A DNA stretch of 33,813 nucleotides. It comes from Phycisphaerae bacterium. Lineage in GTDB: Bacteria > Planctomycetota > Phycisphaerae > Phycisphaerales > Phycisphaeraceae. The notes under the pieces are model-generated. The model searched no databases. It saw only the letters and a program-made list of their open reading frames with translations, and was not told the origin of the DNA. Below are positions 1 to 33,813 of the stretch, in pieces. Location of the stretch: contig JAUIGU010000041.1 of NCBI GenBank assembly GCA_030432595.1, forward strand, positions 1-33,813. Reading direction: 5' to 3'. Position 1 is the stretch's first letter. Each line of letters starts with the position of its first letter. Both the position numbers and the translations under genes were made by a program.

Positions 1-52
1 AGCCGGGCCGTGTCGGCCCGGGTTCCGGACACAGGGCCGACACGGCCCGGCT
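1..52. repeat. Perfect 19-bp inverted repeat (REP-doublet-like)
   Basis: Bases 1-19 are the exact reverse complement of bases 34-52, separated by a 14-nt spacer. The arms are very GC rich (GGCCGTGTCGGCC core). The element starts at the window edge, so its full left extent is unknown. It lies beyond the terminator of the fad operon and no gene is visible in bases 1-120. It could act as a terminator for a gene to the left or be one copy of a dispersed intergenic repeat; the window alone cannot decide. Confidence 0.75.
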
Positions 53-120
53 CGCCAGAGGCGCACACGGCGTTCTTTCACAAGTGAATCCGAGGGGCGT
101 TGTCGTCCCCAAACGGAGGC

Positions 121-156
121 AGAAAGAAAGAACCCCGCGCTGCGTGCGCGGGGTTC
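121..156 (-). terminator. Intrinsic terminator of the fad operon
   Basis: An 11-bp perfect stem (130-140 with 146-156) closes a 5-nt loop. Read on the minus strand, the stem is followed at once by TTTCTTTCT (129-121). It lies 35 nt past the stop of the last gene of the minus-strand operon, the acyl-CoA dehydrogenase, which is the usual layout of a Rho-independent terminator. Confidence 0.8.
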
Positions 157-190
157 GCAAGGTATGGGAGGATTCCGCGCGCGGGCCGTG

Positions 191-1951
191 TCAGCCGAGC
201 ATCGCATCCGCGACGGCGAGTCGGCTGCGGTCGCGGTTGCGGAACAGGCCGCGCAGGCGGCGGCGGACGCGGCCGGCGGCGTGGCGGCAGTAGGCCTTGC
301 CGACGATCAGGTCGCGCTCCAGCGCTTTCGGGTCGGTGTTCGGATCGTCGATCATGCCCTGCAGCTTCGCGATCACCGCGGCCATGGCGGTCATCTCGAT
401 CGACGCCCAGGCGAGGCGTTCGTGCAGGAGTTGCCGGTCGAGCACCTTCTCGCGGTGCGTCGCCAGCACCCGGCTGGTGTCGCGGGCGAGCCGGCGCGTC
501 AGCTTGGCCAACGCCTGGCCTTCGCGGGCCAGCCGACGGTCCAGACCCTTCGCACGGTGGCCGACGATCACGTCGCTCCACTCGTGCCGGGCGAACTGCG
601 CGAGCCGGCCGAAGTTGCGGACCGGGTGCTTCGTCGCGTGCAGGACTTCTTCGAACTCTTCGCCGACGTCCTTCATGCCCATGAGCGCGACGAAGGAGGT
701 CATGACCTCGGTCGCGCCCTCGACGATGCGGTTGATGCGGGCGTCGCGGAACATGCGTTCCAGGCCGTAATCCCGCATGTAGCCGAGCCCACCGTGGAGC
801 TGGACGGCGTCGTCGATCACCCGCCAGCCGGCCTCCGAGCAGAACAGCTTGCACATCGCGGTGTCGAGCATGAGGTCCTCGGCGTGGGCGTCAACCAGGC
901 CTGCACACATGTACGTCATCGCGTCCATCGCGAAGACCAACTCGCTCATCGCGGCGATCTTCTTCTTGACCAGGTGGAACTCGGCGAGGCTGCGGTCGAA
1001 CTGCCGGCGGGTCTTGACGTGATGGAGCGTCATCTCCAGCGCGAGCTTCGCCCCGCCCATGCAGCCGGCGCTGAGCGTGCACCGGCCGTAGTCCAGCACG
1101 GTGAGCGCGACGCGCAGCCCGCGGCCGACGTCGCCGAGCACGTGGTCGGCGGGGACCCGCATGTCGTTGAACTTGAGCGTGCCCTGCCACGTGCCGCGGA
1201 TGCCGCACTTGCTGGAGTTTTTGTGGACGATCTCGAAGCCGGGCATGTCGGGCGTGACGATGAACGCGGTGACCTTGTCCTTGCCGTTGACCTCGGTCTT
1301 GGCCATGACGGTCATGACGCCGGCGATCGAGCCGTTGGTGATGTAGCGCTTGTCGCCGTTGAGGACCCAGTGCGTGCCGTCGTCGCTGAGCGTCGCGCGG
1401 GTCTGGACGTTGGCGGCGTCGGAGCCGGCCTCGGGCTCGGTGAGCGCAAAGGCGGCGATCTTTCGGCCCGCGGCAAGGTCGGGGAGGTAGCGGTTCTTCT
1501 GCTCTTCCGTGCCGTTGAGCACGAGCGCCTTGAGCCCGATGGACTGGTGGGCGCCGACGAGCACCGCGATCGAGCCGCACGTCTGCGCGACGCGTTCGAG
1601 CACCCGGCAGTACGCGGTGTGGGTGAAGCCGCCACCGCCGTACTCTTTCGGCACGGTCATGCCCAGCACGCCGAGCGCGCCCAGGCCGTCGATGACGTGC
1701 TGCGGGATCTCTTCGTTCGCGTCGATCATGTCGGGGTCGACGTGGTCACGCAGGAACGCTTCGACCTTTTCGAGCAGCTCGTCGGTGCGCTTCGCCTCGT
1801 CGGGGGCCTGCGCCGGATACGGCATGACCTTGTCCATGCGGAGGTTGCCGTAGTAGAGCGACCGCGCGAAGCCCTTCTCGGGCGTCGGGTCGCCCATGAG
1901 GTCCTGGGCCTTCTCGAACTGTTCTTGATCTTTTTTGGCAAGTCTGACCAT
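191..1951 (-). CDS. Acyl-CoA dehydrogenase, VLCAD/ACAD9-like (586 aa)
   Basis: FAD-dependent acyl-CoA dehydrogenase that would introduce the trans-2 double bond in the first oxidative step of beta-oxidation and pass electrons to ETF. The family motif FALTEPEAGSD (168-178) sits in the flavin-binding region, and IVEGATEV (409-416) places the probable catalytic base at Glu411. At 586 residues it is much longer than short- and medium-chain enzymes (about 380-400). The extra 150 or so C-terminal residues, plus an N-terminal extension of about 50, match the very-long-chain/ACAD9 type. It is the last gene of the operon, 36 nt after the hydratase/dehydrogenase gene and just before a terminator. The ATG at 1951 has only a weak Shine-Dalgarno. 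Long-chain preference is inferred from architecture. No ETF genes are in the window. Confidence 0.93.
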   Translation of the reverse strand: MVRLAKKDQEQFEKAQDLMGDPTPEKGFARSLYYGNLRMDKVMPYPAQAPDEAKRTDELLEKVEAFLRDHVDPDMIDANEEIPQHVIDGLGALGVLGMTVPKEYGGGGFTHTAYCRVLERVAQTCGSIAVLVGAHQSIGLKALVLNGTEEQKNRYLPDLAAGRKIAAFALTEPEAGSDAANVQTRATLSDDGTHWVLNGDKRYITNGSIAGVMTVMAKTEVNGKDKVTAFIVTPDMPGFEIVHKNSSKCGIRGTWQGTLKFNDMRVPADHVLGDVGRGLRVALTVLDYGRCTLSAGCMGGAKLALEMTLHHVKTRRQFDRSLAEFHLVKKKIAAMSELVFAMDAMTYMCAGLVDAHAEDLMLDTAMCKLFCSEAGWRVIDDAVQLHGGLGYMRDYGLERMFRDARINRIVEGATEVMTSFVALMGMKDVGEEFEEVLHATKHPVRNFGRLAQFARHEWSDVIVGHRAKGLDRRLAREGQALAKLTRRLARDTSRVLATHREKVLDRQLLHERLAWASIEMTAMAAVIAKLQGMIDDPNTDPKALERDLIVGKAYCRHAAGRVRRRLRGLFRNRDRSRLAVADAMLG

Positions 1952-1987
1952 GGTGTTTCTCGCTTGTGAGAAGGGGATAAGGTGGTT

Positions 1988-4180
1988 TCAGGCGGTGGGG
2001 CGGGCGGAAGAATTGGAGGCCGTGGCGTGCCCGTTGGTGGCGGTGCCGTGGCCGTTGGTTTCGGGTCGAGCATGCGGGACGAGGTTCTGCATCGTGCCTT
2101 CGTTCGACGCGACGCGACGCAACGAATCCGGCAGCGACAGGTGCGTGCCGTGCAAGGCGGCGAGTTCATCGGCGCGACGCACGACCTTGTCGAGCCCAAC
2201 CGTGTGAACAAAGTGCGTCAGCCCGCCGCGGAAGGGCGCGAGGCCCAGCCCCAATACGGTCGCGAGGTCGAGCGTGTCGGTCGAGGTGATGACGCCTTCT
2301 TCGAGCAGGCGGGCCGCCTCGTTGATCATCGGGGCGAGCAGACGCCAGACCGTGGTGTCTTCGTCGGGCGTTGCGTGCTTGGCATCGGGCGACGCGAGGG
2401 TGATGGCGTCGTTGAGCGGCGTGCGCTTCTTGTGCGAGTAGTTGTAGAAACCTTTACCGCTCTTGCGGCCGACCTCGCCACGCTCGATGGCGGCTTCGAG
2501 GGACGCGGGCACTGCGTAGTCACTGCGGAGCTGCCCGCCGAGCGAGCGCAGGATGTGGACCGACACGTCGAGGCCGACCTGGTCGAGCAGCTCGAACGGA
2601 CCCATCGGCATGCCCCAGCGCTTCATCGTTTCGTCGAGCGCTTCGATCGACGCGCCCTCTTCGGCCATCCGCAGCGCCTCGGCGAGGTACGGGATCAACA
2701 CGCGGTTCACTACGAAGCCCGGCGCATCGTTGGCGAGCACGGGCGTCTTGCCGATGCGCATCGCCAGGGCGACGCCGGTGGCGAGCGGGCCGGCGTCGGT
2801 GTGGGCGGTGCGGATCACTTCGATCAGCGGCATCTTGTTCACGGGGTTGAAGAAGTGCAGCCCGATGACGCGGCCCGGGTTCTTGGTCGCCTCGGCCATT
2901 TCGGTCAAACTCAGCGAGCTGGTGTTGGACGCGAGCACGGCGTCGGGCCGGGTGAGCGCGTCGAGCTTGGCGAACACCGCGCGCTTGACGTCCATGTTCT
3001 CGGCGACCGCTTCGATCACGACGTCCGCCAGACCCAAACCCGTCCAGTCGGCGGTGGGCGAGACGAGATCAAGCGCCTGCTCCGCTTCGAGTGGGCTGAT
3101 CTTCTTGGCCTTCAGATCGGCGTCGAGCATTTTTTTGACTCGGCCCAGGCCCGCGGCCGCGGCGTCGGCGTTGACCTCGATCAGGCGCACCGGGATGCCG
3201 GCGCGGACCAGGGCGTGGACGATGCCCGCGCCCATCGCGCCGCCGCCGATGACCGCGGCGTGTTCGACTTCGTGCGGCGTAGCTTGCAGTTCAGACGTCA
3301 CCGCGCGCTTGGCGGACTGACGCAGGAAGAACAGCCGCATGAGGTTCTTGCCGCCGTCCATGGCACGGAGGCGCGAGACGGCGTCGCGCTCGGCCTGGAG
3401 ACCGGCGTCGTGGCCCGACCGGCAGACGGTGCCGACCACGTCGATGATCGCCTCGGCGGCGGGGTAGTTGCCGTAGATTTTCGCGAGGGTTTGTTTCCTT
3501 GCGGCGTTGAAAATGAACGAACGCAGCGGCGGCTTCGCCATCGCGCGGGCACGGCGGCTCGGACGTCGGCGGGGCGGTTGCTTGGCGGTCAACCGACGCG
3601 CGGCGGCCATCAGGGCTTCGGGACGGACGACTTCGTCGATCAGGCCGCGGCGTTGCGCCTTGCGGGGCGACATCGTGCTTCCGGCGAGCAGCAGCGGCAG
3701 GGCCTGGGCCGGGCCGAGCATCTGCGTGACGCGCGTGGTCCCGCCCCACGCGGGCAGGATGCCGAGCTTGACTTCGGGCAGCCCGAGGTTGATCGAGCCC
3801 AGGTCGGCGGCGACGCGCCAGTCGCAGGCGAGCGCGAGCTCCATCCCGCCGCCCAGGCAGGTGCCGTTGATGGCGGCGACGGTGGTCATCGGCAGGGCGG
3901 CGATACGGTCGAAGAGTTCCTGGCCGCGTTTGAGGAATCCGTCCACCTCGTTGTCGTTCAATTCATTGAGCGCGAACAGGTCGGCCCCGGTCACGAACAC
4001 GCCCGGCTTGCCCGACGTGAAGATCACGGCGTCAACTTCCGCGCTTTCTTCCAATGAGGCGATGACCGCTTCGAGCTCAGCCAATGCTTCGGGCGAGAAC
4101 GTGTTCACCGACTTGTCGGCGTGGTCGAAGCGGACCGTCAACGTGCGTCCGTCGAGCTGAGTGTTCAAGGTCTTGTTCAT
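1988..4180 (-). CDS. fadJ: Fused enoyl-CoA hydratase / 3-hydroxyacyl-CoA dehydrogenase (FadB/FadJ-like, 730 aa)
   Basis: Bifunctional enzyme for the hydration and second oxidation of beta-oxidation, normally the alpha subunit of the trifunctional complex with a thiolase. Residues 1-200 are a crotonase domain with both catalytic glutamates: Glu114 (GGGMELALACD) and Glu136 (GLPEVKLG). Residues 305-590 form the NAD-dependent dehydrogenase, with GGGAMGAG (312-319), His442 (GLHFFNPV) and Glu454 (LIEVI); a C-terminal helical domain follows. The open frame extends to 4243, but the ATG at 4180 matches the family N-terminus. It lies 4 nt after the thiolase stop, with GGAGCGGAG overlapping that stop as Shine-Dalgarno. 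The last 25 or so residues are a low-complexity Gly/His/Asn/Ala tail not expected in the family. FadB and FadJ cannot be separated from sequence alone. Confidence 0.93.
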   Translation of the reverse strand: MNKTLNTQLDGRTLTVRFDHADKSVNTFSPEALAELEAVIASLEESAEVDAVIFTSGKPGVFVTGADLFALNELNDNEVDGFLKRGQELFDRIAALPMTTVAAINGTCLGGGMELALACDWRVAADLGSINLGLPEVKLGILPAWGGTTRVTQMLGPAQALPLLLAGSTMSPRKAQRRGLIDEVVRPEALMAAARRLTAKQPPRRRPSRRARAMAKPPLRSFIFNAARKQTLAKIYGNYPAAEAIIDVVGTVCRSGHDAGLQAERDAVSRLRAMDGGKNLMRLFFLRQSAKRAVTSELQATPHEVEHAAVIGGGAMGAGIVHALVRAGIPVRLIEVNADAAAAGLGRVKKMLDADLKAKKISPLEAEQALDLVSPTADWTGLGLADVVIEAVAENMDVKRAVFAKLDALTRPDAVLASNTSSLSLTEMAEATKNPGRVIGLHFFNPVNKMPLIEVIRTAHTDAGPLATGVALAMRIGKTPVLANDAPGFVVNRVLIPYLAEALRMAEEGASIEALDETMKRWGMPMGPFELLDQVGLDVSVHILRSLGGQLRSDYAVPASLEAAIERGEVGRKSGKGFYNYSHKKRTPLNDAITLASPDAKHATPDEDTTVWRLLAPMINEAARLLEEGVITSTDTLDLATVLGLGLAPFRGGLTHFVHTVGLDKVVRRADELAALHGTHLSLPDSLRRVASNEGTMQNLVPHARPETNGHGTATNGHATASNSSARPTA

Positions 4181-4184
4181 GGTT

Positions 4185-5489
4185 TCAGCTCCGCTCCAGG
4201 AGAATGGCGGCACCCAAGCCGCCGGCAACACACAGCGCGGCAACGCCGAACTTCACGTCCAGGCGTCGCATGTCGTGCAGAAGGTTGAGGACGATTCGGG
4301 CACCGGTTGCGCCGACCGGATGGCCCAGCGCGATCGCGCCGCCGCAGACGTTGAGGCGGTCAGGATCGATTTCGCCGAGCGCCGACGCACGGCCCAGACG
4401 CTCGCGGCAGAACGTGTCGCTGGCCATGGCCCGCGTGCAGGCGATGACTTGGGCGGCGAAAGCCTCGTTGATCTCAAACAGGCCGATGTCGCTGAGGTCG
4501 AGCTTGCTCGCCGCGAGTAGCCGGTCGATCGCGTAGACCGGCCCGAGCCCCATGCGGTGCGGGTCGAGGCCGGCCGTGGCGTAGCCGCGGATGTAGCCGA
4601 GCGGTTCGCGGCCTTGCGCCTTGGCGAGCGCACCCTCTTCGAGCAGCAGCGCCGCGGCGCCGTCGGTGACCTGGCACGCGTTGCCGACGGTGACGCTGCC
4701 GTCGCGCTTGTCGAAGAGCGGGCGGAGCTTCGCGAGCGACGCGATCGACTGCTCGGCGCGGGGGCCGACGTCAGTGCTGACGGCTTTGGGCTTCTTGCCG
4801 GGGTAAACCGCGATCAGTTGTTCATCGAAACGCCCGGCGGCGATCGCCTCGGACGCGCGGCGGTGCGACTCCAGCGCGAACTCGTCCTGCTCGGCCCGCG
4901 TGATGCCAAACTCGTGGGCGAGGACCTCGGCGGTCTTGCCCATGATCATCCGGCAGAGCGGGTCGGTCAGGCCTTGCTCGAGCGCCGATTTCGGGGCAAA
5001 GTGCCGCGGGCGGAAGGTCGCGGCCGCGCCAAGTTTCTGCTTGACCGTCTTGGCCTTGAGCATCGCACCAAACGGCGTCATTGCTTCCTGCGGGAACAGC
5101 AACGGGATGTTGCTCATCGACTCGGCGCCGGCGGCGAGGATGAGCTTCGACCGGCCGCCGCGGATCTGCGCCGCGCCCTGGCCCACCGCCTCCATGCCCG
5201 AGGCGCAGTTGCGCTGCACGGTCAGCGCCGGCACGGACGCGGGCACGCCGGCGCGCATCGCGGCGACGCGCGCCGGGTTCGCGGCGTCGGCGGGCAGCAC
5301 GACGTTGCCCATGATGACCTCGTCGATCTGATCCGCGCGGCAGCCGACGCGGTACAGGGTTTCCTGCATCGCCGAGCGGGCGAGCTCGGTGACGTGCATC
5401 TCACGCAGGGCGGTGCCCATCTTGGCGAACGGGGTGCGGACTCCGCCGACGACGGCGACGCTGCTCTTGCGGGTATTCCAGGCGACCAT
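4185..5489 (-). CDS. fadI: Acetyl-CoA C-acyltransferase (3-ketoacyl-CoA thiolase, 434 aa)
   Basis: Thiolase cleaving 3-ketoacyl-CoA with CoA to give acetyl-CoA and a shortened acyl-CoA. The complete active site is visible: nucleophile Cys95 in QRNCASGMEA, NEAFA at 341-345, His390 in GAIALGHPVGATGAR, and Cys420 in the C-terminal CVAGGLGA segment. The length of 434 is close to FadI-type thiolases rather than the ~390 of biosynthetic acetoacetyl-CoA thiolases. Its ATG overlaps the TGA of the acyl-CoA synthetase by one base, and the hydratase/dehydrogenase partner begins 4 nt after its stop. Translational coupling and formation of a trifunctional complex with that neighbour are therefore likely. 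Confidence 0.93.
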   Translation of the reverse strand: MVAWNTRKSSVAVVGGVRTPFAKMGTALREMHVTELARSAMQETLYRVGCRADQIDEVIMGNVVLPADAANPARVAAMRAGVPASVPALTVQRNCASGMEAVGQGAAQIRGGRSKLILAAGAESMSNIPLLFPQEAMTPFGAMLKAKTVKQKLGAAATFRPRHFAPKSALEQGLTDPLCRMIMGKTAEVLAHEFGITRAEQDEFALESHRRASEAIAAGRFDEQLIAVYPGKKPKAVSTDVGPRAEQSIASLAKLRPLFDKRDGSVTVGNACQVTDGAAALLLEEGALAKAQGREPLGYIRGYATAGLDPHRMGLGPVYAIDRLLAASKLDLSDIGLFEINEAFAAQVIACTRAMASDTFCRERLGRASALGEIDPDRLNVCGGAIALGHPVGATGARIVLNLLHDMRRLDVKFGVAALCVAGGLGAAILLERS

Positions 5490-7354
5490 CAGGCGTCCTC
5501 CGGGCGGGGGTTTGAACCGTTCGCCGGTTCGGGTTCGGCGGACTTGCTCGCGGCGGTGGTCGCGGGCTGGTCCGTTTGTTCCTTGTTTTGCAGGCGCGAG
5601 CGCTGGAGCTTGCCCAGCGCCGTCCGCGGCAGCTCTTCAACAAACTCGAAACACTCGGGCACCTCGTACGGCGCGAGGTGCTTCCGGCAGTCGGCCCGCA
5701 ATTCGTCGGTCAAGGCCGAGAAGTCTTCGACGTGGCCACGGGTGACGACGACGGCCACGACGGTTTCGGTCTTCACCGGGTCGACGCGGCCGACCACGGC
5801 GGCGTCCGCGATGCGCGGGTGTCGCTTGAGCATGCGCTCGACCTTCTCGGGGTAGACCTTCAGGCCCGAGCGGTTGATCATGTCCTTGCGGCGGTCGATG
5901 ATGAACGTGTAGCCGTCGCCATCGACGTACGCGACGTCACCGGTGTGCAGCCACGTCCGTTTCTTTGCGTCTTTCCGCAGGGCGTGGGCGGTTTCTTCGG
6001 GGTCGTTGAGGTAGCCGGCCATAATCTGCGGGCCGCGCACGAGCAGTTCGCCGGGCGTTCCGGGCTTCGCGTCGCGTTGCGGGTCGTCGAGGTCGGCGAT
6101 GCGGATGTGCGTGCCGGGCAGCGGGAACCCGATCGATCCGTCGCGCGGCGTGTCGACGGGGTTGGCGTGGGTGACGGGCGAGGCTTCGGTCAGGCCGTAG
6201 CCCTGCACGATGTTGGCGCCGGTGAGGCCGCGGAAGCGTTCGGCGGTGGCGGGAGTGAGCGGGGCGGCGCCGCTGGTGACCAGGCCGGCCCGCATCGCGT
6301 CGAGTACGTCGGCGTGCTTGTGGTGTTCGAGTTCGTCGCAGATCGGCTCGATGATCGCGGGCGCGAGGGCGATGATGCTCGGACGCTGCCGCGCGATCAC
6401 GTCGAGCAGGCGCGACACCGAGAACCGCGTCACCGGCAGGATCGTGCCCGCGTTGAAGACCGGCGTGACCAGGCACGTCGTCAGCCCGTACACGTGGAAC
6501 ATCGGCAGGATGCCCAGGAAGCGTTCCTGGCCCATCACCGGCCGGGTCGAGGCGGTGAGCTGCATCGCGTTGGCGAGGAGGTTGCGGTGCGAGAGCTGCG
6601 CGACTTTGAGCCGACCGGTCGTGCCGCCCGTGGGTTGCAGCAGCGCGACATCGTCGGGACTCGGTGCGACGCTCGGCGGGCGCGGCGGCGCTTGCGCGAG
6701 CAGGTGACGCAGATGCTCGTCCTGGCCGAGGTGCCCGTTGCGGCGGTGCGCCTGCCAGAGCTTGGCTCGGTATCCCACGCGCCCCCAAACCTTCTGGTAG
6801 CTGCGGAGCGAGGTCCACAGCCACTGCAGGTCCGGGTCGTTCTCGCTGATCGATTTCAGGCGCGGCGCGAGCAGGTCGAGTGCGACGACAAGTTTGGGCT
6901 GGGTCATGCCCTTGATGACGGAAAGGTCGTCCGCGCCCATGAGCGGGCCGGCGTTGACGACCACGGCACCGAGCTTTTGCACGGCGAAGAAGCTGAGCAC
7001 GAACTCCGGGCAGTTGGGCAGGGTGAGCATGACGCGGTCGCCGCGCCGCACGCCCAGTGAAGCCATGCCGCCCGCGAGGCGGTTCACGTCGGTTTTGAGT
7101 TCGCGGTAGGTCCAGCGCACGCCGCCGTAGACCAGCGCGGGCGCGTCGCCGAAGCGGTCCGCGGTCTGGTCGAGGAGCCGGCCGAGCGTGGTGTCGGGGA
7201 TGCGCAGCGCGGGCTCGTCTGTTTTCTCGGGTTTCGGCGGGGCGGACGGAGACGCGTGTTCGGCGTGGGCGCGGTCCGAGGGGTCGCGCAAGGGCTGGGT
7301 CTCGTCGCGGTCGCGTTCGGTGCGACGCCACCAATGGAGCCGGTCGTTGATCAT
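5489..7354 (-). CDS. fadD: Long-chain fatty-acid--CoA ligase (FadD-like, 621 aa)
   Basis: AMP-forming acyl-CoA synthetase (ANL superfamily) that activates free fatty acids with ATP and CoA for the rest of this operon. Visible motifs are the phosphate loop QPTGGTTGRLK (240-250), GYGLTE (385-390), HTGD (470-473), the hinge region DRRKDMINRSGLKVYP (487-502) and the C-terminal catalytic Lys582 in TALGKLQR. A charged, Pro-rich stretch of about 50 residues precedes the first conserved helix, and the C-terminal 30 residues are low complexity. The start ATG at 7354 overlaps the stop of the upstream hydrolase as ATGA, and its own stop overlaps the thiolase start. Chain-length specificity cannot be read from the sequence. 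Confidence 0.92.
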   Translation of the reverse strand: MINDRLHWWRRTERDRDETQPLRDPSDRAHAEHASPSAPPKPEKTDEPALRIPDTTLGRLLDQTADRFGDAPALVYGGVRWTYRELKTDVNRLAGGMASLGVRRGDRVMLTLPNCPEFVLSFFAVQKLGAVVVNAGPLMGADDLSVIKGMTQPKLVVALDLLAPRLKSISENDPDLQWLWTSLRSYQKVWGRVGYRAKLWQAHRRNGHLGQDEHLRHLLAQAPPRPPSVAPSPDDVALLQPTGGTTGRLKVAQLSHRNLLANAMQLTASTRPVMGQERFLGILPMFHVYGLTTCLVTPVFNAGTILPVTRFSVSRLLDVIARQRPSIIALAPAIIEPICDELEHHKHADVLDAMRAGLVTSGAAPLTPATAERFRGLTGANIVQGYGLTEASPVTHANPVDTPRDGSIGFPLPGTHIRIADLDDPQRDAKPGTPGELLVRGPQIMAGYLNDPEETAHALRKDAKKRTWLHTGDVAYVDGDGYTFIIDRRKDMINRSGLKVYPEKVERMLKRHPRIADAAVVGRVDPVKTETVVAVVVTRGHVEDFSALTDELRADCRKHLAPYEVPECFEFVEELPRTALGKLQRSRLQNKEQTDQPATTAASKSAEPEPANGSNPRPEDA

Positions 7355-8250
7355 GATGCGGGGCCTCCGATCTCGAGCGCGGGCGGCGTCGTGGTCTGCG
7401 ACAAGCGGCGTGGCGTGGTGAGGGGCGTGCGGTGGCGGGTGCGTCGTCCTTCCGCGCCTTCGCGTTCATGCAGAAACGCCACGATGCGCGGCAGGACCTG
7501 GCCCGGCGCTTCGGTGATGGGGTTGTGGCCGACGCCCGGGAGGACGACGTATTCGCTGCGAGGGATCATCTCGGCCATGCGCTGGGCGTAGCAGTGGGGG
7601 ATCAGCGCGTCGAACTCACCGGCGATCACCAGCGTCGGGACGTCGATTTGGTATTCGCCTTCCTCGAATCGGCTGGCACCGAGCGCACGGAGTTGGCGGA
7701 GCACCGCGCCGGGAGAGATGGGCGAGCGGCGGCGGTTCTTGAGTTTGTCTCTGACGAAGGTGGGGTTGGCGTCGAGGTGGACGGGGCTGGTGCTGAGCAG
7801 TTCGACGGTCTGCAGCACCGAGGGCTTGGGCGGGAAGCGCAGGCCACGCGCGATCACGCCGGTCATCTCGCGGAGGTAAGGCCCGAAGCCCTGGGCGCAG
7901 GACAGCAACACCAGTCGCGAGACGCGCGACGGGTGGTCCACCGCGAAGCGCTGCGCGATGATGCCGCCCAGCGAGAGCCCGAGCAGGTGGGTGCGTTCGA
8001 TCTGGAGGTGGTCGAGCAGTTCGAGCAGGTCGGCCGCGTAGTCACGGACGCGGCGGGGTTGGCGTTTGCAGCGGGAGCGCCCGATGCCGCGGTTGTCGGG
8101 GCGGATAACGGTGAAGCGCGACGCGAGGACTTCGACGACGCCGTCCCACGAGGTGCCGTCGCGTCCCAGGCCGGGCACGAGCACCAGGGGTTCGCCGGCG
8201 CCTTCGATCTCGAAGTAGCAGCGGGCGTCGGTGAGGTCGGCGTACGGCAT
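7351..8250 (-). CDS. Alpha/beta-fold hydrolase, first gene of fad operon (299 aa)
   Basis: Single-domain alpha/beta hydrolase with a complete triad: Ser93 in the nucleophile elbow GLSLGG, Asp214 in GEFDALIP and His242 in GVGHNP. LVPGLGRDG (24-32) supplies the oxyanion-hole loop. The open frame extends to 8313, but the ATG at 8250 starts right at the fold (MPYADL) and has GAGGG six bases upstream, so I use it. The last 35 or so residues are a basic/Thr-Pro tail encoded in the run-up to fadD. Because it is coupled by ATGA to an acyl-CoA synthetase, a carboxylesterase or lipase role that releases fatty acids is plausible; this is inference from context, since the family is functionally broad. 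No secretion signal is visible. Confidence 0.88.
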   Translation of the reverse strand: MPYADLTDARCYFEIEGAGEPLVLVPGLGRDGTSWDGVVEVLASRFTVIRPDNRGIGRSRCKRQPRRVRDYAADLLELLDHLQIERTHLLGLSLGGIIAQRFAVDHPSRVSRLVLLSCAQGFGPYLREMTGVIARGLRFPPKPSVLQTVELLSTSPVHLDANPTFVRDKLKNRRRSPISPGAVLRQLRALGASRFEEGEYQIDVPTLVIAGEFDALIPHCYAQRMAEMIPRSEYVVLPGVGHNPITEAPGQVLPRIVAFLHEREGAEGRRTRHRTPLTTPRRLSQTTTPPALEIGGPAS

Positions 8251-8675
8251 GAGCAGCCCTCGGAGGGACGCCGCTCGGGAATCGAAGTGGGTCAGAGCGG
8301 CGACGCCGGCCACGGTGGAGGGATCGCGCCGGCCCCGCGGGGAAGCGCGGGCCTGGCGTTCCGGAGCCGGCTGGTTGTCCGTCGCCGATCTATTGGCCCG
8401 GCCGGCGAGTCGCGGCGGGGCGGCGACGGGTCGTGCGTCAAAACGGATCGGCTGCGTCTGTTACGACGCAGGGTCCGCCACGGTTCACGGACGCGCGACC
8501 CCGAAACATGCCACAGGAACCGGACCGGGCAAGCGGGTCTCAGGCGGCGTGTCGGAAAAACCGCGGGGGTTTCGGCGTTGCGCCCTTCAAACCCGGAGAG
8601 CTTCGCTAAACCACCCGGAACCCCAGCCCACGCGGGGCGTTTCAAGCGAAGCCTGATGGGCGTTCCGGGATGGTT
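8251..8675. other. 425-bp intergenic region between queC and the fad operon, with crossed inverted repeats
   Basis: No convincing gene lies here; the short open frames have no family-like features. On the minus strand it is the leader of the fad operon and the 3' flank of queC. A 7-bp hairpin is formed by 8452-8458 and 8465-8471. Next to the queC stop there are two inverted-repeat pairs: 8600-8607 with 8645-8652 (8 bp, perfect), and 8608-8621 with 8662-8676 (one single-base bulge). The pairs interlock rather than nest. I could not identify a convincing sigma-70 promoter for the operon here. Confidence 0.5.
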
Positions 8676-9410
8676 TCACATGGCCGGCGCGTAGGCGGCG
8701 GGGTCGGTCCGGCCGGCTTCCGCGAAGCCCTGCAGGCGGAGCTGGCAGGCGTCGCAGTGGCCGCAGGCGCGGCCTTGTTCGTCGGGGTCGTAGCAGGTGT
8801 GCGTGAGGGCGTAGTCGATGCCCAGCGCGGTGCCGCGCTCGATGATCTGTGCTTTGGTGAGGTCGATCAGGGGCGCGTGGATGGTGATTTGTTTGCCGTG
8901 TTCGGTGGCCATGGCGGTGGCGAGGTTGGCCATGGCGTTGAAGGCGTTGATGTAGGCGGGTCGGCAGTCGGGGTAGCCGGAGTAGTCGAGGGCGTTGACG
9001 CCGATGAAGATGTCGGCGGCGCGGATCGTCTCGGCGAAGGCGAGGGCGAAACTGAGGAAGATGGTGTTGCGGGCGGGCACGTAGGTGACGGGCACGCCGA
9101 GGGACATCTGCTCGGCGGGGCGGTCCTTGGGCACGTCGAGTTTGGCGTCGGTCAGGGCGGAGCCGCCGAACAGGCCCAGGTCGATGGTGGCGATCCGGTG
9201 GTCCGCGACGCGGGCGGCGGCGGCGACGTTGCGCGCGGCGTCGAGTTCGAAGTTGTGTCGCTGGCCGTAGGCGAAGCTCAGGGCGTGGCAGTCGAAGCCG
9301 TCGGCGCGGGCGATGGCGAGGACGGTCGCCGAGTCGAGGCCGCCGGAGAGCAGGACGACGGCGGGTCGGTCGTCGTGGGGACTCGGATCGGTGGGTGTTT
9401 TGGGATTCAT
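8676..9410 (-). CDS. queC: 7-cyano-7-deazaguanine synthase (244 aa)
   Basis: ATP-dependent enzyme converting 7-carboxy-7-deazaguanine to preQ0, the precursor of queuosine in tRNA. The N-terminus has the PP-loop [12 protein letters not shown] (20-31), and FAYGQRH (46-52) is typical of QueC. Four cysteines for a structural zinc are present at Cys206, Cys216, Cys219 and Cys222 (CGHCDAC core). Length matches the family (about 220-245). It is divergent from the vWA gene with 45 nt between starts. No other preQ0 genes (queD, queE, folE) are in the window. The link with gluQRS at 24927-23974 is discussed under findings. Confidence 0.95.
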
Positions 9411-9455
9411 TTAGCTCGCCCGCATCCTAACGGGGCGTGGGCCTACCATGACCGC

Positions 9456-10676
9456 GTGAAGTTCAACTACAGCGAGTTCGACGGCGACCGGCGTTTCATG
9501 TCCCCGGACGAGTTGTTCGCGCCGCCGCAGGTGATGGAGTTCATCCTTCAGTACGGCGAGGACGCGCTGGACGCGATGAACAACCTCGACGACGAGGGGG
9601 CCGAGTTCATCCAGCAGATGATCGAGGCGGGTTTGCTCGAAGAGTACGAGGACGAGGACGGCAACAAGCGGCTGCGCATGACCAACCGCCTGGTGCGCGG
9701 GTTTCAGCACCGGGCGCTGCTGCAGATGTTCGAGGGGATGAAGGCGGGCCAGCGCGACGGGCACGCCACGCCCGACCCGGGCCGGACGCAGGAGCGCAGC
9801 GAGGGCACCAAGCCTTACCAGTTCGGCGATCCGCTGCACGAGCTGGACTTGGGAAGGACGCTGCGGAACGTGATCGCGCGTTCGGCAAAGGGGGCTGAAG
9901 GTTTGCCGGGCCACGCCGGTGCAGAGGCCGCGGGGATGCTGCCCCTGCAACTGCAGCACGACGACCTGGAGTTGCACCAGACCGAAGGCTCGGCCGAGTG
10001 CGCCACCGTGCTGCTGATCGACCAGTCGGGTTCGATGATGCGTTACGGGCGGTTCCTTCACGCCAAGCGTGTGGGGCTGGGGATGGCGGAGCTGATCCGT
10101 TCGCGGTTCCCGCAGGACTCGATCGACTTTTTCGGGTTCGCGTCGTTGTGCGAGCGGCTGTACGAGCGCGACCTGCCGTTGATGATGCCCAAGCCGATCA
10201 CGATGCGTGACTACGAGATCCGCATCCGCGTGCCGCTCAGCCAGGCCCAGCAGCAGACCGACCGCATCCCGCCGCACTTCACGAACCTGCAGTTGGGCCT
10301 GCGCAACGCCCGTCATCTGTTGTCGCGTAAGGGCGCAGTCAACAAGCAGATCTTCATCATCACCGACGGCCAACCGACCGCCCACGTCGAACAATCCGCC
10401 CAGACCGGCGAGGACATGCTCTACCTGCTGTATCCGCCCGACGAACGCACCCGCGACGCCACGCTGGCCGAGGCGATGCGGTGCCACCAGCAGGGCATCC
10501 GGCTGGCGACGTTCGCGTTGGTGGAGGACTACTGGGGCATGGACTGGGTGGGCTTTGTCGATCAGATCACACGGCTGACGCGGGGGCTGGCGTACTACTG
10601 CGCGAGCGACGATCTGTCATCGACGGTGATCGAGTCGTATTTGTCGGGGCGGAAGCGGAAGTCGTTTGTGCATTGA
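9456..10676 (+). CDS. von Willebrand factor A domain protein, CoxE/ChlD-like (406 aa)
   Basis: The C-terminal half is a vWA domain with an intact metal-ion-dependent adhesion site: D189-Q-S191-G-S193 after a beta strand, a candidate Thr276 (HFTNLQLGL) and Asp304 in ITDGQPT. The N-terminal ~130 residues are acidic and helical, and resemble proteins that work with MoxR/magnesium-chelatase-type AAA ATPases. No such ATPase is in the window. The plus-strand frame is open back through queC, but that part is antisense to a real gene. GTG at 9456 gives the first sensible residues (KFNYSEFDG); ATG at 9498 is the alternative. Neither has a clear Shine-Dalgarno. A terminator hairpin follows 22 nt after the stop. 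Cellular role unknown. Confidence 0.85.
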   Translation: MKFNYSEFDGDRRFMSPDELFAPPQVMEFILQYGEDALDAMNNLDDEGAEFIQQMIEAGLLEEYEDEDGNKRLRMTNRLVRGFQHRALLQMFEGMKAGQRDGHATPDPGRTQERSEGTKPYQFGDPLHELDLGRTLRNVIARSAKGAEGLPGHAGAEAAGMLPLQLQHDDLELHQTEGSAECATVLLIDQSGSMMRYGRFLHAKRVGLGMAELIRSRFPQDSIDFFGFASLCERLYERDLPLMMPKPITMRDYEIRIRVPLSQAQQQTDRIPPHFTNLQLGLRNARHLLSRKGAVNKQIFIITDGQPTAHVEQSAQTGEDMLYLLYPPDERTRDATLAEAMRCHQQGIRLATFALVEDYWGMDWVGFVDQITRLTRGLAYYCASDDLSSTVIESYLSGRKRKSFVH

Positions 10677-10698
10677 GGTTGGAGGGGCGCGGAGAAAA

Positions 10699-10737
10699 CC
10701 CACGTTCGGAGAACGTGGGCTTCGTTTGTTGTGTTTT
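10699..10737. terminator. Bidirectional terminator between convergent genes
   Basis: A 9-bp perfect stem (10699-10707 with 10711-10719) has a 3-nt loop. On the plus strand it is followed by a T-rich run (TTCGTTTGTTGTGTTTTG) suited to ending the vWA transcript. On the minus strand the stem is followed by TTTT, suited to ending the SGNH transcript. It lies in the 80-bp gap between two convergent stops. Confidence 0.8.
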
Positions 10738-10756
10738 GTTTTGATCCCTTCCGGGG

Positions 10757-12571
10757 TCAAGGGAAGATCAGCTCGAACTGCTGGCCGGTGAAGACCCAGT
10801 AGGCGACGCGGCCGGCGCTGTTCTGCCAGACCAGGTCGTCGCGCCCGTCGCCGTTGACGTCGCGGACGCGGGTGACGGCCCAGTTGCCGTTGACCGCGAG
10901 CGACTCGACCTGTCGGTAGTTGCCGACCTGGCCGCTGAAGTCCAGGCGGGTGCGGGCGTTGGCGGGGTCGTGGAGGAGCTGGTCGCGGTCGCCGTCGCCG
11001 TCGAAGTCGCCGCGGCCGGCAACGATGAAGCCGGCGGGCACGGCCGAGGGCGCGGTGCTCGGCGTCGGCGTCGGTGTCGGCGCGGGCGCGGGGGTGGCGG
11101 TGGCGCGGCCGTCTTGGACCGATTGAAGCTCGCCGTTGCGTTTCAGCCAAGTGATCGGGCCGGTGTTGGTGTCCCAGAGGACATCGAGGTGCCCGTCGTT
11201 GTTGGCGTCGGTGACTTCGTCGAACCGGGCGCCGGCGGGGGCGTTGATGTCGGTGAGCTCGAGGTCGATGTTCGTGCCGTTCATCCGCCAGATGCCGACG
11301 CGGGAGACGCGGCTGACCCAGAGCAGGTCGTCGCGGCCGTCGTTGTTGAAGTCCTCGGAGGCGCGGAGGCCCCACTGGTCGTTGACGTCGAGGCCGGCGG
11401 TCTCCTGCACGACCCGGCCGTCTTCGATGAGGCGGATGAGCGTGCCGTTGCCGTTGGCGTCGCGGAAGACGAAGTCGTTGTCGCCGTCGCCGTCGAAGTC
11501 GCCGCGGGCGCCGACTTCGTAGCCGGCGGGGAGGTCTTCAAAGGTGGTGGGGGCCTGCGGCGTGGGGGGGGGTGTCGGGGTGGGCGTGGGCGTTGGTGTC
11601 GGTTCCGGGGTGGGCTCAGGCTCGGGGGTGGGAGTGGGCGTCGGGGTTGGTTCAGGCGTCGGCGCGGGCGTGTTGTTCTGATCAAGTAACCCCGCGTCGC
11701 GCAGGGCCTTGTGCCAGATCGCGCCCATGACTTTGTAGCCCAGCGGCGTGGGGTGCAGGTAGTCGTTGGCCCGCATCAGGTTGTGGTTGGCGGTCGCCGT
11801 GGCGCGGGGGTTGGCCTCGTCGAGGTTGTTGAACCAGTCGACCCAGCGGTCGCCGTCGGTGTCGGCCTTGGCGCGGTCGGCGGACGAGAGGCCCAGGCTG
11901 TTCACGTCGGCGGTATAGAAGTCCACGAGCGTGATGCGGTCGGCGAACGCTTGGTCGCTGATCGAGCCGACGACGCCGGGGATCAGGTCGTTGTACCGGT
12001 CGGTGTTGACGACGCCCTCGGGGCTGACGGTCTTGTTGGGGCCGCGTCCGCCGGCGACGAGCTTGGCCAGGAACACGCGGACGTCAGAGGCGAACGCGCC
12101 GGTGCGCCACTCGCGGGCCATCTCGTTGAGGAGGCCGCGGAGCTCGTTGGCCGCGCCGTTGGGCGAGGAGCCGGCCCCGTTGGTGCCGATGTGCAGGAGG
12201 ATCACGTCGGGCTTGTCGGAGCTGCTGAGCACCCGGTCCTGCCGGAAGCTGTCCACGGTGGAGATGCGGAACTCCCCGGACGAGTTGGTGTAGCTGGTGG
12301 TCGCCCGGCCGCCGTGGATGGAGTAGTGGTCGTTGTCGTAGCCGTTGCCGTCGTTGAGTTTGCCCACAAAGTCGAAATCGACGCCCGAGCCGGCGAGTCG
12401 GTTGCCCAGCTCGCGGCGGTAGCTCTGGTCGGGGCTGCCGATGCCCAGCGTGAGCGAGTCGCCCAAGGGGAGGATGGAGAGCGTGTCGCCGGCGAAGAGC
12501 TTGCGGGGTTCGAGCGGCTCGAAGCGCGGGGCGGCGGGGAGCAAAGAGTTTGTGGATGGTCGGCGAGGCAT
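10757..12571 (-). CDS. Secreted SGNH/GDSL hydrolase with LEPR motif and FG-GAP/VCBS-like repeats (604 aa)
   Basis: Residues 15-27 carry FEPLEPRKLFAG, the planctomycete LEPR-XLL motif thought to mark exported proteins. The SGNH domain follows at once: Ser39 in GDSL (block I), HIGTN (127-131, block III) and D270-x-x-H273 in NDYLHP (block V). Residues 301-343 are a Thr/Pro/Glu linker. After it come FG-GAP/VCBS-like units with Ca-binding style DFDGDGDxD motifs, split by a second Thr/Pro linker near 490-515. The frame is open to 12700, but ATG at 12571 gives the usual N-terminus and has GGAAG just upstream. It probably acts outside the cytoplasm on an acetylated polysaccharide or an ester; the substrate is unknown. 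It is a shorter paralog of the next gene. Confidence 0.87.
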   Translation of the reverse strand: MPRRPSTNSLLPAAPRFEPLEPRKLFAGDTLSILPLGDSLTLGIGSPDQSYRRELGNRLAGSGVDFDFVGKLNDGNGYDNDHYSIHGGRATTSYTNSSGEFRISTVDSFRQDRVLSSSDKPDVILLHIGTNGAGSSPNGAANELRGLLNEMAREWRTGAFASDVRVFLAKLVAGGRGPNKTVSPEGVVNTDRYNDLIPGVVGSISDQAFADRITLVDFYTADVNSLGLSSADRAKADTDGDRWVDWFNNLDEANPRATATANHNLMRANDYLHPTPLGYKVMGAIWHKALRDAGLLDQNNTPAPTPEPTPTPTPTPEPEPTPEPTPTPTPTPTPPPTPQAPTTFEDLPAGYEVGARGDFDGDGDNDFVFRDANGNGTLIRLIEDGRVVQETAGLDVNDQWGLRASEDFNNDGRDDLLWVSRVSRVGIWRMNGTNIDLELTDINAPAGARFDEVTDANNDGHLDVLWDTNTGPITWLKRNGELQSVQDGRATATPAPAPTPTPTPSTAPSAVPAGFIVAGRGDFDGDGDRDQLLHDPANARTRLDFSGQVGNYRQVESLAVNGNWAVTRVRDVNGDGRDDLVWQNSAGRVAYWVFTGQQFELIFP

Positions 12572-12667
12572 AGCTTCCGGGGGCGGTTGCCCGTCTCCTT
12601 CGTTGAGCCCTCCAGGCTGGGTGTGGGGTCGTCCTTGATGCGGCCACGGGGATCGGCCGGGTCGAGA

Positions 12668-12673
12668 ACTATA
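12668..12673 (-). promoter_or_regulatory. Candidate -10 element upstream of the shorter SGNH gene
   Basis: On the minus strand TATAGT occurs at 12673-12668, about 97 nt before the ATG at 12571, in the 186-bp gap between the two SGNH genes. A -35 at the right distance (TGGGAC) is poor. The same TATAGT hexamer occurs upstream of the PhoX gene. Weak evidence only. Confidence 0.3.
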
Positions 12674-12757
12674 ACCGATGCCCGGGCCCGGTCCCAGCAC
12701 AATTCAACCGACGCGGCGCTAAGCGACGGGCGATGAAGGGTTTAGCAATCGGCCGGG

Positions 12758-15244
12758 TCAGACGGTGGTCGTGGAAAGCACGGCGGTGCCGTTCATGAGC
12801 CAGGCGGTGGTGTTGGAGCCGGTGTCCCAGAGCAGGTCGAGGCGTCCGTCGTCGTTGACGTCGCGCGACTCGAGGTAGTCCCAGGACGAGGACGCTTTCT
12901 GCGTCCACTGCAAATCCTCGGCGGGCCCGTCCATGAACCAGAAGCCGGTGCGGCCGTCGCGTCCGACCCAGAGCAGGTCCATCTTGCCGTCCTGGTTGTA
13001 GTCGCGGGCGTCGACGATGGACCAGAAGTTGTCGACGCGGCGGAGCGTGTGCTCGGCGACGACCTGGCCGTTGTCGTACTCCCACATGATCGTGCTGGCG
13101 GCGTCGGCATCGCGGAAGACGGAATCGTGGTCGCCGTCGCCGTCGAAGTCGGCGGTGGCGATCAGGGTGTAGCCGGCACCGGGGGTGGTGGGCGTCGGCG
13201 GCGGGGTCGGCTCCGGCTCGGGTTCCGGTTCAGGCTCCGGTTCGGGTTCGGGCTCGGGTTCCGGTTGTGGCGCGGGCGTGGTGGTTTCGGTGACGGTCTG
13301 CGTGCCGGTGACGGCGATGCCGTTCATGAGCCAGGCGGTGGTGTTGCTGCCGGTGTCCCAGAGCAGGTCGAGCTTTCCGTCGCCGTTGACGTCGCGGGAC
13401 TCGAGGTAGTCCCAGGACGAGGGGGCCTGCTGCGTCCACTGCAAGTCTTCGGCGGGGCCGTCCATGAACCAGAAGCCGGTGCGTCCGTCGCGTCCGACCC
13501 AGAGCAGGTCCATCCGGCCGTCCTGGTTGTAGTCGTGGGCGTCGACGATGGTCCAGAAGGCCACGACGCGGCGGAGGGTGTGTTCGGCGACCAGCGCGCC
13601 GTCCTCGTACTCCCAAAGCAAGGTCGAAGCCTCGGAGGCGTCGCGGAAGACGGTGTCGTCGTCGCCGTCGCCGTCGAAGTCGGCGGTGGCGATGTGGACG
13701 TAGCTGCCGCCGGGGCTGGTGGCGGGTGGCGGGGTCGGCGTGGGTTCGGGCTCAGGTTGAGGTTCGGGTTCGGGCTCGGGTTCTGGTTCGGGTGCCGGCG
13801 TGTCGGTGACGGTCTGGGTGCCGATCACGGCGGTGCCGTTCATGAGCCAGGCGGTGGTGTTGGAGCCGGTGTCCCAGAGCAGGTCGAGGCGTCCGTCGGC
13901 GTTGACGTCGCGGGACTCGAGGTAGTCCCAGGACGAGGACGCTTTCTGCGTCCACTGCAAATCCTCGGCGGGCCCGTCCATGAACCAGAAGCCGGTGCGC
14001 CCGTCGCGGCCGACCCAGAGCAGGTCCATCTTGCCGTCCTGGTTGTAGTCGTGGGCGTCGGCGAGGGTCCAGAAGTTGTCGACGCGGCGGAGGGTGTGCT
14101 CGGCGATGAGAGTGTCGCCGTCGTACTCCCACATGAGCGTGGACGCGGCGTCGGCGTCGCGGAAGACGGAGTCGTGGTCGCCGTCGCCGTCGAAGTCGGC
14201 GGTGGCGATGTGGACGTAGTTGCCGCCGGGGCCGGCCGTGGGGTTGGGGTTGGGCTCGGTGCCGGGCGTGTTGACCGCGGGCAGGCCGTACATTCCCGAC
14301 GCGGCCAGTGCGTGGTACCAGGTCAGGCCCATGACCTCGTAACCCAGCGCGGTGGGGTGGAGGTAGTCGTGGTCGGTCATGATGTGGGCGTTGACGCCCG
14401 ACGAGCCGTACCACGGCTGGGCTTCGTTGAGGCCGTTGAACCAATCGACGTAGGCGTCGCCGTCGGTGTTGACCCGGTCCAGGTCGGAGGCGTCGAGCCC
14501 GGCGTTGACCACGTCCTGCACGCGCGTGGCGAAGAAGTCGACCGTGGTGACGCGGTCCACGAACGTGCGGTCCTGCATCTGGTCCAGCATCGTCCCGATC
14601 TGCTGGTTGTAGGCGTGGGTGTTGAGCAGGCGCTGCTCGCTGAACCCCTGGTCGTTGCCGCGGGCGCCGGGGATGAGTTCGGCCAGGAAGATCTTCACGT
14701 CCGAGGCGAACGTGCCCTGGCGAATCTGCCGGCCGAGTTCGCCCAGGGCGGTGCGGAGTTCGTCGATGGCGGAACCGACCGAGGCCGTGTCGTCCTTGAT
14801 CGAGTTGGTGCCGATGTGCAGGAGCACGACGTTGGGCGTCTCGCCGGGGTCCAGGACGTCGCCGTTTCGGAGGCTCTCGGCGATGGATGGGCGGTATTCG
14901 CCGGTCCAGCGGGTGTAGCTCTCGGCGGCGCGGACGCCGGGGATCGCGTGGTGCTCGTTGTCGAACCCTTGGCCCGACGCCAGGGCGCCGACGAAGTCGT
15001 AGTCCGCCCCGGCGCGGTCGAGCGCGTCGGCGAGGTAGTAGCGGTAGCTGTCGTCGGGGTGCAGGTACCCGTAGGTGATCGAGTCGCCCAGGGCGAGGAT
15101 GCTCAGGTCGGTGGCCGAGAAAAGCGTGCGCTCCTCGAGCGGCTCGAACCGCGCGGCCGCCTCCGGGCGGGGTGCCGCGCAGTGCTTGGGGGCCGGTTGT
15201 GGTTGACCCGGTTTACAGTTGACCCGACTCTCACCTCGTCCCAT
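12758..15244 (-). CDS. Secreted SGNH/GDSL hydrolase with LEER motif and three FG-GAP/VCBS-like repeat blocks (828 aa)
   Basis: Paralog of the gene at 12571-10757 with the same order of parts. FEPLEERTLFSA (33-44) is a variant of the LEPR-XLL motif, with Glu in place of Pro. The catalytic blocks are Ser55 in GDSITYG, HIGTN (143-147) and D293-x-x-H296 in DYLHP. Then come three blocks of about 130 residues (roughly 340-472, 512-644, 691-821), each with DFDGDGDxD, a second Asp-rich loop (DYNQDG) and a third (DVNxDG), the usual look of Ca-binding beta-propeller or VCBS repeats. Pro/Glu linkers separate them. ATG at 15244 is chosen for GGGGAA seven bases upstream; the frame is open to 15346. The repeats are nearly identical in DNA, implying recent duplication. 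Likely extracellular esterase or deacetylase; substrate unknown. Confidence 0.87.
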   Translation of the reverse strand: MGRGESRVNCKPGQPQPAPKHCAAPRPEAAARFEPLEERTLFSATDLSILALGDSITYGYLHPDDSYRYYLADALDRAGADYDFVGALASGQGFDNEHHAIPGVRAAESYTRWTGEYRPSIAESLRNGDVLDPGETPNVVLLHIGTNSIKDDTASVGSAIDELRTALGELGRQIRQGTFASDVKIFLAELIPGARGNDQGFSEQRLLNTHAYNQQIGTMLDQMQDRTFVDRVTTVDFFATRVQDVVNAGLDASDLDRVNTDGDAYVDWFNGLNEAQPWYGSSGVNAHIMTDHDYLHPTALGYEVMGLTWYHALAASGMYGLPAVNTPGTEPNPNPTAGPGGNYVHIATADFDGDGDHDSVFRDADAASTLMWEYDGDTLIAEHTLRRVDNFWTLADAHDYNQDGKMDLLWVGRDGRTGFWFMDGPAEDLQWTQKASSSWDYLESRDVNADGRLDLLWDTGSNTTAWLMNGTAVIGTQTVTDTPAPEPEPEPEPEPQPEPEPTPTPPPATSPGGSYVHIATADFDGDGDDDTVFRDASEASTLLWEYEDGALVAEHTLRRVVAFWTIVDAHDYNQDGRMDLLWVGRDGRTGFWFMDGPAEDLQWTQQAPSSWDYLESRDVNGDGKLDLLWDTGSNTTAWLMNGIAVTGTQTVTETTTPAPQPEPEPEPEPEPEPEPEPEPTPPPTPTTPGAGYTLIATADFDGDGDHDSVFRDADAASTIMWEYDNGQVVAEHTLRRVDNFWSIVDARDYNQDGKMDLLWVGRDGRTGFWFMDGPAEDLQWTQKASSSWDYLESRDVNDDGRLDLLWDTGSNTTAWLMNGTAVLSTTTV
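12780..14226 (-). repeat. Three tandem intragenic repeat copies within the longer SGNH gene
   Basis: Three copies of a ~400-bp segment lie at about 12780-13172, 13311-13708 and 13827-14226, at periods of about 531 and 516 bp, separated by Pro/Glu-coding linkers. A shared marker (GTTCATGAGCCAGGCGG) occurs at 12791, 13322 and 13838. Copies one and three agree more closely with each other than with the middle copy, including long stretches identical at synonymous sites (for example around 12890-12950 and 13934-13994). Confidence 0.85.
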
Positions 15245-15479
15245 CGTTCGTTCCCCATGTACCCGAACCGCAGACCCACGAACTCCAACGCCATTGAATG
15301 ACGCCCAACCCCCGTGGCCGCACCCTCTTCCGCGGGTGTAGTACAACCATGGGCGCGAAACGCGTCCCTTTGAAGTCTACGACGGCTTATGGCAAAGTCG
15401 AGTCGAATTGCACCCAACTCCGTGTTTATCCTTAGTCGGCTCGACGCCGACGCACCGACCGCCCGTGAGAATCGAGAAA
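15245..15479. other. Divergent intergenic region between the SGNH gene and the MBL-fold gene
   Basis: This 235-bp gap must hold promoters for both directions. It is locally less GC rich around 15370-15440. On the plus strand TTGCAC (15408-15413) and CTTAGT are 17 bp apart upstream of the MBL gene, but the -10 match is poor. A TTG-started frame from 15408 joins the MBL gene in frame; it adds residues unlike the family and I do not use it. Confidence 0.4.
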
Positions 15480-16124
15480 ATGGTGAACCCGGAGAGGCTG
15501 GAATCTTTCACGCTCGGGCCGTGGGCGACGAACGTTTACCTGCTCTGGGACGAGCAAGGCGACGCGACGCTGGTGGACGCCGGGTTCGATCCGGCACCGG
15601 TGCTCGAGGCGTTGGGGGCGCGTTCGCTGGTGTTGAAGTCCGTGGTCCTGACGCACGCGCACATCGACCACATCGCGGGGCTGGGCGAAGTGCGCGGGCA
15701 GTGGCCGGACGTGCCGATCCTGATCCACCCGGCGGAGTCGGCGTTTCTGACGGACCCGGTTTCGAACCTCTCGGCGTTCCTGGCCGAGCCGATCGTCGCG
15801 CCCGACCCCACGGGTGAACTGGAGCCCGGGACCGGGATCGAGATGGGCGGCCGGACGTGGAACATCCTGCACACGCCCGGCCACAGCCCCGGCGGTGTGA
15901 CGTTTCACCAACCCGACCTGGGCGTGGCGATCGTCGGGGACACTCTGTTCGCCGGCAGCGTCGGCCGGACCGACTTCCCCACGTCCGACGCGCCGACGCT
16001 GATGCGGAGCATCAACGACAAGTTGTTCACGCTCCCCGACGACACCCGGGTGCTTCCCGGGCACGGGCCGGCGACGACGGTCGGGGCGGAAAAGCGGAGC
16101 AACCCGTACGTCGGCAAGGGATGA
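15480..16124 (+). CDS. MBL-fold metallo-hydrolase, glyoxalase-II/YcbL-like (214 aa)
   Basis: Compact metallo-beta-lactamase-fold enzyme with a full binuclear metal site: HAHIDH (His59, His61, Asp63, His64), His135 in TPGHSPGG, Asp154 in VGDTLFAGSVGRTDFP and His195 in LPGHGP. The GDTLFxxxxGRxD stretch and the size near 215 residues are typical of YcbL-type relatives of hydroxyacylglutathione hydrolase. These lack the C-terminal substrate domain of true glyoxalase II (about 250 aa). Cytoplasmic; no signal peptide. The ATG at 15480 is preceded by a weak GAG-type Shine-Dalgarno. It is convergent with the EEP gene, only 22 nt between stops. Exact thioester substrate unknown. Confidence 0.9.
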   Translation: MVNPERLESFTLGPWATNVYLLWDEQGDATLVDAGFDPAPVLEALGARSLVLKSVVLTHAHIDHIAGLGEVRGQWPDVPILIHPAESAFLTDPVSNLSAFLAEPIVAPDPTGELEPGTGIEMGGRTWNILHTPGHSPGGVTFHQPDLGVAIVGDTLFAGSVGRTDFPTSDAPTLMRSINDKLFTLPDDTRVLPGHGPATTVGAEKRSNPYVGKG

Positions 16125-16146
16125 CCGACGCCGGTATGGAAAAAAG

Positions 16147-17130
16147 TTACCGGCCGGATTGTTCAGACAGGCGGAACGTCGCCACGACCGGGCGGTGGTC
16201 GGAGCCGGTGGTCAGGGCTTCCTCGTCGAAGACGCGGGCGCTGCCGGGCACGAGGCGCGCGGCCAGGGCGGGGGAAGCGAGGATGTAGTCGAAGTTGGCC
16301 GGGGGGTAGAAGGCGTCGCCGGGGTGGGACTCGCGCTGCTTGCGGGGCAGGCCGTCGTGGACATCGACCAGGACGCGCTTGCCGCGGAACGGGCCCGCGG
16401 TTTCAGGCTCGCGGAGGTGCGCCATCGCGGGCCAGGGGCCTTCTTGGTCGGGGGCGACCATGAAGTCGGAGTTGAAGTCGCCGGCCGCGATGACCCAGGC
16501 TTCGGGGTCGTCGGCGAGGATCGCGCGGGTGGCGTCCTTGACCGCGGCGGCCTCGGCGGTGCGCCACTTCATCGAGCGCGGGTCGCCGTCGCGGCTGCTG
16601 TTGCTCTTGAGGTGGACGTTGAAGGCGATCAGCGGCGCGTCGCGGCCGACGTCCAGGTGGATCTCCTGCAGGTCTCGCGCGAAGTAGTACGGCTCGCGGG
16701 AGGGGTCGTCGGGGTGGAAGAACGGCTTCCACCGGTGGCTCGTGGCCGAGAGCACCGGGACGCGCGAGAGCACGCCCAGGTTGATCCCGCGCGTGCTGTT
16801 GGTGGGCATGACGATGGCGTGGAGGTAGCCGGCGTCGGGCAGGAACTCGGCGACCATGCCGACCAGCGCCGCCTCGTTTTCGATCTCCTGGAGGAAGACG
16901 ACGTCGGCGTCGAGCGCAGCGATGGCGTTGGCCAGGGCCTGGATCTGGACGCGGGCTTTGACCGCCGTGCCGTCGTCGTCGGAGTACGGGTCGTCGAAGA
17001 CATCGAAGTAGTTCTCGACGTTGTAGGCGACGACGGTGAGTTCGTCGGGGGTGCCCGCTTCCTGGGCCGACGAGGCGAGGCCGAGGGTCAGCGTGACGAA
17101 CAACACCAGCAGCACGGGGCAGATACGCAT
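16147..17130 (-). CDS. Secreted endonuclease/exonuclease/phosphatase-fold protein (327 aa)
   Basis: Member of the EEP (DNase I-like) superfamily. Catalytic elements are Asn37 in VAYNVENYFD, Glu82 in LQEIEN, NVHLKSN (171-177), Asp218 and Asn220 in AAGDFNSD, and the C-terminal Asp311-His312 in GSDHRP. Residues 1-22 are a Sec signal peptide (MRICPVLLVLF then ASSA), so it acts outside the cytoplasm. A GTG at 17157 would add nine residues; I prefer ATG at 17130 because it starts directly at the signal peptide. It lies 30 nt after the asparagine synthetase stop on the same strand, so the two are probably co-transcribed. Whether it cleaves DNA, RNA or a phosphoester is unknown. Confidence 0.87.
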   Translation of the reverse strand: MRICPVLLVLFVTLTLGLASSAQEAGTPDELTVVAYNVENYFDVFDDPYSDDDGTAVKARVQIQALANAIAALDADVVFLQEIENEAALVGMVAEFLPDAGYLHAIVMPTNSTRGINLGVLSRVPVLSATSHRWKPFFHPDDPSREPYYFARDLQEIHLDVGRDAPLIAFNVHLKSNSSRDGDPRSMKWRTAEAAAVKDATRAILADDPEAWVIAAGDFNSDFMVAPDQEGPWPAMAHLREPETAGPFRGKRVLVDVHDGLPRKQRESHPGDAFYPPANFDYILASPALAARLVPGSARVFDEEALTTGSDHRPVVATFRLSEQSGR

Positions 17131-17160
17131 GAAGAGTTTCTCGCGGCGGGGGAGCACAGT

Positions 17161-19092
17161 TTACGCGTCGGGGCGGCGGACGGGGGGCACGTTGGGGGAG
17201 GCCAACCAGCGCCGCCAGATGACCAGTTGCAGCAGGGCGAAGAGGCGGTGCGTGTGGTCGTGGGTGCGTTGCTGGTGCTGCTCGAAGAGCGATCGCACGC
17301 GATTGGGGTCGCAGCCGATCTCGCCCAGCTCGGGGCCGGTGAGGCGGTCGTGCAGCGCGTCGCGGAGGCCGGTGCGGAACCAGGTCCCGATGGGCACGGC
17401 GAAGCCGCGCTTGGGTCGGCCGACGATCTCCGGCGGCAGCCACTTGGCCGCGAGTTGGCGCAGCAGGCCCTTGGGCTTGCCCCGCGGCATCAGCAGGTGC
17501 GGCGGGATGTGCCCGGCCAGGTCCGCGACCGACGTGTCCAGCAGCGGGCAGCGCACCTCGATCGCGACGGCCATCGACGCGCGGTCCACCTTCCGCAGCA
17601 GCTCGAACGGCAGGTAGTGGTTCAGGTCCCATCGCATCGCCGCGTGCACGGTGTCGGGCTCGTCCTCCCAGCCCGGCAGCGCGGCGATCGGCGGGTCGAG
17701 CGTTTCGCCGAAGCGGTCGGGCATGAGCGCGGCGATGTCGGCGTCGTCGAAGAGGTGGATCATGGAGTGGTACTGCCGGTCGGCGTCGGGGCCGGCCTGA
17801 GCGGCGTGGATCAGCCGGGCGAGCCGGGCGCGCTTGGTCCGGGGCTGGGACTCGTCGAAGAGGCTCGCGGGCAGTTGCCGGACGACCCCGCCGGCGCGCC
17901 GAAGCAGCCGGATCGCGCGGTAGCGGTCGTACCCGCCGAACATCTCGTCGCCGCCGTCGCCGGACAACGCGACACGCACGTGCCCGCGTGCCGCCTTGCA
18001 GAGCCAGTGCGTGGGCAGCAGCGAGCTGTCCGCGGTCGGCTCGCCCGACACGTTCATCAGCCGCTCGAGGTCGGCGAACGTGTCCCCGATCCGCGTCTCC
18101 AGGACCATGTGGTCCGCGCCGATGTGCTTGGCGACGTGGTTCGCGTGGCGGGATTCGTCGTAGTCCAGGTCCGGCATGGCGACGCTGTACGTCTTCAGCC
18201 GGCCGCCGCCGAGTTGCTTCAACTGGTTCTGCGCCAACGCCGCGATCAGCGACGAGTCGATCCCGCCCGAAAGAAAACACCCCAGCGGCACGTCGGCCTC
18301 GAGCCGGCGGTGGACCGACTCGGTGACCACTTCCTCCATCGCCGCGAACAGCCCCAGCGAGGTGCTCGTCCGCGAAACCGGCGGAGGACGCCAGTACTGC
18401 CGGGTCGTCATGCCGCCGTCGGCGTCGAACTTCAGCCAGTGCGCCGGTGGGACCTCCTCGATCCCGGCCACCATCGACCGGGCGAACGGATACCCCAGCC
18501 GCAGGTAGTTCAGCAGCGCCGCGTCGTCGACTTCGGGCCGAACGCCTTCCGGCAACCCCGCCACCACCGTCGCCACCAGCGAACCGAACACCACCTCACG
18601 CCCGTCGGGGCAGCGCCAGTAGTAGAGCGGCTTCTTGCCCGCGCGGTCCCGGCACAGGAACAGCGACCGGTCGAGCCGGTTCCACACGGCAAACGCGAAC
18701 ATGCCGTGCAGGTGCTTGGGCAGCTCGTCGCCCCACTGGCGGTAGCCGAACAGCAGCGCCTCGGTGTCGGAGTGGTCGGAGTGGAAGGCGTGCCCGCGTT
18801 TGTCGAGTTGTTTCCGGAGCCGACGGTGGTTGTAGATCTCGCCGTTGAAGACCAGGCTCAGTGGGCCGTGCGTTCGGCCGTCGGACGCCGCCGCTTCGTC
18901 CACCTGCATGGGTTGGTGCCCGGAGAGCAGGTCGATGATGGAGAGCCGGGCGTGCGCGAGCCCGCAGCGGTCGTGGGCCTCGATGCCGATGCCGTCCGGC
19001 CCGCGGTGTTGCACCTGCGCGAGCATCCGCCCGAGCCGGTCGCGGTCGACGGGCCGGTCATCGAAGCGCAGGATGCCGGCGATGCCGCACAT
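17161..19092 (-). CDS. asnB: Asparagine synthase (glutamine-hydrolysing), AsnB type (643 aa)
   Basis: Two-domain glutamine amidotransferase. The N-terminal class II glutaminase begins with the invariant MCGIAG, so Cys2 becomes the nucleophile after Met removal; HRGPDG (29-34) and FNGEIYN (82-88) line its site. The synthetase domain has the ATP pyrophosphatase loop FLSGGIDSS (273-281) and a second conserved segment, LSGDGGDEMFGGYDRY. At 643 residues it is longer than E. coli AsnB (554) and nearer Bacillus-type enzymes. The frame is open to 19326, but MCGIAG fixes the start at 19092. Free asparagine synthesis is the default role; amidation of a surface polymer is known for some relatives and cannot be excluded. 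The leader contains an unusual G-rich heptad repeat. Confidence 0.92.
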   Translation of the reverse strand: MCGIAGILRFDDRPVDRDRLGRMLAQVQHRGPDGIGIEAHDRCGLAHARLSIIDLLSGHQPMQVDEAAASDGRTHGPLSLVFNGEIYNHRRLRKQLDKRGHAFHSDHSDTEALLFGYRQWGDELPKHLHGMFAFAVWNRLDRSLFLCRDRAGKKPLYYWRCPDGREVVFGSLVATVVAGLPEGVRPEVDDAALLNYLRLGYPFARSMVAGIEEVPPAHWLKFDADGGMTTRQYWRPPPVSRTSTSLGLFAAMEEVVTESVHRRLEADVPLGCFLSGGIDSSLIAALAQNQLKQLGGGRLKTYSVAMPDLDYDESRHANHVAKHIGADHMVLETRIGDTFADLERLMNVSGEPTADSSLLPTHWLCKAARGHVRVALSGDGGDEMFGGYDRYRAIRLLRRAGGVVRQLPASLFDESQPRTKRARLARLIHAAQAGPDADRQYHSMIHLFDDADIAALMPDRFGETLDPPIAALPGWEDEPDTVHAAMRWDLNHYLPFELLRKVDRASMAVAIEVRCPLLDTSVADLAGHIPPHLLMPRGKPKGLLRQLAAKWLPPEIVGRPKRGFAVPIGTWFRTGLRDALHDRLTGPELGEIGCDPNRVRSLFEQHQQRTHDHTHRLFALLQLVIWRRWLASPNVPPVRRPDA

Positions 19093-19096
19093 TTCT

Positions 19097-19256
19097 GGGG
19101 TCGAGGGGCGGGGGCTTGGGCGAGTCGGGTATGGGGTATTGGGCTTGGGGCTTGGTCTGCATTGAATGCTCAATGCGCCACCCAAGCTACGCATGATGTC
19201 TTGATCGTCAATTCCGACCAAACCCCATACCCCATACCCCAAGCCCCAGACCCGAC
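19097..19256. repeat. Paired inverted arrays of a G-rich heptad (GGGGTAT/GGGGCTT), G-quadruplex-prone
   Basis: Two inverted arms, 19124-19164 (plus) and 19209-19256 (minus), both begin GTCGGGT and end TTGGTC..ATTG. They contain 7-nt units of the form GGGGTAT or GGGGCTT, and the arms differ in length by exactly one unit (41 and 48 nt). The plus strand has eight runs of three or more G between 19097 and 19150; the minus strand has several in the other arm. Between them is a lower-GC loop with a perfect 7-bp hairpin (19159-19165 with 19170-19176, loop ATGC). The element fills the gap between aspS and asnB. Confidence 0.8.
19184..19211 (-). promoter_or_regulatory. Candidate asnB promoter in the loop of the heptad element
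   Basis: On the minus strand TTGACG (19211-19206) and TAGCTT (19189-19184) are 16 bp apart. The -35 matches five of six consensus bases; the -10 is poor. It would start asnB transcription about 85 nt upstream of its ATG and leave the plus-strand-G array in the leader as a C-rich RNA. Low confidence. Confidence 0.3.
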
Positions 19257-19261
19257 GCGGG

Positions 19262-21064
19262 TCACGCCTTGGGCGCGGCCGGCTTCTGCACCGTCCGCAG
19301 GTGGAGCTCCGTGAGCTGTGCATCATCCACGGGCGAGGGCGCGGCGGTCATGAGGTCCGCGCCGTTCTGCGTCTTGGGGAAGGCGATGACGTCGCGGATG
19401 TTGGTCGTGCCGACCAGGTGCATGACCAGGCGGTCCAAGCCGAACGCCAGGCCGCCGTGCGGCGGGGCGCCGAAGTTGAGCGCATCGAGCAGGAAGCCGA
19501 ACTTTTCGCGGGCCGCGGCCTCGTCGATGCCCAGCAGCGCGAAGACCTGCTGCTGCACGTCGGGTCGGTGGATACGGATCGAACCGCCGCCCAACTCGCT
19601 GCCGTTGAGCACGAGGTCGTAGGCCTTGGATTTGATGCCGGCGATCGCGTCGTGGTCGCCGGACTTGAGCGCGTCGAGCGCATCGTCGTTGGGCGCGGTG
19701 AACGGGTGGTGCAGGGAGTCCCAGCGTTTCTGGTCGTCGTTCCATTCCACGGCAGGAAAGTCCACGACCCACAGCCACTCCCACTGGCCGGGCTGGATCA
19801 TCTTGAGGTCGTGGGCAAGCTTGACGCGCAGCTCGCCGAGTACGCGCGCCACCACCGCGGGCCGGGCGTCGACGCCGAAGCAGATCAGGTCGCCGTCCTG
19901 GGCTTCGAGGCGGGACACGAGGTCGGACGAGATGTCACTGACGAACTTGGCGATGCCGGTCGCGACTTGGCCGTTCTCGACTTTGCAGATCGGCAGGCCG
20001 CCGGCGCCGAACTGCTTGACCCACTCGGCCAGCGCGTCGGTTTCCTTGCGCGTCATGGAGGCGCCGCCGGGCACGCGGATGGCCTTGACCACGCCGCCCG
20101 CGTCGAGCGCGCCCTTAAACACCTTGAAGTCGGTCTTGCCGGCCAGGTCCGACACGTCCACGAGTTCCATGCCGAAGCGCAGGTCGGGCCGGTCGCTGCC
20201 GAAGCGTTCCATGGCTTCGTCGTAACTCATGCGCTTCACGGGCGGCACGTCCACGCCCAGCACATCTTTCCAGACCGCGCGGACCATGCCTTCCGAGATC
20301 GCCATCACGTCGTCCTGCTCGACGAAGCTCATCTCCAGGTCGATCTGCGTGAACTCCGCCTGGCGGTCGGCCCGCGGGTCTTCGTCCCGGAAGCAGCGGG
20401 CGATCTGGATGTAGCGCTCGATCCCGCCGACCATCAAGACCTGCTTGAAGAGCTGCGGGCTCTGCGGGAGCGCGTAGAACTCGCCGGCCTGCAGACGCGA
20501 GGGCACGAGGAAGTCCCGCGCGCCTTCCGGCGTCGAACGACACAGGAACGGCGTCTCGACCTCGTAGAACCCGTGCTCGTCGGCGTAGTCGCGGATGACC
20601 TTGGTGACGCGGTGGCGGGTGCGGATGATCTCCTGCATCCGCGGGCGGCGCATGTCCAGGTAGCGGTAGCGCAGTCGGGTTTCCTCGCCGACCTTGCCGG
20701 CGTCCTCGGGCGTGAACGGCGGGGTCTCGGCCTTGTTGAGGATGGTGCAGTCGGTGGCGTCGATCTCGACCTTGCCGGTGGCGAGCTTGGGGTTCTCGCC
20801 GCCTTCGCGGATGATGCACTTGCCGGTGACGCGGATGACGTCTTCGTGCCGGAGTTTTTGCGCGAGTTCGTGCGCGGCCCCGGCCTCGGGGTGGAAGACG
20901 ATTTGGGTGATGCCTTCGCGGTCGCGGAGGTCGATGAAGCGGACGCCGCCGTGGTCCCGGTAGTTGTTGACCCAGCCGGCGAGCGTGACGGTCTGGCCGA
21001 CGTCGCCTTCGCGGAGTTGGGCGCAGTGGTGGGTGCGGGAGGTGGTGGCGGCGGTGGCGGTCAT
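19262..21064 (-). CDS. aspS: Aspartyl-tRNA synthetase, bacterial type (600 aa)
   Basis: Class IIb aminoacyl-tRNA synthetase. Residues 1-110 form the OB-fold anticodon domain (LAGWVNNYRDHGGVRFIDLRDR at 28-49). Motif 2 is near 222-246 (CFRDEDPRADRQAEFTQIDLEMSF). A GAD-type insertion occupies roughly 290-430, as usual in bacteria. Motif 3 is GGLAFGLDRLVMHLVG near the C-terminus. The 600 residues match the bacterial family (about 580-600). The frame runs open to 21724 over ribE, so the family start MTATAATT at 21064 is used. His38 in RDHGG is the residue seen in non-discriminating AspRS (Leu in E. coli), suggesting it may also charge tRNA-Asn; that is inference. A TATCAT -10-like hexamer lies at 21135-21130. 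Confidence 0.94.
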   Translation of the reverse strand: MTATAATTSRTHHCAQLREGDVGQTVTLAGWVNNYRDHGGVRFIDLRDREGITQIVFHPEAGAAHELAQKLRHEDVIRVTGKCIIREGGENPKLATGKVEIDATDCTILNKAETPPFTPEDAGKVGEETRLRYRYLDMRRPRMQEIIRTRHRVTKVIRDYADEHGFYEVETPFLCRSTPEGARDFLVPSRLQAGEFYALPQSPQLFKQVLMVGGIERYIQIARCFRDEDPRADRQAEFTQIDLEMSFVEQDDVMAISEGMVRAVWKDVLGVDVPPVKRMSYDEAMERFGSDRPDLRFGMELVDVSDLAGKTDFKVFKGALDAGGVVKAIRVPGGASMTRKETDALAEWVKQFGAGGLPICKVENGQVATGIAKFVSDISSDLVSRLEAQDGDLICFGVDARPAVVARVLGELRVKLAHDLKMIQPGQWEWLWVVDFPAVEWNDDQKRWDSLHHPFTAPNDDALDALKSGDHDAIAGIKSKAYDLVLNGSELGGGSIRIHRPDVQQQVFALLGIDEAAAREKFGFLLDALNFGAPPHGGLAFGLDRLVMHLVGTTNIRDVIAFPKTQNGADLMTAAPSPVDDAQLTELHLRTVQKPAAPKA

Positions 21065-21211
21065 GACGAGGCTTTCGAGCGGATTCGCGGGGAGCGGTGG
21101 GTTTGTCTTCGGTCTGGTGCGAGCCGGGGATGATAACAGTGGGCCGAGCGTAGGCCGAGGTGGTGGAGCTTTGCAGACGGGCGGGCGTCGAGGTCCCGCT
21201 AAGCTTTCGCC

Positions 21212-21907
21212 ATGTTTACAGGACTCGTGCAGCACGTGGGTGAAATCGCGGAGGTTTCGGAGACTCCGGCGGGCGTTCGGTTGGAAGTCGATATTCGTGG
21301 ATGGACGCCGGGCTACGGCGTCACGATCCAGCAGGGCGACTCGATCAGCGTGTCCGGCACGTGCCTGACGGTGTGTGAAACACCGGCGGGCGGCCGGCTC
21401 CACTTCGATGTCGTGCAGGAAACCCTGGACAAGACGACGCTGGGCACGCTCAAGCCCGGCGGCCGCGTGAACCTTGAGCCCTCGGTCACGCCGGGCCAGC
21501 CGATGGGCGGGCACTTCGTGCAGGGGCACGTGGACGGCGTGGGCGAGGTGGTCCGGGTTCAGGACGACGCCGCGGACTGGCGCGTCACGGTTCGAGCGCC
21601 GCAGGCGTGCGTCTCGGCGTTGGTGCCGAAGGGTTCGATCACGGTCGAGGGCGTGAGCCTGACCCTGGCGGTGGTGGACGGAGACACGTTTGAGGTCGCG
21701 CTGATCCCCACGACGCTGGAACACACCACCTTGGGGGCGCTCAATCCCGGCGACCGGGTGAACCTCGAAGCGGACGTGCTGGCCAAGACGGTGGTGACGA
21801 CGTTAAAGCAGATGGGTATCGCGCCGGACGGTTCAACGCACCGGCCGTCGCTCTCGGTGGGGATGCTGCGTGACGCCGGGTTTCTGGTTCACGACGCCGC
21901 GGAATGA
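21212..21907 (+). CDS. ribE: Riboflavin synthase alpha subunit (231 aa)
   Basis: Dismutates two molecules of 6,7-dimethyl-8-ribityllumazine to riboflavin. It starts with the hallmark MFTGLV and contains two homologous lumazine-binding barrels, about 1-97 and 98-200. Conserved segments include SISVSGTCLTV (44-54) and GHFVQGHVDG (100-109) in barrel one/two, and SITVEGVSLTL in the second. The length is slightly above the usual 200-220 because of a C-terminal tail. It is divergent from aspS (147 bp apart) and has no riboflavin gene neighbours here. No FMN riboswitch is recognisable in the short leader. A long inverted-repeat element follows 12 nt after the stop. Confidence 0.95.
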   Translation: MFTGLVQHVGEIAEVSETPAGVRLEVDIRGWTPGYGVTIQQGDSISVSGTCLTVCETPAGGRLHFDVVQETLDKTTLGTLKPGGRVNLEPSVTPGQPMGGHFVQGHVDGVGEVVRVQDDAADWRVTVRAPQACVSALVPKGSITVEGVSLTLAVVDGDTFEVALIPTTLEHTTLGALNPGDRVNLEADVLAKTVVTTLKQMGIAPDGSTHRPSLSVGMLRDAGFLVHDAAE

Positions 21908-21919
21908 CGTCGGGGGTCG

Positions 21920-22012
21920 GGGGTGCCACGGTCGCTTGCGACCGTGCGAGGGGAAAAGCCGGTGTTCCAAGTGATCACCGGACAGCACCGTCGCAAGCGA
22001 CGGTGGCACCCC
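21920..22012. repeat. REP-doublet-like inverted repeat, possible bidirectional terminator (type A)
   Basis: 28-nt arms (21920-21947 and 21985-22012) are inverted copies with two mismatches. Each arm is itself a hairpin: 21927-21935 with 21938-21946 (9 bp, TT loop) and 21986-21994 with 21997-22005 (9 bp, AA loop). The two mismatches between the arms fall on one base pair (G-C in one, C-G in the other), so each hairpin is kept. A third hairpin (CCGGTG 21959-21964 with CACCGG 21976-21981) lies between. It fills the gap between convergent ribE and the RsbU-like gene. Confidence 0.85.
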
Positions 22013-22037
22013 AGAGATTGTCACTTCATGGAGCTGT

Positions 22038-23327
22038 TTACGCCGCCCGCGCGGTGGCCGTGGCTTCTTCTGCGTCGGCCGGGGCCTGGATGAACCCCGC
22101 GTCGGTGTCGGCGTGGATGCAAAGCAACGTCAGGTCGTCGCGCTGATTGAGCGAGCCGGTCTGGTGGTCGAGGCGATGCGTGAACTTCCGCATCGCCTCT
22201 TCGGTCGTGCCCTCGGCCAGGGCTTTGAACTCTTCGAGGTACTGCTCGTTGGCCACGCCGTCGTCGGTTTCGTGGTCGGGGTAGGCCATCTCGAACCCGT
22301 CGGAGTACAGCAGCAGGCGGTCGCCGGCCGACAGGTCGATGATCGCGGTCTCGAAGTCGTCGGTGTCGAACACGCCGAGCATGGGGCCGTCGGCCTGGTC
22401 GAGCAGGTCGGCCGATCCGTCGCCGTGGAGGAGCATGGGCAGCGGGTGCCCGCCGCGGCCGAGCTTCATCTGCCCGGTGCGGATGTTGAGGACGGCGTAG
22501 ATCGCGGTGGCGAAGCAGGTCGAGCCGCCGTCCTGGTCGAGCAGGGCGCGGTTGAGGTGCTTGAGCGTTTCGGCCGGGTCGAGCAGGCGGTAGCCGGGCG
22601 CGACACCGGGGGTGATCTCTTTGGTGCGCAGGGCCTGCTTGATGTAGATGGTCATGAGCGCCGCGGGGACGCCGTGCCCGACCGCGTCGGCGATGAACAC
22701 GCCGACGTGCGCTTCGTCGAGGCGGATAACGTCGTAGATGTCGCCGCTGACGTACCCGGCCGGCCGCCAGAGCACGTCGAAGCTGATCGGCCCGACCGTG
22801 GGCAGCGATTTGGGCAGAAACTCCCGCTGGATCTTGACGGCCATGCGGAGCTCTTCGTCGATCCGGCCGATCTGGTCCGCCATGCCGCTGTGGTGGGCAC
22901 GGAGCAGCTCGGCTTCGCGCGACATCATGGCGATCGCCGACGCCTGGGACGCCAGGGCGCCGAGGACGGCGGTGACCGTCGCCTCGCCGCTGGGGAACGG
23001 CAGGGTCACGGCGCCGTCGGGCAGCGGTCGGCCGGCCACGGCGGGCTGGAGCGGGTCGTGGACCGACAGCGCGGCGGGGACGTGGCCGTCCTGCGCGAGC
23101 GCGAGCAGTTCGTAGAGGTCGGCCTCACGGAAGGCGGGGCCCAGGACGATCCACGCGATCGCGCCAGTCTTGATCGGTTCGCCGCTTTGAACCAGCTCGA
23201 GCGCGTCGAGGGTCTTCACGCGGTCGGGGGAGAGTTCGAGCGTGGTGAGCAGGGGTGTGACGGCGTCGCGGACGGCCGAGAGGGTCGCGGGGTCGTCGCC
23301 GATGAGCAGCAGTGAGACGGGATTCAT
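22038..23327 (-). CDS. PP2C-type serine phosphatase, RsbU/SpoIIE family, with degenerate receiver (429 aa)
   Basis: The C-terminal 265 residues are a SpoIIE/RsbU phosphatase domain: metal-binding Asp196 in YVSGDIYDV, Asp214 in IADAVGHGVPA, and QRDDLTLL with Asp397/398. The segment AVKIQREFLPKSLP (163-176) is the usual linker helix of RsbU proteins, preceded by a likely coiled coil (135-165). Residues 1-125 look like a response-regulator fold (LLLIGDDPATLSAVRDAV). At the expected phospho-Asp strand the sequence is AWIVLGPAFREA, with no Asp, so phosphorelay input is unlikely. Such phosphatases usually act on anti-anti-sigma factors in partner-switching; no partner (STAS or RsbW-like) is nearby. 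The ATG at 23327 lacks a clear Shine-Dalgarno. Confidence 0.88.
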   Translation of the reverse strand: MNPVSLLLIGDDPATLSAVRDAVTPLLTTLELSPDRVKTLDALELVQSGEPIKTGAIAWIVLGPAFREADLYELLALAQDGHVPAALSVHDPLQPAVAGRPLPDGAVTLPFPSGEATVTAVLGALASQASAIAMMSREAELLRAHHSGMADQIGRIDEELRMAVKIQREFLPKSLPTVGPISFDVLWRPAGYVSGDIYDVIRLDEAHVGVFIADAVGHGVPAALMTIYIKQALRTKEITPGVAPGYRLLDPAETLKHLNRALLDQDGGSTCFATAIYAVLNIRTGQMKLGRGGHPLPMLLHGDGSADLLDQADGPMLGVFDTDDFETAIIDLSAGDRLLLYSDGFEMAYPDHETDDGVANEQYLEEFKALAEGTTEEAMRKFTHRLDHQTGSLNQRDDLTLLCIHADTDAGFIQAPADAEEATATARAA

Positions 23328-23349
23328 TGGCGACGCCCAAGCAGAAACA

Positions 23350-23365
23350 CCCCGCGCCGGCGGGG
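23350..23365 (-). terminator. Possible terminator after the DUF192 gene
   Basis: CCCCGC (23350-23355) pairs with GCGGGG (23360-23365) around a 4-nt loop. Read on the minus strand the stem is followed by TGTTTCTG, a weak T-rich tail. It sits in the 71-bp gap between the DUF192 stop and the RsbU-like start. Confidence 0.4.
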
Positions 23366-23398
23366 GCCGGTGGGGCGGTTCACCTTGGGGTCATCGGG

Positions 23399-23977
23399 TC
23401 AGCGGGCGCGGGCCTTGAGGTCCGCGTAGGGCAAATCGATGGCGTCGCCGGGTTGGACGTTCAGGGTTTCGAGTGTGCCGCCGGCCAGCTCGATGGCGAA
23501 CTGCCCGGGGTAGCCGCTGCCGTAGCGTTTGAGGTCCATTTCCGGCGTGTCGAAGGGCTCGACCTCCATCGCGTGGGTGGCGAGGACACGCCCGTTGGGC
23601 CCGAGAAAAATGATGTCGATGGGCACGAGGCAGCGGCGCATCACGAACTGCAGGCGGGACGCCGGGACGACCTGGGGAAACACGAACAACATCCCGCCGT
23701 CGGGGTCGATGTGTTCACGGTCGGAAAAGCCTTGCAGCCGCGTGTCGGCATCGAGGGCAAGCTCGAGGTGGAACGTTCGGCCGTCGATGGTGACGGTCTG
23801 GAGGTCTGCCGTGGGGGCGGTGGTGGTGTCGTCGTGCGAATCGTTCGTGGCCGGCGGCGGTGTGGGCGAGGACTTCTCGCAGCCGGTCAGCCCCTGGCCC
23901 GCGCACGCCAAAATAAACATCAGCGACCACGCGCTGTAGCGTCGGATGGCGGCGTTTGTTTTGTATGGGCGGTTCAT
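23399..23977 (-). CDS. DUF192 lipoprotein (192 aa)
   Basis: Residues 1-33 are a lipoprotein signal: basic start, hydrophobic core (SLMFILACAGQG) and lipobox LTGC with Cys33 as the lipidation site. A Ser/Thr/Pro spacer of about 30 residues follows. The DUF192 domain covers about 68-190, with typical segments LQGFSDRE, GGMLFVFP, FVMRRCLVPIDIIFL, and a C-terminal part near AIELAGGTLETLNVQPGD. The function of DUF192 proteins is not established. The ATG at 23977 overlaps the gluQRS stop as ATGA, which supports it over the upstream ATG at 24001 and suggests translational coupling. Likely membrane-anchored, outside the cytoplasm. Confidence 0.87.
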   Translation of the reverse strand: MNRPYKTNAAIRRYSAWSLMFILACAGQGLTGCEKSSPTPPPATNDSHDDTTTAPTADLQTVTIDGRTFHLELALDADTRLQGFSDREHIDPDGGMLFVFPQVVPASRLQFVMRRCLVPIDIIFLGPNGRVLATHAMEVEPFDTPEMDLKRYGSGYPGQFAIELAGGTLETLNVQPGDAIDLPYADLKARAR

Positions 23978-24927
23978 TTCTGGGCGGTCGTCATCAGCCA
24001 TGCCTCGTCTCCTTCGGTCATCGTCACGGCGTCGCGCGGCATCTTCTCCAGCGCGAAACGCTCGGCAAACTCTAACGCGGTCATGCCGTCGCCGGGCGCG
24101 TCGATCCCGGACCAGCGGCCCAGCAGCGCGACGATCCGCTCGGCCGGGACGCCGTGCTCACGATAGAAAGACACGCGGGTGTCGCCGTGCCGCTTGGCCA
24201 GGCGGTGGCCGTCGGGCCCGAGCACCAGCGGCAGGTGCGTGTAGCGCGGCGGCGGGCCGAGATTGAGCAGGCGGTAGAGCAGGACCTGCCGCGCGGTCGA
24301 GCCGAGCAGGTCGTCGCCGCGCACGACCTCGTTGATCCCTTGCCGGGCATCATCGACCACGCAGGCGAGCTGGTACGCCGGGAGCCCGGCCTTGGAGGCG
24401 ACGACGAAGTCGCCGACGTGTTGCTGGACGTTGATCGACTGGGGGCCGTGGAAAGCGTCTTCGAATTCAATCGCTTCGTCGGGCACGATCACGCGCAGGG
24501 CGGTGGGTGTGTCGGCGGGGATGGGCGGCGGGTTACTGCCGGGGGCGGGGCGATAGAGGCCGGGGTAACGCAGTTCGTGCTCGTCGGCGTGCGGGGCGGA
24601 CTGAGCGGCGGCGATCTCTTTCCGTGTCGCGGGGCAGGGGTACGTCAACCCGGCGTCGGCGAGTTGTTGCAGTGCGCCTTCGTAGGGTTCGAGATTGTCG
24701 GCCTGGGTGAACGGGCCGTCGTTCCAACCCAGCCCGAGCCAGCGCAGGTCCGCGATCGCTTCGGCGGCGGCGTCGGCCTTGACGCGCGGCGTGTCCAGGT
24801 CGTCGATGCGGAGCGTGACCTTCCAGCCGTAGTGTTTGGCCAGCGCCCAGTTGACCAGGAACGTGCGGGCGTTGCCCAGGTGCAGGGCACCGGTGGGCGA
24901 GGGGGCGAGACGGGTCCGTCGGAGCAT
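23974..24927 (-). CDS. gluQ: Glutamyl-Q tRNA(Asp) synthetase (317 aa)
   Basis: Truncated GluRS paralog that attaches glutamate to the queuosine base of tRNA-Asp. Class I signatures are HLGN (16-19, the HIGH box) and AKRHG (244-248, KMSKS variant usual in this family). It has only the catalytic part; the anticodon-binding domain of GluRS (about 470 aa) is absent, as expected for GluQRS (about 300 aa). LRIDDLDTPR (39-48) is the standard glutamate-site motif. Of the usual zinc set Cys-x-Cys...Tyr-x3-Cys only Cys98 and Tyr121 remain; Ala100 and Tyr125 replace the other cysteines. It is coupled by ATGA to the DUF192 gene and divergent from purN by 20 nt. Confidence 0.92.
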   Translation of the reverse strand: MLRRTRLAPSPTGALHLGNARTFLVNWALAKHYGWKVTLRIDDLDTPRVKADAAAEAIADLRWLGLGWNDGPFTQADNLEPYEGALQQLADAGLTYPCPATRKEIAAAQSAPHADEHELRYPGLYRPAPGSNPPPIPADTPTALRVIVPDEAIEFEDAFHGPQSINVQQHVGDFVVASKAGLPAYQLACVVDDARQGINEVVRGDDLLGSTARQVLLYRLLNLGPPPRYTHLPLVLGPDGHRLAKRHGDTRVSFYREHGVPAERIVALLGRWSGIDAPGDGMTALEFAERFALEKMPRDAVTMTEGDEAWLMTTAQK

Positions 24928-24947
24928 GGCGGGTTATCGTAAGTGAG

Positions 24948-25646
24948 ATGCCGGCCACGCCCGACGATTCGACTCCGACGAATGATGACGCCGCCGAACA
25001 CACGGTGCTCGCCGATCGCCCGGCCGGCCCGCTGAAACTCGGCGTCCTCGTAAGCGGCGGCGGCACGACCATGGACAATCTCGCCCAACGCATCGCCGCG
25101 GGCACGCTCGACACGGCGATCGTGCAGGTGGTCGTTTCCAACGACCGGGCGGGCGCGATCGCGTTGGCGGAACGGCTTGGTTTGCCCTGTCAGGTCTTAC
25201 GACGCAAGGACCACGATTCGACGGACGCATACTCCGACGCGGTGTTTTCCGTATTGCGCGAGCGAGGCGTCGAGCTCGTGTGCCTCGCCGGGTTTCTCAG
25301 CCTGCTGCGTATCCCGGACGATTATGCGTGGCGGGTCGTGAACATCCACCCGTCGCTGCTGCCGAGTTTTGGGGGCAAGGGGATGTACGGCCGGCACGTC
25401 CACGTGGCGGTGCTCACCGCGGGCGCCAAGGTGTCGGGCTGCACGGTCCACTTTGCCGACAACACCTACGACACCGGGCCGATCCTGGCGCAGCGTGCGT
25501 GCCCGGTCCGGCCGGGGGACACCGCCGAGGCGCTGGCGGCGCGGGTGTTCGAGCAGGAGTGTGCGTTGTATCCCGAGGTGCTCGCGGCGCTGGCGGCGGG
25601 GCGGGTTCGGCGGCGGGGCGGTCACGCGTGGATCGAGGATGCGTGA
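24948..25646 (+). CDS. purN: Phosphoribosylglycinamide formyltransferase (232 aa)
   Basis: Folate-dependent GAR transformylase of purine biosynthesis. The core begins at LKLGVLVSGGGTTMDNL (29-45). Catalytic residues corresponding to E. coli Asn106, His108 and Asp144 are Asn132 and His134 in VNIHPSLLPSFGGKGMYG, and Asp175 in YDTGPI. Residues 1-28 are an extra hydrophilic N-terminal stretch compared with E. coli PurN (212 aa). The ATG at 24948 has a poor Shine-Dalgarno, and GTG at codon 20 is an alternative start. Divergent from gluQRS, with only 20 nt between starts, so promoters must overlap the coding ends. No other pur genes nearby. Confidence 0.93.
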   Translation: MPATPDDSTPTNDDAAEHTVLADRPAGPLKLGVLVSGGGTTMDNLAQRIAAGTLDTAIVQVVVSNDRAGAIALAERLGLPCQVLRRKDHDSTDAYSDAVFSVLRERGVELVCLAGFLSLLRIPDDYAWRVVNIHPSLLPSFGGKGMYGRHVHVAVLTAGAKVSGCTVHFADNTYDTGPILAQRACPVRPGDTAEALAARVFEQECALYPEVLAALAAGRVRRRGGHAWIEDA

Positions 25647-25695
25647 ATCGATCCAGGTTTTCCCGGAGCTAGCCCGTTGCTAACACGATTTCGGT

Positions 25696-25722
25696 TTGCC
25701 GCGACGCGTCGGGGTCTATAGT
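25696..25722 (+). promoter_or_regulatory. Candidate PhoX promoter with central palindrome
   Basis: TTGCCG (25696-25701) and TATAGT (25717-25722) are 15 bp apart, shorter than ideal. The spacer contains the 10-bp perfect palindrome CGACGCGTCG (25702-25711), which could be an operator. A strong Shine-Dalgarno AGGAGG (25730-25735) follows, 5 nt before the ATG at 25741. No clear Pho box is recognised. Confidence 0.35.
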
Positions 25723-25740
25723 GAAACTCAGGAGGCTTTT

Positions 25741-27213
25741 ATGGTTGTGATGAACCGCCGATCGTTCATGCGTTCCGCCACCGCGGTGTCGATGGGGTTT
25801 CTGGGGCTGCGTTCGTTCGATGCGCACGCGCAGTCGGCGGGGGACCCGAAGCCGGGCGTGGGGTACGGGCCGCTGCTCCCCGACCCCGAAGGCGTGTTCG
25901 AGTTGCCCAAAGGCTTCTCGTACCGCGTGATCTCGCAGATCGGGCAGGTGATGGACGACGGCCTGCTCGTGCCGGGCAAGCCCGACGGCATGGCGGCGTT
26001 CGATGGCCCGGATGGTTTGGTCGTGCTCATCCGTAACCACGAGATGCTGAACGTGCCGGCCGGGATGGGGCCGTTCGGCTGGTCGCGCGAGCGGCTGGAC
26101 CGGATCGACCCCGAGAAGCTCTACGACGCCGGCGAGGCCGGAAGCCACCGCCCGGGGCAGGGCGGCACGAGCACCGTCGTGTTTGACCAGGCCCGGCAAC
26201 GCGTGGTCAAACAGTTCATGTCGCTGGCGGGGACGGAGCGCAACTGTGCCGGCGGCCCGACGCCGTGGAACTCTTGGATCACGTGTGAAGAGACGTTGGG
26301 TCAGGCGGGCAGCGACGGGCGCGCGGTCCACCACGGGTACAACTTTGAAGTGCCGGTCACGACCGAGCCCGCGCTGGCCGAGCCGGTGCCGCTGCGGGAC
26401 ATGGGGCGGTTCAACCACGAGGCGGTGTGCGTCGACCCCGAGACGGGCATCGTGTACCAGACCGAGGACCGGCAGGACGGGATCATCACGCGGTTTCTCC
26501 CCAACGAGCCGGGCAACCTCCGGGCCGGCGGCCGGCTTCAGGCGTTATGCATCGTCGGGCACCCGTCGTTCGACACGCGTAACTGGATCGAGAACGACGC
26601 AGAGACGCAGGTCGGCGGGGCGCACACCCAGGCCAGCGACGAACAACTTCACGGCCGCTCGATGCCGACCATCGCGACCAACACGGTCCTCGACGTCGGC
26701 TGGATCGACCTCAACGACGTGGACGATCTGGAAGACTCGCTGCGTTACCGCGCGTTCGACGCCGGGGCGGCGCGGTTCGCCCGCGGCGAGGGGATGTGGT
26801 TCGGCCAAGACGCGGTGTACTTCGGCTGCACCACGGGCGGGCTGAACCGCAAGGGGCAGATCTGGCGTTACGTCCCCTCGCGCTTCGAGGGCCGGGACGA
26901 GGAGCGTCGGTTCCCCGGCCGGCTCGAGCTGTTCCTCGAACCCAACGACCACGAACTGGTCGAGAACGCGGACAACCTCTGCGTGGCGCCGTGGGGCGAC
27001 CTGATCGTCTGCGAAGACGCCGGCCGAAAGAACCACCTCGTGGGCGTCACCCCCGACGGCGACATCTACCACCTGGGTCAGAACGTCTACAGCAGCTCCG
27101 AGCTGGCGGGTTCGTGTTTCAGTCCGGACGGGCAGACGCTGTTCATCAACATCCAGGGCGACGGCCTGACCCTCGCGGTCACCGGGCCGTGGCGGCGTGG
27201 CGCCACGGGTTGA
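25741..27213 (+). CDS. PhoX/DUF839 family protein, Tat-exported (490 aa)
   Basis: Residues 1-30 are a twin-arginine signal (NRRSFMRS with Arg6-Arg7, then a moderately hydrophobic stretch and AHA before Gln31). Tat export fits PhoX enzymes, which fold with Ca and Fe in the cytoplasm. Family segments are VLIRNHEML, CAGGPTPWNSWITCEETLG, GRFNHEAVCVDPETGIVYQTED, and a C-terminal NADNLCVAPWGDLIVCEDAG followed by SGxCFSPDGQTLFINIQ. The start at 25741 is fixed by AGGAGG 5 nt upstream and the Tat motif; the frame is open to 25696. PhoX proteins are alkaline phosphatases, but many DUF839 members are uncharacterised, so phosphatase activity is probable rather than certain. Convergent with the PilZ gene. 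Confidence 0.88.
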   Translation: MVVMNRRSFMRSATAVSMGFLGLRSFDAHAQSAGDPKPGVGYGPLLPDPEGVFELPKGFSYRVISQIGQVMDDGLLVPGKPDGMAAFDGPDGLVVLIRNHEMLNVPAGMGPFGWSRERLDRIDPEKLYDAGEAGSHRPGQGGTSTVVFDQARQRVVKQFMSLAGTERNCAGGPTPWNSWITCEETLGQAGSDGRAVHHGYNFEVPVTTEPALAEPVPLRDMGRFNHEAVCVDPETGIVYQTEDRQDGIITRFLPNEPGNLRAGGRLQALCIVGHPSFDTRNWIENDAETQVGGAHTQASDEQLHGRSMPTIATNTVLDVGWIDLNDVDDLEDSLRYRAFDAGAARFARGEGMWFGQDAVYFGCTTGGLNRKGQIWRYVPSRFEGRDEERRFPGRLELFLEPNDHELVENADNLCVAPWGDLIVCEDAGRKNHLVGVTPDGDIYHLGQNVYSSSELAGSCFSPDGQTLFINIQGDGLTLAVTGPWRRGATG

Positions 27214-27240
27214 GTCGGGCCAGGCGACCGCAAGGGCGGC

Positions 27241-27257
27241 ACGTTGACGGTCAACGT
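27241..27257. repeat. 17-bp palindrome between convergent PhoX and PilZ genes
   Basis: ACGTTGAC and GTCAACGT flank a single central base. It lies in the 43-bp gap and its last base is the first base of the PilZ stop codon on the minus strand. As RNA it could form a short hairpin, but there is no T tract, so a terminator role is uncertain; a protein-binding palindrome is equally possible. Confidence 0.5.
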
Positions 27258-27622
27258 CAGGCCGCGGCGGAGGCGGTGCGTTGCTCGACGGCCCCCCAGG
27301 CGGGCGGGGGCAACTCCATGGTCGCGGTGTTGCCGAACACGCGTTCGCACCCGACGACGCTCATCTTGCCGGGCAGTTGGGCCACGCGCACAACCTGGAA
27401 GAGTTGCGGGTCACCGGCGCTGAGGTCATGGACGCGGATCGTTTCGCCGGGGTGCGGCGTCCGCGGCTTCTCGACCATGAATCCCATGCCGTTGGCCGAG
27501 TAATCGAGCGTCCAGCCTTTGCGCCGGGCGCGTCGGCCCTCTTCGCTGTGCCACGCCATCCTCGAGCCGGCCCGCGAACGGTACCGGGTTTCCTTGCGAC
27601 GGTTCTTCCGATTCAAAGCCAT
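27257..27622 (-). CDS. PilZ domain protein (121 aa)
   Basis: Small stand-alone PilZ protein, a c-di-GMP receptor. Both ligand motifs are intact: RxxxR as Arg9-Lys-Glu-Thr-Arg13, and [D/N]xSxxG as Asp40-Tyr-Ser-Ala-Asn-Gly45. The rest fits the PilZ beta barrel (about 35-110). The start is set by GGAGG at 27632-27628, 5 nt before ATG at 27622; upstream in-frame codons to 27682 are not supported. An out-of-frame ATG at 27626 sits only one base after the Shine-Dalgarno. The gene follows the GGDEF protein by 56 nt on the same strand, so it probably senses that enzyme's product. The output target is unknown. Confidence 0.9.
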   Translation of the reverse strand: MALNRKNRRKETRYRSRAGSRMAWHSEEGRRARRKGWTLDYSANGMGFMVEKPRTPHPGETIRVHDLSAGDPQLFQVVRVAQLPGKMSVVGCERVFGNTATMELPPPAWGAVEQRTASAAA

Positions 27623-27678
27623 ACATACCTCCGTAAAAGGGGAACACGTCTCTCCAGACCGTTCCTTTCGACGGAGCA

Positions 27679-29268
27679 TCAAGCCGCCAGTCGGATCGAA
27701 TGCCTTGTGTTGGACAGCCGCATAAACGTCTGCACCGCCTCGGGGTGGAACTGCTGTCCCGATAGCCGGCCGAGCTCGCCGCGGATCTGCGGCTCGGGCT
27801 TGGCGGGGGAATGCGAGCGTTCGGCCCGCATCGTCGCGACCGAGTCCGCGACACCCAGGATGCCGGCGGCCAGCAGCGCGACATCGCGGGTGATCCGGGA
27901 CCGGCCTTGGGGCGGGCTATTCAGATCCCGTTCTTCGTCAAAACGCGTCCGGTGGTTGGCGACGAGCCAGGACACCAGCGGTTTTGCGCCCAACTGCTGC
28001 GCGACCCATGCCCCGAACCACGCCTGCCGGTTCATGAGCACCCACTGGGCCGAGCTGAGGCGCCCCGGATGGGCGAGGACGGTTTCGGGGATGATGGCTT
28101 TGCCGATGTCGTGCAGAGCCGCCGCGGTCCGGATCGCCGAGACCGCGGTCCCCGGCAAGCCCAGCCGACACGCCAGGCCGGCCGCCACCACCGCGACCTG
28201 GTCGCCGTGCCGGCCGATGTGCTCGAACTGAATCGGTCGCCGCGGGCTTTGCAGCAGCTCCAGCAGCCGGCGTCTTCGTTGCAAGACGGTCTTGAGCGTC
28301 GGGTCGCTGCGCACCTTGGCCACCGCGCGGTTAAGACGCGCGATCTGCGGGGTCGCGACCGTGTTCCGGCCCATGTCCTTGGCGGTGTAGAGCAGTTCGT
28401 CGGCCAGCGCCAACGGGGGTTGTTGCTCTTCGACAAGGTTCGGCCGTGTCAGGCCCAGGCTGACCGTGACCGAAAACGCGTTGTTTTCATGCTGGATCAC
28501 GTACCGGCTCACCCGCTCGCGGAACGCCTCGGCCCAGGCGAACGCCGCGCTTTCGTCGCGTTCGGCGATGACCACGGCGAACTCTTCGCCGCCCAACCGC
28601 ACGACGGTTGAGCCATCGGGGACGGACCGCCGCAGCAGGCGGGCGACATCCTGGAGTGCTTGGTCGCCGGCGGCGTGGCCGTGCGTGTCGTTGACCTGCT
28701 TGAAGTGGTCGATGTCGATCATCGCGCAGACCTGGTGCCGGCGGTCGCCGCGCCATCGCCCCTCGCGGACGCAACGGTCGTAATGGGCACGGTTGGAAAG
28801 CCCGGTCAGGGCGTCGGTCTCGGCCTCGCGGTGCAACTGGCGGCAGCGGCGCTCCATGCTTCGGCGTTCGAGACGCTGCCCGCGGATTCGACTGACCGCG
28901 TTGCGGATCGCCGTGGCGAGCACGCCGGGCTCCGTGGCCTGCTCTTTGGGCACGAAGTCGATCGCGCCTTCCCGCAAGGCCTCAATGACGATGGCCTGGT
29001 CCGCGCTGGCGGAGATCACCAGGACCGCGGCGTCCGCGAGCGACGCGGCGTGGCGACGCAACACATCGACCGCCGTGACGTTGCAGAGGTGGTAGTCCAG
29101 GACGACGGCATCCCAACGCCCGCGCTGCAGTTCGGCCACGAAGGCGTCCAGGTTGTTTACCACGGTCGCGGTGACGGCCGCGTCGGCGCTGTCCAGGCGG
29201 CGCTGGATCAGCCGCTGCTGAGCCCGGTCGTCATCGATCACCAGGGCTTGGATGTTTCGTCTGGCCAC
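27679..29268 (-). CDS. Response regulator with GGDEF and degenerate HD-GYP-like domains (529 aa)
   Basis: Receiver domain at 1-125 with the acidic pair in VIDDD, phospho-acceptor Asp58 (VVLDYH) and Lys108 (FVPKEQ). A coiled linker leads to a GGDEF domain (about 150-305) with the active motif GGEEF at 226-230, so diguanylate cyclase activity is expected; the usual RxxD inhibitory site is absent. Residues 345-520 match an HD-GYP layout (LHDIGKAIIPETVLAHPGRL, His386-Asp387, then VANHR with His439), but the HHE and GYP motifs are missing. Start: GTG at 29268 with GGGAG upstream; the ATG at 29331 would overlap the -35 of a good promoter. The partner histidine kinase is not in the window. Followed by a PilZ gene. 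Confidence 0.9.
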   Translation of the reverse strand: MARRNIQALVIDDDRAQQRLIQRRLDSADAAVTATVVNNLDAFVAELQRGRWDAVVLDYHLCNVTAVDVLRRHAASLADAAVLVISASADQAIVIEALREGAIDFVPKEQATEPGVLATAIRNAVSRIRGQRLERRSMERRCRQLHREAETDALTGLSNRAHYDRCVREGRWRGDRRHQVCAMIDIDHFKQVNDTHGHAAGDQALQDVARLLRRSVPDGSTVVRLGGEEFAVVIAERDESAAFAWAEAFRERVSRYVIQHENNAFSVTVSLGLTRPNLVEEQQPPLALADELLYTAKDMGRNTVATPQIARLNRAVAKVRSDPTLKTVLQRRRRLLELLQSPRRPIQFEHIGRHGDQVAVVAAGLACRLGLPGTAVSAIRTAAALHDIGKAIIPETVLAHPGRLSSAQWVLMNRQAWFGAWVAQQLGAKPLVSWLVANHRTRFDEERDLNSPPQGRSRITRDVALLAAGILGVADSVATMRAERSHSPAKPEPQIRGELGRLSGQQFHPEAVQTFMRLSNTRHSIRLAA

Positions 29269-29302
29269 GGCAGGCTCCCGTAGTACCGTCCCCCTCTGCC
29301 GT

Positions 29303-29331
29303 CCTATCGGAAGTGCCGGAAACGCGGTCAA
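29303..29331 (-). promoter_or_regulatory. Sigma-70-like promoter of the GGDEF-PilZ unit
   Basis: On the minus strand TTGACC (29331-29326) and GATAGG (29308-29303) are exactly 17 bp apart, with an A8 tract directly upstream of the -35 (29339-29332). Transcription would begin near 29296, about 28 nt before the GTG at 29268. This supports the GTG start over the ATG at 29331. Confidence 0.55.
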
Positions 29332-29495
29332 GTTTTTTTTCTCCGGGGAGCCACGCGAGCGGTGGGCGACGCGTCACGGCAGGCCTTCTTTGACCAGATG
29401 TCACATCCGTATCGCGCCGCGCGATGAAGTGTGGGGTCTGTAACGGCTCCGCCGCCTGATCGGTCTGCGTCGGCCGAGGCCGTTACCATCCCGGC

Positions 29496-31346
29496 ATGAG
29501 CGCTGAAACCAGCAGCACGGCCGGGCGTCGCATGTACGGCCGGACACGCGACGCCTACCGGTATTCACTGTTCGGGGTGCTGCTGGTGATCCTCGGGGTG
29601 TTCCTGATCTGGCCGATCGCGCTCACGGTGTTCCAGGGCTTCGTGGACGACGAGGGCGGGCTGACCCTGCGCTACTTCTTTGGCGACGGCGTGGGCGTGC
29701 TGCGGGACCCGCTGTACCGGGCGGGGCTGATCAACGCGTTCCTGATCGCGGTGTGTACGACGACGCTTTGCCTGGTCGTGACGCTGCCGATGTCGGTGAT
29801 TGCGGCGCGCTACTCGTTCCGGGGCAAGGCGGCGATCACGTCGCTGGTGCTGGTGCCGCTGATCCTGCCGCCGTTCGTGGGGGCGATCGGGCTGCAGGCG
29901 CTGCTCGGGCGGTTCGGGGCGATCAACACGGTGCTGATGAACCTGGGGCTGGTCGATGCGGACGGTCCGGGCATCGACTTCCTGGGCGGGGCGGTCGGCG
30001 GGCGGTTCTGGGCGGTGGTCGTGATGGAGGCGCTGCACCTGTACCCGATCCTGTACCTGAACATCACCGCGGCGCTGGCGAACCTGGACCCGTCGCTGGA
30101 CGAGGCGGCGCAGAACCTGGGGGCCAGTCGGTTGCGGCGATTCTGGAAGTGCACGTTCCCGCTGATCTTGCCGGGGGTGTTCGCCGGGGCAACGATCGTG
30201 TTCATCTGGTCGTTCACCGAGCTGGGCACGCCGCTGATGTTCGAGTACAAGACAGTCACGCCGGTGCAGGTGTTCTACGGTTTGCAGGAGATCGAGAGCA
30301 ACCCCCGGCCGTACGCGCTGGTGGTGGTCATGCTGATCGCTGCGGTCGGGCTGTACCTACTGGGCAAGTTCGCGTTCGGCGGCCGGGCGTACGCGATGCA
30401 GAGCAAGGCGACGGCGGCCGTTTCCGAGCAACGCCTGACGGGGTGGAAGGGCTTTGCAGCGCTGGCGTTTTTTGTCGGGGTCACGCTGCTGGCGGTGCTG
30501 CCGCACCTGGGAGTCGTGTTTTCGTCGGTGGCCGTGGACGGGTCTTGGTACCGCTCGATCCTGCCGGGGGAGTTCACGCTTTCGCACTACCAGGGCGCGC
30601 TGACCCACGAGCTCGCGATGACCTCGGTGGCGAACTCGCTGCTGTACGCGGGCGCGGCGATGGTGCTGTGCGTGATCCTGGGGCTGGCGATCGCGTACCT
30701 GACGGTGCGCTGCAAGGTGAAGGGCGGTTGGCTGCTGGACGCGCTGGGGATGTTGCCGCTGGCGGTGCCGGGCTTGGTCATGGCGTTCGGCTACGTCGCG
30801 ATGTCGCTGCAGTGGCCGTTCCCGCAGTTGGCGGGTTGGCTGCAGGACGGCGTCGCCGACGGCAACCCCGGCAGCGTGTGGTATTCGCTGGGCTCGCTGT
30901 TCGCGCTGCGCGGCGGGGCGCCGAACCCGCTGGTGTTCCTCATCGTCGCGTACACGATCCGCCGGCTGCCGTACATTCTGCGCTCGGCGTCGGCGGGCCT
31001 GGAGCAGACCTCGGGCGACCTCGAAGAGGCCGCACTGAACCTGGGCGCCTCGCCCATGACCGCGATCCGCCGCGTGGTTGTGCCGTTGATTTTGGCGAAC
31101 CTGATCGCCGGCGGGATCCTCGTGTTCAGCTTCGCGATGCTCGAGGTGTCCGATTCGCTGATCCTGGCCGAGAAGGAACCGCACTACCCGATCACCAAGG
31201 CGATCTGGACGCTGTTTAACCGCCTGGGCGACGGGCCGTACATCGCCAGCGCGATGGGCGTGTGGGGGATGGCACTCCTGACGGTGACGCTGGTGGGGGC
31301 CTCCGTGCTGATGGGCAAGAAGCTCGGGGCGATCTTCCGGGTGTGA
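29496..31346 (+). CDS. Iron(III)-type ABC transporter permease, two fused membrane domains (616 aa)
   Basis: Inner-membrane permease with two BPD-type transmembrane domains in one chain, as in FbpB/AfuB/SfuB iron transporters. Each half ends in an EAA loop that docks the ATPase: EAAQNLGASRLRRFWKCTFPLILPG (near 203-227) and EAALNLGASPMTAIRRVVVPLIL in the second half. About twelve hydrophobic helices are visible, the first at 23-46. The ATG at 29496 is divergent from the GGDEF gene by 227 bp. The ATP-binding subunit and periplasmic binding protein are not in the window: the next gene is convergent and unrelated, so this permease stands alone here. Iron as substrate is a family-based guess; other oxyanion or polyamine systems share the fold. 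Confidence 0.9.
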   Translation: MSAETSSTAGRRMYGRTRDAYRYSLFGVLLVILGVFLIWPIALTVFQGFVDDEGGLTLRYFFGDGVGVLRDPLYRAGLINAFLIAVCTTTLCLVVTLPMSVIAARYSFRGKAAITSLVLVPLILPPFVGAIGLQALLGRFGAINTVLMNLGLVDADGPGIDFLGGAVGGRFWAVVVMEALHLYPILYLNITAALANLDPSLDEAAQNLGASRLRRFWKCTFPLILPGVFAGATIVFIWSFTELGTPLMFEYKTVTPVQVFYGLQEIESNPRPYALVVVMLIAAVGLYLLGKFAFGGRAYAMQSKATAAVSEQRLTGWKGFAALAFFVGVTLLAVLPHLGVVFSSVAVDGSWYRSILPGEFTLSHYQGALTHELAMTSVANSLLYAGAAMVLCVILGLAIAYLTVRCKVKGGWLLDALGMLPLAVPGLVMAFGYVAMSLQWPFPQLAGWLQDGVADGNPGSVWYSLGSLFALRGGAPNPLVFLIVAYTIRRLPYILRSASAGLEQTSGDLEEAALNLGASPMTAIRRVVVPLILANLIAGGILVFSFAMLEVSDSLILAEKEPHYPITKAIWTLFNRLGDGPYIASAMGVWGMALLTVTLVGASVLMGKKLGAIFRV

Positions 31347-31358
31347 TTCCATCCGACC

Positions 31359-31456
31359 ACAAAGCCGCCGCTGGCATCGGCGGTTTCGGCGATCGCAATT
31401 CTGTTGCTGCGCTTCGTGCTGCCGCGCCCGGCAGCGGATGCCATCCGCGGCTTTGT
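31359..31456. repeat. REP-doublet-like inverted repeat between convergent genes (type B)
   Basis: Arms at 31359-31383 and 31431-31456 are imperfect inverted copies that share the outer ACAAAGCCGC exactly and a core TGGCATC. Each arm has its own hairpin core: GCCG..CGGC in the left arm (31367-31381 region) and GCGGAT..ATCCGC in the right arm (31434-31448). One of the differing positions is a C-G to G-C swap that preserves pairing. The element fills the 111-bp gap between the permease stop (31346) and the prepilin peptidase stop (31458). Confidence 0.75.
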
Positions 31457-31457
31457 A

Positions 31458-32018
31458 TCACCACACCGACCACGGCGGTTGCCAGCCCAGCAGGTGCTCG
31501 GCGCCCGCGAGCGCGGCGCCCACGGCGATGCCGACCGCGAACGGAACCGTCACGGTCTCGGGGTCGCGTGCGTCCGGCAGGTCGGGTTTGACCCGCGCCG
31601 AGGCCATCACCGCCGCACCGATCACCCGCGCCAGCGTCTGCTTGACGATCCCCCGCCGAAACATCACGAAAAACGCCAGCAGCACCGCGACCAGCAGCGC
31701 ATAAACCGCCGCGTCCAACACCGCCGTCCAAGACGCGAGCCACGCCCCGACCGCGCCCATGAGTTTCATGTCCCCGCCGCCCAGCCCGCCCATCAGCACC
31801 AGCGCCAAGGCGGGCACCAGGCCCGCGAGCAGGCCAACGGCACTGTCGCCCAACGGTTGCCAGCTTTGTAACGCCAACCACCCGGCCGCGGCCCAGTAGA
31901 CCAAGCCGCCAACCATCGCCGGGTAAGTCAGCGCGTTGGGCACCCGCCCCTGTCGGACATCAAACCACGCGGCGATCAACCCCAACAGGATCAGCGCGAC
32001 CATCGGCGCGATCGTCAT
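31458..32018 (-). CDS. cpaA: Prepilin peptidase, A24 family (CpaA/TadV-like, 186 aa)
   Basis: Polytopic membrane aspartyl protease that cleaves the leader of Flp/Tad pilins. Both catalytic aspartates are present: Asp20 in AWFDVRQGRVPN and Asp83 in GGGDMKLMGAVGAW (GxGD motif). The short length and lack of the N-terminal cysteine-rich methyltransferase domain fit CpaA/TadV rather than PilD. There are about six hydrophobic segments. Its likely substrates are the two small pilin-like proteins encoded just upstream on the same strand. It follows the 95-aa gene by 36 nt, so co-transcription is likely. Confidence 0.9.
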   Translation of the reverse strand: MTIAPMVALILLGLIAAWFDVRQGRVPNALTYPAMVGGLVYWAAAGWLALQSWQPLGDSAVGLLAGLVPALALVLMGGLGGGDMKLMGAVGAWLASWTAVLDAAVYALLVAVLLAFFVMFRRGIVKQTLARVIGAAVMASARVKPDLPDARDPETVTVPFAVGIAVGAALAGAEHLLGWQPPWSVW

Positions 32019-32054
32019 CCGGTTACACCCCTGGAGGGCCCACGCACAAGCAGA

Positions 32055-32342
32055 TTAATCCGAGCCGCCGGAATCGCTGGCAGTCGAAGGCGTGTCCAAA
32101 TCGGTGTTGATCGGGTCGTCACCGTCGGCCACCACGGCATCCCACTCGCCCTTCGCCCAGCCGCTGATCCGGTCTCGGAACACGATCAACAGGCCCAGCA
32201 GCGGAAGCACGATCACCGCGACAATCAGCAGCTTCTCCAGGCCCTCGGCCCCGCGCTCGTCGCGGTGAAGCCTGCGGAGGACTTGTTTCGTCGCGTTCGC
32301 GGTCTGGCGGACGTTTCGGGTAATCGGGGTGATGAGATTCAT
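32055..32342 (-). CDS. Flp/Tad pilin-like protein (95 aa)
   Basis: Small protein with a class III (Tad-type) prepilin signal: a basic leader of about 31 residues ending RDERG, then AEGLEKLLIVAVIVLPLLGLL. Cleavage after Gly31 would put Glu36 at +5, as in Flp pilins and TadE/F pseudopilins. After the single hydrophobic helix comes a short acidic, Asp/Ser/Thr-rich tail (66-95). It lacks the Glu-Tyr pair common in major Flp pilins (here Glu-Lys), so it may be a major pilin variant or a minor pseudopilin. The start ATG at 32342 has AGGA about 9 nt upstream. It sits between the other small pilin gene and the prepilin peptidase. Confidence 0.8.
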   Translation of the reverse strand: MNLITPITRNVRQTANATKQVLRRLHRDERGAEGLEKLLIVAVIVLPLLGLLIVFRDRISGWAKGEWDAVVADGDDPINTDLDTPSTASDSGGSD

Positions 32343-32470
32343 GGTCGGGGTCCTCGGGGAGCGTCACACTCCAGGGTTCGGTTCGCTCTCCCTCTCGATC
32401 CACGCCCGTCGCCGGGAGCGATGGGCACTTGGCTCTATTCCATCGACCATTCGGTCGCATCGTGGGCGGG

Positions 32471-32692
32471 TCACGGCATCGGCATCGCGTTGAGCGTGAC
32501 GATCATCTGGTAGTGCTGGGCCAGCGCTTCGAGCGCCAGGCGGATCAGCACGACGCTGGGGAGCACGAACGCCGCCAGCAGCAGCACGAACTCCAAGCCC
32601 GTCGCCCCGCGGTCCTGCCGCCACGCCGCCCGCAGCCGACGGACACTCCGCCGAACCCGAGCCGACAACCGCAGGTCAACTAGCCCCGCCAT
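32471..32692 (-). CDS. Small TadE/Flp-like pseudopilin (73 aa)
   Basis: Basic leader of 29 residues (many Arg) ending QDRG, then ATGLEFVLLLAAFVLPSVVLI: a Tad-type prepilin cleavage site after Gly29 with Glu34 at +5. GLEFVLLL resembles TadE/TadF proteins. At 73 residues it is far shorter than typical TadE (about 130-200), so only the leader, the helix and about 20 further residues are present. It may be a minimal pseudopilin or a TadE that lost its outer part. It lies between the cpaF gene and the 95-aa pilin gene on the minus strand. The 128 bp between it and the next gene contain nothing I recognise. Confidence 0.72.
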   Translation of the reverse strand: MAGLVDLRLSARVRRSVRRLRAAWRQDRGATGLEFVLLLAAFVLPSVVLIRLALEALAQHYQMIVTLNAMPMP

Positions 32693-32772
32693 CAGTCCAT
32701 TTTACCCGATCCGGCGCACGAAACCAACGAAAGCGTCCCTCGGCCGGGAGAAGGCACCTTGCCCCACGTTCA

Positions 32773-32840
32773 GAGCCGGGAGCGTCAGCGACCGGTCGTC
32801 GTGTCCGATCAGACAGTCCGGTCGCTGACGCTCCCGGCTC
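32773..32840. repeat. Perfect 23-bp inverted repeat downstream of cpaF (type C)
   Basis: Bases 32773-32795 and 32818-32840 are exact reverse complements, with a 22-nt spacer. The repeat begins 15 nt after the cpaF stop on the minus strand and lies 81 nt before the pseudopilin start. It is a strong potential hairpin with no T tract on either side. It could reduce read-through from cpaF into the pilin genes, stabilise the cpaF mRNA 3' end, or simply be a dispersed repeat. Confidence 0.85.
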
Positions 32841-32855
32841 CGACGGACACGAAAC

Positions 32856-33813
32856 TCAGCCCGGGTCTGCCAGCCCGAAGACCCCGGCCGTGAGGGCCGT
32901 GGACCGCTTCGCGTGCTCGTGCTGGAGCCGGCCCGCCATGGTGGAGGTCTCGCCGGTCCAGCCCAGGGTCATGGTTTTTTCGCCGTCCGCGTCGTCCACC
33001 TGCGGGGCGAACAGGTCGCGGGTCTGGTAGTAGCCGTGGTCGCCCAGGGGCAGAACCTCGGTGATCTGCGTGACCAACCGCCGGCCGCCGATCTGCCGGG
33101 ACATCTGCACGATCAGGTCGATCGCCGACGACGCCTGGGCCCGCAGCGCCGACAGCGGCAGCTCGACCTCGGACATCAGGGCCATGGTCTCGAGCCGGTT
33201 GAGCGCGTCCTGGGGCGAGTTGGCGTGGAGCGTGCCCATCGATCCGCCGTGCCCGGAGGTCATGGCCTGGATCATCTCCAGCGCCTCGCCGCCGCGCACC
33301 TCGCCGATGATGATCCGGTCGGGCCGCAGCCGCAGCGACGAGCGGAACAGCTCGCGGATGCCCACGGCGCCGCGTCCGAACCGGTCCGCCGATTTGGACT
33401 CCAGCGAGATCACATGATCCTGCTGCAACTGCAGTTCGGCCGAGTCTTCGATGACGACCAGCCGCTGGTCGCGCGGGATCAGGGCCGACAGCGCGTTGAG
33501 CAAGGACGTCTTCCCCGAGCTGGTGCCGCCGGCCACGAGGATGTTGCGCTCGGCGAGCACCGCGATCTCGAGGAACTCCCGCGCGGCCGGCGTGAACGTT
33601 CCCAACTCCTGCAGCCAGTCCAGGTCGAGCATCGACTTGGAGAACTTGCGGATGCTCATCACCGTGCCCTTGCGGGCGCACGGGGCCTTGGCGACGTGGA
33701 CGCGCGACCCGTCGGGCAGGCGGGCGTCGACCAACGCCTGATCGTCGGCCAGGCTCTTGCCGGTGTATTGCAGGATGTTGTTGATCGCGGCCTCGTAGAG
33801 CTCGGCGTCGGCA
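32856..33813 (-). CDS. cpaF: Tad secretion ATPase CpaF/TadA, N-terminus beyond window (318+ aa)
   Basis: Hexameric ATPase of the type II/IV secretion superfamily that powers Tad pilus assembly. The frame is open to the right edge, so the N-terminus is missing. Visible in order: VDARLPDGSRVHVA (a typical CpaF segment), Walker A GGTSSGKTSLLNAL, the Asp box VVIEDSAELQL, Walker B RPDRIIIGEVRGGEAL and the His box GTLHANSP. The C-terminal ~60 residues (TMAGRLQHEHAKRS onward) are the usual variable end. It would be the first of the visible Tad genes, ahead of the two small pilins and the prepilin peptidase. The rest of the Tad machinery (TadB, TadC, CpaB, CpaC, CpaE) would be expected to the right. 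Confidence 0.93.
   Translation of the reverse strand, partial: ADAELYEAAINNILQYTGKSLADDQALVDARLPDGSRVHVAKAPCARKGTVMSIRKFSKSMLDLDWLQELGTFTPAAREFLEIAVLAERNILVAGGTSSGKTSLLNALSALIPRDQRLVVIEDSAELQLQQDHVISLESKSADRFGRGAVGIRELFRSSLRLRPDRIIIGEVRGGEALEMIQAMTSGHGGSMGTLHANSPQDALNRLETMALMSEVELPLSALRAQASSAIDLIVQMSRQIGGRRLVTQITEVLPLGDHGYYQTRDLFAPQVDDADGEKTMTLGWTGETSTMAGRLQHEHAKRSTALTAGVFGLADPG

Follow-up and report, generated by a model that had tools for sequence, protein, structure and literature searches.

The element between aspS and asnB

The DNA analysed here is a contig of 33,813 nucleotides from a Phycisphaerae bacterium (GenBank assembly GCA_030432595.1, contig JAUIGU010000041.1), referred to as the window. 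In this window, the genes aspS and asnB are separated by a gap of 169 bp that contains two facing arrays of heptads around a spacer (Table 1). The + strand sequence GTCGGGTATGGGGTATTGGGCTTGGGGCTTGGTC (34 nt) faces the - strand sequence GTCGGGTCTGGGGCTTGGGGTATGGGGTATGGGGTTTGGTC (41 nt), both counted with their shared ends, and the right arm is longer by one unit. This layout confirms the initial annotation of the window, which had described two facing arrays with an outer GTCGGGT and an inner TTGGTC..ATTG common to both arms and a length difference of 7 nt; the hairpin that it placed in the spacer is present, and the G-run clusters that it considered able to form quadruplexes on both strands appear in the two arms. 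The core of the right arm (19237-19253) is an exact match to the arm family described below. The start codon of asnB is the complement of 19090-19092 and the stop codon of aspS is the complement of 19262-19264. The asnB product also matches the XrtA/PEP-CTERM amidotransferase family with 443.9 bits, under the cut-off of 816.9. The G-rich stretch outside the left arm is possibly a decayed or nested arm, as judged by eye.

Table 1. Features of the aspS-asnB region, with positions in the window.
Feature	Position	Strand	Description
asnB	17161..19092	-	ORF, asparagine synthase (glutamine-hydrolysing) type; TIGR01536, 408.7 bits (cut-off 267.1); downstream of the element
G-rich stretch outside the left arm	19096..19119	+	TGGGGTCGAGGGGCGGGGGCTTGG; direct repeat, 75% identity to 19132-19155
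Left arm	19127..19155	+	Array GGGTATGGGGTATTGGGCTTGGGGCTTGG; 4 runs of at least three G; 19124-19157 with the shared ends (GTC.., ..TC)
Private spacer	19156..19217	no strand	62 nt; 7-bp hairpin GCATTGA/TCAATGC at 19159-19176
Right arm	19218..19253	-	Array GGGTCTGGGGCTTGGGGTATGGGGTATGGGGTTTGG; 5 runs of at least three G; 19216-19256 with the shared ends
aspS	19262..21049	-	Aspartate--tRNA ligase; PRK00476, 830 bits (cut-off 443); upstream of the element; 21049 is the first residue of the translated stretch, the true start not being fixed

The element folded better than 200 of 200 shuffled sequences, both as DNA (z -3.97) and as RNA (z -5.26). A TTGACG promoter had been proposed in the spacer; the scan of positions 19000-19400 found no promoter-like site, using the sigma-70 consensus only. 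The Rfam search returned four matches, all to microRNA families and with scores well under the gathering cut-offs, and the 144-nt element showed no match at E 1e-5 in plasmid and phage collections. Furthermore, the spacer of this site has no second match in its own genome among the 40 of 68 candidates that were scored.

A family of convergent arms with private spacers

BLAST of the genome (4,386,089 bases in 73 contigs) with the aspS-asnB gap retrieved 82 pieces, many of them short. The arm core GGGTCTGGGGCTTGGGG showed 76 genome matches with at most one mismatch (35 and 41 on the two strands), compared with 8 (1 and 7) for the reversed control. When up to three mismatches were allowed, the core was found at 251 places and the reversed control at 214, nearly as often, and therefore only close core matches count. 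All 76 matches with at most one mismatch were listed, those with two or three mismatches in part, and the arms with two mismatches include chance matches. Reading the sequence around the places given by the pattern search identified at least 96 arms, grouped in 39 facing pairs and 18 unpaired arms. Neighbouring arms were convergent in all 39 pairs (39/39), with no divergent and no tandem arrangement. The unpaired arms include at least four probable chance matches (C19:64198, C19:65952, C27:13736 and C30:65262) and two arms at contig ends (C14:4 and C22:97476); the array opposite several others, such as C24:14016 and C31:72231, has diverged too far to satisfy the pairing rule.

Most arms are 22-44 nt long and are built of G-rich heptads, in which GGGG is mostly followed by TCT, CTT or TTT. 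The units follow a preferred order from the outer to the inner end (TCT; TCT or CTT; CTT; TTT or variants), the inner end being the most variable, and 48 arm cores are identical. The tetranucleotide GCGC precedes about half of the arms and represents a preferred outer start. At least four runs of three or more G are found in 87 of the 96 arms, a count in which three runs are already contained in the core used to find them. The two arms of one site resemble each other no more than arms taken across sites do (a match of the same quality or better in 3759 of 5000 permutations), which speaks against copying from one arm of a site to the other and suggests that the arms would be draws from a common source. 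The outer motif AGGGTNNYCGAGCGC was considered as a separate target repeat and rejected, with two forward and no reverse matches in the genome (control, 0 and 1). A palindrome distinct from the heptad family, GAAGCCCACGCCGT(C/G)ACGGCGTGGGCTTCG, occurs twice at G000:C20:60130-60415, where G000 is the present genome, and a similar one was found in the congener G001; it looks like a classical REP.

The spacers of the 39 pairs range between 16 and 155 nt, with a median of 62 nt and a pooled GC content of 57%, compared with 68% in the flanks. Their mutual similarity is no greater than that of mononucleotide shuffles, and descent from a common ancestor was rejected. The possibility that the spacer is a decayed palindrome was also rejected, its halves not being complementary (62 of 200 shuffles scored equally well or better). 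Direct repeats indicative of a target site duplication were not in excess in the 20-nt flanks of the 39 pairs (112 of 300 permutations equalled or exceeded the observed value; mean common substring 3.95, compared with 3.90 in shuffled flanks), a test in which the exact ends of the elements are not known. No excess of element lengths that are multiples of three was found among the 39 pairs (13, 13 and 13 in the three classes).

The motif AGRCA is present at the inner end of the arms in 9 of 78 ends of this genome, compared with 35 of 2920 mid-spacer 9-mers; in the relative NAT22, 12 of 20 inner ends carry AAGRCA, compared with 16 of 528 mid-spacer 18-mers. An inner motif shared across unit families hints that one mechanism might lie behind the different units. 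Among enzymes, only Y1 transposases were sought: three matches were found in the genome, two of them over the cut-off, and none lies within 10 kb of any listed arm, the arms with two or three mismatches being only partly listed. In G001, a Y1 match below the cut-off lies near palindromes (GCGCTAAACCGCAAGCGACGGCG) at about C108:3461-3730, forming a separate REP-like system.

Open frames of conserved proteins recognised by NCBIfam contain at least ten copies, a count that omits three unnamed intragenic candidates (one in C27 and two proteins of C71). The host proteins are GcvP, NAD+ synthase, MutS, LysS, HisF, a RarA-type ATPase, LipB, DnaE, an AguB-like amidase and a sugar-nucleotide epimerase or dehydratase, and seven of the ten pass their curated cut-off despite the insert. 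Only the arm-coded parts of the inserted peptides recur, by reading, while the spacers are unrelated. In dnaE (G000 C20:74430), an AAGTCCG heptad pair lies beside a single GGGGCTT arm and the frame is open; these side-by-side arrays are perhaps an intermediate in the replacement of one family by another. The GGGGTCT insert of HisF, whose right arm is of another unit, is confined to this genome among the 21 compared. G001 has a HisF version with a loop 39 nt shorter, and in G007 the corresponding loop carries, in frame, a different pair of facing heptad arrays (GGATGGC / CCATCAT). The loop was read as DNA in five relatives; its length varies, and the stretch in G009 may be a decayed array.

Orthologous sites in related genomes

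The nearest named records to this genome are assemblies of Phycisphaera sp. and Phycisphaeraceae. One congener (G001), whose AspS is 87% identical, was searched, and it contains no arm core at up to one mismatch. Its aspS-asnB gap is only 36 bp. The initial annotation had looked both to second copies in the genome and to conservation upstream of asnB in close relatives: the second copies were found, whereas the element is missing upstream of asnB in this nearest relative. Family arrays are also absent from G001 at three further sites; G-rich stretches that are perhaps decayed arrays lie at two of them, where insertion after the split of the two genomes is thus not proven. About 58 kb of G001 contained no array pair.

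Where asnB adjoins aspS in other relatives, the gap often keeps the facing layout with other units, namely GGGGTCT, GGGATTT-like, GGCACGAA, CGAATGAC, AGGAATNC, GGGAGTA, GGGATTA, GCTGATA and ACACGGAG. An inverted-repeat score with p 0.01 against dinucleotide shuffles was reached by 8 of 11 aspS-asnB gaps, compared with 3 of 27 other gaps of the same loci; several of the eight come from close relatives, and the independent number is nearer five. The scored gaps were of at least 60 bp, four more relatives with shorter gaps being left out, and target gaps were compared with 200 shuffles and control gaps with 100, with genes delimited by a crude longest-ORF rule. The region upstream of ychF was rejected as a second shared site: 22 relatives were read, excluding G011 and six that gave no start, and they showed a single clear pair, in G045 and built of another unit, and perhaps one lone arm in G009, which indicates that sharing varies from site to site. 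A sample of 260 kb from seven relatives contained about five array pairs recognised by eye, so the arrays are too sparse for chance sharing to be likely.

Two sister genomes, syqfu (G061, complete) and NAT22 (G062), share 94% identity in aspS and 89.6% identity across 20 kb. Both arms of their aspS-asnB elements differ (GGGAGTA in syqfu and GGGATTA in NAT22) and the spacers do not align. A 36-kb comparison showed, by eye, six sites where one genome carries a pair and its counterpart carries another array or a remnant of one; three of the six have intact pairs in both. The syqfu pair 382, at the edge, was left out of this comparison, remnants were judged by eye, and matches at 18618 and 22823 of NAT22 and at 35546 of syqfu, which show no array periodicity, were set aside by eye. 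Orthologous sites of the two genomes keep the pair while the unit switches from GGGATTA to GGGACTA or GGGAGTA. In alignment columns 35844-36025, every heptad of the two arms has ATT in NAT22 where syqfu has ACT; the flanks there are nearly identical and the spacers differ. The families differ outright at about 31654-31794 (ACACAGAG vs CCAAGACG), and at about 27020 a CGCGAAGG pair lies opposite a decayed CCAAGACG-like stretch. At 30696-30881, the arms (11/66 differences) and the spacer (15/118) have drifted together, with 70/595 differences in the flanks, and this is ordinary divergence. Unbroken GGGATTA or GGGAGTA runs far longer than the paired arms were observed at G061:C1:421337-421449 and 1247282-1247359 and at G062:C113:24353-24402; source arrays are a possible interpretation of these runs. 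In NAT22, an approximately 88-nt repeat (CGTCATTCCCGCG..) with dozens of matches in syqfu lies inside a heptad-pair spacer (L340:13916-14004), as a case of nested repeats.

Origin of the element and comparison with known repeats

The initial annotation had considered a small non-autonomous mobile element, and this proposal holds in substance. The many dispersed copies, the intragenic copies, the absence of the arm core from G001 and the short gap of that genome argue for it; the unrelated spacers, the unseen target duplication and the distance of Y1 genes from the listed arms make it an unconventional one. We propose, with a probability of about 0.6, that the element at asnB belongs to a lineage-specific family of small non-autonomous insertions whose arms are copied separately from their spacers. 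That the family is dispersed and inserted, and not specific to asnB, is very probable, while the chances of arm-wise copying, rather than ordinary transposition of the whole element, appear evenly balanced. These assessments are based on one genome of the species and on relatives that are mostly metagenome assemblies, with several judgements made by eye. A full copy consists of two facing arms and a private spacer of 16-155 nt. The arms would be the propagating part, drawn from a genome-wide source and placed one on each side of the insertion point, and the spacer would be made or kept locally, so that the body would not travel with the arms. Sites that hold an element may be prone to rewriting with whichever arm sequence is current. 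Against this proposal, no enzyme, template or intermediate was found, and the GCGC outer start and the inner motif also fit transposon ends. The G-rich stretches of G001, the joint drift of arms and spacer at one site of the sister genomes and the scant sharing at ychF count against it as well.

The main rival is an element like a REPIN or a MITE, moved whole through its paired arms by a transposase encoded elsewhere, with spacers that then diverge fast. The paired inverted arms, their lineage-specific sequence, their dispersal, the unpaired arms as possible remnants, the Y1 matches of the genome and the inner-end motif common to several unit families are all compatible with it; we nevertheless hold it to be rather unlikely, as the 39 spacers are unrelated while 48 arm cores are identical, the flanks carry no direct duplication, no Y1 match lies close to the listed arms and the Y1 match of G001 adjoins its own, different palindromes. 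Slippage of simple repeats at independent places, with no unit inserted, agrees with unit numbers that differ between arms and with the long overlapping GGGATTA or GGGAGTA runs of relatives; it is highly improbable, since it does not account for the convergence of all 39 pairs, for a unit order common to unrelated sites or for inserts that leave the frame open and bring a new spacer. Similarly slight is the probability of the structure switch controlling asnB that had been suggested initially, a quadruplex or hairpin acting in cis in the asnB leader. The stable fold, the G runs of most arms and the position just before asnB speak for such a switch, but dozens of unrelated genes carry similar copies, also within coding sequence, the element is absent in the congener, the arms of a site are not mutually matched, neither promoter nor terminator patterns were found in 19000-19400 (0 and 0), and all Rfam families were below cut-off. 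Judging from the sequence, the element most likely has no dedicated regulatory job at asnB, and a transcribed hairpin or quadruplex there may have side effects.

A bolder reading, which we regard as doubtful, is that such sites are persistent docking sites repeatedly rewritten in place, where the site and the layout are inherited and the unit and the spacer are replaced by the template of the lineage. The activity would lay a short template-coded arm on both sides of a break or nick, with filler between them, in a telomere-like geometry with both G-rich 3' ends pointing inwards. On this reading, a single kind of mechanism would have produced units such as GGGGTCT, GGGATTA, GGGACTA, ACACAGAG, CCAAGACG and GGATGGC, and the inner motif AGRCA would mark some of them. 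Heptad arrays of bacteria have so far been regarded either as simple repeats or as quadruplex signals; if the site is inherited while the repeat is swapped, and if arrays enter genes in frame, they would be insertion elements whose spreading activity can be sought, for which syqfu, with its complete genome, and NAT22 offer ready orthologous sites. Searches with the array strings as literature text found no related paper, and unit switching at shared sites was absent from the titles and abstracts searched, subscription papers being outside their scope.

Among known systems, a MITE of an insertion sequence differs from the family by its target site duplication and shared body, neither of which was detected here. 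REPINs (paired REP with RAYT, PMC3116915) also have two inverted conserved arms and a less conserved spacer, and are lineage-specific and dispersed; in contrast, the family described here has heptad-array arms, wholly unrelated spacers of 16-155 nt, no RAYT near the listed arms and no compensatory pairing, the arms of a site being no better matched than permuted ones. The present family resembles the Rickettsia palindromic element (PMC10969869) in its in-frame inserts in unrelated conserved genes, of which ten are named here; that element is reported to be about 150 bp long and to encode a conserved peptide, whereas only the arm-coded parts recur in the present family. The TAACTGA repeats of Beggiatoaceae (PMC4679880) are likewise heptads dispersed between genes, with a patchy distribution across lineages, although they are reported as direct repeats near start codons and not as convergent pairs.

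The closest described kind is the convergent GGGAATC arrays of Xanthomonas, among the quadruplex-forming heptads reported in Xanthomonas and Nostoc (Rehm et al. 2015, PMC4692102). According to that paper, these heptads are dispersed in the genome, with 70 and 75 convergent pairs in Xanthomonas and a preference for at least four units, 83% of the Xcc repeats lie in the same context in Xac, and no link to known mobile elements is reported. Both types share dispersed short G-rich heptad arrays whose neighbours converge on opposite strands. The units here are GGGG followed by TCT, CTT or TTT, and not GGGNATC, and the family is therefore filed as a variant with another unit rather than as a member of the Xanthomonas sequence family. 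The present family appears to differ in its phylum and unit (GGGGTCT/CTT vs GGGAATC), in convergent pairs being the rule, and in its private spacers, its in-frame entry into named conserved genes and the switching of its units at orthologous sites.
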